From: Candidatus Sabulitectum sp.
GTDB lineage: Bacteria > Fermentibacterota > Fermentibacteria > Fermentibacterales > JCC-6
Assembly: GCA_021107435.1 (NCBI GenBank)
Contig: JAIOSV010000116.1
Coordinates: forward strand, 1 to 64,000
DNA: 64,000 nt
Direction of reading: 5' to 3'
In this document: positions 1 through 64,000 of the stretch, in pieces
Numbering within the stretch: position 1 is the first letter of the stretch
How the letters are laid out: each line of letters opens with the position of its first letter
Notes under the pieces: generated by a model
The model's database searches: none
Told to the model about the DNA's origin: nothing
Seen by the model: the letters and a program-made list of their open reading frames with translations, nothing else
Translations under genes and position numbers: made by a program

Positions 1-297
1 CAGCCCTTCAACCTCACAGAACCTTGAATGGGCAAAAGGAAGATCAGCAGATATGCACAGCACAACGGTGTTGTCCAGCCCGCCTGCCTCTTTGTTGAAT
101 CTGCGCACCGACGCGGCGCAAACACCTGTGTCAAGACTTGGAAAGATGTTGAGTACCTTCATATTGCCGGCATAGTCCTTCAGTTCTTTCATGGAAAGAT
201 CGGTAGCTGTAAGGTTGAGACCTGGTGCCTTCATTCCTTCTTCAGGAAGAGCCCCCACCGTTTCAATCTGATTGCCCTGCAGAATAACTATCGCCAT
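1..297 (-). CDS. tpx: Thiol peroxidase (Tpx-type peroxiredoxin), N-terminal part; gene runs off the left edge
   Basis: Minus-strand frame, absent from the ORF track because it has no stop in the window: [21 protein letters not shown]...[48 protein letters not shown], with Tpx motifs DTGVCAxSVRxFN and [14 protein letters not shown]. Confidence 0.93.
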
Positions 298-308
298 CGC
301 ATCTCCTC

Positions 309-1403
309 TCAGATAATTGAAAGATCAATCTGGACAACCATATCCTCCATGGTTATTCCGAAAAGCTGCATATTATCATCTATAACAAAATCGTACACAG
401 ATCTGCCTGGATTAATTCTATTGATCAATTCCCCGCTGGAATTGAAAAGCAGAAGCTCATCGAAATCACTCATCCAGAGTCTGCCGAGAGGATCAACTGC
501 AATGCCGAAGGGCATTGTGAATATCTCATCGGAGCCGAATCTGTCCTGGAAATGCCCTTGCGAATTGAAGGTAAGAACAGCTTCATTGAAGGAACCAAAT
601 GCGTATATCTCTCCCAGGTTTCCTGCCGCGACTATGGTGCTCAATTCAGAATCCCCGGTCTGTCCGCTAATGGCATCCTCGACAAACAGATCAACCTCAC
701 CGTTACAGTCAAAGCGGATAATATCATCTCTGTTACAGTACCAGGATGCAAGGATGCTTCCATCCGATGCTACATCAACATCTTGAAAACCCCAGCCGTC
801 CGGATGCTGAAGGGAGTCAATCAGCTCACCTGTTTCACCATCATGCACATACAGCTCACTGTCGTAAACCATGTACAGGATGCCATCACGGGAAGCAGAC
901 ATGACCGAAAGATAAATCTCTCCATTTTCTGCGAATGACCACTGATGGATAAAAGTACCGTTTCGATCAAAAACCTGCACACGACCAGTCTCACACTCGC
1001 CCACATAGATATTGCTGCTACCGTCAATTGCGATGCAATGCGGGTTCAGGAAGCAGCCGGGACCGGTTCCGGTTCCTCCGAACTCCATCACTGTCAGATT
1101 CGATTCAACCGGTATTGAAAAACTGTCTGGGATCTTCATTACCTCATCTTTAACTTTCATGGTAAGATAGAAAATGAAAGACCCAATTCCCACCAGGAGG
1201 AAAACGGCAAGAGCAACTGCGATTACCAGCGATTTACCGCAGGACTTTCCCTGCATGGCAGCAGATCCACTCCCGCGAAATGGACCTGCGATATCAGGCG
1301 GTACAATCACGGAACTGCCGCAGTACTGACATGTAACTGAGGCAACACCTCTGCGGGCCTTCACTGAGGCTCCGCAGGACGGACAATCCAACTGTCTGGC
1401 CAT
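309..1403 (-). CDS. Membrane-anchored protein: N-terminal zinc ribbon, one TM helix, NHL-type beta-propeller
   Basis: [20 protein letters not shown] zinc ribbon; [24 protein letters not shown]; repeats such as [23 protein letters not shown] and [19 protein letters not shown]. Start set at MARQLDC rather than the longer ORF start. Confidence 0.7.
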
Positions 1404-1533
1404 AAATCCTCCAATAATTATTGGGAATAGTATAATCGGGAAAGCAGTACTGAACCACAAGGCGGGAGACCATGATTCATCTTCTCACAGCCATAATCTG
1501 CGGCACGATGTTGGCTGTTCCGGCAAAACACAT

Positions 1534-2052
1534 CTATTCTTCGGTACTCAGGGTTTTGCTGAGGATTACACTCCGGTAATTGGTAACCGACCAATTCACG
1601 AACTCTATGAACCGATATCCTCTTCGTTCATAGAATAACCGCAAGTGCTTTGCTCCCTCCGCTGTATCCAGCGCAATCTCTCGGACTTTCCATGTCCGTG
1701 CCGCCTCTTCTACTGTGTTAAGGAGCGCGGTACCGATTCCTCGCCCCTGGAAATCCGGGTCAACTGCAAACTGCCCGAATGAGGTCACATCGTCACGTTT
1801 GTACCAGGGGCTTCCTGATGTCGAATCCATTCGTCTTAAAGTAATAGTGCCTGTAATGAGACCCTTATACACAGCCACAAACGTATCGCCCTTGTCCAGA
1901 CGTCTCTTAGTTCTCTTCATATCCTGATATGAGGCAACATATCGGAACCCGAGGTCCAGCAGACACCTATAGGATCTGTGCAGCAGAGCAGTTAACTCTT
2001 CGAGAGAGTCTGAAGAACTCAGTCGCCTGATAACGATCTCTTTGTTCATCAT
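1534..2052 (-). CDS. GNAT family N-acetyltransferase
   Basis: FGQFAVDPDFQGRGIGTALLNTVEEAA acetyl-CoA binding motif. Confidence 0.85.
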   Translation of the reverse strand: MMNKEIVIRRLSSSDSLEELTALLHRSYRCLLDLGFRYVASYQDMKRTKRRLDKGDTFVAVYKGLITGTITLRRMDSTSGSPWYKRDDVTSFGQFAVDPDFQGRGIGTALLNTVEEAARTWKVREIALDTAEGAKHLRLFYERRGYRFIEFVNWSVTNYRSVILSKTLSTEE

Positions 2053-2273
2053 ACCTTAGCCTCTGCAAAGCGGCATTGCCACCAAAGCTTTTGCCTGCAA
2101 CCTCTCAACTGGTTTTCGGGAGAACCGGTATCCAACCGGCAGCCGGAACAATGTCTTTTGAAGCATAACCTTTCCCTTTTCTTATTACAAACTGTTACAT
2201 CAGGATAATATACCTGACCAACTGCCGCTGTATCGTGAAAATACCGGAATGGGCCGGTGACAAGGAGGCTGAA

Positions 2274-3149
2274 ATGAAAAGAATAACCTTAGCAGTGGCA
2301 GCATTGATTCTTGTGGCAGGATGCGTGGAATCACCCGAATTAACAGACACGGATTGGATTAACCAGCTTGTGACTGGCTCCGTTATCAGCGAGACATCAA
2401 ACCTTGACGGAACCGGAGATCCCGGAGAAGGTGGAAAGATCGGAGAGGAAGTCTCCCTTCCCGAGTTCTGGTACAGGCAGCTGGTCGCAGAACCAGCCCC
2501 TGAGATTATCCTGGAAAACGACCCGTCAACAGGAGTCTGCACAGTAACAGTGATTCACAATCTCTCTGCTGAGCTGATCATTGACACTGTCTGGGATGGA
2601 GTGTTTGAACCGGGTGTAAAAGCCATAAGTGATACCAGATATGTGAGACTGGTGGTGGAAAAACACACAGAAGAAACCGCCAACGGAGGTTGGAGAATTG
2701 TTTCTGCCACACCCGCTGAACACATGCTCACAGACGGCGATCAGGAAGTCTATATATCTTCAATGAGACTCTACAGGGATGATCTTCTCATATGGGAGTG
2801 TACTGACCCCGGAACCTTCTACAGAGTCGACTCCGAACTGCCTCAGCTGTCAGAAGGTGACTTCGTAAGAATGGAAGCAACAATTGACCATCTTAACCCC
2901 CAGTACGACCCGGCATTCTTCGTAATAGCCCATGGTCCTCTCTCCGGTCACAGCAGGCACCTTATGTATGACAACGGACTTTTCGGCGACGAGACAGCAG
3001 ATGACGGAATCTTCAGCTACGAATGGTACATCGAGTACACAGGACGCCGCCAGCGTATCGCAGTAGACGTGATTGATGCTGACACCTTTGCCGACCAGAC
3101 AGAAGAAGACTACGACTCGGGAGCCTGGGGCATCCACTTCCTGAAGTAG
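2274..3149 (+). CDS. Putative secreted lipoprotein
   Basis: Start at MKRITLAVAALILVAGCVES (lipobox VAGC); C-terminal DNGLFGDETADDGIFSYEW motif. Confidence 0.6.
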   Translation: MKRITLAVAALILVAGCVESPELTDTDWINQLVTGSVISETSNLDGTGDPGEGGKIGEEVSLPEFWYRQLVAEPAPEIILENDPSTGVCTVTVIHNLSAELIIDTVWDGVFEPGVKAISDTRYVRLVVEKHTEETANGGWRIVSATPAEHMLTDGDQEVYISSMRLYRDDLLIWECTDPGTFYRVDSELPQLSEGDFVRMEATIDHLNPQYDPAFFVIAHGPLSGHSRHLMYDNGLFGDETADDGIFSYEWYIEYTGRRQRIAVDVIDADTFADQTEEDYDSGAWGIHFLK

Positions 3150-3188
3150 AACAACCACCCCATCACCACATCCCTCCCTCCTCGCATC

Positions 3189-3216
3189 AGTCGGCGGCAC
3201 CTGCCGCCGGCTGTTT
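3189..3216 (+). terminator. Intrinsic terminator after the lipoprotein gene
   Basis: CGGCGGC-ACCT-GCCGCCG hairpin followed by TGTTTGT, 40 nt after the stop. Confidence 0.65.
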
Positions 3217-3370
3217 GTACATACTGCATCCCCTCGTGTTATATAACGTTGCAAAACAGCATATTCGATTCAGACGCCCGGAAATTCCAGAGAATAGCTA
3301 TATTCACCTGCGACATAAAGCAGCAGTGAAAGCAGCTGGCTCAGCACGATGAATATTGAGAGGTAAATAC

Positions 3371-4117
3371 ATGAGCGAAAACTCACCTGAAACAATTGTT
3401 TCATTCCTGAAGCATAACGAAATAAAGAACATGAACATGCTCTACTTCATGGAGAACAATCCTGTTTGCAGTTTTGAGCGAACAGGAGATTCCGTTGTAT
3501 TGCGAGGAGAAAGTGATCATCCATGGGTGTATATCAGCAGCCCGGATGAACAGGAATTAACTGTTGCTATTAAAACCCTGACGAGTAATGACAAATTCTT
3601 TGCCGTGATTGAAGATTGGATGCTTCCTGCTCTTACTGCCGACAAAACACTTCTCTGGCAATTGTCCACAATGAAACTTGTATTGCCGGAGGATGTCACA
3701 TTTCCTCAAAAGCCGGAATCTCATATCACTCCGCTATCTGCAGGTGACGCTCAGTATCTGTATGATCATTCTCTCTATCAGGGAGTAACATCTTCAGACT
3801 ACATCCGCAACCGGATTCAAAACGGCCTCAGCGCGGGAATTTTTGAATCAGGCAAACTGGTTGCCTGGGCGTTAACGCACGATGACTCCGCCATTGGATT
3901 TCTGCACGTTCTTCCTGTATGCAGAAGAAAGGGATACGCATATGAGTTAACAGTCTATCTGATCAGCAAATTGCGAAAACAGGGAAAGATACCATTTGTC
4001 CAGATCGAAGAGGCGAATCTCAAATCAATCCACCTGGCTACGAAACTGGGTTTTCGAAAAGACCGGAGAGTGCACTGGTTTGAAGTTCAACAAGATAAAA
4101 AATATTCATCAGCATGA
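3371..4117 (+). CDS. GNAT (FR47-like) acetyltransferase
   Basis: AIGFLHVLPVCRRKGYAYELTVYLISKL and IHLATKLGFRKDRRVHWFEV. Confidence 0.75.
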   Translation: MSENSPETIVSFLKHNEIKNMNMLYFMENNPVCSFERTGDSVVLRGESDHPWVYISSPDEQELTVAIKTLTSNDKFFAVIEDWMLPALTADKTLLWQLSTMKLVLPEDVTFPQKPESHITPLSAGDAQYLYDHSLYQGVTSSDYIRNRIQNGLSAGIFESGKLVAWALTHDDSAIGFLHVLPVCRRKGYAYELTVYLISKLRKQGKIPFVQIEEANLKSIHLATKLGFRKDRRVHWFEVQQDKKYSSA

Positions 4118-4223
4118 CCGAGAATAGAACATCAGCATTAACATCCGCACTCCTGGTCACTTGCGAAATACTGCCATTCTACGATATTAGTTGTGTAAAG
4201 CTATCCACGGAGGAACTTTCTTT

Positions 4224-4418
4224 ATGAAACGTAATCTCAAAGTAGAAATTTTTTACTCCTTTGATGAGGAGAACGAAGCAGAAAGAAAGCGTCGTTCTCA
4301 GATGACTCTGGAAGAAAGACTGAAAAAATTTGAAGCTTTGCAGGAACGCAGGTGGGGTTCAGACTGGGCTACCAGACCAATAGAAAAAGTCGTTTCTTAC
4401 GAGAAAACGGATTGGTGA
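4224..4418 (+). CDS. Small protein of unknown function
   Basis: ATG at 4224 with SD GGAGGAA; MKRNLKVEIFYSFDEENEAERKRRSQMTLEERLKKFEALQERRWGSDWATRPIEKVVSYEKTDW. Confidence 0.6.
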   Translation: MKRNLKVEIFYSFDEENEAERKRRSQMTLEERLKKFEALQERRWGSDWATRPIEKVVSYEKTDW

Positions 4419-4636
4419 AATGCAAAACTTTATTCACTTCATACCAGAATTAGCTAATTGCCGTATGTGTTAGCCAGCTCAGACATTGCAACCTTACTGG
4501 TTCCCAAATAAAATTTTTGCGGAAACAGGAAAGTCTATTCCAGAAATCCGGTGGCTCACAAATGGACCAGTCAAATCCTGATGGATGAGAATTCTGTGAC
4601 TGAATCGTCTATAACACAGACCTTAATTGTCCTCAT

Positions 4637-5236
4637 TCATGATTGTCTGGAACGTATTTCATTCTTGACATCCTTTCCAACCTCAAATATTTCCTTTGCT
4701 ACTTGAACCTTCTCCCCTAACAAGCGAAGCCCAACCACCAGCGACTCCAATACCTCATAAGCTTCGGTACCTTGAAGTACTTCCAGCACCTTCACTGCAT
4801 GCCCTGCTGCTGCAACCTCTATATAGAATTCAATAGTTTCGTTCAGGTTATCTTCAATTGCCTGTTTATTCTGAAGAAAAGGTTTTGCTATTTCCAGAGC
4901 CTCAGTCCATTCTCCCTCTGCTCCAAGGATAGAAACAAGTGTATGAGCAAACAGCCACTTGTCGGGCTCTTTCTCCAGAGCTTCAAGAGCCAGAGACTTG
5001 GCATGAGATAGCCACTTATTATTACCCTTCATGTAAAATACCTTTGCGACGAGATTGAGTGATTCCGGAGAATGCTTCGAGGCTTCAATGAACAAACTTG
5101 CAGTCTTCAGGATTTTACTGGTATCAGCTTCTTGATCAAGTTGTAAGATAAGTAACCGAGCCCAAGCTTGACTGTTTTTAGGTTGCTTTTCAAGCACCAG
5201 ACGGAGTGTTTCTTCTGCACTCTCAGAATCTGGCAT
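4637..5236 (-). CDS. TPR-like helical repeat protein
   Basis: Repeated ~34-aa helical pattern (AEETLRLVLEKQPKNSQAWARL.., AKSLALEALEKEPDKWLFAHTLVSILGAEGEWTEALEIAKPFL); SD-like AAGG before the ATG. Confidence 0.55.
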   Translation of the reverse strand: MPDSESAEETLRLVLEKQPKNSQAWARLLILQLDQEADTSKILKTASLFIEASKHSPESLNLVAKVFYMKGNNKWLSHAKSLALEALEKEPDKWLFAHTLVSILGAEGEWTEALEIAKPFLQNKQAIEDNLNETIEFYIEVAAAGHAVKVLEVLQGTEAYEVLESLVVGLRLLGEKVQVAKEIFEVGKDVKNEIRSRQS

Positions 5237-5256
5237 GTTCTGGTATTCCTTGCCTA

Positions 5257-5336
5257 ATTCGCAATTGAAGAAGGAACATCATTTTGTATGAAAAATTCAG
5301 GATCAGTTGCTTTAATTATTCTTCCTCGCACATCAT
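5257..5336 (-). pseudogene. Possible 3' fragment of the disrupted AAA ATPase gene
   Basis: Frame reads SYDVRGRIIKATDPEFFIQNDVPSSIAN-stop directly after the tnpA homology ends, and the stop abuts the TPR gene. Confidence 0.35.
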
Positions 5337-5489
5337 ATGACCCTCTACTATCTTACACTCTCGTTGCTTGGCAAGGTCACGAAATACCTCTCCCGGATAT
5401 TCACGAAGCTTGCCGTACAGGGCTTTTCTTCGGTATTTGGGAATGAATACCACATGGTACTTGCATTCCCAAACCGAATGTTTTAAACT
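5316..5489 (-). pseudogene. tnpA: Truncated IS200/IS605 TnpA (Y1 transposase) N-terminal fragment
   Basis: Minus frame SLKHSVWECKYHVVFIPKYRRKALYGKLREYPGEVFRDLAKQRECKIVEGHMMCEEE-stop matches the TnpA_IS200 N-terminus (WECKYHVVFIPKYRRKxLYGxLR...EGH); the catalytic HUH (HVH) and Tyr region is missing. Homology ends near 5337. Confidence 0.85.
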
Positions 5490-5611
5490 TTACGTAACTG
5501 ACACAGTTACTCCCTTTCATTCCCGCAACGAGCGGTTCACGAAAGGGAGTCTTCATCTCAATCCCGAAATTGTCAAACTTTGTCGGTCCCCCAGCAGAGC
5601 TGGGGGGTTTC
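5337..5611 (-). mobile_element. IS200/IS605-family remnant (left end plus partial tnpA)
   Basis: Partial tnpA preceded by a 5'-UTR hairpin (ACTCCCTTTC...GAAAGGGAGT, 5509-5550) and a terminal hairpin (CCCCCAG-CAGAG-CTGGGGG, 5588-5606). Confidence 0.75.
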
Positions 5612-5911
5612 ATATTTGGACCTAATCTCCACGATTTCAATAGTATCAGGAACACTTCTGAGAATAGATTCAGAGGTACTTAGTATTTTCTTCCACAGTT
5701 TTTTATGAAGGCGTGTTGCTACAGCCAGATGAGCGACCATATCCATCGGGGACTTCGCATCTTCAAGGTCTAGATACAAGCAGATGTATTTATCTTCCAG
5801 TCGGCTGATAACCTCGTGCAACAGGCTGGTTTTTCCAACCCTGCTCTGAGCAATCAGCACAACGTTTCCGTTGGCAACCCTTCTGTTGGCTATTCTATGA
5901 TGTTCAACCAT
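5612..5911 (-). pseudogene. AAA/archaeal-type ATPase, N-terminal fragment truncated by the IS remnant
   Basis: MVEHHRIANRRVANGNVVLIAQSRVGKTSLLHEVISRLEDKYICLYLDLED...; Walker A-like AQSRVGKTS; homology stops at the IS hairpin. Confidence 0.6.
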
Positions 5912-6291
5912 ACTGCAGCATATTTCTCAATGCGATCAGCGATTCAATGTGATATTTGAGGATAACTTGTTGAACAGAACTATAGTTCTTTCTGCAAAGA
6001 TGCATTTCCTGTCCGATGTCTGGTTAACCTGAAATGGGCGTGTCCAGTTCCTGCATGATGAGTATAATACTCAGTGAAACACCCTTGTGAAAACATTTTA
6101 GGGTAGCAAAACAATTCAGTAAGGCAATACTGCTAATCTATTACCTTATTGAATTAAGTGTACAAGAACATGATAAGAATTGTTTAGGCATCTGAAGGAA
6201 AAGCACATCATATCCGCCATGCGAAGAGGAAGAAGATAAGAAGAGCTTTAAATGGATCTTAATCAACAGCTAAAAAACTGAAACAGGCAAT

Positions 6292-7032
6292 ATGAACTGC
6301 CCGAAGTGTCAACTTGAACAGAATGATGAAAACCGGGAGTGCGCCCGATGCGGACTGATCTTCAGCAGGTACAAGCCCCTGGATTATCATGAGATACTGA
6401 AAAGTTCATATTCCAATGAATCTGAAAAACTTTCACAGTCAAAACACTTTTCCGACTACATGCTCCACACAAAGGATAATGTTCAGGCAGTGTACTTTGC
6501 CGGGCGGCTGATTCTTTTTGTCTTCCTGCTAATCTGGTCCGCGAAGTTCCTGCTGTGTTCAATTGAAAGCAATTATGTCGGGAAATCCTTCATGCATCTT
6601 GTGAACCTGCCTTTTCATGAGGCAGGGCACATTGCTTTCATATTCACGGGAAGTGTTATGCATTCTCTTGGTGGAAGTCTGGGACAGATTATTATGCCAT
6701 TGGTCTGCATGCTTGTGCTGCTGATAAAAACCCGTGACACCTTCGGAGCTTCAATCGCTCTCTGGTGGACCGGGGAAAGTATTCTGGATATTGCCCCCTA
6801 CATAGATGACGCAAGAACACTCAGTCTGCGTCTTCTCGGGGGAAACACCGGCGCATCAGCACCATACGGATTTCATGACTGGAATTTCATTCTTACTGAA
6901 CTTAACCTGCTCAAGTACGATCATCTGATTGCGAGGATAACTGAGGCTTCGGGGAAATTTGTTATTGTGATATCACTGATCTGGGCGCTTGTTCTTCTTG
7001 CCGGACAATTCAAAAAGCTTAATAGTAACTGA
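6292..7032 (+). CDS. Zinc-ribbon membrane protein with an HEAGH motif (possible M50-like metalloprotease)
   Basis: CPKCQLEQNDENRECARCGLIF ribbon; FMHLVNLPFHEAGHIAFIFTGS; several TM segments. Confidence 0.6.
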   Translation: MNCPKCQLEQNDENRECARCGLIFSRYKPLDYHEILKSSYSNESEKLSQSKHFSDYMLHTKDNVQAVYFAGRLILFVFLLIWSAKFLLCSIESNYVGKSFMHLVNLPFHEAGHIAFIFTGSVMHSLGGSLGQIIMPLVCMLVLLIKTRDTFGASIALWWTGESILDIAPYIDDARTLSLRLLGGNTGASAPYGFHDWNFILTELNLLKYDHLIARITEASGKFVIVISLIWALVLLAGQFKKLNSN

Positions 7033-7062
7033 TTCAAAATCACCTTCCATCAGGAGTAAGTA

Positions 7063-7467
7063 GTGGCTTGTACTGTGAAATATGAGAAAGAGAATGGCTG
7101 TGTTTGTGTCTCAATCCTGGGAGATTTTACTCTTTCTATCCTGAAAAACATAGCGGCAGAGGTTCAACAGCACCTTGCTGAACACGACTGTAAATGTATT
7201 CTGAACGACATGCGTAAAGCGAAACTGATCGAATCCGCCACAGGCATCTACAACATGCCGGGAACGGCGTTGAAATCAGGCATACACCGCAGTGTAAAAA
7301 GGGCTCTTGTTGTAAGCGAAAACTCATCGGAGTTCCTCTTCCTTGAAACTGTTTTTATAAACCAGGGAAATAAAGTAAGATTGTTTGCCGATATTGATGA
7401 AGCCAGGTTATGGCTCTCTCCCCGGTTACCAGGCGTCAATAACGAATTGACTGGTAAAAATAACTAA
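7063..7467 (+). CDS. STAS/SpoIIAA-like small protein
   Basis: GTG start; VCVSILGDFTLSILKNIAAEVQQHL...CKCILNDMRKAKLIESATGIYNMP... resembles a STAS-like alpha/beta fold. Confidence 0.45.
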   Translation: MACTVKYEKENGCVCVSILGDFTLSILKNIAAEVQQHLAEHDCKCILNDMRKAKLIESATGIYNMPGTALKSGIHRSVKRALVVSENSSEFLFLETVFINQGNKVRLFADIDEARLWLSPRLPGVNNELTGKNN

Positions 7468-7502
7468 CAGCGAAAATATGAGATTGATAGAATTCTAAAT
7501 GG

Positions 7503-7691
7503 CTATTTGATTGATTTTACTCCCAGGTCTTTGCATATTTTCTTTGCTAATATGTCTTTCACCTCGGAGTGTCTGGGAATAGCAGATCGTCTGTTCTGCA
7601 CAGGATTGCACCACCACGAATGGCGACGACCTTCTCGTAATAGACAGCACCCATGTTTACGAAGATACTTGAGAAGCTCATTTCTCTTCAT
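7503..7691 (-). CDS. hicA: HicA-type mRNA interferase toxin
   Basis: MKRNELLKYLRKHGCCLLREGRRHSWWCNP...SAIPRHSEVKDILAKKICKDLGV, typical HicA dsRBD-like fold motifs. Confidence 0.88.
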   Translation of the reverse strand: MKRNELLKYLRKHGCCLLREGRRHSWWCNPVQNRRSAIPRHSEVKDILAKKICKDLGVKSIK

Positions 7692-7900
7692 AAAGCAATT
7701 TTCTCTTCTCTGTAACCAACACCAGCAGCGTCAATAGCATCCTGACGATTAAACTCCAAGGCTTCTCTTAAAGTAATTGCCAGAGTTTCTTTCAGATCTT
7801 CGAAAGTTTTCTCCTGACAGTTGACTCCTGGTACTTCTTCAATCCAGCCAATCCACCAGTCACTCTCCTGCTTCACAATCGCTGTATACATAAGCTGCAT
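7688..7900 (-). CDS. hicB: HicB-type antitoxin
   Basis: YTAIVKQESDWWIGWIEEVPGVNCQEKTFEDLKETLAITLREAL; 4-nt overlap with hicA. Confidence 0.85.
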   Translation of the reverse strand: MQLMYTAIVKQESDWWIGWIEEVPGVNCQEKTFEDLKETLAITLREALEFNRQDAIDAAGVGYREEKIAL

Positions 7901-8118
7901 ATTCTCACCCCCTTCTCTTCTGCCAGCAGTATAATACCGGCAACACGCATACCGTCAAGCCATCCGGTACCCTGATACTGAGTGACCGGCAGAGGAGCAT
8001 TGATTGTGATTATCGCGGCAATTACTCCGGTAACGCTGATTAATGCGGAAATCAGGCCGCATTTCCTGTGATTAAGTATAATCTGCCCCGATCCTGGAAA
8101 GATCAGAGCAGACCACAA
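7873..8118 (-). pseudogene. Small membrane protein, probably truncated at its 3' end by hicBA
   Basis: MWSALIFPGSGQIILNHRKCGLISALISVTGVIAAIITI... ; C-terminus reads through the hicB SD and start. Confidence 0.4.
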
Positions 8119-8138
8119 AACTCCGCGAATGGAGTCTT

Positions 8139-8951
8139 TTATTCCGTTATTTCCACTTTACCGGCACCGGATATGTGCTTGTTTACTTTGGCAGGGTTGC
8201 CATGGCAGATAACTCTGCCGGCTCCGCATATCTTTGCAGTCACCTCTTCAGTGGCATGCACCGTTGCTTTTGCAGCACCTGAAAGCTTGATCTTTATCTT
8301 TTCAGAAATCAGCTCGCCGGCAGATAGATTTCCCGCGCCGGAGAACCTGACCTCTGCATTTCTACACTTTCCCGAGGCTGTTACTTTGCTGGCACCGCTG
8401 CCTTTAATAAGAAACTCATCAGTATCAATACCGGTAATGCCGGCCCTGGTGGCACCGTACATTCTGATCTTTCTCAAATCAGCCATTGCTATCTCTACCC
8501 TGATCCCAAGAGAAGAGGAAATGGAATGAGCAAAGGAAATTGAGAGTTCGCCATTTTTAACTATGGTCTCCACCGATTCAAAAAGATTGTCATCAGCAGT
8601 AATGGTTAGTGACTGCGGCTGACCGCAGACAATGTCCACTCTAATTGCTCCGGATATCTTTACAGCTTGAAAGGGCTCCAGTTCAACTGCCATGCTCTTT
8701 TCCACTCCACTTCCTTTTTTCCTGTTGCTGAACAGTATGCCAAAGAAAGAGAGAAACGGAATTGTGATAAGCAGAATAACCAGTGCAATACCGACCACAA
8801 GCAAAGCTCCGGTAAGAACTACTCCAACTACAGGAAGAACAACAGCCATCACAAGAACGACAATCGCGACAGCGAACACTACTGCGCCCACAGCTATAAT
8901 TACACGGAGAACAGGGTTCTCTATCTCATGGTTGAAGAAATAGAGGGTCAT
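8139..8951 (-). CDS. Membrane protein with GIN-type (DUF2807) beta-helix head domain
   Basis: FQAVKISGAIRVDIVCGQPQSLTITADDNLFESVETIVKNGELSISF... repeating ISGAGKV/IKGSGASKV motifs. Confidence 0.75.
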   Translation of the reverse strand: MTLYFFNHEIENPVLRVIIAVGAVVFAVAIVVLVMAVVLPVVGVVLTGALLVVGIALVILLITIPFLSFFGILFSNRKKGSGVEKSMAVELEPFQAVKISGAIRVDIVCGQPQSLTITADDNLFESVETIVKNGELSISFAHSISSSLGIRVEIAMADLRKIRMYGATRAGITGIDTDEFLIKGSGASKVTASGKCRNAEVRFSGAGNLSAGELISEKIKIKLSGAAKATVHATEEVTAKICGAGRVICHGNPAKVNKHISGAGKVEITE

Positions 8952-9517
8952 TATCTGCTTCCGGAAGTGCCACCGGTTGTCCCGCCAGTCGTTTCACCGC
9001 GTCCAGTAGTGCCTGAAGTGCTTCCTGTTCTTCCGGTATCACCGCTGTTGGCTCCCAGACTGTTTACCCTGTTTCTCAATGAGGCGATTTCATTTTCCAG
9101 ACCGTTGATCTCACTTTTCAGGCTGTCTATTGAGAGACTCTGGGTTTCAAGAAGATCGGTCATCTCCAGCATAAGGGAATCATTCAGCACTGTGAGTTCC
9201 TCTAAAACGGAATCTGTTCTGGCTGTAATGTTATCTATGTCTTCGCAGAAAGTCTCAGTAAGCGAATCGAAGTTAATGTCTGGCATATCAGGCAGTTCCA
9301 TAACTCCTGAACTGATTTGTTCCTCAAGGTCGTTGAGTCTCCCAGTCAATTCCTCGTTGTCGCGAACAACTTCCTGGATCTCATCGGCAATGTCGTCAAC
9401 CTGACCCTGTACTTCCGCGGCTACTTCGCCAACACCCGGCATCTCGCAGGCGCTGAACAGAAGAACCAGACCAAATCCCAATAGTAATACTCTCTTCATC
9501 ATCACTCCTTTTTTCAA
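8951..9517 (-). CDS. Coiled-coil lipoprotein with Gly/Thr-rich tail
   Basis: Lipobox LLFSAC; heptad-rich middle; C-term GTTGRGETTGGTTGGTSGSR. Confidence 0.65.
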   Translation of the reverse strand: MKKGVMMKRVLLLGFGLVLLFSACEMPGVGEVAAEVQGQVDDIADEIQEVVRDNEELTGRLNDLEEQISSGVMELPDMPDINFDSLTETFCEDIDNITARTDSVLEELTVLNDSLMLEMTDLLETQSLSIDSLKSEINGLENEIASLRNRVNSLGANSGDTGRTGSTSGTTGRGETTGGTTGGTSGSR

Positions 9518-10053
9518 GTTGAATTCTCACCGAATACTTCAGCTGTATAAGCAAGTATTTCAGTCTCTTTTTCCAGATAAGCCCCGGGGCGAAGACCCGC
9601 TTTGAGACAGGTATGCGCCAGAAATGTCTCTCTGTCCCATCCTTCCTCTGCTGCCACCTGAGGCAGAAGCGTTCCTGCCCTGTGACCTTTTCTTATGTAA
9701 AGCCCGTGTGTTCCGGGCAAAACATCTTCAGCTTCTATTTTTTTCATGGGAGAAAGGACAGATATTTCTATTTTCAGGTTCTGTACCTCATCCGGAGAAA
9801 CGGGAACGAATCTTGGATCGGATACTGCTGCTTCCCGGGCCATTGTTCTTACAGTAGCGCCAAGGGAACCCACTCCGGCGAAGTGCCCTATGCAGCCTCT
9901 GAGGCTGCCGTTGATCTTGAGTGTTACGAAGGCTCCTCCCGGTATATTGCAAATATTCTCATCAGGCACATCCGGGGCAACGGTACCGCTTGCCGCAGCC
10001 AGTACAGATCTTCTGGCCAGGCTAAGTAATATCTTCTTCTCGTTTTCGTTCAT
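9514..10053 (-). CDS. AMMECR1 domain protein
   Basis: GAFVTLKINGSLRGCIGHFAGVGSLGATVRTMAREAAVSDPRFVPVSPDE signature (LRGCIG). Confidence 0.93.
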   Translation of the reverse strand: MNENEKKILLSLARRSVLAAASGTVAPDVPDENICNIPGGAFVTLKINGSLRGCIGHFAGVGSLGATVRTMAREAAVSDPRFVPVSPDEVQNLKIEISVLSPMKKIEAEDVLPGTHGLYIRKGHRAGTLLPQVAAEEGWDRETFLAHTCLKAGLRPGAYLEKETEILAYTAEVFGENST

Positions 10054-10817
10054 TTTATCACCATTCCAGAAAAGTAGCCCACAACTTCATCAGTTCCTGC
10101 TCCGGCATCGGCGGATGTTGAGTAGTGAAGCTCCACCGCATTTTTCGCTTTCCTGAGCGTTGACACATGAAGCAGTGTCCTGATTGCTGACTTTCCACAA
10201 GCTTCGAGACTTTCTGTAATCCTCTCCGGGGAAAGCGTCAGAAAAGCATCTATCACCAGTCTGTCCAGTTTTTCAGCTGTTGCGAGAGGATAAAAGTGAG
10301 AAAGATCGCTTGAGGCAACAATGAAAGCATCCGGAGCATACTGCTGTATGAGGCGGGCGGTCTTACGGCAATCCGGCTCAATACCGAGGATAACAGGAAC
10401 AATCTCAGCATCAGGCCACCTGATCTGTATGAATGGCACCATAACCTCAAGGCTGTGTTCATTAAAAACAACAGTTCCCATTCGGGTAGCCAGGCCGCTT
10501 GTAACTTTTCTGTTGACGGGACACATTCCCAGAGGAGTTTCCATGAAATCAGTTTCGAACACTGTTTCACCTCTAAAGGGGTATCTGTGACTGGGAGCAA
10601 TTATAACAACAGTGGAAACATTGTCAGGAGCACTTGCAAACCCGTAACCGGCAGTTTTACCTGAATATGTGTATCCTGCATGAGGAACTACCATGCCTGT
10701 TGCATTTTCTAGGGGTTCACAATGGTTATCAAGAAACCCTCGAACCAGAGCTTCAAGGCTGGCAGAGTCCGCTGGATAGAATGATCCGGCAAAACCGGGC
10801 TTTAATACATCATCCAA
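10050..10817 (-). CDS. MEMO/AmmeMemoRadiSam system protein B
   Basis: LKPGFAGSFYPADSASLEALVRGFL...GMVVPHAGYTYSGKTAGYGF...VASSDLSHFYP; TTG start at 10817 preferred over the long ORF start inside dapB. Confidence 0.9.
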   Translation of the reverse strand: MDDVLKPGFAGSFYPADSASLEALVRGFLDNHCEPLENATGMVVPHAGYTYSGKTAGYGFASAPDNVSTVVIIAPSHRYPFRGETVFETDFMETPLGMCPVNRKVTSGLATRMGTVVFNEHSLEVMVPFIQIRWPDAEIVPVILGIEPDCRKTARLIQQYAPDAFIVASSDLSHFYPLATAEKLDRLVIDAFLTLSPERITESLEACGKSAIRTLLHVSTLRKAKNAVELHYSTSADAGAGTDEVVGYFSGMVIK

Positions 10818-11505
10818 GCATATCCTCCATACCGTATATGCCAGGAGGTTTTCCTGCAATAAAATCAGCCGCGCGGATGGCTCCCAGAGCAAACACCCTT
10901 CTGTCAGTGGCAAGATGGCTTATAGTCACCCTTTCCCCGTCTCCAAGAAAATGCAGATGGTGCTCACCTGTTACGTCTCCACCGCGGACAGCATGAACTC
11001 CCACTGTGCCGGTTTCTCTCTCACCGGTACCGCCTTGTCGTCCGTATACTTTCTCACCGTCCCACCTCTTCAAAAGAGACAGCGCTGTCCCGCTGGGACT
11101 GTCTTTCTTTCCTCTGTGATGAAATTCAATGAGTTCTCTGTCAAAACCGTCGCCAAGCATACCGGAGGCTGCTTCCATAAGCTTACCGAGAACATGAATT
11201 CCAACACTCATGTTGGATGAGTAGAAAACAGGCCGCCGGGTTACCCATATCTCAAGCATTCTTCTTTCATCCTCGCCAAGACCTGTGGTTCCGGAGACAA
11301 GAGCAACATCCGTTCCCGCGATAAGGGTGTTCATGTTGTTCCACGCTGATGGAAGGGAGAAATCAATCACAACTTCCACTTGAGGATTCAGTGTGAGTTC
11401 ATCCCCGGTATCGAATGTCTGTATAAGATCAAGTCTGCCCCCGGACTCATCGGCAACAAGCCTGCCCATTCTGCCGTCTGCCCCGAAAACCGCGACTTTT
11501 GTCAT
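10810..11505 (-). CDS. dapB: 4-hydroxy-tetrahydrodipicolinate reductase
   Basis: VAVFGADGRMGRLV, VVIDFSLPSA, VSGTTGL, EFHHRGKKDSPSGTAL. Confidence 0.95.
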   Translation of the reverse strand: MTKVAVFGADGRMGRLVADESGGRLDLIQTFDTGDELTLNPQVEVVIDFSLPSAWNNMNTLIAGTDVALVSGTTGLGEDERRMLEIWVTRRPVFYSSNMSVGIHVLGKLMEAASGMLGDGFDRELIEFHHRGKKDSPSGTALSLLKRWDGEKVYGRQGGTGERETGTVGVHAVRGGDVTGEHHLHFLGDGERVTISHLATDRRVFALGAIRAADFIAGKPPGIYGMEDMLG

Positions 11506-12374
11506 ACAAGCTCCATGAGTTCAAGAACCCCCTTCAGGATGTGAGTACTCTCTTCTCTAAGAGGCACCAGAGGTTCTCTGGGCATGTCGCTGGCAATAAC
11601 ACCCATCAGCTGAAGCGCCTTTTTTGCCGGAGAGGGATTGCTTTCAATGAATAGAACCTTAAAGAGCGGGTACAAAGTTTCATGAATCTCTCTCGCCTTT
11701 GCAACTTTCCCGTTCAGCCCAAGCTGAATCATTCCGCTCACCAGAGATGGCGCTACATTGGAAGTAACTGAAACAACACCGGAGCCTCCCATAAGTACCT
11801 GGGAGAGGCACAGGTGGTCATCGCCGCTCATGTATGCCATAGTGGACATGGAGCGGAGCTGAGTAACCCGCTCAACACTGCCGGCGGCATCCTTTACGCC
11901 AATGATGTTGGGGTGTTCTCCCAGCCTGGCAATGGTTTCAATATTCATGTCAGTACCGGTTCGACCGGGAACATTGTAGATAATTACGGGCTTGCTGCTG
12001 GCATCGGCCACAGCGGTGTAGTGGGCTATCTGACCCTGAGCTGTGGGCTTGTTGTAGTAGGGTGTAATGATCAACACCGAGTCTACCCCTGTGCCGCATA
12101 CTGTTTCGGTAAAACTTACTGTGGAAACAGTGGCGTTAGTGCCGGTTCCGGCAATAACAGGAACCCTGCCGTTTGATGTCTCAAGGACAGTTTGAATAAC
12201 CTCCAGCTTTTCCCGGCTGGAAAGAGTGGCCGGTTCCCCGGTGCACCCGCAGGCCAGAAGGCCCTGAACCCCTGAGGAAATCTGAAATTCTACCAGTTTC
12301 CTCAGAGATTCATGGTCAACAAGTCCATCCTTGAAGGGTGTAACCAGCGCGGTTACTGTGCCCTTCAAAACCAT
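11502..12374 (-). CDS. dapA: 4-hydroxy-tetrahydrodipicolinate synthase
   Basis: GTVTALVTPFKDGLVD, GCTGEPATLS, VIIYNVPGRTGTD, IGVKDAAG. Confidence 0.95.
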   Translation of the reverse strand: MVLKGTVTALVTPFKDGLVDHESLRKLVEFQISSGVQGLLACGCTGEPATLSSREKLEVIQTVLETSNGRVPVIAGTGTNATVSTVSFTETVCGTGVDSVLIITPYYNKPTAQGQIAHYTAVADASSKPVIIYNVPGRTGTDMNIETIARLGEHPNIIGVKDAAGSVERVTQLRSMSTMAYMSGDDHLCLSQVLMGGSGVVSVTSNVAPSLVSGMIQLGLNGKVAKAREIHETLYPLFKVLFIESNPSPAKKALQLMGVIASDMPREPLVPLREESTHILKGVLELMELV

Positions 12375-12377
12375 CTG

Positions 12378-13145
12378 TTACTCCTTTCCCTTCTTGATGA
12401 AGGGGGTAAGCAGATCCATGGGAATGGGGAATGCAATTGTGGAGTTGTTCTCCACAGCAATATCCGCCAGTGTCTGGAGATACCTGAGCTGAAGGGCGGA
12501 CGGGTGTATATCAAGTATCTTAGCTGCCTCAGACAGCTTCTGCGATGCCTGAAGCTCAGCGTCTGCGCGAATGATCTTCGCTCTGCGGTCTCTTTCTGCT
12601 TCTGCTTCCTTGGCCATCATTCTCTGCATGTCCTCGGGAAGGTCCACATGTTTTACTTCAACAGTAGACACCTTGATTCCCCAGGGATCAGTCATTCTGT
12701 CAAGAATGTTCTGGAGCTTACCGTTAATCTCGTCCCTGTTTGCAAGCAGCTCATCAAGAGTAGCCTCACCGAGAACACTTCTAAGCGTGGTCTGGGCAAG
12801 CTGATTGGTGGCATACATGTAGTTTGTAACTTCCAGTATCGCCTTCTTTGGATCAATGACACGATAGTAGGTAACAGCGTTAACTTTCACGCTTACATTG
12901 TCTCTGGTGATGACATCCTGAGGAGGAATGTCCATTGTGATAACCCTTAGATCCACCTTCTTCATTGAATCTATTATCGGAAAAACAAAGATCAGCCCCG
13001 GTCCTTTGATGCCGATTACCTTACCAAGTCGAAAAACAACACCCCTCTGATACTCCTTCAGTACTCTCAAAGAACTGAGGATGAGAATAACAAGTATAAC
13101 TGCGGGAAGACAAAACGCTGCAGCTGGCATACTAACTCCTTTCAA
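12378..13145 (-). CDS. SPFH/Band 7 slipin-family protein
   Basis: [66 protein letters not shown]. Confidence 0.93.
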
Positions 13146-13446
13146 GCGGTTCGATTATAAGAATAAGATCATCCGGATCTACCCCTGTTACTTTTATCTC
13201 CGAGCCTGCGGAAACACTTCCGGGAACCGTCATCTTGCTCCACCACTGCTCTCCGCGAACCTCAACAACCAGTCGATTTCTGAACCCTGAGGTTTTTCTT
13301 ACTATTCCAGTTTCTCCAACCATGCCTGCGTCACCTGTCTGGTTCGGTCTTTTCTGCGCCCGCAGTCCCAGCCAGAGCAGAAAGACCGCTATAAGCAAAA
13401 CGGTTATCCCTCCGGCCCACATGGTGGCTACACCAATTTGACCCAT
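13132..13446 (-). CDS. NfeD-like OB-fold membrane protein
   Basis: TM segment plus [12 protein letters not shown]...[12 protein letters not shown]...[21 protein letters not shown]; adjacent to slipin. Confidence 0.8.
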
Positions 13447-13447
13447 C

Positions 13448-14554
13448 TTATTCTATCCTCCAATCGTCCGCCGATTCAACTCCCTTGATTTTCAGGATAA
13501 GGGAATTAGGATTGGTGGCGGCTGCGAGTGCTGTTCCCTCATCGATTTGCTCGTTCTTAAGCAGATTAAAGAGGCACATGTCGAAGGTCTGCATCCCGTA
13601 CTGATTGCCGCCCTGTTCCATTGTATCGTGGATAAGATGAAATTTCTCAGGGTCGGTAACACAGTTGCCTATTGTGGCTGTGTGAACCATGATCTCTGTA
13701 GCAAGAACCCTTTCTTTGCCCGTGGCGGCGGGAAGAAGTCTCTGGGAAATAACAGCCTTCAGAAGACCGCCCAGCTGAATTCTTATCTGTTTCTGCTGGT
13801 GAGCGGAGAACATGTCAATTATTCTGTTAATGGTCTCGGGGGCATCGGTAGTGTGAAGAGTGCTCATAACAAGATGACCTGTTTCAGCTCCGCTGAGGGC
13901 AATCGTAGCAGTCTCGGCATCACGCATTTCTCCTATGAGTATCACATCCGGATCCTGACGGAATACCGCACGGAGAGCGGTGGGCCATGAAAGGGTATCA
14001 ATACCCACTTCCCTCTGACAAATGGAACAGTTCTTATCGGGATGCAGAAATTCTATGGGATCCTCAATAGTTACAATATGGGCTTTCCTGTTCTCATTGA
14101 TCGTATTGATCATTGCAGCCAGTGTGGTTGATTTGCCGCTGCCGGTGGCACCTGTAACCAGAATAAGCCCTCTCTGTTCCAAACAGATTTTCTGAACAAC
14201 ATCGGGAAGACCAAGCTGACTGAGTTCGGGAATTTCAAAGGGTATCTTCCTCATAACCATGGCTGGTGTCCCCCGCTGATTGTAGATATTCACCCTGAAA
14301 CGAGCCTTGCCAGCCAGACTGTAGGCCAGATCAACCTCGGAGCCTGATCCAAAAAGCTCACGCTGAGCTTTATTTGTCACTTCATCTGTAATCTGAACCA
14401 TGTGTTCATTTGTGAAGCTGGGAAAACCGTCAGCATGTATGATGGAACCCGATCGCCTTACTATCGGCGGCGAACCCACTTTGAAGTGGATATCACTTAC
14501 ATGCTCATCAACAAGAGCATCAAGAATGGTGTCAATGGCCTTTTTCTGCCCCAT
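13448..14554 (-). CDS. pilT: Type IV pilus retraction ATPase PilT
   Basis: DIHFKVGSPPIVRRSG, Walker A GATGSGKSTTLAA, IEDPIEFLH, GEMRDAETA, HTTDAPETINRII. Confidence 0.92.
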   Translation of the reverse strand: MGQKKAIDTILDALVDEHVSDIHFKVGSPPIVRRSGSIIHADGFPSFTNEHMVQITDEVTNKAQRELFGSGSEVDLAYSLAGKARFRVNIYNQRGTPAMVMRKIPFEIPELSQLGLPDVVQKICLEQRGLILVTGATGSGKSTTLAAMINTINENRKAHIVTIEDPIEFLHPDKNCSICQREVGIDTLSWPTALRAVFRQDPDVILIGEMRDAETATIALSGAETGHLVMSTLHTTDAPETINRIIDMFSAHQQKQIRIQLGGLLKAVISQRLLPAATGKERVLATEIMVHTATIGNCVTDPEKFHLIHDTMEQGGNQYGMQTFDMCLFNLLKNEQIDEGTALAAATNPNSLILKIKGVESADDWRIE

Positions 14555-15116
14555 ACAAACCCCCGCTTCTTATATACGACTCTACTGCCTCAGGTACAAG
14601 GTATGCAATGCTCCTGTGTTCCCGAACACGCTTCCTGAGGTTAGAAGATGATATCCACACACCGGGAAAATCAAAGAGGCTTACCTTTTTCAGAAACTCC
14701 GGATTCACTGATGAGAATTCAACGTCAGGTCTAGTGCCCACAACAACATCCGCAAGTTCAAGAATTCTCATGGGTTGCCTCCATGCATGCATTTCCAGAA
14801 GGCTGTCCATTCCTATAATAAAACAGGGCTTGAAGTCATCTGTTGAAATCCGCTCCAGCATATCCACAGTGTAAGATGGAAAACTTCTGGATTCCAGATC
14901 AGCGACTTGAAAAAACGGGTTGTCCTGAACGGCCAGCTCAAGCATTCGCAGACGATGGCTGAAATCTGCTATCTCGGAATTAATCTTATGGGGAGGATTT
15001 CTGGAGGGGACAAAATACACTTTCTCAAGGGAATATTGCTCAAGAGCTTCTTGAGCCAGCATCAGGTGCCCCAGGTGAGGCGGGTCGAAGGTTCCTCCAA
15101 GAAAACCTTGTTTCAC
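14532..15116 (-). CDS. nadD: Nicotinate-nucleotide adenylyltransferase
   Basis: GFLGGTFDPPHLGHLMLAQEAL, VPSRNPPHK, ISSSNLRKRVREHRSIAYLVPEAVESYI. Confidence 0.93.
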   Translation of the reverse strand: MKQGFLGGTFDPPHLGHLMLAQEALEQYSLEKVYFVPSRNPPHKINSEIADFSHRLRMLELAVQDNPFFQVADLESRSFPSYTVDMLERISTDDFKPCFIIGMDSLLEMHAWRQPMRILELADVVVGTRPDVEFSSVNPEFLKKVSLFDFPGVWISSSNLRKRVREHRSIAYLVPEAVESYIRSGGLYGAEKGH

Positions 15117-15853
15117 TGCACCTCCTGAAGCTTTCGAAGGGCTTCCTCTTCTTCGCTCGGAGTAAGCTCACAGGTTTCAAGAGCTCTGCTGTAGTAAGTT
15201 CTGGCTGAATATCTATTATCCGTAGATCTGTAAAGATCTCCCATGGCGATAAGCACAGCTCCGCGACAGGATGTCTCTCCGTAGCTGTCCATGGCATCTC
15301 TAAGGTACAGCAACGCCGCATCCGTTTCTTTCCTGTGAATGTAGAATTTACCAATAAACAATGCTCTCAGAGCAAGATGGTCATTCACCTCAATAAATAG
15401 TTCTTCTGCTGAATCCAGAAGGGAAGACGCAGGATAGGTCTCGATAAACCTGACAATCTCCTCACGGGCTCTTATTACCTGCGTCTGATCTCTTCTGTAA
15501 TCCCTTCTCTGCATCCACATTGTTTCCGCAAGAGCAAATTGAGCATCATCCGCATAAACTCCCCGCGGAAACTCATTCACCACTCTGTAGAAATAGAATT
15601 CAGCGTCTGCCCAGAATTTCTGTTCTCTGTCAGCCAGACCGCTTCGGTAAAGGAAAAGATCAGTTTCCATGTCTCCGGGATAACGGAACATAAGTTCGGT
15701 GTAGAGAAACGAAGCTTGAGTCCACTTGCCATCCTGAAAATACCGGTCGGCAAGCTGAATAATCTGCTCTCTTTCCATGCCGGCAGTCGATGGGAAGGAA
15801 CCGCACCCGATCAGAAAAACCAGAAGAGCTGTCATCAATCCGTATTTGATCAT
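15113..15853 (-). CDS. BamD-like TPR lipoprotein
   Basis: Lipobox FLIGC; FYRVVNEFPRGVYADDAQFALAETMW; YPASSLLDSAEELF. Confidence 0.65.
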   Translation of the reverse strand: MIKYGLMTALLVFLIGCGSFPSTAGMEREQIIQLADRYFQDGKWTQASFLYTELMFRYPGDMETDLFLYRSGLADREQKFWADAEFYFYRVVNEFPRGVYADDAQFALAETMWMQRRDYRRDQTQVIRAREEIVRFIETYPASSLLDSAEELFIEVNDHLALRALFIGKFYIHRKETDAALLYLRDAMDSYGETSCRGAVLIAMGDLYRSTDNRYSARTYYSRALETCELTPSEEEEALRKLQEVQ

Positions 15854-15869
15854 TACAATCCTCTTGAAT

Positions 15870-16865
15870 TTATGGTGTTACAAGGTATCTAAGTGAATCT
15901 CTCCGCGCCGCGGCGTCCATCGCCGCTGAGGACCCTAGCCCCGGCTCCACCTGGCATGCCCGATTGTACCACATCAGCGCATCCGCAGCGTTCCCTGCTC
16001 TTTCAGCCATAACTCCCAGTTGAAGCGCTGCCCTGACTCGAACGCCTGTAAAGCTGGAACTCCATACTTCCAGCAACCTTTCCCGCGCCATGGCAATATC
16101 ATTCTGTACAACATCCTGTTCAGCAAGCAACAGAAGTATCTCCATTCTTCGCTGACGGTTGGAAGAGTCTATAAGACCCATGCGGTCAAGTTCGGTTAAA
16201 ACGTCCAGTTCATCCTCTTTGCGTCCCGTAGTGAATTGAAGCAGTCTTGCTCTGGCAAAAAGCATCTCTCCTCTGAGGTCTGTTCTTACCAGAGGAATTC
16301 TGTCAAGTTCCACAATATGGAATTCAGCAGCATACCTGAGAAGACTGTCTTCTGCCGGGGTACCAATGACAGAATCGGTTACTTCCGCCACCGATGCCAG
16401 GTGAACTGAAGCATACTTTCCCCTGAGAAGCCATTCTTCTTCGAAAACCTGACTGAGATCCGGTGCTATTTCAATAGATCGTCCGAAAGCGTCATAGGCC
16501 TGCAACGAGTCATTGTCACGTACCATCTCCCATCCGAGTCTTCGCCAAAGATGTCCGATAGCCAGTGAATCACAGTCACCGGGGTTCCGTGAAAGAAAAT
16601 CAAGGGCTGTTTTTGCTCTTTGTCTGCTGCTGCGATTCCGTTCTGCCTGACTGGCGAGAACTGCCGTCTCAGCAAGTCTGTATTGCAATTCCCAGTCATA
16701 GTTTTCAGCCTGATTGCCAAGTTCTTCGTACAGAGAAAGAGCCTGAGTATATCTCCCGGCGTTAAAAAGCACATCAGCCTGTTCCCGGGTATCCTCATCA
16801 ACCCGACCGGCTCCGCAGCCGGAAACCGCCAGGATAATCAGAGCGGCATAGATGGATTTTCGCAC
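15870..16865 (-). CDS. TPR lipoprotein
   Basis: LAVSGCGAG lipobox; TPR motifs near both termini. Confidence 0.6.
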   Translation of the reverse strand: MRKSIYAALIILAVSGCGAGRVDEDTREQADVLFNAGRYTQALSLYEELGNQAENYDWELQYRLAETAVLASQAERNRSSRQRAKTALDFLSRNPGDCDSLAIGHLWRRLGWEMVRDNDSLQAYDAFGRSIEIAPDLSQVFEEEWLLRGKYASVHLASVAEVTDSVIGTPAEDSLLRYAAEFHIVELDRIPLVRTDLRGEMLFARARLLQFTTGRKEDELDVLTELDRMGLIDSSNRQRRMEILLLLAEQDVVQNDIAMARERLLEVWSSSFTGVRVRAALQLGVMAERAGNAADALMWYNRACQVEPGLGSSAAMDAAARRDSLRYLVTP

Positions 16866-16868
16866 AGA

Positions 16869-17447
16869 TCAGTTCCTGCTTGAGTAGAAGAGGTAAACCA
16901 GTGCTGTTACAACTCCTGTAACAACCAGAGGTTCAAGGATGTTACCGCTTTCCTCGTCAGAAAGCTCACCGTTGGCCCATTCTTCTGTTGAGCTTTCCAT
17001 TATGATGATGTCCGATGAAGAAATTGTATTCTCTATTACAGAACCCTCCCGAACAGTAAGAATCACATCACCCTCAGGATCAACAAGGGTTGCGGCAATT
17101 TCACAACTGGCAAGTCTTGGGACCTGTTTTCCTCCGAATATCCAGCTTCTCCTGGTTTGCGCGTATGTGACTCCAAGTTCCATTGGTCTCAGATTGAGTA
17201 TCCAGCCCCCTGCATCTCTTGATGTATACACTGTAACTCCGGCAGCCCCCAGTGTATGTGTGGCTATCTGCTCTATGAGCCAGCCTCCTTCATGCTCACC
17301 CTGAATATTCAAAGCAATAGTTTCAAGACCCTGAGAGGATACCTGTTCGGCAACAGGTTCCAGCGCATTCAAAACGGCAGTTTCAAGCATATCAAGATTG
17401 GTCATGGATCCGGTGAGCACAAACCCTAGCAGGAAAGCTGTTATCAT
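16869..17447 (-). CDS. Conserved hypothetical protein with C-terminal TM helix
   Basis: Intact ORF in an operon-like arrangement; C-term PLVVTGVVTALVYLFYSSRN. Confidence 0.5.
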   Translation of the reverse strand: MITAFLLGFVLTGSMTNLDMLETAVLNALEPVAEQVSSQGLETIALNIQGEHEGGWLIEQIATHTLGAAGVTVYTSRDAGGWILNLRPMELGVTYAQTRRSWIFGGKQVPRLASCEIAATLVDPEGDVILTVREGSVIENTISSSDIIIMESSTEEWANGELSDEESGNILEPLVVTGVVTALVYLFYSSRN

Positions 17448-17506
17448 TTCTGTTCCTATCCTTTTTTAAGTGAAGTCAATCAATTCTTTCGACCCTGATT
17501 ATATCA

Positions 17507-18763
17507 TTAGTTAACAGGTTCTGCCACAAGAACAGCCCCTGAAGATTCTACAACTTTCGCCCTGACAGCTGATCCGGGATTTACGGGCTCAGTAAATGAA
17601 ACAACAGCATCGACCTCCGGTGCATCCCACCGTGTATGCCCTGTGAGCCGGTCATCAGCCAGAATAGTAAGCTCTCTCCCATACAATCGCTCATCCCAGT
17701 CTGCGTAAAGCGCGTCCCCTACTGCTGAAATCGCGGCCAGCCTTCTGGAAGCTGTTGAATCATCCACAGCATCTCCTCTGGCTATAGTCCTGGAATACTC
17801 AAGTGTTCCCTCTTCAGGATACCAGCTGAATGCGGCTATGTGTCTTCCAGAGCGATATCTTCCAAGAAAATCTCTGAGAGCTGTAAAATCCGCCTCAGTC
17901 TCCCCCGGGTAGCCAGTTATGACAGTGTACCTGACAGCAATCTCAACCGGGGAGTTATCAAGTTGCTCCATTATTGTTTCTATGGTTCCAACTCCGTGCC
18001 TGCGCCCCATTCGCTCAAGGATTGAATCACTGGCATGCTGAATGGGCATATCGATGTAAGGAACTACATTGCTGTATTTGCTGAAAATCTCCGTCAACCG
18101 GTAAGGGAAGTGAAGAGGGTGCAGATAGTAAAGACGCCACCAGATTGACGGATGTCTTGCCGCGAGGATCTCTGTAAGAGCCGAGAGGTCTGCTCCATTC
18201 TGATGCCAGTTGCCGCTGTCCTGCGCTACAAGACCTATTTCGCAGGCACCCTGCTGAATAAGAAGATCGGATTCTCTTAAAATAAGATCAAGATGTCGAG
18301 GTATAAACCTTCCTCTTATCGCGGGAATCGTACAGTATGCACAGGCATTGCTGCAACCGTCCGCGATCTTAAGATACCTGTAGCTTCCCTGGCCGGAAAC
18401 CTGCGCCTGACCTTCCGGAACAACCCCAAGCCATGCGGAGAGTTTCCTCCAGTCTCCGGGCCCTGTAACCAGATCAATGTCTTCGAGACCTCCACTGCCA
18501 TCATCAGCGTACCTTCCTGGAAGACAACCTGTCATAACAATCTTTCTGCCCGGCTTCTCACCTTTCCACCTGATTATATCCGAAAGATACTCAAGAGATT
18601 CTTCAGTAGCCGGAGCAATGAATGCGCAGGTGTTGAGTATTATCAGATCAGAGGATTCAGGTTCGTCACTGTATTTCCAGCCCGCGCTGTTCATTACCCA
18701 TGCAAACCGCTCAGAATCCACCTTATTCTTGGGACAGCCCAATGACATTATGTGATACTTCAA
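17507..18763 (-). CDS. rimO: Ribosomal protein S12 methylthiotransferase RimO (MiaB/RimO family)
   Basis: SLGCPKNKVDSER; KIADGCSNACAYCTIPAIRGRF radical SAM CxxxCxxC; YIDMPIQHASDSILERMGRR; TRAM-like C-term. Confidence 0.93.
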   Translation of the reverse strand: MKYHIMSLGCPKNKVDSERFAWVMNSAGWKYSDEPESSDLIILNTCAFIAPATEESLEYLSDIIRWKGEKPGRKIVMTGCLPGRYADDGSGGLEDIDLVTGPGDWRKLSAWLGVVPEGQAQVSGQGSYRYLKIADGCSNACAYCTIPAIRGRFIPRHLDLILRESDLLIQQGACEIGLVAQDSGNWHQNGADLSALTEILAARHPSIWWRLYYLHPLHFPYRLTEIFSKYSNVVPYIDMPIQHASDSILERMGRRHGVGTIETIMEQLDNSPVEIAVRYTVITGYPGETEADFTALRDFLGRYRSGRHIAAFSWYPEEGTLEYSRTIARGDAVDDSTASRRLAAISAVGDALYADWDERLYGRELTILADDRLTGHTRWDAPEVDAVVSFTEPVNPGSAVRAKVVESSGAVLVAEPVN

Positions 18764-18772
18764 CCGGTCCTC

Positions 18773-19354
18773 CTATAGTGTCCCGGCATCAATAATACTG
18801 TATCCCGCAAGTTGCGGGATGAAGAAAATATCCGGAACAGTATCACTTATCTGAAGATCAGCAATTTCCCAGCTTGTTGAGTTGCCATTGGCATCGGTAG
18901 TTGAAAAAAGAAATGGAAGTGAATCAGAAAGAGTGTATCCTGCTGTAATCTCTGTAATTCCACCCTCGAACAGACCCGAGGCAATTACTGTGATGCTGTC
19001 ACCACTCTGACTGGATACAACACTGCATTCATTCTCTGAAGCAAATGAAAGAATATGAAGGAAACCTGTGGGGGAACCTGAATAGACCAGGATCTCGGAA
19101 AACACCGGGTCAACAGTAAACACTTCTGTGCCTGTGCACCCCATAACTCGATCTTCAGAACCATCGTACTGAAGCAGAAAACGATTGGGGTGGGCAAGAT
19201 GCATGGTTCCTGATGCTTCTTCCGAATCCATGGTCAGCGCCCAGTAATCTGTCTGAGCGAAAGAACCAGTAAGGTAAATTGCATCCTCCAGTCGCTCAGA
19301 AAGAGGCCTGAGTAACGATGTTCCAGCAAGAATGATCATTAAAAAAGAATTCAT
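18773..19354 (-). CDS. lolA: Outer-membrane lipoprotein carrier LolA-like
   Basis: GTMHLAHPNRFLLQYDGSEDRVMGCTGTEVFTVDP; ADLQISDTVPDIFF. Confidence 0.7.
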   Translation of the reverse strand: MNSFLMIILAGTSLLRPLSERLEDAIYLTGSFAQTDYWALTMDSEEASGTMHLAHPNRFLLQYDGSEDRVMGCTGTEVFTVDPVFSEILVYSGSPTGFLHILSFASENECSVVSSQSGDSITVIASGLFEGGITEITAGYTLSDSLPFLFSTTDANGNSTSWEIADLQISDTVPDIFFIPQLAGYSIIDAGTL

Positions 19355-19365
19355 TACTACCTTTC

Positions 19366-19980
19366 TCAGTGAATGGACGGAGCAAACACGGCATCGCTGC
19401 CCACAATCACCAGTACATCATAGCCTTGTGCCACCGTGCCAATGAGTTCCTCTCCCGGTCTGTATGCAACATTGTCGGGATGCGAGAGCCATCTCCCCAG
19501 AGAATCGGCAACAACGGACGCGGCGACGTCATACCCATGTCTGTAAAACACAACGGTAAGCGCCGGGGCCTGATCATCCGTTATCTCCGTGACTCCTGCT
19601 CCAATGGTTCTTAAAGCCGCGCCTACCGCAAGGATGCTGGCATCAACTGAAGGTTTCCCAACCACCGCTATACGGGCATTGACACTGGGACTACTGGAAG
19701 TGTCCTCTTGCAGTTCCTCGCCGGAAAGGTCACTTTCCACCCGCCTGACGGCCAGCCTGGCATCAGAAACAAGAGGCGAGTTCGGATACCTGTAAATCAC
19801 TCCGTTGAATTCCTCAAGCGCCGCAGTGAGCCTGCCTCTGTAGTAGAGCTGACTTGCTCTTGTGAACTGCTCAAAAGCACTTCCGGAAGATGCCAGTCCT
19901 TCAGAATCAAGCATTCCGCCATTGTCGCAGGCGAGAAGCAGAAAAGTCAGAAACAGAAATAGTTCAGCCCTGAGGTTCAT
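19366..19980 (-). CDS. TPR lipoprotein with LytR_C-like C-terminal domain
   Basis: MNLRAELFLFLTFLLLACDNG signal/lipobox, YRYPNSPLVSDARLAV TPR, ARIAVVGKPSVDASILAVGAALRTIG. The longer ORF start lies inside ftsK. Confidence 0.55.
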   Translation of the reverse strand: MNLRAELFLFLTFLLLACDNGGMLDSEGLASSGSAFEQFTRASQLYYRGRLTAALEEFNGVIYRYPNSPLVSDARLAVRRVESDLSGEELQEDTSSSPSVNARIAVVGKPSVDASILAVGAALRTIGAGVTEITDDQAPALTVVFYRHGYDVAASVVADSLGRWLSHPDNVAYRPGEELIGTVAQGYDVLVIVGSDAVFAPSIH

Positions 19981-22210
19981 CAGTTGCTTCCTCCTGTAAC
20001 GGTTTAACCAGAACGTTTCTGGGTTTGCTGCCTGAATGCGGCCCAACAATGCCTATCTGTTCAAGCATATCAATAAGTTTTCCAGCCCGGGCATATCCCA
20101 CTCTGAATTTTCTCTGAATCATAGAAACAGATGCTCTCTGCTGGGCAATAACAACTCTTTTCACTTCTTCAAGAATCGGATCATCAAAGTCTAATACACC
20201 TGGATCATATAAGTTCCCGTGTTCGTCATCAGGCGGTTCATATTCGAAGGGAAGCTCAGGCTGATTACGCCAGAAATCAACAAGAGCCTTTGTTTCTTCT
20301 GTGGAAATGAATGAACCGTGAACGCGAACAGGTTCCGGAGATCCAGCCGGAACGAACAGCATATCACCCTTTCCCAGGAGTTTCTCAGCGCCGTTCATGT
20401 CCAGAATTGTTCTGCTGTCTGTTTTTGAGCCAACATTGAAGGCAATTCTGGACGGGAAATTCGCCTTGATTACACCGGTAATTACATCCACTGATGGACG
20501 CTGTGTAGCTACAACCAGATGAATTCCTACAGCTCGTGCCATCTGCGCAAGCCTTGCGATAGCAGGCTCTACATCTCTGGCGGAAACCATCATGAGATCC
20601 GCGAGCTCATCAATTATAACAACGATATAAGGAAGATATTCGTCTGATTGATCAGGGCCGAATCTCTTGTTGTACTCATTTATGGATCTGACACCAGTTC
20701 TGGCAAGAAGGGTGTACCTCTCCTCCATTTCTTTAACAAGTGCCTCCAAAAGATATCTGGCCTTTGATGTCTGAATCACAACAGGTGCCCAGAGATGGGG
20801 AATGCCCTTGTATGCGGAAAGCTCCAGCATTTTCGGGTCAACCATCGCAAGTTTAACCTGATAGGGGCTTCTTGTCAGAAGAATCGTAGAGATGATTGCA
20901 TGAACACATACACTCTTCCCACTGCCTGTGGCCCCCGCAATAAGAAGATGAGGCATTTCTGTCAAATCCGCAATAAAAGGCTGACCTTCCAGCCTCTTGC
21001 CGAGAGCAACGGGTATTTTCTCGTTTTTGAACTTCGAAATTATCTCGCGAAGATAAACGGTTTCAGGATTCCTGTTGGGCACTTCAATACCTACAGCTCC
21101 CTTGCCGGGGATAGGGGCAAGTATTCTTATCCTCTTCGCGGCCAGAGCAAGAGCCAGATCATCCGCAAGATTCAGAATCCTGTTGACCTTCACTCCGATA
21201 CCCGGTGTAAGCTCATATCTGGTTAAAACCGGGCCTGGACAGGATGCGGCAATAGTACATTCAACACCAAAATCCGACAGTTTGGCCACAAGAAGATTAG
21301 CCCTGTCCTTGATCTCTGCCGGGCTCTGACCCCGTCTTTCACCATCTGCCGGAAGAGAAAGAAAGTCAGCTCCGGGAAGACAGTACTGGTCGCCGGTATC
21401 AAGTTCACTGCTGGGCTCCGCTCGTTTTGTCATCTTCCTGCCGGCTTTCTCTTTCCCGCGAACAGTTTCTTTTTGTTCGCTCAGGTCAACAGGCGGTTTT
21501 CTTTTCCGGGTAATCTGTGCGTTTGGCTCTTCCTCTATCCCCCCTTCAGGAATCCGCACCGATGGATCTTCATTCACAGGCACATCAACCGGAATCTGCT
21601 GATTCCACGGATTTCCAGCTTCCGGAGGATTCTGCTCGGATGCGACTGACAGGTTCGATTCCGCTGTCTCCACCGGTAAAGATTTCCCGCGTCTGATGCC
21701 GGAAGTTCCGGTTTTAAGCCTTCCGAGCAAAGAATTAATATCTCTTGAGACATCCCAGCCTGTAAAAACTACTACAGAAATAATGAACAGTGAGAACAAT
21801 CCGACCCAGCCGATTACACCTCCCGCAAACCCCTGAACTGCCAGCACAACCCTGCCTGTGAGCTGACCTCCCGCAAAATAAAGAAAATCCGGTTTAATCC
21901 TGCAAAGAATCAGCGAGAGCATTGCGGAAAAGAAAAATACACACACAAATACAGCACCCGTCCGGCGTAACCATTTTTCAGCGAAGTTCAGCCGCAGAAC
22001 AAGTGAACCCGCAAGAAACAGGAAAACAGGCACGAATACTACCAGCAGACCAAGGGAACCGCCGAGAAGAGCACCTGATTCTGCCATAAACCCCGGAGGT
22101 GGCGAGACAAGAGATACAATTACCGCAAGAGCAGTGAACAGAAGGAAAAAGAAAACAGCAGTACGCCATCTGCCGGGTGGCTGCCTTTTGCGCGTTCGTT
22201 TCCCGGCCAA
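19964..22210 (-). CDS. ftsK: DNA translocase FtsK/SpoIIIE
   Basis: Four N-terminal TM segments; LIAGATGSGKSVCVHAII; VVIIDELADLMM; ATQRPSVDVITGVIKANFPSRIAF; gamma winged helix RVGYARAGKLIDMLEQIGIVGPHSGSKPRNVL. Confidence 0.97.
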   Translation of the reverse strand: MAGKRTRKRQPPGRWRTAVFFFLLFTALAVIVSLVSPPPGFMAESGALLGGSLGLLVVFVPVFLFLAGSLVLRLNFAEKWLRRTGAVFVCVFFFSAMLSLILCRIKPDFLYFAGGQLTGRVVLAVQGFAGGVIGWVGLFSLFIISVVVFTGWDVSRDINSLLGRLKTGTSGIRRGKSLPVETAESNLSVASEQNPPEAGNPWNQQIPVDVPVNEDPSVRIPEGGIEEEPNAQITRKRKPPVDLSEQKETVRGKEKAGRKMTKRAEPSSELDTGDQYCLPGADFLSLPADGERRGQSPAEIKDRANLLVAKLSDFGVECTIAASCPGPVLTRYELTPGIGVKVNRILNLADDLALALAAKRIRILAPIPGKGAVGIEVPNRNPETVYLREIISKFKNEKIPVALGKRLEGQPFIADLTEMPHLLIAGATGSGKSVCVHAIISTILLTRSPYQVKLAMVDPKMLELSAYKGIPHLWAPVVIQTSKARYLLEALVKEMEERYTLLARTGVRSINEYNKRFGPDQSDEYLPYIVVIIDELADLMMVSARDVEPAIARLAQMARAVGIHLVVATQRPSVDVITGVIKANFPSRIAFNVGSKTDSRTILDMNGAEKLLGKGDMLFVPAGSPEPVRVHGSFISTEETKALVDFWRNQPELPFEYEPPDDEHGNLYDPGVLDFDDPILEEVKRVVIAQQRASVSMIQRKFRVGYARAGKLIDMLEQIGIVGPHSGSKPRNVLVKPLQEEATDEPQG

Positions 22211-22211
22211 C

Positions 22212-22742
22212 CTATACCTGCCTTACTGAAACGCCGCCGGCATCTGAATTGTATCCCGGATCCGGTTTCCGTAAGCCATCCACCGAAAAGGAATAGTGAA
22301 TCGTCTGACCAGAAGACATTGTCAGCTCTGTAAACCAGCTTCCATCAGGCAGTTTCTGCATAGGCGAGTCGCCCTCATGCCAGTCGTTGAAATCACCTAC
22401 AACAGAAATGGAATGGGCATGGGAGTAACCAATGCAGAAAAATGCCACTCTGGTTCTGGGAGCAAGACTGTTCTGTACAGCATCCCTTAGAGCAGGGTAA
22501 GGTCGGAATACAGCACGGTGACGGGAGGGTATAACCATAACCCCGTCATCACGAGGATCTCTTACCCTTCTCTCTCTGCCCATCCTGGTGCTGAAGCAGC
22601 CGAATCCCCGGAGAAAGACCGAATCTCCTCTGCAGAGCGTCTCCCTGATCACATCAAGAAACGTCACAAGCACAATCTGAACTTCCTTCATGGTGAGACC
22701 GGTTCTTCGAGCAGTCTCCCGAGCCAGTTCCTCCCTTGTCAT
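22212..22742 (-). CDS. HU/IHF-family DNA-binding domain fused to a CBM48/AMPK1-type glycogen-binding domain
   Basis: N-term MTREELARETARRTGLTMKEVQIVLVTFLDVIRETLCRGDSVFLRGFGCFSTR...VFRPYPALRDAV (HU fold); C-term VAFFCIGYSHAHSISVVGDFNDWHEGDSPMQKLPDGSWFTELTMSSGQTIHYSFSVDGLRKPDPGY (VGDFNDW signature). Confidence 0.85.
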   Translation of the reverse strand: MTREELARETARRTGLTMKEVQIVLVTFLDVIRETLCRGDSVFLRGFGCFSTRMGRERRVRDPRDDGVMVIPSRHRAVFRPYPALRDAVQNSLAPRTRVAFFCIGYSHAHSISVVGDFNDWHEGDSPMQKLPDGSWFTELTMSSGQTIHYSFSVDGLRKPDPGYNSDAGGVSVRQV

Positions 22743-22836
22743 TTACGTCCTCCAATGAGTCTTATCTTACCATCTTATGTATCGTTGAATAGCAGGGAAT
22801 CTCCTCCCCGTCAAGGAGTGATGGTATAATTGAATC

Positions 22837-23364
22837 ATGAGTAAGAACATAATAACTCTGGCGGGACCTCCGTGTTCCGGGAAAACAACTGCGGGGAAAA
22901 TACTGTCAGTTTCTCTCAGGGCTGATTTTATTGATATCGATCAACTGATACAACACGACAGCGGACACACAATTGAATGGATGTTCAGCCATGAGGGAGA
23001 AAAAACATTCAGAGCCGCGGAAAAGAGAATTCTAGCTGAAGTTATCTTCCAAACCGCAGGCAGAACGGTAATTGCCCTGGGCGGTGGTGCGCTTCTGGAC
23101 ACTAATACTCGTAAACTGATCGAAAGGGAAACAATTCTTTTCACGCTGTTCGCGCTACCTGAAACTCTTGCAGAAAGAAACAACGGCAACAGACCACTGG
23201 CGGGAAATTCTGCTATGCTGAAAAACCTTATCAGACAAAGAGAAAAACACTACTTATCTCTGGGCAGGCGGATTAATACCGAAAACAGAACTCCCGAAGA
23301 TGTAGCTGAGGCTATAAGGCAAGAAGTTCTCCCTCTGTTGTCTCCACAAGACCGGCCTTGCTGA
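22837..23364 (+). CDS. aroK: Shikimate kinase
   Basis: LAGPPCSGKTTAGKILS; DFIDIDQLI; EKTFRAAEKRIL; VIALGGGALLD. Confidence 0.9.
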   Translation: MSKNIITLAGPPCSGKTTAGKILSVSLRADFIDIDQLIQHDSGHTIEWMFSHEGEKTFRAAEKRILAEVIFQTAGRTVIALGGGALLDTNTRKLIERETILFTLFALPETLAERNNGNRPLAGNSAMLKNLIRQREKHYLSLGRRINTENRTPEDVAEAIRQEVLPLLSPQDRPC

Positions 23365-24331
23365 TTGTTTTCCTGGCATGATCCAGCCCCACATAGAACC
23401 TGTCTGAATAAATTGTGTAGTCATCCCTGACCTTTTGGGGTGTCATGTTGACAGTTATTACATTTGCCCCCGCCTGAAAACACCGGTACTGACCATTCTC
23501 AAGCAATCTTTCGAAAGTGCTTGTTGCCGGGATAAGAGTATTTCTCAGAAAAAGTCTCATGGCGGCAATGAACCTGAGTCCAAGTTCCGGATCTCCTGTG
23601 GGCTCGTTCTCAAGGGGAGTCCCCTTTGCAGGCAGAAATACAGATACGCTGGACATATCCACTTCAAGCTCTCTTAAAAGCAGCAGATCATCGACAAGAG
23701 AATCAATTGTCTGCCCCGGAAGTCCCAGAAGAGGACCCGACCCGATATGATAACCGTGCCTCCGAAGAGTCTTAAGCCATTCAATCCTGCCTTCAAGAGT
23801 AAAACCCGGTTTCATCTTCTCAAAAAGCTCCCTGTCCGCAGTCTCGTGCTTCAGTATGAACTTATACGCTCCAGCTTCCCGCCAGAGATCAAGATCGCTT
23901 TCCTGATGAACACCAACACACAGCAATACTCCCATACCAAGATCCTTCACATCTGCAATAACGCTTCTGAGCCATTCAGCACCGCAGGACTCACTTTCAG
24001 CCGCCTGGAGAAAAAAAGTTCTGATTCCATTATCAAAAGCCTGCCGAGCAATTGCGAGCAACTCATCATGGCCAATCGAGAATCTGAAACCATCCGGGTT
24101 ATTGAGGCGCATTCCGCAGTATAGGCAGCTGCATCTGCAGGAATTGGCATATTCGACCACTGCCCTGATGAAAGCTTTCCTGCCGAATGCTTCATCTCTG
24201 ACTTTTCGGGCAGCAGAGTAAAGCAGTTCAGCTTCATCATCATCGCTGGTGAGAATTAATCTCAGATCGCCCCGCAGAAAACCGCTCTTCAGTTTTTCAT
24301 CAATCCACTCACTGGTTATCTTTGTTTTCAT
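23312..24331 (-). CDS. Radical SAM protein, HydE/PylB-like ([FeFe]-hydrogenase maturase family)
   Basis: VVEYANSCRCSCLYCGMRLNN; IRTFFLQAAES; YKFILKHETADRELFEKMKPG; GPLLGLPGQTIDSL. Confidence 0.8.
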   Translation of the reverse strand: MKTKITSEWIDEKLKSGFLRGDLRLILTSDDDEAELLYSAARKVRDEAFGRKAFIRAVVEYANSCRCSCLYCGMRLNNPDGFRFSIGHDELLAIARQAFDNGIRTFFLQAAESESCGAEWLRSVIADVKDLGMGVLLCVGVHQESDLDLWREAGAYKFILKHETADRELFEKMKPGFTLEGRIEWLKTLRRHGYHIGSGPLLGLPGQTIDSLVDDLLLLRELEVDMSSVSVFLPAKGTPLENEPTGDPELGLRFIAAMRLFLRNTLIPATSTFERLLENGQYRCFQAGANVITVNMTPQKVRDDYTIYSDRFYVGLDHARKTISKAGLVETTEGELLAL

Positions 24332-25058
24332 GGAGTTTCTTCCTGATCCTTTCCAGTACTTCCGTTTTCAACTTTTCACCTGGAGTATAACCGGTCCACA
24401 GTCGAAATGATTCCGCAGCCTGTTCAACAAGCATCTTTTCTCCTGTAATCACCTGAGTGCTCAAACAGTTCCGCCACTTCCAGCCGGGGTTGTAATTCAA
24501 ATCCGCAAAGCACCAGCCTTCCGGAATATCAAGCGGGAAAACATCATCATCCTTCCATCCAAGTGGAGTGGCATTAACCACCGTGCCCGGAGCGGATCGA
24601 TTCGTTTCCGGAATCGCGTCTCCTCTGGCCAGAAGAATCACCTCAAGGCTGTTTAAAGCAGCAAAGGCAGCAGCAGCGGCCCCACCCCTTCCCAGAACGA
24701 AAAAGGGAGGAGGAAGATCCCGGATCATGGCCCTGAAGCCAATGATATCAGTATTGTATCCCCGTATTCCTTCAGATCCGAAAACAAGAGTATTAACAGC
24801 TCCTGCCGATTCTGCCGACGCGGAAAGAGAACTACAGAGTTTCATTGCCGCAATCTTGTGAGGAACAGTAACGTTAAGACCTGTGAAATGCATTCTTCCA
24901 AGTTCGGTAACAAATGTTGCAAGCTTCTCCGGTTCTGCAGGATATAATCCGTAAGTACCTTCAATCTCAAAATGCTGCAGAAAAAAGGAATGTATCGCGG
25001 GTGAAAGAGAATGGGATACAGGCCAGCCAAGAAGCCCTGCCCTGAATTCACGCATCAT
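24309..25058 (-). CDS. aroE: Shikimate dehydrogenase
   Basis: GLLGWPVSHSLSPAIHS; GLNVTVPHKIAAM; AGAVNTLVF; YNTDIIGF; NATPLGW. Confidence 0.93.
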   Translation of the reverse strand: MMREFRAGLLGWPVSHSLSPAIHSFFLQHFEIEGTYGLYPAEPEKLATFVTELGRMHFTGLNVTVPHKIAAMKLCSSLSASAESAGAVNTLVFGSEGIRGYNTDIIGFRAMIRDLPPPFFVLGRGGAAAAAFAALNSLEVILLARGDAIPETNRSAPGTVVNATPLGWKDDDVFPLDIPEGWCFADLNYNPGWKWRNCLSTQVITGEKMLVEQAAESFRLWTGYTPGEKLKTEVLERIRKKLHENKDNQ

Positions 25059-26293
25059 CGGCGTCTTCTGCGGATGGCCTGGAAAACTCTTATAACAGTG
25101 TCAGCCAACCCTCTGGGTCTGTAAAACACAGGCCTGAACAGATCTTCACCGGGATGCAGTTTCTCTGACAGTGGCGCACCTTTGTAAAGCCTGATTGTGC
25201 CGATATTTATGAACGTATTCCCCCAACCCAGAAGGACTCTTGCCTTTGCCATGAAAAAGAATTTCTGAACAAGCGCGAAGAAATTCTCACCTGGAGAAGC
25301 ACTGAAAAAGTTCACTCCCACAGTCAATCCAGTTCTTCGGGCTTTTCTCACAGCGGGCCACAACCGTTTGAGATATCCCCCTTTCCCCATGAGTTTCCAG
25401 CCCTTTTCAGTAATAACATCCGGAGAGAAGTCAACCCACCTGCAACCTGCTTTGTAAATATCTTCAAGACTGTCCAGAGATACCGATTCCGACAACCACG
25501 CTCCCCATGCGGGAACATTCTCAACCTCGGAAATGGCAGTTACCAGCTGCGTATAGTAATCCTGCGGGTGATTAAACACGGAATCGACGAACATAAAGCT
25601 GTCGAAGCCCTGCTTTGTTATTTCTTCAATATCCCGGAGAACATGCTCTATGGGTCTTGTCCGAAAACCATTACCACCTAAAGACTTGTAAGTGCAGTAA
25701 GCGCAGTTGAAAACACACCCTCTTCTTGTCTGCACGCCTGCAGAACCTCTACCGGGATAATCGGTCGCGGGAAATATGCTGTAGTCCGGAAGTGGAATAC
25801 TGTCTAAAGAAGGTCTGGGCGGATTCGCAATACCCTGATGCAGCCAGGATGGTTCAGGGGCTCCGTTGAGATGATCGAGCAGCATCGGCAGAGCAAGCTC
25901 TCCCTCGCCAACCATGGCGATGTCTATTCGGGGCCATAGTTTCATTATTCTTTCAGGGTAAATAGAGAAACCGGCACCTCCGGCAATAACAGTGCCTTCC
26001 CAACCGCGCAGAACTTCCATTATCTCCCCAAAGGAATCCAGATACCAGTGGGTGACCGGATAGGAACTGTCATCAATATTCCTTACCGAAACAGCGACCA
26101 CTTCGGGATTAGTATTGTCAAGCTCTGCCTTTAGAGCTTTGCCGGGCGACTCTTTCAAGCTCAGATCTATCCCTGAACAATGGTGTGAGCCCAGCGCTCC
26201 AGCCAGATAGGCAAGTCCTATAGGATATATCGGGGCCTCTCTTCGACCTGCCGGAGACTGAACAAGAAGAACTCGCAAACAAACTCCATTCAT
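25055..26293 (-). CDS. B12-binding domain radical SAM protein
   Basis: LVQSPAGRREAPIYPIGLAYLAGAL; GCVFNCAYCTYKSLGG (CxxxCxxC). Start at MNGVCLRVLLV. Confidence 0.85.
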   Translation of the reverse strand: MNGVCLRVLLVQSPAGRREAPIYPIGLAYLAGALGSHHCSGIDLSLKESPGKALKAELDNTNPEVVAVSVRNIDDSSYPVTHWYLDSFGEIMEVLRGWEGTVIAGGAGFSIYPERIMKLWPRIDIAMVGEGELALPMLLDHLNGAPEPSWLHQGIANPPRPSLDSIPLPDYSIFPATDYPGRGSAGVQTRRGCVFNCAYCTYKSLGGNGFRTRPIEHVLRDIEEITKQGFDSFMFVDSVFNHPQDYYTQLVTAISEVENVPAWGAWLSESVSLDSLEDIYKAGCRWVDFSPDVITEKGWKLMGKGGYLKRLWPAVRKARRTGLTVGVNFFSASPGENFFALVQKFFFMAKARVLLGWGNTFINIGTIRLYKGAPLSEKLHPGEDLFRPVFYRPRGLADTVIRVFQAIRRRRR

Positions 26294-26756
26294 TTGACAT
26301 TTGCCTTTGCAAGGGTATTTACTATAATAAAAAAAACGCTGCTTTGCAGTGGAGGAATACTGATCTGGTATACAGTACTGAAGCAGGCTCCACTTGCGCA
26401 ACAGACACAGATGCGGAAGCCTTCCAAGCTGCGATCAAGACTGACTTCAGCTTTCAGCATGACACGCTCTGGGCGTATATTATTGTACCGGACAACAATC
26501 TAAGACTGACCATGCTGGCGAACGCTCACACATACAACCACGCAGGACAACAGATGTCATCCGAGGCGAATGTTGTGCTTTATGGAAGCACAACTTCTCT
26601 GCCGAAATCTTCTGTAATGATCTGGATAAACTCACTGTTCCCGGAGTAACAGAGAGTACCCTTGCGTCCTGTACAGTAAACAACATATTTATCAGATGAT
26701 ACTTGACATGACACTATCAATGGGAGTTTCAAATAGGTAAAAGAATAAATAAGAGG

Positions 26757-28223
26757 ATGACGCTCTGTCTTATCACAGGGGTACTGCTTACCATCTGTTC
26801 AGCTCTGGTCTCCCGGAGTACAGCCGTTTCTGCGTTGATATGCAGTGTTGGTATTGCTTCTTCATTTCTTGTGTTTGAGATGAAAAGTGGTCCACTTACT
26901 CTTTTCCCTGTGCTGTCCTGGCTCGCGTTCGTCTTTGGAGGCACCATTCCAGGCATTCTAACTGCTATGGCTTCTATGACTCTGGGATTGTGCTTTCACT
27001 GGAAATCTATTCAAATCAGAGTTCTTTTCTTCAGCTACCTGCCGGTAGCTGTGCTGTTTGCTGCGGCAGTTTCTACTGATACGCCCATCTGGCCGGGAAG
27101 CCTGCTTCTTATTCCGGCAGGAATTCTGCTCCAGACTCTGTTCCTTGTATGTATCCGCAGCATCTCACAAAATTCCATTGTAACGATTTTAACTGCCTGG
27201 CTCATAAATGGAATATTCGCCTTCATCATCCGATTCTTCCTTTTGGAAAGTGGTTTTGCAGGAGGACTCCTTGTTCTGTTTGTTATGCTGATCTCTCTCT
27301 TATACGATTTCCGTTCCCGAAGCCGCCTGAACATGTACACAGGAAGAATAAGAACGTTGTCTCTCCAGAACAAACTTGTAAGCTTTCTTTACAAAAATGA
27401 TGACAGCTTCCCGCTATTTTTAATGGACGGTGTTCATGCCTGGACAATGCAGGGCAAACCGGCAGCCATTGGGACTCTAAAAACTCCCTCCAGTACTTAC
27501 GAAATTGAGAAGCATGGAGAATGGCATATCGTTTCAACGGAAAACTCAGTTTTCATCGCTGGCGGAGATGCTGCCGCTGAGCTGAAATCCCTGAAGTGTG
27601 CTGACTTGAAAGAAACCCTCAAACTGCTCGAAACTGTCTGGAAAGCTTCCTTCAGCAAAAGAAGGCTGGAAAACGCATTTCTTGGCGCCGCGTTGATGTT
27701 TGTACAACTCGCGGACAGGAGAGACTCGGACACACACCATCACTCCATTAGAGTTTCACAGATGGCAGAGAAACTCGCGACAATCCTGGGACTCCCTGAA
27801 AGCGATATCTTGCAATTGAGGGTTGGTGCTTTACTCCATGACATAGGAAAGCTTGCCGTTCCCGCCAGCTTGATAATGAAGAAAGGTCTTCTTACCAGGA
27901 CAGAAAGAACTATCATAGAAACACACCCCGGAGCTGGAGCAAAACTGCTTGGAGTGATGCAGAGGTATAATGAGGCATCAGCAATAGTCCACCAGCACCA
28001 TGAGCGCATTGATGGAAGCGGATATCCGGACGGTCTTACCGGTTCCTCCATCTCCCTGTACGCAAGAATAGTTGCAGTGGCAGACGTGTTTGATGCTATT
28101 ACTTCTCCCAGAGCCTATCATCAGGGCAAACCTGATTTAAACGCTCTGGAGGAAATAAAGAAATACAGAGGAACTTACTTTGACGCTGCTGTTGTCGATG
28201 CACTGGAGGAACTTCTGCTGTGA
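26757..28223 (+). CDS. Membrane HD-GYP phosphodiesterase
   Basis: N-terminal TM helices; HHSIRVSQMAE..GALLHDIGKLAVP..HPGAG..HHERIDGSGYPDGL. Confidence 0.9.
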   Translation: MTLCLITGVLLTICSALVSRSTAVSALICSVGIASSFLVFEMKSGPLTLFPVLSWLAFVFGGTIPGILTAMASMTLGLCFHWKSIQIRVLFFSYLPVAVLFAAAVSTDTPIWPGSLLLIPAGILLQTLFLVCIRSISQNSIVTILTAWLINGIFAFIIRFFLLESGFAGGLLVLFVMLISLLYDFRSRSRLNMYTGRIRTLSLQNKLVSFLYKNDDSFPLFLMDGVHAWTMQGKPAAIGTLKTPSSTYEIEKHGEWHIVSTENSVFIAGGDAAAELKSLKCADLKETLKLLETVWKASFSKRRLENAFLGAALMFVQLADRRDSDTHHHSIRVSQMAEKLATILGLPESDILQLRVGALLHDIGKLAVPASLIMKKGLLTRTERTIIETHPGAGAKLLGVMQRYNEASAIVHQHHERIDGSGYPDGLTGSSISLYARIVAVADVFDAITSPRAYHQGKPDLNALEEIKKYRGTYFDAAVVDALEELLL

Positions 28224-29701
28224 GATCTGAATCAAAATACCTGATAGCCGCTGTTGCCCTTACTTCCTTTTTCTTTGTTTTCCCGCCAGCGGAGCACAGG
28301 CTTCCAGACTCAACAGAGTCTCTTGTTCTTCTTCTCCTGGCTTCAGTGGGAATCCTGCTATCCAGAATCTTTGTTCTTTCATCGGACAACAGCGACAAGA
28401 TCGGAATTGAACCGGCTGTAATAGTTTGTCTGGCAGCCTGGAACAGCTCTTTTCTGATCTATCCTATTACTGCTCTCCTGTCTTTCAGCGGAAGCATTCT
28501 CAATTCAATTCGTATGGAAAAAAAGTTGTCTGCTGAAATACCACTGGCGATTTTTCAGGGAGTATCCTTTGCTTTTCTACTGAGATTCAGTTCCTTTGCC
28601 TATTGGAATTTTCTCGATTCCTGGGTCACTCTGGGGGCAGTCCACGCCTACACCGGCATGGTTGCTGTTGTTATCCCTGTTACGCTGCTGAGATGCATCT
28701 CAGTATGCTATTTCAGCAGTAGAAAAAGTAATTTTATAGAAATTATGAAGAAGAACATCCTGCTGAATGCCTTTATTCTTCTGCTTGCCACACCCTCCGC
28801 TCTTGCGATTCTTCTTGGGGAAACTTCTATCCGGATTCTAATTTCCTGCGCTTTCGGACTGTTCTCCATGCTTGTTGTTCATGCTATAAATCTGAGACAA
28901 AACAGATCAGCCCACGAGAAAACCGATGAACTTGAAACTGTATTCAGACTGAAGGAACTGTCCGGCAATCTTTTTTCCGCAACATCAGAAATGGATGTGC
29001 TGAGAGCGCTCAGCAGGGCTGTATCCACCGCCTGGGGCTGTCGGGCAGCTGTACAGTGGAAATCTTTAACGTATTTCGAAGGTGAGAAGTGGGACACAAC
29101 CAATACGGTAAACATCCGGCACAGTACCGGTCTCAGTATCTGGGTTGATTCCTTCAGCTCCACAGTTCCGCTGTACATGGAATCATTCCTGAACAGGGCA
29201 GTTCCCGTTCTTACCGGTCTTGAAGCTGAAAAAAGGATGAAGAAAACATCATGGGAATCAATGGAAACACTGATCTCATTTGTTGAACAGAACAACAGCG
29301 ATTTCGCGGGTTTCAGCAGAAGAGTAGCCACAACAGCGACCATACTCTGCCGGGCGCTTGATATGGATCTCTGGTACGAAGACTGTATGCGCCTCGCGGG
29401 TCTGCTTCACATGATCTCTCTACCGAAAAATATTGAAGAAAACATTCAGGAGCAGACTCATGCTCTCCCGGAGATAACCCGCCAGGCACTTGAGGGAATG
29501 GCGGAACACTGGAGCGGTACGGGTTCCACCGGAAAGCTCCAGGATGAGATACCTCTTCCCGCGAGGATTCTTGCGGTGAGTATTGCCTGGGAAAAGGCTA
29601 TGAACTCTGGAACAGCCATGGCTGTCAGAGACATGAATATGAGAGCGGGAACCCTTTACGATCCCCGCCTCGCGAAACTTGTTATTCAACTGAATGGCTA
29701 A
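28220..29701 (+). CDS. Membrane protein with a degenerate HD-GYP-like domain
   Basis: TM-rich N-term; C-term LAGLLHMISLPKNIEEN...LPARILAVSIAWEKAMNS parallels the upstream HD-GYP but lacks HD, HxxHxR and GYP residues. Confidence 0.65.
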   Translation: MRSESKYLIAAVALTSFFFVFPPAEHRLPDSTESLVLLLLASVGILLSRIFVLSSDNSDKIGIEPAVIVCLAAWNSSFLIYPITALLSFSGSILNSIRMEKKLSAEIPLAIFQGVSFAFLLRFSSFAYWNFLDSWVTLGAVHAYTGMVAVVIPVTLLRCISVCYFSSRKSNFIEIMKKNILLNAFILLLATPSALAILLGETSIRILISCAFGLFSMLVVHAINLRQNRSAHEKTDELETVFRLKELSGNLFSATSEMDVLRALSRAVSTAWGCRAAVQWKSLTYFEGEKWDTTNTVNIRHSTGLSIWVDSFSSTVPLYMESFLNRAVPVLTGLEAEKRMKKTSWESMETLISFVEQNNSDFAGFSRRVATTATILCRALDMDLWYEDCMRLAGLLHMISLPKNIEENIQEQTHALPEITRQALEGMAEHWSGTGSTGKLQDEIPLPARILAVSIAWEKAMNSGTAMAVRDMNMRAGTLYDPRLAKLVIQLNG

Positions 29702-29769
29702 CAGCAATACACCTGCAAAAAATGCCTGAAACTTTCGTGATTGTCTGCCCTGCTTAAAAACACTACTTG

Positions 29770-31218
29770 TCAAACTCTGTCATCTTCTATTTCAAAACCC
29801 TCCCGCTCGGGAGGATCCATGATCCAGCTGTACACATTCCACCTGCCCAGCATTGGAAAGTAGGGAGGATGCAGAGCGCCAAGCCCCTGTTCCCATGAGT
29901 TTCCCAGCTCATATCCTCTGTTCACTGATGACAAACGGCCCATCGTTCTTTCCGCAAGACTTCCTGACACGGTAACTCTTGTCAGATCTTCCGGTATGTT
30001 TGGCGTTCTGGCGTAGAATGAACCGGAAGGAGCCACAAGGCAAGCCCTGATAAGCAGTCCCTGATTCGTTTCTATTTGCCATCGCCCGGGCCAGTCACTG
30101 CCTCCTGTTTCATCCGGATCCGCTGAAATAATGATGTTTCCAAGAGCTACCAGACCAAGCGGTCCTCCTGAGCCAACCGCGCCTCCGTCGATTCCTCCCC
30201 CTATCTCCATATCGTTAACAGCGATAATGGTAAGCGGATGGTCAGGTCTTCTCACTGTCTTTATCGTTACAGGTGAGAAACCGTTTCGAGCAATCACCAG
30301 ATTCACATCGGCAAGTTCAACTGTTTCCTCCGGAGCAGTCCGGTTTGCTCTGAACACCAGCTTCTCTCCCTCAATAAGAATTCTCTCTGCATTAATACGA
30401 ACGGTGCCACTCGGAGCTGAACCGGCAACAAGACCACTGAAGTGAGCTGCCATCCTCGCAAAATCAATTTCCGGCGCGGAAACCCTCCAGTAAGGACTGC
30501 CCTGCCTGTGCAGTGAGTATGGTCTCACCCATATGCTGCTGCCCGGCGGATGGGGCAGGTTGGATGCTCCCCCTCCCGCGAAGCTGAATCCTCCTGCGGC
30601 GGTTGTGGAAATCATGGAGACACTGGGGTCGTCTGTGGAATCAGGCGAATAGCTGCTGAAGTGGATCATTCCGTTGGAATGAACAGGGCCGTTCACAATT
30701 CTTCCATCCACAAAGTAGCCTTCGGGAATGCCGTTTTCAGTAAGCAGTGCATAACTGGACGGGTAGGCGGGAGTCGCCCTTAACTCAACATCAACGGTGA
30801 TATCCCCGGAAAGTCCCCGGGCTCGCACCTCCACCGCTCCATTACTGCAGAAACCACCCGCTCCGTTAATAGGATCAACAACGATAAAGACACTGCCACA
30901 GTCCGGAATACCAATCCATCCGGCACTGTCGCCTTCCATTCTGATAACGAACGGAGTACCGTCGGGGGGAATGGATTCCATAGCGGAAAGGTGATGAAGA
31001 GCCAGAGCAGTTCCTGCCTCGGCAGCCACTTCCGCACGTATCCTGTTCATCCTGAAGAGGCCCGCACGCATACTCATCTGAAAGTAAGTGTACGCCACTC
31101 CGGTAAGAACAAACAGCACTGCCGCTGCCCCGACCACCATGGCCAGCACACTTCCTCTTTCACGCTTCACGTAGATGCTCCATTCACTCCCGGAAAGTTC
31201 CTTCCCCGTGCCTGTCAA
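29770..31218 (-). CDS. PilX-like pilus assembly protein (paralog of the next gene)
   Basis: N-term GSVLAMVVGAAAVLFVLTGVAYTYFQ; LTENGIPEGYFVDGRIVNGPVHSNGMIHF; C-term LHPPYFPMLGRWNVYSW. Confidence 0.6.
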   Translation of the reverse strand: MTGTGKELSGSEWSIYVKRERGSVLAMVVGAAAVLFVLTGVAYTYFQMSMRAGLFRMNRIRAEVAAEAGTALALHHLSAMESIPPDGTPFVIRMEGDSAGWIGIPDCGSVFIVVDPINGAGGFCSNGAVEVRARGLSGDITVDVELRATPAYPSSYALLTENGIPEGYFVDGRIVNGPVHSNGMIHFSSYSPDSTDDPSVSMISTTAAGGFSFAGGGASNLPHPPGSSIWVRPYSLHRQGSPYWRVSAPEIDFARMAAHFSGLVAGSAPSGTVRINAERILIEGEKLVFRANRTAPEETVELADVNLVIARNGFSPVTIKTVRRPDHPLTIIAVNDMEIGGGIDGGAVGSGGPLGLVALGNIIISADPDETGGSDWPGRWQIETNQGLLIRACLVAPSGSFYARTPNIPEDLTRVTVSGSLAERTMGRLSSVNRGYELGNSWEQGLGALHPPYFPMLGRWNVYSWIMDPPEREGFEIEDDRV

Positions 31219-31250
31219 GCGTTATACCAGCACCAATACATGACGGGGTA

Positions 31251-32738
31251 CTAGTACCCCCCCGTAATACCGTTCTTAACATCACCGATACTCATGTCAT
31301 GCTTCTCTGCCCACATCGTTGTGTTCCAGTTGGCGGTTGTGGGAAAAAACGGCGGATGCATGTAGAGAAGCCTGGGGTCGAAGTAAACGGCCATGTTGAA
31401 CCCCGCGTTGCCAGTACTTGTGTATCCCTCCTCCTGAACCATGTAGCCGCCTACTATCCGGAATTCATGGACTCCCGAGGGCTCCCAGTATTTTTCTGCC
31501 AGTATATCCCCTTCCAGAGCAACCACAACAGCGTAGTAGGAGAAACTGGAGTCTGTGTCAATATGGTAGCGTGTGCTGCCCCAGGCGCTCTGGTTACCGG
31601 GATAATCCGCGATAACCAGATCACCCTCAACTGTCATAATTCCCAGAAGATTCTCGTTGTCGGGATCCTGAGGATCGTCATTCTCGTAGATCAGAGGACC
31701 TGACATGTACACATCTCCAATTGTACCGACGGTAAGCGCCATATCAAGTCCCTGATTCTGATCTCCGCGAAGATAAAAATAGTCACCGGGGTCGTTTTCA
31801 ATCCACACAACGGGATTGTCCATACCTCCAAGCGGATACGCGACCTCGGAAATCAACGTAGTATCAGTCTTAACAAAAAGGGTGTCACCTTTAAGAGCCA
31901 ATCTTGATCCGTTGGGCACTTCGGTTTCAGTAAGAGACAGCCCGTCAGCCTGGGCGGCGTTCTTGACTCCTTCCCAGTTAAGCTCATCCATTCCAAATGG
32001 AATCGGGTCTACGCCAAGATCAAAGTATGGAGCGCCCAGAATCAGCCTGTTGTATGGGCGCATCTGAAGGTTGCCTGCGGCCGGCGTTGTCTCATGTGAT
32101 CCTGCTCCCCAGCCGTAAACATAGTAATCGGAAGTAAGTTCAAAACTGTAGAAGAATACATCGTTATCGTGGGACGCGCTGTTGCTGACAAGTCGTACCG
32201 GTCCGTTGGCGTAGAAGGGACCGTCAAAACGGTACCCGTCAACATATGCTCCGTCAAGTGACGGATTATCCATGAAGACAGAGAACCTGGCCAGATTCTC
32301 GGGCATAACGATGGTCTCCATACCATATGATTCAATGGTACTTCCTGAAACGAAGGCTACACATCTTATCATAAAGGCATTAGCCATAATGAGTTTATAG
32401 TTTTTGTTATTGGGGTCAACTGCAGCGTAAACGCCGCCCATACCCCCCGGCAGCGTAAACAGTGAAGTTTCCGTACCCAGAATATCCTGTGGAATGGTGT
32501 CAGTAGGAAGCGTGGCGCCGGCAACAAGCATGTGTGTGGCCAGGTTGAGACCTGCCTCCGCTGAAAGCTTTGCCTGCATTCTCTCACGTGTCCAGAGCTG
32601 AGTATCGGCATTTCCCTTGAAGTACTGGTACGCGCCAGCGGTAAGAATGATAAGAAAAATAGACGAAATCAGAACCAGAACCAGAGCTGAGCCTCTTCTG
32701 TGTATTGTGTTCATCAGCAACCTCCTAATTCGAATCAC
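31251..32738 (-). CDS. PilX-like pilus assembly protein
   Basis: N-term GSALVLVLISSIFLIILTAGAYQYFKG; MDNPSLDGAYVDGYRFDGPFYANGPVRL; C-term MHPPFFPTTANWNTTMW. Confidence 0.6.
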   Translation of the reverse strand: MIRIRRLLMNTIHRRGSALVLVLISSIFLIILTAGAYQYFKGNADTQLWTRERMQAKLSAEAGLNLATHMLVAGATLPTDTIPQDILGTETSLFTLPGGMGGVYAAVDPNNKNYKLIMANAFMIRCVAFVSGSTIESYGMETIVMPENLARFSVFMDNPSLDGAYVDGYRFDGPFYANGPVRLVSNSASHDNDVFFYSFELTSDYYVYGWGAGSHETTPAAGNLQMRPYNRLILGAPYFDLGVDPIPFGMDELNWEGVKNAAQADGLSLTETEVPNGSRLALKGDTLFVKTDTTLISEVAYPLGGMDNPVVWIENDPGDYFYLRGDQNQGLDMALTVGTIGDVYMSGPLIYENDDPQDPDNENLLGIMTVEGDLVIADYPGNQSAWGSTRYHIDTDSSFSYYAVVVALEGDILAEKYWEPSGVHEFRIVGGYMVQEEGYTSTGNAGFNMAVYFDPRLLYMHPPFFPTTANWNTTMWAEKHDMSIGDVKNGITGGY

Positions 32739-35700
32739 GGCCGTAGAAACCGACGTTGTCGATATTCCAGCCGCCTTTATTTGCGAAAGGTCCTGAATCC
32801 ATAAGGAACCGGATGAAGTAATAGTTTTTACCGTCTGCTATGCCCTGCTCGAAATACGGTGTCAATTGAATCACATCCTGTTCCCAGCCATCGTCAAGCT
32901 GGACATACTCAGCCACCTTTATCCAGTCGCTCTCCGCAGTTGGGGGAACGATGGAATCAGTGAAGGCAATATGTATTCTTGCCCAGTCATTCAATGCCAT
33001 TTTCAGGCATCTGTCGTATGCCAGACTGATGGAATCGTAAACAGCGGCATCAGCCAGATCGTACGGGTATGAATGGATCCAGCACCATGCGTCATCCATG
33101 TAGTATCCGTCATCCGTAAGATCATTACCCGCGATGTTGTTCTGGTTGGAAGGCAGAAGCGCAGGATCAATATCCGGTATGAACACTGGCGCTCCAATTT
33201 CCCAGTCATCGTTAGTTCCCCCGTGAACCCATGCAACTTCCGAGCTGAATCCCATTTCTGAGAGAAGGTACAACCCCTCAAAATCGCTGAAGTTTGCGGT
33301 GAAACTCAGGGGCACATCACTGTTGGCTCCTGTAGAATCAGCGTCAATGAGTATCTGCCCGTGGTTAAGGGTGTTGAGCATGAACGCCGGTCTGTTATCT
33401 CCCACCTTGAGCAAGCCGGGATCACCTCCGGGAGATGTTTCCCATCTGGTCATGTTCTCACGGTACGCGGTAACCCAGGTGTAGGCCGGGGTAAGTGCGG
33501 TTTGACTCATCTCCAGTTTAACCTGCAGATTGGTAGCCAGGAGAACAACGAAATCTTCGTCAAGATCGATTGTCACCCAGTTTCCAGCACCAGGAGGAGT
33601 TATATTATAGGTACCGCAAAATGTGAGCTGGTTTTTATCCCACTCACCGCTTGCGGCAAAGCAGGTCTCGGCAACCCGGCCAAGGTAAACATCCACCTGG
33701 TCGAAGTCCCAGGTTCCGCCGGGGTTTGTAAGCTTGAACCCTATGGACTCGACTACCAGCCCTTCAACGACACCGGTCGCTGCAAAGTTGTCCAGTGCCC
33801 AGCCTCCTCTGACACCGTTGTCATCTGAATGGAACATGAACCTGAATCTAACCGACTGCCCCACGTATGGCTCAAGTGAAAGTTTCGTTGTATTCTGAGC
33901 AATGAAGCCGGTATAGGCACCGTGTCCGTTGTAGAAACTGTTGTAAGTGGAGGTCTCAACCACCTGCCATGTTGAACCTCCATTGGTGGATACTTCAACC
34001 CAGCAGAAGTCGAAACCTGCCTCCAGGTCAATTGCCTGTTCAAATGCCAGTTCGGCTTCCTCTGTATTGATTGGAATACCGAACTCGGGAGATTCCAGCC
34101 AGCAGTCAACGGAGTTGCTGTATTCAGTAAGATTGTTGGCGTGGAGAGTGTATTTGTGATCACCGAGAATTCTCTCCAGAAGCCAGTCGTCTTTTTCACC
34201 GGATACCACAGGCCCGTGACTCCAGCCCGGAGCTTCGTAAATCGCGCCGATATATCCGAGTTCAAAATTCTTCCAGAGAATACCGTATTGAGCCCACGGG
34301 CCAATGCCGTACTGACTCAAGGCAATCGCGAAGTCAGAAGAGAACTCAATTCCCAGCGCCGCGGCCTCGTCATCAAGATCAATGTGCAGATTCTGATAGC
34401 CTCCGCTGGAAGATGGAGTGCCGATACGGTTCATGCTCGCGGTGTTGTTGTTGGCGAGTATAGAGATGTCATCAAAACTCATTCCGGCGTGGGCTGTAGC
34501 ACTGCTGGCACTGTTGTCATCATATTGACCGAAAATCACATAGATAGTTGGCGGCATGACGCCCGGAGGGACAAATGTGTAATTACCTCCGTACCAGTCG
34601 CCGTTGGATTGAGTACCCGGAAGCAGGTTAACATAATCCTCAATGGGGTCAACGATACTGTTTCCGTAGCTCCATCCGATGAAGTCTCCCTCGCCGGTAG
34701 CGGCATTGTAGTTGTCGGTAGCATCCCCGTGATCACTCATCAGGTAGCTGACACTGATGGGAACACCGTCATCAAGAGTGGAAGTATCCAGCTCAAAAAT
34801 CATTCGAACCCTGTTGTACTCACCGCTTACCTCACTGTCCATAGTGACGAATCTGGTTGAGTTACCGCCCCAGTTGGGATCGGGGCAGTGAATTCTGTGA
34901 CGACCGTGAGCGTCTCCCCAGAATGTCACATCGCCACCGCCAAGCGGAAGGTTCTCGAAATTCTGTGATACCAGGTTCACCACTGAACCGCTGCCTGTTA
35001 CAAGGAAAACCCCTTCTTCAGAGCTGATGGTCTCTGTGGTACCCCTCCAGGTTTTCAGCCTTATGTAAAGATCATCTCCCGCTGTTGTGTAGTTGGAAAG
35101 GTCAAGAATGGAAGCGACAGTGTTGCGATCCCAGGCTCCGACAGCGGATCTGTCGGTTTGAAGCACATTGTCCGGCATTCTGATTACCCGGCCTGACCCG
35201 GAGGAAAAGAATGACCACATCATTTCGGCGCCTCCACCGACCACAAAGTCAGTGTAAAGCGTTATTGAATCGGGAAGCCACGCTCCACCCTCCAGACTGT
35301 CTTCCCAGAAGGTCATAAGCACATCACCGGGAGATTCCCCTTCAAATCCCTCCTTGTTGATCTCTTCTCCCAGTGGAGGAGTGGTGGGTCCCGGAAGATT
35401 CCACATAATCACGTTGAGAAGGAATTGCTTCCCCCGCATGCTGTAGTTTTCAAAATCAGGCGCACAGTAGTGAACCCGTCTTAATTCAAGATTGAACTCA
35501 TCAATCACGGACACGCCCGAAAGGGAAAGACCGTCGAAGTCTGTAATAAGCTCTGTTCCCGCTGTCAGCGCGCCCAGGGTAGTAACGTACCTGCCTGGAG
35601 CAGCATCGTAAATATCGAAGGTGTCCGGAAGAAGGTCATGTATCGGATGGGGCTTATTGACCGGGAACATCTCACAAACATTGTTGTTCTGGAAACCCGG

Positions 35701-36651
35701 TGTACCTCCCATCAGGAAAATATCCTCGGCGTCATCGGGATCAAGCGCGATTATCGGCACACGAATTGCCTGCAGAGCACCCGATATAGCAACATGACTG
35801 CCGGTACCACCGCTTGTTACATCCCTCAGGATAACAAGATCAACTCCGGAACTGTCGTAATCATAGGTTTCCAGTTCGTCATCCGTCAGATCAACAAGGG
35901 TGAATCCCCAGCCGTCAAGCAGACCCAGCAGAGCTATCTGGTGGTTGGTTGGCGCGTGAGCCAGCGAGTCACCGTTTATATTGACTACGATCTTGGCATC
36001 CGGAGGAGGCGGCATATAGAAAAGAGGGTCGAAATTGTGATAAACGCCCAGATTGCGCGGAGTTATCATGGTCTGCATAACCGTCTGATACACATCCCCC
36101 ATGTATGTGCCCTGAAGGGTCAGTTTGACCATGATATGACGAACAGCGTCTCTGTTTGCTTCGTCAAGCGGCATGGGTCCCAGGAAGTCCCCGGCACCAT
36201 CCAGATAGTTGAACTGAATTGATGTGATGCCCGCTCCGGCAACCCGGTTCATCAGGCTGTCATCCGTGATGCGAAGAACCTTAAAAGCATCAAGAAAAAT
36301 ATTTCTGTGGTCGGAATCGGTTAGAACCCTGTATGCTTCTCTGTCAGCATAGAAGTCGAACTTGTAGCTTTCGGCAACCTCCACAGGATGCCAGTCGGTC
36401 TCCAGCCACCCTCCGTAGGGCATGTAACCTGCCCAGATGATCTCATCAGAGAGTACTTCAAGAGCCAGTCTGCCTGTAGTGGCCAGATCATTCTGCCTGC
36501 GGGTAAAATGGAACTGCTCTGTTCCCTTCACGAAGAACATGTAAACAGCGGCGAATAGAATTCCCAGAATACCAATCACAATGACCAGTTCAATGAGAGA
36601 CATTCCTGATTTCGATTTTGATCTTGAAAAGTGCTTTCTCATTCTACTCAC
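32725..36651 (-). CDS. Giant PilW-like prepilin (1308 aa) with large C-terminal beta-rich modules
   Basis: Class III prepilin signal KSKSGMSLIELVIVIGILGILFAAVYMFFV; repeated GGWALDNFAATG / GGWNIDNVGFYG modules. Confidence 0.8.
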   Translation of the reverse strand: MSRMRKHFSRSKSKSGMSLIELVIVIGILGILFAAVYMFFVKGTEQFHFTRRQNDLATTGRLALEVLSDEIIWAGYMPYGGWLETDWHPVEVAESYKFDFYADREAYRVLTDSDHRNIFLDAFKVLRITDDSLMNRVAGAGITSIQFNYLDGAGDFLGPMPLDEANRDAVRHIMVKLTLQGTYMGDVYQTVMQTMITPRNLGVYHNFDPLFYMPPPPDAKIVVNINGDSLAHAPTNHQIALLGLLDGWGFTLVDLTDDELETYDYDSSGVDLVILRDVTSGGTGSHVAISGALQAIRVPIIALDPDDAEDIFLMGGTPGFQNNNVCEMFPVNKPHPIHDLLPDTFDIYDAAPGRYVTTLGALTAGTELITDFDGLSLSGVSVIDEFNLELRRVHYCAPDFENYSMRGKQFLLNVIMWNLPGPTTPPLGEEINKEGFEGESPGDVLMTFWEDSLEGGAWLPDSITLYTDFVVGGGAEMMWSFFSSGSGRVIRMPDNVLQTDRSAVGAWDRNTVASILDLSNYTTAGDDLYIRLKTWRGTTETISSEEGVFLVTGSGSVVNLVSQNFENLPLGGGDVTFWGDAHGRHRIHCPDPNWGGNSTRFVTMDSEVSGEYNRVRMIFELDTSTLDDGVPISVSYLMSDHGDATDNYNAATGEGDFIGWSYGNSIVDPIEDYVNLLPGTQSNGDWYGGNYTFVPPGVMPPTIYVIFGQYDDNSASSATAHAGMSFDDISILANNNTASMNRIGTPSSSGGYQNLHIDLDDEAAALGIEFSSDFAIALSQYGIGPWAQYGILWKNFELGYIGAIYEAPGWSHGPVVSGEKDDWLLERILGDHKYTLHANNLTEYSNSVDCWLESPEFGIPINTEEAELAFEQAIDLEAGFDFCWVEVSTNGGSTWQVVETSTYNSFYNGHGAYTGFIAQNTTKLSLEPYVGQSVRFRFMFHSDDNGVRGGWALDNFAATGVVEGLVVESIGFKLTNPGGTWDFDQVDVYLGRVAETCFAASGEWDKNQLTFCGTYNITPPGAGNWVTIDLDEDFVVLLATNLQVKLEMSQTALTPAYTWVTAYRENMTRWETSPGGDPGLLKVGDNRPAFMLNTLNHGQILIDADSTGANSDVPLSFTANFSDFEGLYLLSEMGFSSEVAWVHGGTNDDWEIGAPVFIPDIDPALLPSNQNNIAGNDLTDDGYYMDDAWCWIHSYPYDLADAAVYDSISLAYDRCLKMALNDWARIHIAFTDSIVPPTAESDWIKVAEYVQLDDGWEQDVIQLTPYFEQGIADGKNYYFIRFLMDSGPFANKGGWNIDNVGFYGRDSN

Positions 36652-36655
36652 CTCC

Positions 36656-37036
36656 TTAAAAAATTGTACTCAGGCTTAAGCTGTCAGCTCCATCAACGCC
36701 TGTCCAGGTCATCCTGCATCTCACATGTTTCGCTTCAGGATACAGGGCATACGGAGTATCTATCCATACTGAGCGGGTAAACCCCTGAATTGTTTCCGAA
36801 GGGGTCTGCCATCCGTCGCTCATGGATATAACGTCCATGGTACGGAGTTTCTCAATACCTTCACGGCATAACTCCAGAGCTTTGGTCTGATCGTCCATCC
36901 GGTCGGACATTTTGATGATGTTCATGAAGAAAAAGGCAATTCCAGTCATAACAATTGCCAGTATGACTGCGGCAATCACAATCTCGAGTAAAGTAAATCC
37001 CGTCTCCCCTTTCCGGAAAGTTCTTCGAATGCTCAT
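36656..37036 (-). CDS. PilV-like minor prepilin
   Basis: GETGFTLLEIVIAAVILAIVMTGIAFFFM. Confidence 0.85.
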   Translation of the reverse strand: MSIRRTFRKGETGFTLLEIVIAAVILAIVMTGIAFFFMNIIKMSDRMDDQTKALELCREGIEKLRTMDVISMSDGWQTPSETIQGFTRSVWIDTPYALYPEAKHVRCRMTWTGVDGADSLSLSTIF

Positions 37037-37407
37037 AGCAACTCCTGCCTGTTTGTGTTTCTATCAACGTAAAATCTTCTTGCTAATTCAATTGATACAG
37101 AGTCACCGGAGGAAACTGCCACAAAAACATCTACAGCATCTTCACCCTGGAAACCAACAGTTGTTTCTATTGTGTATGGATGACCCCACAGTGTATCGGG
37201 TTTTTCTGTTATACCGGGCTCCGGAATCTCTTCCAGTCTCTCAATCTCAGCGATTTCAACCCTTGCCAGAGTCAGCGCGCCCTCTTGAAGCTCAAGAGTT
37301 TTCCCGCCCCTGACAAAAGAAATCAAAGCAACGGATAGAGCAGTAAGCACAACAAGCATTATTACCGAGGCCACAAGCAACTCTGCAAGGGTAAAGCCCT
37401 TTCTCAT
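37033..37407 (-). CDS. Minor prepilin
   Basis: MRKGFTLAELLVASVIMLVVLTALSVALISF. Confidence 0.85.
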   Translation of the reverse strand: MRKGFTLAELLVASVIMLVVLTALSVALISFVRGGKTLELQEGALTLARVEIAEIERLEEIPEPGITEKPDTLWGHPYTIETTVGFQGEDAVDVFVAVSSGDSVSIELARRFYVDRNTNRQELL

Positions 37408-38828
37408 AAGTCCAGCCCCTCGAGAGTGTGAAAGACCCGTCTTCCGCCGTTTGATTCGTAAATGGAAAATATGTAAGTTTCTCCCGCGGTTCTTTCTCCT
37501 CTGTACTGATTCAATGTGGAAAATGACATTTTGATACCATCACCGTTCACCGGATTAAAGCAGGCATCAACACCGTTCTCTGTGGTTCTGAAGAAATCAG
37601 TTTCCCCGCCGTCAGCGTCACCGGCAAAAATTTCACCGCTGAGGAGTTCAAGAATGTACCCTGATGAAGATGCTATAACCGCGCTGCCATCGATGATACC
37701 TGTCAGTGTATTCCCGCTGCCGTAGAATCGTCCCTGCCAGCCAAGACGGTAATTCATCTCTGGAGTGAATTCAGTGAATCCGTCATATCCCAGGCGGAAC
37801 CACCTGTCGCCTCCAACAGGCATCTTCCACATTCCGCAAAGACCGGTTCTACCCCCCACACTTCCCCAGCAGGTTAAAGAACCTCCAGGACTCGTTCTTA
37901 TGATTTCCTCTGTGGACCCGGAGTAAACTGAAAGCGAAAAGCGAGTGGCAAAAGCCACATCTTCCATACCGTCGTTATTGAAGTCTCCACTGAAAACATC
38001 CACTATATGCGCAATGCCAAAGGATGAATATCCCTGGAAAACAGAGCCAAACATGCTTCCGTCGGAAAGAAACACAGGACAGGTTCCAGTTGGAGAGCCT
38101 ATATGCTTCGGTTCACCGGATTCGCAATCATAAAGAATGCCGATATTGGCACCCCCGGTAATTATCAACATGGGTATTCCATCAGAAGATTCTCCAGCTG
38201 AAAGCCAGGAACGGGACGAAAGAACCGTAGAGCTAATCAGTGTTTGAACTTGAACACCCTCGGAAGTAACCACGCAGAGAAGTGCTTTACCGTCCCCTTC
38301 AAAAACAATAACAACACCTTCTTCTCCCTGGTAAGTAAACGGTGTTCCGGCAACAGGCTTGAGGTCAGTCTCAAAGGCAAATTCAGAAGTCGGGTTAAAA
38401 GTATCTCCGCTGAAGAAGGTAATCAGCACAGTGGATTCATCAATTTCCCGCACAGAAACAAGACGATCACCGATGGGAATAATGACTGCTCTCAAGGCAT
38501 TCTCTACAGAATAGAAACCTGTTCTGATTCCGGCTGTACCAGTTTCCAGAAGAGTAAACTCTGTGGAAACCCCTGCCAGGTCGAATTGCAGAGGTTCATT
38601 AGCGACTCCCGGTCCTCTCCGGGAAAGCAGAAGCGCAAGCCCGTCAGCCGCGCTTGATTCAGAAAGATTAACCTGTGCCGCGTTCAACCTGTTCATATGG
38701 GCGTTCACCAGTCTTCTTGTGAGGCTGATAAGAAGAGTAGCGGCCATCATCACAATCACCGCCGCAAGCAGAGCAATAAGAAGAGCTGCTCCGCGCTTTT
38801 TCTGTTTTGTTTTAGTGTTTTTCATCAT
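37404..38828 (-). CDS. PilX-like protein with FG-GAP/propeller-like region
   Basis: KKRGAALLIALLAAVIVMMAATLLISLTRRLV; DVFSGDFNNDGMEDVAFATRFSLSVYSG. Confidence 0.6.
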   Translation of the reverse strand: MMKNTKTKQKKRGAALLIALLAAVIVMMAATLLISLTRRLVNAHMNRLNAAQVNLSESSAADGLALLLSRRGPGVANEPLQFDLAGVSTEFTLLETGTAGIRTGFYSVENALRAVIIPIGDRLVSVREIDESTVLITFFSGDTFNPTSEFAFETDLKPVAGTPFTYQGEEGVVIVFEGDGKALLCVVTSEGVQVQTLISSTVLSSRSWLSAGESSDGIPMLIITGGANIGILYDCESGEPKHIGSPTGTCPVFLSDGSMFGSVFQGYSSFGIAHIVDVFSGDFNNDGMEDVAFATRFSLSVYSGSTEEIIRTSPGGSLTCWGSVGGRTGLCGMWKMPVGGDRWFRLGYDGFTEFTPEMNYRLGWQGRFYGSGNTLTGIIDGSAVIASSSGYILELLSGEIFAGDADGGETDFFRTTENGVDACFNPVNGDGIKMSFSTLNQYRGERTAGETYIFSIYESNGGRRVFHTLEGLDL

Positions 38829-38941
38829 GCACTACTTACATGCAAAGACAGTGCCAGAGTCTATCCCCGTTTTATGCGCCCAAATCGTGTCTATTGCGTC
38901 TATGTGTGTGAAGCTCAGGTAGCACAGGTGTGAAGAAGTCT

Positions 38942-39913
38942 TCACACTGGCGTGTAGAGACCACCCGGTCTTCTGATAACCAGCCCCTGCAGTTCAAGCT
39001 CCAGAAGCCTTGTGTTTATCAACGCTGTTTCCTCATGAAGAGCAAGGGAAAGCTGCTCGGGTGTTGACTGCTTCCTGCTCAAAGAGGCAAGAATGGGATC
39101 TGAAGCAGCAGGAACAGACGCGGATGGTAAATTAATGCCAAGTTCTGAAATAAGCTCTTCAGGTGACAGAACTATTCCAGCTCCGTCTCTCAGGAGCCTG
39201 TTTGACCCCCTGGTGGAAGACCTGTCTATATCTCCGGGGACTGAGTACACATCTCTGCCCTGATCAAGCGCGCTACCCACCGTTATCATTGTGCCGCTTC
39301 TCTCGCCTGCCTCAACAACCACAACTGCACTTGCGAGACCGCTGATTATTCTGTTCCGCTCTGGAAATGTGTATTTCGCTGGTTTGATCCCCGGTGGATA
39401 CTCGGATACAAGACACCCTTTCGCGGCTACTCTTTCAGCAAGGGAACTGTGTTCCGGAGGATACATGATATCGAGACCGCCACCCATGACGGCAGCAGTG
39501 GGCGATCCGCCGTCAAGCGCTCCTCTGTGAGCTTCACCATCAATTCCTCTGGCCAGACCACTCACAACACAAACACCTGCCCGGCTCAGCTCCATGGAAA
39601 GCCTCCTTGCCGTTTTTCTGCCGTAAAGAGAGCATCTTCTGGAACCTATCACCGCGATTGTGAATGGCAGATCAGCCGGAGATACTTCTCCTCTGTAGAA
39701 AAGAATTGCCGGAGGATCGGGGATATTCGTGAGTTGTTCCGGGTAGCCGTCTCCGCTGAAGTACACTGCTCTTATGCCCAGTTTCTCGCAGACGGCAAGG
39801 GAGCTCTTTAAAGCAACCTGCGGTGACAGCTCAGCTATCTTTTCAGGAGAATCAGCAGTGAGAAGTCTGCGCAGCTCACTTCTGGAGGAGACTCCCGGGA
39901 GTGCCAGTGTCAG
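38942..39913 (-). CDS. dprA: DNA processing protein DprA, probable CTG start overlapping the obgE stop
   Basis: VIGSRRCSLYGRKTA, VVSGLARGIDGEAHRGAL, VMGGGLDIMYPPEH, FPERNRIISGLA; conserved N-terminal reading TLALPGVSSRSELRRLLTADSPEKIAELSP is open upstream of the GTG used by the ORF track. Confidence 0.88.
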   Translation of the reverse strand: MTLALPGVSSRSELRRLLTADSPEKIAELSPQVALKSSLAVCEKLGIRAVYFSGDGYPEQLTNIPDPPAILFYRGEVSPADLPFTIAVIGSRRCSLYGRKTARRLSMELSRAGVCVVSGLARGIDGEAHRGALDGGSPTAAVMGGGLDIMYPPEHSSLAERVAAKGCLVSEYPPGIKPAKYTFPERNRIISGLASAVVVVEAGERSGTMITVGSALDQGRDVYSVPGDIDRSSTRGSNRLLRDGAGIVLSPEELISELGINLPSASVPAASDPILASLSRKQSTPEQLSLALHEETALINTRLLELELQGLVIRRPGGLYTPV

Positions 39914-40923
39914 GAGGGCTCTGAATCTTTTCGTCTCTCTCTGAGGATCAGTTTCCCGAGTCTTCTCAGAAATTCCTGAACCCCCTTTCCCGTTGCGGAG
40001 CTGAGTGGCATTGTACCCCCGGGAAGCGTCGCAAGAAGTCTTTCTTCCTCTGCTTCCGTTATTGTGTCACACTTGGAGAGAACTGCTATAGCACTGATAC
40101 TTTTCAGATCTGTTCCGTATTCCAGCAGTTCATTCCGCAGGGTGGACAGCTGCTCACTGGGAGTAACCTCCATATCCGGGGAAAGTACAAACACCAGGAT
40201 TCTGTTGCGTTCCGCGTGGCGAAGAAATCTGAGCCCCAGCCCCACTCCCCTGCTGGCTCCCTCAATGAGACCCGGGAGATCGGCCACAACATAACTGAAT
40301 CCATCAGTGAACTTTACAACGCCAAGTGAAGGGCTGAGAGTAGTAAAAGGGTATCCCGCAACCTTTGGTCTGGCAGCGCTGATCCTGGAAACCAGGGTTG
40401 ACTTGCCGGCATTGGGAAATCCCACCAGACCCGCGTCAGCCATCAGCTTCAGCTCAAATCGGAGTTTAAACTCTTCCCCGGGTTTACCCTTTGTACGTAT
40501 CCTCGGGGTTCTTCTCTCCGGAGTAGCGAAATTGGCGTTTCCAAGGCCGTGTTCACCGCCTCTGGCGATGAGTATCCGCTGACCGTGTTCTGTCATGTCC
40601 GCGAGCAGAGCATCGGTATCAAAATTGTAAACCTCTGTGCCCGGTGGAACATACAGGACAAGATCCTTCCCCCTGGCTCCGGTCATGTCATTCTTTCCTC
40701 CGGAGACACCCTTCTCGGCGCGAAAGATGGAACCATTGGTAAAATCCACAAGGGTGGCAAGCTTACGGTTGACTTCAAGCCACACATGCCCGCCTCTGCC
40801 TCCATCCCCGCCACTGGGACCTCCTTTGGGCACATAGGCCTCTCTCCTGAACGCCACGATGCCATCGCCCCCTTTACCGGCTCTGACAATAATTACGACC
40901 CTGTCAAGAAATCTACCCTCCAC
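39910..40923 (-). CDS. obgE: GTPase Obg
   Basis: GKGGDGIVAFRREAYVPKGGPSGGDGGRGG; GFPNAGKSTLVSRIS; DLPGLIEGAS. Confidence 0.96.
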   Translation of the reverse strand: MEGRFLDRVVIIVRAGKGGDGIVAFRREAYVPKGGPSGGDGGRGGHVWLEVNRKLATLVDFTNGSIFRAEKGVSGGKNDMTGARGKDLVLYVPPGTEVYNFDTDALLADMTEHGQRILIARGGEHGLGNANFATPERRTPRIRTKGKPGEEFKLRFELKLMADAGLVGFPNAGKSTLVSRISAARPKVAGYPFTTLSPSLGVVKFTDGFSYVVADLPGLIEGASRGVGLGLRFLRHAERNRILVFVLSPDMEVTPSEQLSTLRNELLEYGTDLKSISAIAVLSKCDTITEAEEERLLATLPGGTMPLSSATGKGVQEFLRRLGKLILRERRKDSEPS

Positions 40924-40999
40924 TGAAATGCCTTTCTAGCCGGGAGGGGACGCCTGAAAAGCGCCCCCTCTTCGGTATATGCAGTTACCACACAGCATG

Positions 41000-42568
41000 T
41001 CACTGTGAGTAGCGGTTAACCCTGTCAATCTTTTCCTCGCAGAGACTGATAGCGTTCCGTGCCGCCGCTACCATGTTCTGTGCCTGGCTTGCTCTGTAAC
41101 CTGTTACCTGATTGAGGAATGAAATGGCTGAATTGAGTTCGCTTATTGCACCCTCCCAGGTGGAAACATTAGAAGAAACAAGCTCGCTTACTCTGGCTTT
41201 TGAGCTTCCACTCTGGTAGTAGAACGCGCCCACCATGTAGTTGGCCACAGGATCCCCGGGGTAAGCACTGTGAAGCCTGTTGAAAACAGTCTGCATGGAA
41301 CTGCGCTGTCCACTGTCCCTGTACACTGTAGCCAGCAGCAGGTAGGCCTGCCTGCTTCCGCTTGAGGCGATAATGCCGTTCAACCTGTTAACAGCGTCAG
41401 TAGTTCTTCCGGCTTTAGCCTCGTACTGAGCGACAAAAAGAGCCAGATCGGTGTCATCAGGATCAGTCTCCAGCACCAGAATGGCATTGTCAGCCGCTGA
41501 GCCGTAGTCCCTGATTTCAGAGTAAGCGGATGCCAGTTTCAGGCGGAGATTAGTGTAATCAGGACGGACATCAAGAATAGCCTCGATGTGAGGAATAGCT
41601 TCAGTGTAGTTCCCCATCTCCGCGTAAAGCAGACCAAGAGCATACCTGGCCTGAAGGTTATCGGGGTTGGCAGCCAGAGCAGACTCAAAGCTTGCAATTG
41701 CAGCATCAGTCATGCCAAGAGCAGTGTAAGCACTGGCGAGCCCTGAATAAGCTGCAGTGTTATCGGGGTCAGCGGCAATGGCCTGATCAAAATAGTCTTT
41801 CGCAGTTTCGTAGCTCTCATTCTTGAGGGCCACATTGCCAAGACCGCTCATGGCAAGTGAGTTCTGCGGATCAATGCTTAAAACCTGATGGTACATGATT
41901 TCGGCTCTTGCAACTGAGTCAACATCGCTCTTAAGGTAAATAACCGCAAGTTCGTTCATTGCCTCAATATGCCCGGCATCAACATCAAGAACCTGAAGAT
42001 ATGAAGTAATAGCGCTGTTCCATGAACCGTTGGCACTGTGATATCTGGCCATATTCAGGGATTCATCGGCCCTTGCTCCCACCTGACCGTTGATCTCGGA
42101 GACAATGGTCTCCGCAAGATCTCTCACCGGATCTGTATTCTTCAGAACCATGGACGGGGCTGGAGAAATGGTGTTGTTGCTGGAAACCACAACAATGTTC
42201 CAGAGAACCTGGTACTGTTCTCCACCGCCTGGAACCACGAATCCGAATACTATCAGGTCAGCACCCATTCCAGTTCCGGCTTCAATAATCATCTCGGGTG
42301 GAACACCGTACTGGAACTGATTCGGATCAAATCCGATATCTTCAAAGGCATTGTCAAGATCGTTCTCACTTATCAGTGCAAAATCCTCGCTGGAATCAAG
42401 ATAGTCCATGAGGAAATCACTGAGTTTCCCGCTGATCCAGCGTGAGTCATCATCGCTGTATCCAAAGGGAATTATGCCAACCGCTGTTTCATCGCCGGAG
42501 CTTCCCGCAAGGGCAGTAGAGCAGGCCAGCATAAGCAGTGCTGACAATAACACAGTAATTTTCTTCAA
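41000..42568 (-). CDS. Secreted TPR protein with CsgG/FlgO-like N-terminal domain
   Basis: Signal peptide; VGIIPFGYSDDDSRWISGKLSDFLMDYLDSSEDFALISENDLDNAF; many TPRs. Confidence 0.6.
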   Translation of the reverse strand: MKKITVLLSALLMLACSTALAGSSGDETAVGIIPFGYSDDDSRWISGKLSDFLMDYLDSSEDFALISENDLDNAFEDIGFDPNQFQYGVPPEMIIEAGTGMGADLIVFGFVVPGGGEQYQVLWNIVVVSSNNTISPAPSMVLKNTDPVRDLAETIVSEINGQVGARADESLNMARYHSANGSWNSAITSYLQVLDVDAGHIEAMNELAVIYLKSDVDSVARAEIMYHQVLSIDPQNSLAMSGLGNVALKNESYETAKDYFDQAIAADPDNTAAYSGLASAYTALGMTDAAIASFESALAANPDNLQARYALGLLYAEMGNYTEAIPHIEAILDVRPDYTNLRLKLASAYSEIRDYGSAADNAILVLETDPDDTDLALFVAQYEAKAGRTTDAVNRLNGIIASSGSRQAYLLLATVYRDSGQRSSMQTVFNRLHSAYPGDPVANYMVGAFYYQSGSSKARVSELVSSNVSTWEGAISELNSAISFLNQVTGYRASQAQNMVAAARNAISLCEEKIDRVNRYSQ

Positions 42569-43224
42569 TTCTTTCTCCTCTCAGGGGAATTACATTTAAT
42601 CTCACTATTAAGCTGCCGAATATGTTCATCCCGTTCAATTTCTGCAAGCCAGATAAAATTCCTCTCCTCTGTTCCGTCGCGTCTGAAACTGTGCAGGCTG
42701 AAGGATTCGAATGTGCATTCGTCTATGTCTATCAGCCGGAATTCTTCACTGCACACTCTCCTGGCTCTTCTGAAGGCACTTTTCCTGAGGTCAAGTCTGC
42801 CGGAAGGGTGTCCCGACTCGCCGGCGGGATCTCCGGAAAGCACTGCTTCACGAACTTCGTCTCCCACCACATAACATTCGCCGCATATGCATGGACCTGT
42901 TATGAGCCACCGAAGCGGCTGATCAACTGCTGTAATGAGGTTTTCTACAATCCCACTGGCAAGTCCCCGCCAGCCTGCATGAGCTGCTCCAATGCAGTCA
43001 TCCCATAAGGCAAACACAGGAAGACAGTCTGCCACCCTGAGAGCGGGGATTCCATGCCTCCGACCCATGATCATTCCATCTGCGCTCTCGCCCCCCCCAG
43101 GGTCAATTACTATCCTGTTGCTGTGGATCTGATCAAGAAAAACAGCGTTCTCGGGAACCGGGTCCGGTTTCCCGTCTGACCCGCAGAGTCCAATATACAT
43201 ATCAGTTCCTGGAATGATAACCAT
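42565..43224 (-). CDS. PgeF/YfiH family (laccase-domain) protein
   Basis: LDQIHSNRIV; LRVADCLPVFALWDDCIGAAHAGWRGLASGIVENLI; GPCICGECYVVGDEV. Confidence 0.88.
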   Translation of the reverse strand: MVIIPGTDMYIGLCGSDGKPDPVPENAVFLDQIHSNRIVIDPGGGESADGMIMGRRHGIPALRVADCLPVFALWDDCIGAAHAGWRGLASGIVENLITAVDQPLRWLITGPCICGECYVVGDEVREAVLSGDPAGESGHPSGRLDLRKSAFRRARRVCSEEFRLIDIDECTFESFSLHSFRRDGTEERNFIWLAEIERDEHIRQLNSEIKCNSPERRKN

Positions 43225-43252
43225 GCACGTCCTCCCGCTTTCCTGTGATACT

Positions 43253-45103
43253 TCAGGAACGACCGGCTTGTTCCGTAAGGAATTTCATAGCGCCTTCAAA
43301 GCTTTCTCTTTTGAAAGGAGGCATGGATGCCAGGAGCATTTTTGCGTAGCCGGATGTTCCCATACGACGATCCAGAATGAAAACCGCGCCGGTGTCTGAA
43401 TCTGAACGGATAAGTCGTCCTGCTCCCTGTTTCAGTCTGATAGCGGCTTCAGGAAGCATCAAACGGGAAAAACTGCTTTCCCCCCGCTCCTCAAGAGCTG
43501 TCATCCTTGCCCTGGTCAGTGGATGGCCCGGACTGGGAAAAGGTATTCTGTCGATAATCAATGAATGAAGAAGTTTTCCAGGAAGGTCAACACCCTCCCA
43601 GAAACTCGCAGTACCCAGGATCACAGCCCTTGGGTCTTCTCTGAATTTCTCCAGAATGGCAGAGCGATTCATCTTTCCCTGCACCAGCAGAGGAATTCCT
43701 TCAAGGGGATTTTTTTCCGCGACCGCACAGCAAAGTTCCATATTACGGTAGCTGGTAAACAGAATCATAGTTCGACCATCAAGAATCGCTGACGTTTCAC
43801 GGGCAATCTTCCAGGCACGTTCAGCAATCATCAGATGGTCATTCTGCCCGGGCAGATTGTCTGGAAGAACAAGTACAGACTGCTTCGCGTAATTAAAAGG
43901 GCTGGGAAAAATACGTCTTTCCGCTTCCTGCGGCACTCCCAGTCTGGAGTCGGAGTACGAAAAGGAATCCCCGGCGGCGAGAGTAGCGCTTGTAAGAAGA
44001 ACCGAGGGAAAACTGCTGTAAAGTGTCTCACGAAGAAGTGTGCCGGGATGAACAGGAACACAGCGCAGTATAAAGTGTTTTCTGTTTTTCTCTGTGTAAC
44101 AGCACCAGTTTGCCGAATCCACCCGGGTAAGAGAAAGAATGGATCGCTCAAGGTTCTGAAGTGTTTGTGAAGCTCCCGCAAGGTCTTCTTCACCTGCTAT
44201 CTCCTTGCGAAAGGACAAAGCAGCGTCTGCAATACTCTGCAGATCGGGCAAAATATCATTCAGCTCTACCTCTCCGTCTTTTCCCGCAAATACAGACAAT
44301 TCGGAAATCTGCGCGGCGATAAGACGGGTCTTGTCCAGAAGAAAGGTCTTTTTCTCTGGATTGCGACCGCTGAGAATTATGGAATCAAACACACTGTTCA
44401 GCATTGGTTCCGAGAGGGAATAGCCCAGACTGGATGACGCGGCTTTATCAAGATTGTGGGCTTCATCAACAACAAGAAACCAGGCATCAGGAATCAAATC
44501 ACCGGAGTCAAGACCACAGAGGAGAAGGTGATGATTAACCACAAGGATACGGGCCTTCCTTGCTTTGTTTCTGGCGCTGTAGTAATAACAACGGTGCATT
44601 TCAGAACATTTGTTACCGAGACAATCCAGACCGTCACCGGCTATTTTCCTTTTCTTGTCACTGCTGATCTTTTTATCAGACAGCGAAAGATCTCCATTGC
44701 CTGCTTTCACCCATTCGCTTATCTCAGGAGCTACCGCGCTCCCCCACTCAAACCATTTTCTAAGGCACAGGTAATTCGATCTGCCCTTAAGAACCGCTGC
44801 ATCAATGGTCTCTCCCAGAATCTTTCCCACCATGGGAATATCTTTGCTGATCAGTTGATCTTGAAGAGTAAGAGTTGCGGTTGAGACTACACAGGCCTGA
44901 CCGGAAAGAACCGCCGGGATAAGGTACGCAAAACTTTTCCCGACGCCGGTGCCGGCTTCCAGTACAGATATTCCTTCCAGCTCAACAAGATCCGATACGG
45001 AAGCAGCCATATCAACCTGTTCGCGGCGAACTGTGTAATTCGGGATTACAGACGCCGCGCTGCCGTCTTCAAACGCTGCCACTACCCTCTCTGAAAGAGT
45101 CAA
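43253..45103 (-). CDS. DinG/XPD-like FeS helicase
   Basis: RREQVDMA; LEAGTGVGKSFAYLIPA; KGRSNYLC..C..C; VVDEAHNL; GTASFWEGVDLPG; KQGAGRLIRSDSDTG. Confidence 0.9.
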   Translation of the reverse strand: MTLSERVVAAFEDGSAASVIPNYTVRREQVDMAASVSDLVELEGISVLEAGTGVGKSFAYLIPAVLSGQACVVSTATLTLQDQLISKDIPMVGKILGETIDAAVLKGRSNYLCLRKWFEWGSAVAPEISEWVKAGNGDLSLSDKKISSDKKRKIAGDGLDCLGNKCSEMHRCYYYSARNKARKARILVVNHHLLLCGLDSGDLIPDAWFLVVDEAHNLDKAASSSLGYSLSEPMLNSVFDSIILSGRNPEKKTFLLDKTRLIAAQISELSVFAGKDGEVELNDILPDLQSIADAALSFRKEIAGEEDLAGASQTLQNLERSILSLTRVDSANWCCYTEKNRKHFILRCVPVHPGTLLRETLYSSFPSVLLTSATLAAGDSFSYSDSRLGVPQEAERRIFPSPFNYAKQSVLVLPDNLPGQNDHLMIAERAWKIARETSAILDGRTMILFTSYRNMELCCAVAEKNPLEGIPLLVQGKMNRSAILEKFREDPRAVILGTASFWEGVDLPGKLLHSLIIDRIPFPSPGHPLTRARMTALEERGESSFSRLMLPEAAIRLKQGAGRLIRSDSDTGAVFILDRRMGTSGYAKMLLASMPPFKRESFEGAMKFLTEQAGRS

Positions 45104-46785
45104 ATCAATCTCCTTGCCGCGGGCTTTATGTCCTTTATGACAAGCTGTACCGCGTCTCTTCCTCGCCAGGTATCGGCGGAAAGCGTAAACGCGATATCGA
45201 GCATGCGGTTGAGTTCCGATGTTCTGTGCCCCAGTCCAAAACCTATTCCCCTTAGAGTTTCTGCTCCCTGCTGAAAAGACACCTGAAGATGTTTCCCATC
45301 CTGACCGACTGATCTGAAAGACGCAGGATACACCCCTCGCGCTATCCAGACAGGCTCAGGATTACCTTCACCGAATGGACCCAGTTCCTCGAGGGCATGA
45401 AGAACACTGCTGTTGCACTTTTCGGAGTCAAGCCCTCCGTCAATGTACAGAACAGGAACAGGCGCCTCCCGGTACAGAGACTTTGCAAAAGACTCCACAA
45501 ATAATTTGAATTCGTGGTACATGCTCTTGTCAATCGAAAATCCGGCAGCCTGCTCATGTCCCCCGAACTTTAGCAGCAAGCCTTCTTCCATCGCTCTGAG
45601 AACAATGGGATAAACCGGCATTCCATGAACTCCTCTGGCACTTCCCCGGCCAGTTGCGCCGTCCCATGCAATGAGAATTACCGGCCTGTTCAGCTGGCGA
45701 GCCAGCCTGGAAGCCGAGATTCCTATAACCCCGGGATGCCAGAGATCCGAGGCTGCGACTGCCACCCGGGCATCAGTATTGTCCAGTAATACGCTGGCCT
45801 CGGTAAATACTCTGGAATCAAGATTTCTTCTTTTTTTATTGACTTTCTCAAGTGCGGAGGCCATTTCCTCCGCAAGTCTCGGCTCGGTTTCCAGTAGAAG
45901 ATTCACAGCCCCGTTCGCATGTGCCAACCTGCCGGAAGAGTTGATTACCGGACCCAGTCCAAACCCTATATCCCTTGCGGTAAGCTCAAGTTGTTTCACT
46001 CCTGAAGCTCTCATAAGAGCCTGAATCCCCGCTGACGGGTTTGATCTGAGGGCCTTAAGACCCCGTTTCACCAGAATCCTGTTATCTCCGGTCAGACTTA
46101 CCATGTCGCAAACCGTTCCAATGGAAACAAGGTCCGGCTCAAGTTCAGGAATATCCCCGGAGCCCATCCTCTCAGCCAGTCCCCGAAGAACAAAGTGAAT
46201 GACACCTGCTCCGGAAAGGTATCTCCATGGACTATTGCCTTCTCCGGAAAGCTCGGGGTCTACCAGAGCATCAGCGTCGGGAAGAATTTCCGAAGGTTTA
46301 TGGTGATCTGTAATTACAACCTTCACACCGGCCTTCCGGAGAGCGGCGACTTCTTCCATTGCAGTTATTCCGCAATCTACAGTAACCACCGCGCCGGCAC
46401 CGCTTTCAATACATTTTCTCACCGCAGTTTCACCCAGACCGTACCCTTCCCTGAAGCGGCACGGTATATAGAATTGCGCCGTTCCACCAAGGGCTCTTAT
46501 CACACGAATTGCTGTAGCGGTAGCAGTAATACCATCGGCATCAAAATCACCATGAACAAGAATCATTTCGCGATTCCTGATGGCCTTCTCAAGAATAAGG
46601 GAGGCTTTATCAGCACCGGGCAAAGCGTTCCATGGAGAGAATCCGCTGTAATCAGAGCGAACAAACTCAGATCCAAAACCTCGTCTTTTAAGTACAGCCT
46701 CCACCGGGTCAGGAAATCCCATATACTCGTAACGTGAGTTTTCTTCTCCGTGTATCTTGGGTCTTGGCAGCCATTTATACTTCAA
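45100..46785 (-). CDS. recJ: Single-strand DNA exonuclease RecJ
   Basis: ILVHGDFDADGITATATAIR, DHHKP, FGGHEQAAGFSI; TTG start at 46785 with GGAG 6 nt upstream, replacing the ORF-track start that lies inside rnpB. Confidence 0.92.
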   Translation of the reverse strand: MKYKWLPRPKIHGEENSRYEYMGFPDPVEAVLKRRGFGSEFVRSDYSGFSPWNALPGADKASLILEKAIRNREMILVHGDFDADGITATATAIRVIRALGGTAQFYIPCRFREGYGLGETAVRKCIESGAGAVVTVDCGITAMEEVAALRKAGVKVVITDHHKPSEILPDADALVDPELSGEGNSPWRYLSGAGVIHFVLRGLAERMGSGDIPELEPDLVSIGTVCDMVSLTGDNRILVKRGLKALRSNPSAGIQALMRASGVKQLELTARDIGFGLGPVINSSGRLAHANGAVNLLLETEPRLAEEMASALEKVNKKRRNLDSRVFTEASVLLDNTDARVAVAASDLWHPGVIGISASRLARQLNRPVILIAWDGATGRGSARGVHGMPVYPIVLRAMEEGLLLKFGGHEQAAGFSIDKSMYHEFKLFVESFAKSLYREAPVPVLYIDGGLDSEKCNSSVLHALEELGPFGEGNPEPVWIARGVYPASFRSVGQDGKHLQVSFQQGAETLRGIGFGLGHRTSELNRMLDIAFTLSADTWRGRDAVQLVIKDIKPAARRLI

Positions 46786-46799
46786 TTTACTCTCCACTG

Positions 46800-47147
46800 T
46801 GGTATCCGGTCGGGCTGTAAGCCGGGTCCTGTCCTGTTGGAAAACAGTGACGGCCATCCATCTTGGGTGCTCGTTACCGAACACCTCCAGCGGCCAACCC
46901 GAAGAGCTTAAAGGACGAGCCGCCCTCCAGCCCCCGGAGGGGGGCTGCTCTTCCTATTCGGCCTTGCACCGGACGGGGTTTGCCTGCTTTTCACCCTTGA
47001 GACCGGAAACCGGTTCAGGTATCGTTTCTGTGGCACTGTCCCTGCATTACTGCACCAGGGATTTCCCCTGCGTCCTGCCCTGTGGAGCCCGGACTTTCCT
47101 CGAAACCACATGGGATCCCGCGACCGTCCACCCGGCCGGATACTCTC
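46800..47147 (-). ncRNA. rnpB: RNase P RNA (bacterial class A)
   Basis: Minus strand: GAGTATCCGGCCGGG 5' end pairing with CCCGACCGGATAC 3' end (P1); GAGGAAAGTCCGGGCTCC; CCACAGAAA; GTGCAAGGCCGAATAGG; GGCCGTCACTG. Confidence 0.95.
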
Positions 47148-47160
47148 TATACTACACTAC

Positions 47161-47874
47161 CTAAAAAGAACTGTCAGTAGTCCAGACAACATAGCTGCCG
47201 CAAAGTGGACATATATAAGTTTTTCCACCCTTGATTTCACCGGCGCTCTGTGGAGGTATTTTTGTAAGACAGCCTCCGCAGGAACCGTTCTTTATGCCCG
47301 TTACGACTTCTCTGTGTCCGGCGCTTCTTGACTTCTCATACATCTTCAGCTGCTTCTGGTCCACTTTTGCGGCGATCTCAGCCCGTCGAACCTGAGAAAC
47401 AGCGAGACTGCTCTCAATCTCTTTGAGTTTCTCCCTGAGACTTTCTTCCCTGATCGCGGATCTTTTCACAGCTCGATCACGCTCTTTCAATGCTCTTTCA
47501 AGAACCTGCGAAGCCTCATCTTCCTCGTACATCGCTTCAATGATCATGTTGTCAATCTGGTCATTCATTTTCTCAGTATGGGAAATCTGCTTGAGCATGG
47601 CGGTATATTCGGAATTGGATTTCAATGAAATAAGCCTGCTCTTGTAATCAGTCACCCTGGTGACATTGTCAGCACGATCACCCGCGAGTTTTTTCTGCTT
47701 TCCCCTGATACTATCCAAATTGTCTCTGAACAAATTGAATCTTGCTTCGTGCCCCTCGGTATCCTTTCGGTGTATCTTAATCTCCTGCGGAATTGACTCC
47801 AGATCCGCCTTCAATCTGTCAATATCCCGATCGCAGTCCTGAAGATCAAGAAGACGTGCTATGAATTCTTCCAT
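47161..47874 (-). CDS. Coiled-coil C4 zinc-ribbon protein (COG1579-like)
   Basis: Long coiled coil, then NGSCGGCLTKIPPQ...ICPLCGSYVVW; start at MEEFIARLLDLQDCDRDIDRL because the longer ORF crosses a terminator. Confidence 0.8.
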   Translation of the reverse strand: MEEFIARLLDLQDCDRDIDRLKADLESIPQEIKIHRKDTEGHEARFNLFRDNLDSIRGKQKKLAGDRADNVTRVTDYKSRLISLKSNSEYTAMLKQISHTEKMNDQIDNMIIEAMYEEDEASQVLERALKERDRAVKRSAIREESLREKLKEIESSLAVSQVRRAEIAAKVDQKQLKMYEKSRSAGHREVVTGIKNGSCGGCLTKIPPQSAGEIKGGKTYICPLCGSYVVWTTDSSF

Positions 47875-47901
47875 TATACAACCGTCCGATCTCAATGAAT
47901 A

Positions 47902-47937
47902 CAGAAAAGCGGACACCATGAGGTGTCCGCTTTTCTG
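47902..47937 (-). terminator. Perfect 16-bp hairpin after tRNA-Val (candidate intrinsic, possibly bidirectional terminator)
   Basis: CAGAAAAGCGGACACC-ATGA-GGTGTCCGCTTTTCTG. Confidence 0.8.
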
Positions 47938-48011
47938 GTGGGCGGGACAGGGATCGAACCTGCGACCCCAAACGTGTGAAGCTTGTGCTCTACCAACTGA
48001 GCTACCCGCCC
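47936..48011 (-). tRNA. tRNA-Val(CAC)
   Basis: RC GGGCGGGTAGCTCAGTTGGTAGAGCACAAGCTTCACACGTTTGGGGTCGCAGGTTCGATCCCTGTCCCGCCCACCA; 7-bp acceptor stem, anticodon CAC, encoded CCA. Confidence 0.96.
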
Positions 48012-48028
48012 TTCAAGTAAAAGCCAAA

Positions 48029-48105
48029 TGGTGGGCCCACCTGGACTCGAACCAGGGACCGACCGGTTATGAGCCGGTGGCTCTAGCCAACTGAGCTATG
48101 GGCCC
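48029..48105 (-). tRNA. tRNA with CAU anticodon (Ile2 or elongator Met)
   Basis: RC GGGCCCATAGCTCAGTTGGCTAGAGCCACCGGCTCATAACCGGTCGGTCCCTGGTTCGAGTCCAGGTGGGCCCACCA; encoded CCA. Confidence 0.93.
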
Positions 48106-48186
48106 TTTGAAGGCGAAATTTACCCGGTTTCGGCCATTTTGTCAAGGTTGCCGAAGGGCGAGTCATGAATTACATTCCAGCTTCGT

Positions 48187-48272
48187 GCCGGAGTGGCGGA
48201 ATGGCAGACGCGACGGACTCAAAATCCGTTACCTTTCGAGGTGTGAGGGTTCAAGTCCCTCCTCCGGTACCA
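48187..48272 (+). tRNA. tRNA-Leu(CAA)
   Basis: GCCGGAGTGGCGGAATGGCAGACGCGACGGACTCAAAATCCGTTACC...GGGTTCAAGTCCCTCCTCCGGTACCA; long variable arm, encoded CCA. Confidence 0.96.
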
Positions 48273-48348
48273 TATCATTACGAACTTTATTGACACCACT
48301 TCCCTGATGAAACAACATATCAGCATGGCATTTTAGAAAAAGAATCTC

Positions 48349-49143
48349 CTACCAATGGAATATCTTCTGAATTGCAGGATGTCCGTAGTCTGCTTCACCC
48401 GTATAAGCAATGAGATTCGGCAGAATCACAGAGGTTCCACCGCTGTGGGTATGTCCGCAGAGAACAGTCATTCGTTTGTCCGGATGCTTTTTCATTTCTT
48501 CAACCAGCACTTCCCCCGCAGCCATACATGAGAAGAACGGAAGCCAGTGGGAATCACAGTAGTCTCCTTCGTGCCATGCCGCCTCAGCAAATGGAGGAAT
48601 GTGTGTCACTACCACAACATGGTCAGCCAGCTGAAGAGCTTCAGGCAAAACCGTGCGGAAATGCTCTGCGGCTTCATCCCCAAGCTGCTGAAGTTCGCTG
48701 AAAAGTTGATTGCTGGAAAGCCCGGACAGTTCGGAGATCAAAAGAAAATCATTCAGTCTAACCGGGGAATTGTGATAATCGCCATAACCCGCGTCTCCCC
48801 AGCCATCGTGCCCTATAAGAGAAATGCCCGGGTTCAAATTGACAACACCGCTGATATTCAGCCAGTTCAAATGATGTGATTTCTTAACCATGCCTGTTAC
48901 GGCAGCCCTTACGCCGGAGATGGAACCGCTGTAGTAGTCGTGATTGCCAAGAACAAAGTAGATTGGCACTTGAAGCTCCTGCTCCATCCGCAAAAGAAAC
49001 TCTTCCACAGTTGGAGCCTGTGCAATATCGCCCGATATGAGAACGGCATCTGCGTTCTTTTTGCGTAACTCCGCCATAAAGCCTGTGAATCCTGAGTCAT
49101 CCAAGAATTCAAAGTGGATATCGGTCAACCACAGAGTCTTCAC
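48349..49143 (-). CDS. Metallophosphoesterase
   Basis: WLTDIHFEFLDD, LISGDIAQAP, FVLGNHDYYSG, VVVTHIPPF, VLCGHTHSGG. Confidence 0.92.
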   Translation of the reverse strand: MKTLWLTDIHFEFLDDSGFTGFMAELRKKNADAVLISGDIAQAPTVEEFLLRMEQELQVPIYFVLGNHDYYSGSISGVRAAVTGMVKKSHHLNWLNISGVVNLNPGISLIGHDGWGDAGYGDYHNSPVRLNDFLLISELSGLSSNQLFSELQQLGDEAAEHFRTVLPEALQLADHVVVVTHIPPFAEAAWHEGDYCDSHWLPFFSCMAAGEVLVEEMKKHPDKRMTVLCGHTHSGGTSVILPNLIAYTGEADYGHPAIQKIFHW

Positions 49144-49155
49144 ACTGATTGTTTC

Positions 49156-50298
49156 TCAGCCGCTGACCTGGGAAACCGCTGAGGCAAGAAGGTTGATACT
49201 CAGGGGAGGAGCAACTTTTACGACTTTCAAATCACCGCTGTAATCAAATTCATCATCAGTCACCAGCACAAGACCAATTCCTGCATCATCCAGTTCACCG
49301 GCCAGATCAAGAAGATCAGGATCATCAGTAAATTCTTCGCAAACCACAAAATTGAATCTTCCCGGGTTTTCGTCGAATATTATTCTGGCGCTTGACGGTG
49401 ATTCCATTTCTGTGACACGAAAACCTATCATCTCCAGCATTTCTTTTCCTGAATTTCTCGCGGATGCGCTGGAAGCAATGTAAAGAACCGTTCTTCTCAT
49501 TCCTGAACTCAACTGGGTTGATATTGCCCTGATTGTTTTTCTTTCCTCATTCTCCGGAGGAAAGACTATTAGAATCTGACCTCCCGGATCCGCATACATT
49601 TTAAGTGGTCTGCAATCTTTAAGTTCAAGGGTTTTTTCCCCGCCGTTTCTGGAAAGAATAATTGAGTTCTCCACCACTCTTGCCGCGTCTACAGGAGAAA
49701 ACACATCAGATGCGGATACTCCTGAAAGAGCTTTTTCTCTGATTCCATCCGGAAGCCCGCCACCAACCTCCACCACTTGAAGATCCCTTTCAAGCGCTCC
49801 ACCTGTAATGCTGGCAAAAATGTAAGCAGTTTTCGTCTCGGAAAGTGCTCTCTTAAAAAGGTCAAAGCTGGCCTCAGCGGTTCTGCTTCCCCCAATTAGA
49901 GTTGAATCTATCGAGAGAATCACATCAGCGTTCCGGCCACTCAAACGCACTCTGCGCTGAAGCAGAAGAACCGGAATGGAAACTCCACTGGAGTCCTTGA
50001 TATGACCCCGTACGGGATTTCCAGGTGAGGCAATTGTGGAATCACTGTTCGCATCCATAGAAAGGCCAACCGACTTCAATGTTTTTCCTATTAAAGTGAA
50101 TCTCTGTACGCCAAAAAGATCCAGAGCATAGTCATTCAACTCTAGAATAACACCCTCATCGGAATCCAGCACTATCAAGGCACACGGAAGATTCCTCAGA
50201 ATTATGTTCTGCCCTTCGGGATCAGGCAGGAAAGCAGAAAGCTGAGGTTCATCAGAGATACGCAACTTGGCAAGAAGCTCCCGTACCGTTTCGCTCAT
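49156..50298 (-). CDS. PAS-domain protein with C-terminal pseudo-receiver-like domain
   Basis: ILRNLPCALIVLDSDEGVILELNDYALDLFGVQRFTLIGKTL; C-term RTVLYIASSASARNSGKEMLEMIGFRVTEMESPSSARIIF...FNFVVCEEF. Confidence 0.6.
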   Translation of the reverse strand: MSETVRELLAKLRISDEPQLSAFLPDPEGQNIILRNLPCALIVLDSDEGVILELNDYALDLFGVQRFTLIGKTLKSVGLSMDANSDSTIASPGNPVRGHIKDSSGVSIPVLLLQRRVRLSGRNADVILSIDSTLIGGSRTAEASFDLFKRALSETKTAYIFASITGGALERDLQVVEVGGGLPDGIREKALSGVSASDVFSPVDAARVVENSIILSRNGGEKTLELKDCRPLKMYADPGGQILIVFPPENEERKTIRAISTQLSSGMRRTVLYIASSASARNSGKEMLEMIGFRVTEMESPSSARIIFDENPGRFNFVVCEEFTDDPDLLDLAGELDDAGIGLVLVTDDEFDYSGDLKVVKVAPPLSINLLASAVSQVSG

Positions 50299-50322
50299 TT
50301 AGCGCCTTTCAAAAATGGATGA

Positions 50323-51930
50323 TCAGTCAATTGTTTCTCCGTTTTTCATCCGCGTCAAGTCCCTTGATGCAAGAGAGCGAACAGCAAGGGCAGCTGAAGC
50401 AGCCACTGCCCTTCTGTCCCCCCTTAAAAAGGATTTCAGCAAACACCCCGGAGAAACGCCTCCCCGGCGTGACACCCATCCCAGAAAGGCAGTGAGAGCC
50501 GATGTACCAATCTGCTGCCCCGAATCAATCCTGCTTGCTACTCTTGCGATGCATGACATGTCAGCGGCAAGCTCTCTGCTGTCCAGGAGAATCACAAGTC
50601 TTCGAAACATATCCCCGGAAAAACTGCCAAGACAGTTCCTCAGTTCCGAAGTGGTAGAATAACTGAAGTCCAGGGAAAAACCCTCAAAGAATCTCAGAGC
50701 GGCGGTTGTTGACATATCATTGCCTGCAAGTGACCTGACCGCGATAGTTTCAAGTTTCCTTAAGTTCTCATGGCTCATACCTGTCAAATTGAGAACACCG
50801 GGAATAACCCCGTCCCGCCTGATGACTTCCTTTGCCGCCGCGTCAGTTCCAACTGAACAGAGAGCTTTGTACGCCTCTTCCATGGGAAAATATCCCGCTG
50901 AATTGCAAAGCCCTGCCAGGAATCCCGCTTCTTCCGCTGGACCAAGCAGAGAAATACCATCCAGGGCAGCTCTTCTCTCCTTCGAGGTATTTATTCTTAA
51001 ACCGGAAGCATTGCCTGCAGCTCTGCTCCTCAGCAAATGAAGACCATCATGCCAGCCCGCGTATCCAATTCCGCGAAGAACCGCTCTGCGAACCCAGGTT
51101 GAGCTGTCTTCAAGCATAGGTGCTATCACCCGACCGGATTCCCTCCCCATGGAAATTACAAGACCCTCAACCGATCTGGTGCGGACATGAGGATTGGAAT
51201 CGGAGAGAGCATTCAGAAGAAGCTCTGTACATCGGTTGTTACCTATGTACCCGAGAGCCAGAGCCGCGCTCTTCCTGAGGTTCCAGCTGTAATCACCTTT
51301 GAGTATCAGTGCCAGAGAGGGTACTGCCCCTTCCTCCCTGAGAACACCGCAGGCCTCAATAAGCACCTTTGTGCGGGCAACCGGGTATCCAAGTTCCAAA
51401 ACCTGTTCAAGAACAGGAAAGACAGTTTCCGCCGTCTGTTCACCCTTGAGGAGTTTCTTGGTCCGCCCGGCTTTTCTTGCCATTGATTCCACAGAGATAT
51501 CCTCTTCCGTTGATTCGGTGAATACCACTGAAATATCAAGAAGAGGAAGGAATTTGTAACTGCCTTCCCGGTCAAATGTTTCTATACCGCCCAATTCTCT
51601 GTCCCGTGATGTGTAAAAGCCCGGCACGATGCTCCTGAATCTCTGGCGAGCGTTCTCAATGCCGATTCTGAAACCTCTGCCGTTTCCAGCGCAGATGAAA
51701 TCATCTCCTCCTATGTGTCCAACAAAATATTCCGGAATGGATTCCTCCAGTATCTGACCCAGTCGGCGGATTACCGAGTCTCCCAGAGCAAATCCATAGT
51801 AGTCGTTGAAAGGTTTGAAATCAACTATGTCCACGTAAGCCGCGGTACCTCCACCGCGAATCACCGTTTCTTCAAGGGCTGTCTTAATTGACAGATTGCC
51901 CGGCAGACCTGTAAGCGAATTACGATCCAT
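50323..51930 (-). CDS. GGDEF-like domain (GGDDF) plus HEAT-repeat protein
   Basis: MDRNSLTGLPGNLSIKTALEE...AYVDIVDFKPFNDYYGFALGDSVIRRLGQIL...HIGGDDFICAG; HEAT repeats LRKSAALALGYIGNNRCTELLLNALSDSNPHVRTRSVEGLV. Confidence 0.75.
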   Translation of the reverse strand: MDRNSLTGLPGNLSIKTALEETVIRGGGTAAYVDIVDFKPFNDYYGFALGDSVIRRLGQILEESIPEYFVGHIGGDDFICAGNGRGFRIGIENARQRFRSIVPGFYTSRDRELGGIETFDREGSYKFLPLLDISVVFTESTEEDISVESMARKAGRTKKLLKGEQTAETVFPVLEQVLELGYPVARTKVLIEACGVLREEGAVPSLALILKGDYSWNLRKSAALALGYIGNNRCTELLLNALSDSNPHVRTRSVEGLVISMGRESGRVIAPMLEDSSTWVRRAVLRGIGYAGWHDGLHLLRSRAAGNASGLRINTSKERRAALDGISLLGPAEEAGFLAGLCNSAGYFPMEEAYKALCSVGTDAAAKEVIRRDGVIPGVLNLTGMSHENLRKLETIAVRSLAGNDMSTTAALRFFEGFSLDFSYSTTSELRNCLGSFSGDMFRRLVILLDSRELAADMSCIARVASRIDSGQQIGTSALTAFLGWVSRRGGVSPGCLLKSFLRGDRRAVAASAALAVRSLASRDLTRMKNGETID

Positions 51931-52846
51931 TATCGGCCTGTTCGGGAATAAGATGAGCAAGTATCATTTCAGATGTGACCAGGCTGACAGGCTGACGATT
52001 GTCATCCATAAGAACCGCGGCTCCCGCACCGGATCGCCAGAGTTCTGAAAGCACCTTCAACGGTGCCGTTCGTCCGTCAAAGTAGGGAAGCCCAACAGAT
52101 ATCCTTGTGATTGAACCCTCTCCATTCCATCTGACAAGAAAAGAGCTTTTCACCGCACCAGACAGAGTCACTCCCAATTCTTCCCAGACAAGAATCAGGT
52201 CTTCTCCCGAGTTGAGAAGTACTTCAACTGCTTCGTTTTTATCAATCCCGGAATCTACTCCGGGAAAATCGGTGAGTTTTATTGAATACGTGCTCACCGG
52301 AGTTTCAGCCATACTAATTACAGAAGAGGCAAGCCTGCCCTTCCTGCCGCCGGAAGAGAGAAGAAGACCTCGTACCTCCGCTCTGCTCTCAAAGAATCTT
52401 TCGCTGGAGCCGGAACCCGCGACCAGATTGGAAATAGCAGTGGCCGCCGCAATCAGCGGATACATAATCGTTCGAAAGAAGTAGAGGAATGGAGCCGAGG
52501 CAACAGACAGCCGATTGCTTCTGAAGAGGGCCAGCTGTTTGGGTATTATCTCGGAAAACAAAAGGAGAAACAGTGCGGTTCCAAAGACGAACAGCACCGC
52601 CCAGGAATCTCCCATCTCAGCACCCCATCTGTGACTGATACTTGAAGTAAGTACCACACCGACATTCGTGCCCACGAGCGTGGTTGCCAGGTAGCGGGAA
52701 GGCTTCTCCATAAACCAGAGAGCTCTGGCCCCTCTTTTTCCTCTACCCGCAACCTGAATCCTACCCGCCGCGGAGAAGGCCGTTTCTGATCCGCTGCAAA
52801 ATGCCGCAAGTGCACATGCCCCGAGAAAGACAAGGAAACTTATCAT
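51920..52846 (-). CDS. DUF21/CorC-like (CNNM) membrane protein
   Basis: CSGSETAFSAAGRIQV; LATTLVGTNVGVVLTSS; EIIPKQLALFRSNR; divergent C-terminal CBS region. Confidence 0.75.
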   Translation of the reverse strand: MISFLVFLGACALAAFCSGSETAFSAAGRIQVAGRGKRGARALWFMEKPSRYLATTLVGTNVGVVLTSSISHRWGAEMGDSWAVLFVFGTALFLLLFSEIIPKQLALFRSNRLSVASAPFLYFFRTIMYPLIAAATAISNLVAGSGSSERFFESRAEVRGLLLSSGGRKGRLASSVISMAETPVSTYSIKLTDFPGVDSGIDKNEAVEVLLNSGEDLILVWEELGVTLSGAVKSSFLVRWNGEGSITRISVGLPYFDGRTAPLKVLSELWRSGAGAAVLMDDNRQPVSLVTSEMILAHLIPEQADNGS

Positions 52847-54042
52847 GATTTCTCTGTCCTCTCCACCATAATTCTCTCCAGGGAATTAGCATGAACCTCA
52901 ATTATCCTGAATGTAAAACCCGAGTGTTCTATTACTTCACCCCTGGCGGGAAGTCTGCCAGTGACTTCCTGAAGTAAACCTCCGCAAGACTCCGCGTACC
53001 TGGCGGAAAGACTTTCCGAGTTCATCAGAGTTGCCAGTGTGTCCACAGGAAGACTGGCCGGAATAAGAAAACCGTGTCCGCTGCGATTTACACCTTCCGG
53101 CAGTGGAACACCGGCAGAACCGGCGAAAACAGCTCTTTCCAGTATATCCGCCACGGAGATTATTCCGGTCCAGTCACCGTATTCGTCAACAACCGCTCCC
53201 ATTCGGCAACCGAATGCCCTTAAATCAGATAGCACCCTGTTTAATCGTGCGGACTCCGGGAAAAAGGGGACTTCACGAATAGTGAACTTATCCTTTCCCA
53301 GAAGATCTCTCACATCAACCACTCCAGTCATCAGACCTGTAGAATGATCAATATACGGATAAGCAGTGTGAAAACTTTTCGCGGCTTCCTCTTTCAGCGT
53401 GTCAATACTCCAGTCTGACATAAGAAAATGAACCTTCTCCCTGGGAACCATCGCGGATACACAATGCCTCTCATCCAGTTCAAGAATAGCAACGGCTGTT
53501 GCGGCCTCTCCGCCCAGAATTCCTTCATCCCGAGCCATTTCCATAAGGATGTACAGCTCCGCCGTCATATAGCTGTCGGCCCCTTCTCTGCCTGGAAAAA
53601 ACCTGTCCGCGAATTCCGCGGGGTGTGTCAGAAGTTTCGCGGCTGGAGACAAAAGCCGCAGTGCCAAACCCATAATACGGGCTGAGGCTTCTACCCATTC
53701 TCTGTTCCTTCTCCTTGCCAGAGTTTTCGGGCTGATTTCACCCAGAACAAGAAGAAGAAATGTCATAACAAGAACGCCGATTCCCAATCCAAGTGTTCCT
53801 GGAATCAGATCAGCGGTGATACCGGCAGCAAGGGACGATGCGGCCACATTTACAAAAGTATTACCAAGAAGAATGGAAGTCAGCAGTCTGCCCGGATCAA
53901 TAAGGAGCTTCAGCGCGCGGCGCCCCCTTGCAGTAGCGGACATTCTCTCTTTCTGAAGCTGATTCAAGCTGAAACAGGCAGTTTCAGTACCGCTGAAGAA
54001 AGCAGAAATCAGGAAAAGTATCGCGAGATATGCGTATTTCAG
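52843..54042 (-). CDS. DUF21-CBS-CorC (CNNM/hemolysin-like) membrane protein, probable CTG start
   Basis: KYAYLAILFLISAFFSGTETACFSLNQLQKERM is open upstream of the TTG used by the ORF track; LLGNTFVNVAASS; LGEISPKTLARRRN; CBS and CorC C-terminal VDEYGDWTGIISVADILE. Confidence 0.85.
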   Translation of the reverse strand: MKYAYLAILFLISAFFSGTETACFSLNQLQKERMSATARGRRALKLLIDPGRLLTSILLGNTFVNVAASSLAAGITADLIPGTLGLGIGVLVMTFLLLVLGEISPKTLARRRNREWVEASARIMGLALRLLSPAAKLLTHPAEFADRFFPGREGADSYMTAELYILMEMARDEGILGGEAATAVAILELDERHCVSAMVPREKVHFLMSDWSIDTLKEEAAKSFHTAYPYIDHSTGLMTGVVDVRDLLGKDKFTIREVPFFPESARLNRVLSDLRAFGCRMGAVVDEYGDWTGIISVADILERAVFAGSAGVPLPEGVNRSGHGFLIPASLPVDTLATLMNSESLSARYAESCGGLLQEVTGRLPARGEVIEHSGFTFRIIEVHANSLERIMVERTEKS

Positions 54043-55346
54043 CGCAGCCTCACCCCCGCAGTGGCTTCCGTCTCCTCTTCGCCGTCCATGTGAAAATCTC
54101 TGAGCCAGGTTTTATCAAAGTAGGTTCTGCTTGAATAAACAGGCTCAATATTAATGGAAAGGGTGTATTCACCAACATAGACATTCTGTCCCTGCAGAGT
54201 TGTGCCATCCCACTCCAGGTTGAAATATCCCGGTGATCTCCGCCCTGAGTAAAGACTCCTTGCAATGGAGCCATCCGCACAGTAGATGTTCACAATCATA
54301 GTTGCTTTTTCTGTGAGCCTTCCTGAAACAGCGCATCCACTCCCATCGCTTGAGAAATTCAAATCGTGAATATCTGAACCAACCCAGAAATATCGGGCAC
54401 CTGAACTTTCACTGACAAATATCTGACCGAACCTGTCCCATATGGCAAGACCTGTGGGATTCAAGAACTGGTCATCGGCATCACCATATCCCTGGCCCCA
54501 GCTGTCCAGATATATCAGTTCCGGATCAAACTTGTGTATCCTGCAGCCAATCGAGTCTGTAACCCAGACATTACCATGGTAGTCCAACTCCACAAAACTA
54601 AAGAAACTGCCACCGCACTCGGAAAGACCTGCAGTAGCAACAATTGAACCATCTTCAAATTTGGTTAAAACAGTCCCATTGTCTGTTATAACTACCTGAC
54701 ATGCTGAATGACCGTTGCTATACTCTCCGTAACCGGTAGCTGCGACACCTCTTGGTGAATTCACCTGTAGCACAATCGGACTTTGATCACTGGCCGAGGA
54801 GTACCTGGAAAGTGTTCCTGCTGCTCTGTCTGTAACCCAGATATATCTACCGTCCAGCGCGACATCCCACGGCTCGGTAAACCCTTCGATGAATGAGTCC
54901 GGAGATATCCGCTGCCCGGATCTTTTCAAAACTGCCACACGGTGATTCCCAGTATCAGCCACATAAACCGTTCCGGATGTTGTAGCGGCGATACCATGGG
55001 GAGAAGAAAGCTCATCCGATCCGCTTCCCTCCCCTCCGTAAAACCCGAGAGCATACATGGACGCATTGTAAATAACATGCCCTGAGCCACTGTTCACCCC
55101 GTAAACCGCAAGCTCATCGTCATCACCTGGATCCGATGTATCCCATGAATCGGGAAGCACCGCCACAATCCCCTGTGGATCATCAAATTGCAGCATACCA
55201 CCCAGCAGCATACTCAGCTGATCCTGACCGGCTCGGTAAATCCCCATGCAATGTCCGTACGGGGGATAAACAATAGTTGTGTTTTCATTGTGATCCGTTG
55301 TAAAACCGGAACCAAGCATCATCGCTATCAGAAAGAGGTTCATCAT
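54039..55346 (-). CDS. Secreted NHL-repeat propeller protein with FlgD-like C-terminal Ig segment
   Basis: LSSPHGIAATTSGTVYVADTGNHRVAVLKRSG; SPGYFNLEWDGTTLQGQNVYVGEYTL. Confidence 0.7.
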   Translation of the reverse strand: MMNLFLIAMMLGSGFTTDHNENTTIVYPPYGHCMGIYRAGQDQLSMLLGGMLQFDDPQGIVAVLPDSWDTSDPGDDDELAVYGVNSGSGHVIYNASMYALGFYGGEGSGSDELSSPHGIAATTSGTVYVADTGNHRVAVLKRSGQRISPDSFIEGFTEPWDVALDGRYIWVTDRAAGTLSRYSSASDQSPIVLQVNSPRGVAATGYGEYSNGHSACQVVITDNGTVLTKFEDGSIVATAGLSECGGSFFSFVELDYHGNVWVTDSIGCRIHKFDPELIYLDSWGQGYGDADDQFLNPTGLAIWDRFGQIFVSESSGARYFWVGSDIHDLNFSSDGSGCAVSGRLTEKATMIVNIYCADGSIARSLYSGRRSPGYFNLEWDGTTLQGQNVYVGEYTLSINIEPVYSSRTYFDKTWLRDFHMDGEEETEATAGVRLR

Positions 55347-57523
55347 CTTATCCTTCCGTATATCCAGGCGGAACGCTGCACTTTCTTTGCATAAATTCTT
55401 GTTTCTCTGTAGGTAATCTGCTCAATATAAAGTTCCTGGTCGCAGTTATCGAATCCGTGCATATCAATCCACCGTGACGCATTGCCCGGACCGGCGTTGT
55501 ACGCAGCCAGGAAAAGAGCGGGATGACTGTATCTTCTGGCCTGGGAGTTTATGTAGAGACTGCCGTAAAGCACCGAGTACTCCGGGTGAAAAAACTCTTC
55601 CGGCGATAATCTGGGAAGGCCGTTCCACCTTGCAACATCACCTGCCGTGCCGGGCATGAGCTGTATCAGCCCGGCCGCCCCTGCGCTGGATATCACAAAC
55701 CTGTTGAAATAACTTTCTTCCCGCATGATTCCTTCCACATAAGAGGCATCCAGTGTCATAGTATCAGTAACTGCACTCACCAGTTCCCTGTAAGGTGAGG
55801 GGAAATACCACCCCAGCAGGCTGTCAGGAAGAATACCCCTGTGGCTCTCTCTGTATTCCGTGTCCATGGATCTCATCGCGGCAATAGCCCGGCCGTGCTC
55901 TCCCAGTATGCCGAGGGCTACCGCACGAATACCCGGATCACCTTCTCTGCCGGCAAAAAGCACTTCCACTGCGATTGTACCATAGCCAAGACTGAACAGT
56001 TCCGCTGCCAGAGACAGTATACGATTGTCTCTGATAACGGGACTTGCAACTGAAAGAGAAAGATCACAGGGAATTCCAAGCCTTTCAGCAGCGAGCATTC
56101 CATAAAACTCCCAGGGATGCTCCCGGGCCACCTGTTGCAGCAATTCAATACGGAAACCTTCATTGCCCTGTCTTGCCGCATATCTGGCCCGCCAGAAAAG
56201 CATCTCATCTACCCAGTGACTGTACGGAAACAGCTCGCAGCCTGCCTGCCACAAAGAATCACCAACATTGCCTTGACCGTTCATGTAAAGACAGAATCCG
56301 CCCCGCCAGTGCCCTCTGGCATCACCATCCCATGCTCCAGCGGATCGAAGACTGGCCAGATACGCTTCAGCTGCCTCTGCCCAGTTCTGCTCACTGTCAA
56401 AATACTTGCCGGCAAGATAAGAGGCTTCCCGTGCAGTGGGATGAGATGGAAACTCCTGGGCAAACCTGTAATAAGCCCTGAATGCGGCAGTGTTCTGCTG
56501 CCTTGCGCGCAAAGATCTAGCATAGAACAAAGCAGCTCTTGCCCGCAGTTCAACCGAGGCACCCGAGGGAATTGAATCACAAAAAGCTTCCAGCTCCGTG
56601 TATCTGTTCGCGCTTCGCAACTGGGCCATTAGAACTCCGGAAGAAAATGAAGGATCATTGCGTGAATCAGCAATAGCGAATGCAATCCGGCTGTATCCGC
56701 AGGCCATAAGAATATCGGCAACTTCCCAGTCGACCATATCAGGCCATCTTGATGCAATTACACTTGCAGCGGTATTCTCCGCGGATGTTCCAATAAGTCC
56801 GTGCCAGTACGAGTAATCACCGACCCCCTGAAACTTCATCCTGAGAGCCTGCAAACGTATACTGGAATCACTGTTGCCTGACGGGTTAAAACTCTTCAGC
56901 GCGTCGGTCCACCAGCTCCCTGAAGAAGTGTAAGTTGCTTCAAGTTCACTCAGCACGCGTGTCCCGACAGTAACGGGAAGATAGCGGACATCGGAAGCAG
57001 CCAGTTGAAGCTGGCCTGTTGTAATACCCTCCGGAGCCAGAAGAAGCCTCGCGGCTCTTTCGCCCAGATGTGTTGGAACAGGAAAAGATGAAACAAAAGG
57101 CATAATTTCAAGACTGTCCCTGTAAAGCCATCCCATAAGAAGAATATCCCCCGCAGGAACCAGTTCCACTGCCTGCTGCTGTTCTCTGTTCAGATCAAGA
57201 ACAGAAATTTTCCATCCGGTGAGATCTCCCCAGCCATTCCTCTGAAGGCTGTCAAGCACAGCAATGCACCGCGCAGTCATTCCCCGTCCATTGTAAGCCC
57301 CCACAAATCTCCAGAGAATATCCATTCTTCCGTACTCCGAGGGATCTATTCTCCTCAAAGCCCTTACCGCCTGATCCTGAACTCCGTTCTGCAACAGAGA
57401 ATCAACCTCAAAAAATGGAGATGGGGAATCAACCGCTTCAGGGGCTCTGACAGTTGTGTCGTCATTCACCACACGGCAGGCTGAAAACAGTAGAAACAGG
57501 ACAAAGAGAGCAGTTCTTTTCAT
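55343..57523 (-). CDS. Soluble lytic murein transglycosylase (SLT) with helical repeats
   Basis: GIMREESYFNRFVISSAGAAGLIQLMPGTAGDVAR; LYINSQ..LFLAAYNAGPGNASRWI. Confidence 0.88.
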   Translation of the reverse strand: MKRTALFVLFLLFSACRVVNDDTTVRAPEAVDSPSPFFEVDSLLQNGVQDQAVRALRRIDPSEYGRMDILWRFVGAYNGRGMTARCIAVLDSLQRNGWGDLTGWKISVLDLNREQQQAVELVPAGDILLMGWLYRDSLEIMPFVSSFPVPTHLGERAARLLLAPEGITTGQLQLAASDVRYLPVTVGTRVLSELEATYTSSGSWWTDALKSFNPSGNSDSSIRLQALRMKFQGVGDYSYWHGLIGTSAENTAASVIASRWPDMVDWEVADILMACGYSRIAFAIADSRNDPSFSSGVLMAQLRSANRYTELEAFCDSIPSGASVELRARAALFYARSLRARQQNTAAFRAYYRFAQEFPSHPTAREASYLAGKYFDSEQNWAEAAEAYLASLRSAGAWDGDARGHWRGGFCLYMNGQGNVGDSLWQAGCELFPYSHWVDEMLFWRARYAARQGNEGFRIELLQQVAREHPWEFYGMLAAERLGIPCDLSLSVASPVIRDNRILSLAAELFSLGYGTIAVEVLFAGREGDPGIRAVALGILGEHGRAIAAMRSMDTEYRESHRGILPDSLLGWYFPSPYRELVSAVTDTMTLDASYVEGIMREESYFNRFVISSAGAAGLIQLMPGTAGDVARWNGLPRLSPEEFFHPEYSVLYGSLYINSQARRYSHPALFLAAYNAGPGNASRWIDMHGFDNCDQELYIEQITYRETRIYAKKVQRSAWIYGRIR

Positions 57524-57525
57524 AA

Positions 57526-59019
57526 CTAATGCCTGAAATGTCTGGTGTCTGTGAACACCATTGCAATACCGTGTTCATCGCATGCGGCAATCACTTCTTC
57601 ATCACGAATGGAACCACCGGGCTGAATTATTGCTTTAACTCCAGCCTCAGCAGCTTTGTCGGGACCATCACGGAAAGGGAAAAAGGCATCGCTGGCAAGC
57701 ACAGAGCAGCAAAGTTCATTGCCTTCCCGCGTTGCTCTGCGCACCGCGAGATCGAGGCTTTCAATTCTGCTTGGCTGTCCTATTCCCACACCAAGTGTTC
57801 CACTGCTGTCACCGATTACAATGGCATTGCTCTTAACGCCTTTAACCACTTTCCATGCAAGATCAAGAGCAATAAGCTCTGCGGCTGTGGGTTTTCTTGC
57901 TGTAACAACCGTGCACTCGGCGGCATTTTCTACAGCGAGATCCGGTTCCTGCACCAGCAATCCACCCGTTATTGATCTGAGGAGCAATCCTCTGTCAGCG
58001 GCAATGGGCATTCTCAGTATTCTCAGATTCTTCCTCTTTCGCAACCGGGCAAGTGCGCCCTCTTCAAACTCAGGAGCTATGACTATCTCAAGGAAAATGC
58101 CTTTCAGTTCCTTCACCAGTTCCAGATCCACAACAGATGTACAGGCAAGAATGCCTCCGTAAGGTGATATCCTGTCTGCTCTGAAAGCATTCAAAAAAGC
58201 CTCTCTGGCTGTGTTGCCGCAGCCAACACCGCACGGGTTTCCATGCTTTGCCAGAACCACACAAGGTCCGCCGGATATGAAATCCGCTGCGATGGAACAG
58301 GCAGCTGAAGCATCCAGATAGTTGTTGTAGCTTAAAGCCTTGCCGCCAAGCACCTCCGCGCTTCCAAAACCCTCTCTGGGCCATGAAAAATGAACAGCGG
58401 CTTTCTGGTGAGGATTCTCGCCGTACCGGAGAGCAGGGGCTATTCCCTCTTCAAGCTTAAGTGAAACGCGCAGATCATAGGCTGATGTTATGGAGAAAGT
58501 TCTTGATGCCATTTCCCGTCTGAAAAGCTTATCATCCAGCCCCTTCTGAACAGTTTTCAGAACAAAAGGAAAAACATCGCTGCCTGTGGCGCTGATCACA
58601 TGGTGCCAGTTCTTTGCGGCTCCACGGGCCATTGTCGGGCCTCCAATGTCAACAAGCTCTATTGTTTCTCTGTTAACAGGGTCCATGTCTTCTGCAAGGT
58701 AAAACGGGTAGAAGTCCACTGCCACAAGATCAAAAACAGGCTTTCCTTCAAGAAGTCTTGAGTTACGTGCTTCACCGTCCGCGAGGATGGAAGCATGCAA
58801 CTCTGGGTGCAGTGTTTTCACCCTGCCGCCCAGAATAGAGCTGATACCTGTAAGTTCCTCGGTGCGGCGAACAGCGATTCCGGCTTTTTCAATTGCGTCG
58901 GCTGTGCCGCCGGACGCCCATATTTCCCAGCCGATTGCAGCAAGTCCTGCGACGAAATCATCAAGTCCGTCTTTGTTCCAGACACTGACCAGTGCTGTTC
59001 TTTTACTGTCTTTCATCAA
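57526..59019 (-). CDS. purH: Bifunctional AICAR transformylase/IMP cyclohydrolase
   Basis: [69 protein letters not shown]. Confidence 0.96.
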
Positions 59020-59758
59020 GCCACCCCCTGGCGTGGTAAAACGGGATCAGTTCTCTCTTGTGAGTACTGGAAGCATGCAGCTGTGTAATCCGCTCTGCGG
59101 CCTCAACAGATACATTTCCCGTCCCCCTGGCAAAGTAATTCTTTATTTCGTTGTAGGTAACACCCATTTCATCTTCATCGCTCTGGTTTAACCATAACCC
59201 GGCTGAAGGAACTCTTTCAACCATCCACTCAGGCAATTCAAGGTACCGGGCCAGTTCTCTCACTTCATCTTTCCAGAGATCAGCTATTGGCAGAAAATCA
59301 GCGGCACCATCTCCCCATTTGGTCCAGTAACCTGTTTTAGTTTCAGACAAGTTCCCGGTTCCAACTACAAGCCTGTTTCCGGAATGAGCGTATTCCATTG
59401 TCATTCTAAGTCTGGCTTTAATATTTGCCAGGTTCAGTATATCAGCGGTATCAAGATTCCCGGCAACGGTAAAAACACCCAGAACGCCTGACAAATCAAT
59501 TTCCTTTACCGAAATGCCCAGGTGCTGAGCAGTTTTGTGGCCATCTCTGGTATCATCAGAAATACTCTCACATGGCATAACCAGACCAAGCACATTTTCA
59601 GGCCCGAGAGCCAGAGCGCACAGAGCGGCGGTAACACCGGAGTCAATACCTCCGCTGAGCCCGATAACAACTCCGCTCATGCCGGCTCCGTGAACACGCT
59701 CCTTTATCCAGCCTGTTATCCGTTCTGTCAGCTCAGCGTAAACACCCCTGGAAGTCAT
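59003..59758 (-). CDS. nadE: NAD synthetase (NH3-dependent type)
   Basis: VVIGLSGGIDSGVTAAL; RLRMTMEYAHSGNRLVVGTGNLSETKTGYWTKWGDGAADFLPIADLWKDEVREL. Confidence 0.95.
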   Translation of the reverse strand: MTSRGVYAELTERITGWIKERVHGAGMSGVVIGLSGGIDSGVTAALCALALGPENVLGLVMPCESISDDTRDGHKTAQHLGISVKEIDLSGVLGVFTVAGNLDTADILNLANIKARLRMTMEYAHSGNRLVVGTGNLSETKTGYWTKWGDGAADFLPIADLWKDEVRELARYLELPEWMVERVPSAGLWLNQSDEDEMGVTYNEIKNYFARGTGNVSVEAAERITQLHASSTHKRELIPFYHARGWLDERQ

Positions 59759-61803
59759 TCAGCGTCCTCCGGGGCTTCAGCAGGCAGAAGTGAAAGTTTC
59801 CTTTCAATTGGATCCGCTTTTTCTACGGAAACGAATATCCCCGCTCCGGGACGCAGATCTGACGGCACAAACCGACTGTACTTTTTCAGTGCTGAAACAT
59901 GGAGCAAACCTTCCACAGGTACATCAAGCAGGCGAATAAACAGTCCGAAATCGGTTCTGTCACGAACCACTCCCCTGAATACCTGACCTGTTTCCCGTGA
60001 GAGGTAAAGAAGAGCCATAAGCTCAGTTGTTGCTCTTTCAGCAGCAGCGGCCCGTCTTTCAAGCTGTGAGCATGTATCTGCAAGTGAGGATATGGGCTCT
60101 GGCCGGACAGGAACAGTTCCCTCCTCATAGCATGTAATAGCCTGATGCACCAGCAAGTCGGGATACCTGCGGATAGGACTGGTGAAATGCATGTAGTTTC
60201 TAAGGGCCAACCCGTAGTGACCGGAATTCTCAGCGGAGTAAACGGCTTTCTGCATAGACCTTAGAACCGCGTCCCGAATAATTGGATACAGTGGTGTTCC
60301 CTCTGCTTCCTTCACCGCTTTTGAAAGAGAGGATGCTCGGGGAGAAAGCTGCCCGGGAACTTTAAATCCGTAAATTGAAAGGGTTCTTCGCAGTTTTTCA
60401 GAAGCCTCAGGCGCAGGATCTCCGTGAACTCTGAAAAGCACATCAAGCTCCAGCCAGCGGCAGAATTCAGCAACGGCGCTGTTGGCTTCCACCATGAAGT
60501 TCTCAATCATCCTGTGAGATGCATCATCTGATACTCTGCTGAAACCGCATGGAAATCCGTCACCGCTGAATTCAGTTCTGAAGTCGGAAGCACCAAGGTC
60601 AACAGCTCCTCTTTTCTCTCGAACTCTGTCAAGAATTTTGTTCAGCGCAGCGAATAACTTGAAGTTTTCGTCAAGAGCAGTATCACCTGAGGATTCGCCG
60701 GAAAGAATTGCGAATGCTTCTGTGTAATTGAGTCTCTTGCGGGATCTTATCTGAGAAGAGAAAACACTGAAATCAGTCCGCTTCCCGCTGGAATCGTAGC
60801 TGATAAGGACTGTCTTTGTCAGTCTGTCCTGATCCGGCTGCAGTGAACAGGCACTGTTTGACAGTATTTCGGGAATCATGGGTATCACCCTGTCAGGGAG
60901 ATAAACGCTGGTTCCCCTTTTCATGGCTTCGTTATCCACCAGAGAATTGGGGGGAGCATAGGCGGAAACATCGGCTATATGCACTCCAAGACGGAATCCC
61001 CCTTCAGGAAGAGCCTCAATAGATATCGCGTCATCGAAGTCTCTGGCATCCACCGGATCAACAGTCAGAGTATAGACATCCCTGAGATCCTTTCGGGTGC
61101 TGTGCGGCACAGGAGAAATGCAGACTGCGTCTGATTCTCGTATAACTTCTCCGGGAAATTCTTCCGGAAGCTCCATGTCTGTACACACAGAATCAATCAG
61201 AGCCCCCGGAGAATCCGGCGATCCGATTGATGACAGTGCCCGAACTTTGATTGAACTCTTACCGTATTCTATATCACATCCTATGAGATCACCTTGTCTT
61301 ATGCTGTTATCACCGGGATCAAGTGGGATGTTTCCATGTATCTTCGGGTCAAGAGGATCCAGAAACCAGTTTTCTCCTCGTTTCCGGGCAATACCCGCAA
61401 TCCTCTTACGGAAACGCTTCTGGATTTGAATAACTCTGCCGTTGTAGCCACCATTGTGAAGAACAGGCTCCAGGAGGCGAACAATAACCAGATCCCTGTC
61501 CAGTGCCCCCTCAGTATTCCTTTTGTCTATTACTACACGCAGAGAATCCGTACCGGCAGCAAAAAGAACAGCTGAGCCATCAGAGCGCATCCTGATTGTT
61601 CCGGTCTCCATTCCCAGTGTTTTCAGCGTAGCGAATCTTCCCTTGCCCGCGTGCCAGATCAGCCCTGCTTCCTGCAGCTCCTCCACTGCTCCTGTCTTGT
61701 CGGGAACATCAGGAAGTCTGCTGTTTATAGCCTGAATGTTAAGCCTTTCACCCGTGGAAGATAGAAGTTGAAAAACATCTCTGGCGCTACTGCTTAACAA
61801 CAA
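59755..61803 (-). CDS. rnr: Ribonuclease R/VacB
   Basis: TVDPVDARDFDDAISIE; GVHIADVSAYAPPNSLVDNEAMKRGTSVYLPDRVIPMIPEILS; HYGLALRNYMHFTSPIRRYPDLLVH; C-term S1. Confidence 0.96.
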   Translation of the reverse strand: MLLSSSARDVFQLLSSTGERLNIQAINSRLPDVPDKTGAVEELQEAGLIWHAGKGRFATLKTLGMETGTIRMRSDGSAVLFAAGTDSLRVVIDKRNTEGALDRDLVIVRLLEPVLHNGGYNGRVIQIQKRFRKRIAGIARKRGENWFLDPLDPKIHGNIPLDPGDNSIRQGDLIGCDIEYGKSSIKVRALSSIGSPDSPGALIDSVCTDMELPEEFPGEVIRESDAVCISPVPHSTRKDLRDVYTLTVDPVDARDFDDAISIEALPEGGFRLGVHIADVSAYAPPNSLVDNEAMKRGTSVYLPDRVIPMIPEILSNSACSLQPDQDRLTKTVLISYDSSGKRTDFSVFSSQIRSRKRLNYTEAFAILSGESSGDTALDENFKLFAALNKILDRVREKRGAVDLGASDFRTEFSGDGFPCGFSRVSDDASHRMIENFMVEANSAVAEFCRWLELDVLFRVHGDPAPEASEKLRRTLSIYGFKVPGQLSPRASSLSKAVKEAEGTPLYPIIRDAVLRSMQKAVYSAENSGHYGLALRNYMHFTSPIRRYPDLLVHQAITCYEEGTVPVRPEPISSLADTCSQLERRAAAAERATTELMALLYLSRETGQVFRGVVRDRTDFGLFIRLLDVPVEGLLHVSALKKYSRFVPSDLRPGAGIFVSVEKADPIERKLSLLPAEAPEDAE

Positions 61804-62554
61804 GGGTCACCTCTCCTTCATTGTCTGTCCAGTTCTCCACCACAAGAGTCATGCCGGCGGATGCGGCCAGACCTCCCGTAACAGCAAGAATGGAAGGGCC
61901 GTTTTCTCCTCCCGGCATATAAGGCAGACCGGATTCTTCCGGCTTCGACCATTTCAATTTCAGCCTTCCATTGAGGAAAGAGCCGGTTACTGTTCCGATT
62001 CCGCCAAGAGAAGTCACCACCCAGGCTGCCATTCCGTTAACTACTGCTACTGCTTGAGAGGGATGCTGACAGTTTAGTGATACGCTCAGATCCATTTCAT
62101 CGAGTCCTTCTGAATTCACGCTTCTTCCGCATGCGGCTTTCAGCAGAATCAGGCATTTCCCTACAGCGTATTCATCAAAAGATATGTTTTCACAGGAAGG
62201 AATAGCCCCGGCGATTTCGCGAAGATAGTTCACCACTGTGCCGGTGGCGTTTCTTGCTCCGGCGATTTTTGGTTCAACCTTTTCTATGTCCGGCATGAAC
62301 ATTCCTGCCAGATCAAGGTTTCCCAGTACACCCACCATGAGATTGTTGGCATTGTGCAGATAATAGGGAAGCATCATCCCAAGAAAGATCCCATTGAATA
62401 TCCCTGTGTCACGGGAAAGAGTTGCGCACCGCATAAGATCCCGAGTTCCCTCGGCATCAAATCTGCCAGAGCAGTTTGCTGTGTACATTCCCGGGGAGAG
62501 TTCGCTGTAGTGAACAGGTTGCTCAATCTCCAGAAAAATCAACTTATCCGTCAT
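61787..62554 (-). CDS. Conserved hypothetical protein
   Basis: Intact ORF from MTDKLIFLEIEQPVHYSELSPGMYTANCSG; the longer ORF start lies inside rarA. Confidence 0.55.
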   Translation of the reverse strand: MTDKLIFLEIEQPVHYSELSPGMYTANCSGRFDAEGTRDLMRCATLSRDTGIFNGIFLGMMLPYYLHNANNLMVGVLGNLDLAGMFMPDIEKVEPKIAGARNATGTVVNYLREIAGAIPSCENISFDEYAVGKCLILLKAACGRSVNSEGLDEMDLSVSLNCQHPSQAVAVVNGMAAWVVTSLGGIGTVTGSFLNGRLKLKWSKPEESGLPYMPGGENGPSILAVTGGLAASAGMTLVVENWTDNEGEVTLVVKQ

Positions 62555-63884
62555 GGCGATTCCTTTCCTTTTTTCTGGCTTTTTCGCGAGCCTTCTTCCA
62601 CTGCTCCAGATCTTCTGATATTCTGACTTCCCTGCCGGAATGTGAAGGCAGATAAAACTCAATCTCCTCCATCCCGCATGGAAAATTGTTGTGTGTAACA
62701 ATACCACCATCCCGAGAGTGGGCATACTGGTAATCTTTACCGTAGTCAAGTTTTTTCATCAAAGCAGTTGGAGCATTCCTCAGATGCAGGGGGACCGGCA
62801 GACTTCCAAGTGATTTCACGGTCTTCAATACCTTTTTCCATGCTGCATATACGCTGTTGGATTTAGCTGCCAGAGCCATGTAAACAACAGCTTCAGCAAG
62901 AGCAAGATCACCCTCCGGAGATCCGAGGAACCTGTAGGCGTCAACTGCTCTCATTGCAATTGTGAGAGCGGACGGATCAGCCAGTCCAATATCCTCTGAA
63001 GCAAAGCGAATCATCCTTCTTCCTATGTACAGCGGATCCTCTCCGGAGGCAATCATTCGACCCAGCCAGTAAAGAGAAGCATCGGCGTCACCGGATCTCA
63101 TGGATTTATGCAGAGCACTTATCAGGTTGTAGTGTTCCTCTCCTGAGTTATCGTACAACAGAGGCGCTGCCTGAACAAGCTCTGATGCCATTTCCCCGGA
63201 AACAACCCCATCACCCGCAATACCGGCAAGCTGTTCCAGCATGTTAAGGCATCTTCTGGCATCTCCATCCGCAGCTCCTGCCATAACTTCCATTGCCTCA
63301 TAACTCACAGAAGCAGCGCACTGACTATTGAACTCATCACAAGACACAACACGCTTAATCATCTCAACAAGATCAACAGCCCGCAGTGGTTCAAGAACAT
63401 AAACGGAACATCTGCTCAACAGAGGAGCATTCACATGAAAGGACGGGTTCTCTGTTGTCGCCCCGACAAGGCGGATAGTTCCGTCTTCAACATGGGGAAG
63501 GAAGGCATCCTGCTGACTTCGGTTGAAACGGTGTATCTCGTCCACAAAAAGCATTGTACCCTGGCCGGTGTCCCGGCGGAGAGAAGCTTCAGCAACAATC
63601 TTTCGAACATCCTTCACACCGCCCGTGACCGCGCTGAACCGTACAAAGTGTTCCTCAACATGATCCGCGACGATAAGAGCCAGTGTGGTTTTCCCGCTCC
63701 CCGGCGGTCCCCAAAGAATGAAAGATCCCAGTGAAGCGGTCTCCAGAGAACGCCGAAACGGCGCCTCCGCGCCCAGGAGCTGCTCCTGTCCCGCTATCTC
63801 TTCAAGGGTTCGCGGCCTGAACAACTCCGCAAAAGGAGCTGATACGCCGCGTCTGTTCTCGTCTGTAAACAAAGTTTTTTCCAT
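62544..63884 (-). CDS. rarA: Replication-associated recombination ATPase RarA/MgsA
   Basis: PFAELFRPRTLEEIAGQEQLLG; LWGPPGSGKTTLALIV; FVDEIHRFNRSQQDAFLPHVEDGTI; GATTENPSFHVNAPLLSRC; ASEDIGLADP. Confidence 0.97.
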   Translation of the reverse strand: MEKTLFTDENRRGVSAPFAELFRPRTLEEIAGQEQLLGAEAPFRRSLETASLGSFILWGPPGSGKTTLALIVADHVEEHFVRFSAVTGGVKDVRKIVAEASLRRDTGQGTMLFVDEIHRFNRSQQDAFLPHVEDGTIRLVGATTENPSFHVNAPLLSRCSVYVLEPLRAVDLVEMIKRVVSCDEFNSQCAASVSYEAMEVMAGAADGDARRCLNMLEQLAGIAGDGVVSGEMASELVQAAPLLYDNSGEEHYNLISALHKSMRSGDADASLYWLGRMIASGEDPLYIGRRMIRFASEDIGLADPSALTIAMRAVDAYRFLGSPEGDLALAEAVVYMALAAKSNSVYAAWKKVLKTVKSLGSLPVPLHLRNAPTALMKKLDYGKDYQYAHSRDGGIVTHNNFPCGMEEIEFYLPSHSGREVRISEDLEQWKKAREKARKKERNRHDG

Positions 63885-63943
63885 TGCATGAATATAAAAA
63901 ACTGAAACCGCAGTGAAAGGGCAGGGAAAACTCTATAGACAAT

Positions 63944-63986
63944 CCTGCATTAGAAACACGCGCGAACGCGCGTGTTTCAATGCAGG
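63944..63986. repeat. Long near-perfect inverted repeat (20-bp stem with one bulged A)
   Basis: CCTGCATT-a-GAAACACGCGCG-aa-CGCGCGTGTTTC-AATGCAGG. Confidence 0.9.
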
Positions 63987-64000
63987 CACAGACATCAGAA

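Follow-up and report, generated by a model that had tools for sequence, protein, structure and literature searches.

An HU/IHF domain fused to a CBM48-type domain in a protein encoded directly upstream of ftsK in Fermentibacterota

A gene directly upstream of ftsK in Candidatus Sabulitectum sp. encodes a 176-residue protein in which an HU/IHF domain is joined to a CBM48-type E-set domain. This HU-CBM48 fusion is genuine, and its architecture, which falls within a known superfamily, has apparently not been described before; the original prediction had named it as its strongest candidate for an undescribed architecture, and a literature search conducted largely outside the subscription literature returned no description of an HU-CBM48 protein. 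Because HU domains with other appended modules are already known (HU-HIG in Pfam), it counts as a variant and not as a new kind. We posit, at a probability of roughly 0.45, that the protein dimerizes and bends DNA as HU does and that its E-set tail serves as a docking or self-assembly module, with a likely role in segregation or division alongside FtsK.

HU proteins rank among the most abundant DNA-binding proteins of bacteria, and appended domains show how such a basic architectural protein gains a specific job. Here, a DNA-bending domain is paired with a fold whose other known occurrences are in glycogen enzymes and AMPK. Fixed across the phylum and never apart from ftsK at complete loci, the fusion is a small protein that may be a lineage-specific partner of FtsK in segregation.

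The gene and its neighbors

The window is the whole stretch of DNA analyzed, 64,000 nucleotides of contig JAIOSV010000116.1. The features relevant to the argument are as follows.

22212..22742, minus strand: HU-CBM48 fusion gene, 176 aa, ATG start and TAG stop, conserved in the phylum
22476..22742, minus strand: HU/IHF domain, residues 1-89 (PF00216, E = 2.4e-19; alignment; Foldseek to HU/IHF structures)
22215..22457, minus strand: CBM48-type E-set domain, residues ~96-176, with an apparently degenerate sugar platform (Pfam, alignment, Foldseek, profile)
22745..22755, minus strand: Shine-Dalgarno region (GGAGG) of the fusion gene (sequence)
19964..22210, minus strand: ftsK, 748 aa, alpha, motor, and gamma domains, TTG start (PF17854, PF01580, PF09397)
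22837..23364, plus strand: aroK (shikimate kinase), divergent and conserved neighbor (PF01202, E = 2e-31)

The 176-aa open reading frame that the original prediction had placed at 22212-22742, without a strand, exists and is on the minus strand, since the plus-strand reading of these positions contains stops. It begins with ATG at 22742, preceded at a distance of about 8 nt by GGAGG, and ends with TAG at 22214-22212. The next gene, ftsK, starts with TTG at 22210, leaving a single base (22211) between the two, so the predicted 1-nt spacing is correct, and the linkage extends across the phylum. On the other side, an intergenic gap of 94 nt lies between the fusion gene and aroK, and a scan for sigma-70 promoters upstream of the fusion gene gave no match. 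Downstream of ftsK are one gene without an assignment and then lolA and rimO. Near these genes, two minus-strand reading frames (19366-20049 and 16869-17447) have no Pfam match, and the former resembles a repeat-containing lipoprotein.

Conservation across the phylum

The named relatives (Candidatus Sabulitectum, Candidatus Fermentibacteria, and Candidatus Aegiribacteria) place the window in Fermentibacterota. The fusion is present in 36 of 42 genomes of this phylum and in 23 of the 24 that are of high quality, and the 20 members that were aligned share 47-89% identity with the window protein. Across the 42 genomes, no true loss was found, as all six gaps reflect a missing or truncated ftsK locus: four genomes (G007, G013, G044, and G046) also have no ftsK match, and in two (G049 and G051) ftsK is cut at a contig end. 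Gene order was examined in 30 distinct genomes (34 loci, 4 of them duplicates of the same contigs), and in all 30, ftsK is the next gene downstream, in the same orientation, with the 1-nt gap in the home genus. Upstream, aroK is the neighbor in each of the 27 genomes with enough contig, divergent in 26 and co-directional in 1 (G028).

Could a frameshift or a mis-assembly simply have fused two genes? A few copies from metagenome-assembled genomes are indeed broken: 3 of the 36 are partial, at contig ends or frameshifts (G001, G011, and G025), and one orthologue (L111:872-1402, on G045:C291) has an in-frame TAG at codon 5 (MTKE*LACEV), attributable to a sequencing error or a later start. Beyond those three, no orthologue is split in the related genomes. 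The identical junction recurs in at least 30 independent assemblies, and purifying selection acts on both halves; the artefact is refuted by this phylum-wide conservation and selection and can be considered vanishingly improbable. Median dN/dS in the home genus is 0.06 for the HU half and 0.12 for the tail, ratios that are rough given that dS is near saturation, and mean pairwise identity is 56% for the tail versus 65% for the HU half.

About 340 genomes from lineages other than Fermentibacterota yielded no fusion. When a full-length family profile was run against 385 genomes, the phylum included, matches to both halves came from Fermentibacterota alone, and those from elsewhere ended around residues 90-120, within the HU part. 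No HU domain was found in 40 outside CBM48 loci (taken from the best matches for short reading frames), and neither CBM48 nor ftsK was found near 96 outside HU loci (20 of the best matches plus 76 others that are almost all from Bacteroidota). The phylum restriction thus holds for the 385 genomes sampled, themselves a sample of all genomes. Phages, plasmids, and viral contigs gave HU-type matches only, covering at most 63% of the query, and a viral or plasmid origin was rejected on this basis.

The HU half

The HU-like N terminus of the original prediction is borne out by Pfam, alignment, and fold. PF00216 matches residues 1-89 over positions 1-89 of the 90-position profile, scoring 69.8 bits against a cut-off of 22.4. 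Invariant among the 20 aligned members are the RGFG motif (R45-G46-F47-G48), R58, R59, R61, P63, and G67, together with I71, P72, F79, Y82, and L85; the arm motif reads RR.R(D/N)P and contains P63, and the IP pair is likewise invariant. P63 occupies the intercalating position of HU/IHF-DNA complexes. Given the invariance of these signature residues, the intercalating proline among them, the fusion protein probably bends DNA. Most fusion-bearing Fermentibacterota genomes encode at least one additional, ordinary HU protein, and we therefore regard the fusion as a specialized paralogue and not as the housekeeping HU.

The CBM48 half and its sugar site

The assignment of the second half to a CBM48/E-set domain also holds. 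On the window protein, PF02922 (CBM_48) matches residues 107-155 just over its cut-off (22.5 versus 22.4 bits, E = 1.5e-4), with orthologues scoring up to 39.2 bits, whereas PF16561 (AMPK1_CBM), at 17.5 bits, is under its cut-off of 26.8. A profile built from 16 family tails matched GlgB (1.6e-6) and the AMPK-beta CBM (4.1e-4) in the PDB. In the AlphaFold model of the fusion as a monomer (mean pLDDT 78, pTM 0.51), a beta domain comes after an HU fold; the low pTM means that the model does not fix the relative placement of the two domains. In Foldseek, the modeled tail superimposes on the glycogen-binding domain of AMPK-beta1 (1z0m) with an rmsd of 2.6 A and a TM score by target of 0.75; further fold matches are the glucan-binding SEX4 and a feruloyl esterase CBM48.

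In AMPK-beta, the sugar is contacted by W100, K126, W133, L146, and T148, and mutation of these residues lowers glycogen binding (PMC2642990). By alignment, the equivalents of the first three in the window protein are W121, S151, and R158; L146 and T148 lie toward the C-terminal end, and their register was inferred from the shared final strand. We counted residues at these positions in 30 family members and in 43 CBM48 domains from outside the Fermentibacterota fusion family; as the 43 were chosen for their likeness to the fusion family, the contrast is conservative. Alignment and counts agree that W100 is the one sugar-contact residue that the family has kept (W in 29/30, and in 43/43 outside). 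Tryptophan at the W133 position occurs in 1 of 30 family members versus 38 of 43 outside domains. The K126 position is K or R in 29/43 outside domains and mixed in the family (Q, S, K, N, and others), N150 is N in 11/30 versus 32/43, and the G of the GxN motif, present in 41/43 outside, is lost in the family. The tail has thus apparently lost its ligand site, a case of a carbohydrate-binding module doing so.

What the family has instead is a near-invariant set of its own: M128-Q129-[KR]-L-P-D-G-S-W136, E139, R174, and, in most members, C103. Five of these (L131, P132, S135, E139, and R174) are found in 30/30 members and are rare or variable in the outside domains. Some CBM48 proteins use other surfaces for sugar binding, and a degree of glucan affinity is possible for this tail too, given that it still has aromatics, W121 among them, and that 11 of 30 members retain N171. 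The invariant patch could be structural, serving in packing or in contact with the HU domain.

A proposed role and its alternatives

In the mechanism we favor, the HU halves would form a homodimer whose basic arms would insert P63 into DNA and bend it largely irrespective of sequence, such that each bent site would display two CBM48-fold domains. The tails, no longer AMPK-type glycogen binders, would dock proteins or self-assemble via the surface formed by MQ[KR]LPDGSW, E139, and R174. We speculate that the job is likely in chromosome segregation or division, for example, in organizing DNA at the terminus or connecting it to the FtsK machinery, and that the fusion protein would be made together with FtsK. 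We propose a role of this kind because ftsK is translated immediately after the fusion gene; the link between the fusion protein and FtsK is solely one of gene order.

It is possible, if somewhat doubtful, that the protein serves general purposes as an HU paralogue or regulates its own operon with ftsK; the tail would then do no more than stabilize the dimer or set spacing, and the linkage would be a matter of operon economy. The HU signature is intact, the tail evolves faster than the HU half, and the neighbors beyond ftsK (aroK, lolA, and rimO) are functionally unrelated, all of which would suit such a protein. However, the tail and the adjacency to ftsK are fully retained in all sampled families, which exceeds what is expected of a neutral spacer, and the tail carries invariant residues specific to the family.

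Does the tail sense glycogen? The original prediction had offered two options, a nucleoid protein responsive to storage polysaccharide and a domain repurposed for protein interaction. Under the first, the tail would bind a storage glucan, tethering or releasing the HU half and so tying chromosome organization or segregation to the carbon reserve. The match of the tail to the AMPK-beta glycogen-binding domain and SEX4 is consistent with this, as is the retained W100 equivalent, and the phylum makes glycogen: GlgA is over its cut-off in 36/42 genomes, glycogen phosphorylase is present in 38/42, and there are CBM48 proteins of GlgB length. An argument from absent glycogen metabolism was accordingly discarded. 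Yet the equivalents of K126, W133, L146, and T148 are not kept, and no glycogen gene was found near the fusion locus in the window. Moreover, in genome G015, a stand-alone CBM48 protein (L201:522-902, on G015:C65) has the full AMPK-type site, with FNGW, YKF, DGVW, and GLGSLN intact, and lies within 5 kb of a glgA-like gene (under the TIGR02095 cut-off) and a phosphorylase gene on the same contig, which indicates that the phylum keeps proper glycogen binders. That the site is intact in a protein for which glycogen binding is plausible, and not in the HU fusion, is the main argument against a sensor; it comes from one genome and leaves room for weak or different binding. We consider the glycogen-responsive reading unlikely, and we give still less credence to a version in which the protein, holding DNA by its HU arms, couples FtsK-driven segregation to a glucan store through a modified CBM48 surface made up of W121 and lineage-specific aromatics. 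The protein-interaction option fits better, and docking is a more likely function for the tail than glycogen sensing.

Another set of small CBM48-like proteins occurs in the phylum (L199, L200, and L202-L209). These carry an apparent lipoprotein signal (a C near the N terminus) and a D(W/M)N.WGG motif and are probably exported.

Comparison with known systems

With the HU/IHF proteins of PF00216, the fusion shares a full-length domain match, the fold, GFG, the arm proline P63, IP, and the terminal helix. It differs in its 80-residue CBM48 tail, in its place before ftsK, and in two positions: most members have D in place of N62, and Y, without exception, stands where G82 is usual. HU-HIG proteins (PF18291; HU with a wHTH, Ig, or glycine-rich motif) likewise append a module, for instance a C-terminal beta-sandwich, to an HU domain. 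The match of the HU half to PF18291 (32.9 bits, 7.4e-8) is, however, weaker than that to PF00216, and the tail is a CBM48 domain, which places the fusion outside HU-HIG. In 2017, Burroughs et al. reportedly described CCDC81-type bacterial HU proteins, in which HU is combined with another module and a role in chromosome partition is predicted. The fusion has both points in common with that description, but its sole match to the group, to PF14908 (CCDC81 euk), is below the cut-off of that family, and it has no membrane segment or other recognized module.

On the CBM48 side, the AMPK-beta glycogen-binding domain, SnRK1-beta, and the GlgB N-domain share with the tail the fold and the FNxW, VDG, and DP motifs. 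The fusion differs from these in that its sugar platform is apparently lost save for W100 and in that the partner is a DNA-binding domain and not a kinase subunit or an enzyme. Small bacterial CBM48 proteins belong to the same family. In other lineages, five loci (L137, L140, L147, L155, and L158) have the CBM48 domain preceded by a short N-terminal region and a membrane segment, layouts that we take to resemble anti-sigma-like proteins; Pfam gives CBM48 alone for the two that were scanned.

A parallel case is a pair of proteins in two genomes of one genus (L157, G267:C28:19861-20379; L164, G127:C68:56362-56850; 70% identity) that join an XRE-type HTH (PF01381) to an AMPK-type CBM48 domain and so also combine DNA binding with CBM48. 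Small bacterial CBM48 domains, these included, retain W133 and mostly N150, whereas the HU fusion does not, and with the W133 and N150 positions intact, the XRE-HTH-CBM48 pair is a candidate glycogen-sensing transcription regulator and arguably a better case for a glycogen sensor than the HU fusion. This parallel suggests that CBM48 has become joined to DNA-binding domains on more than one occasion.
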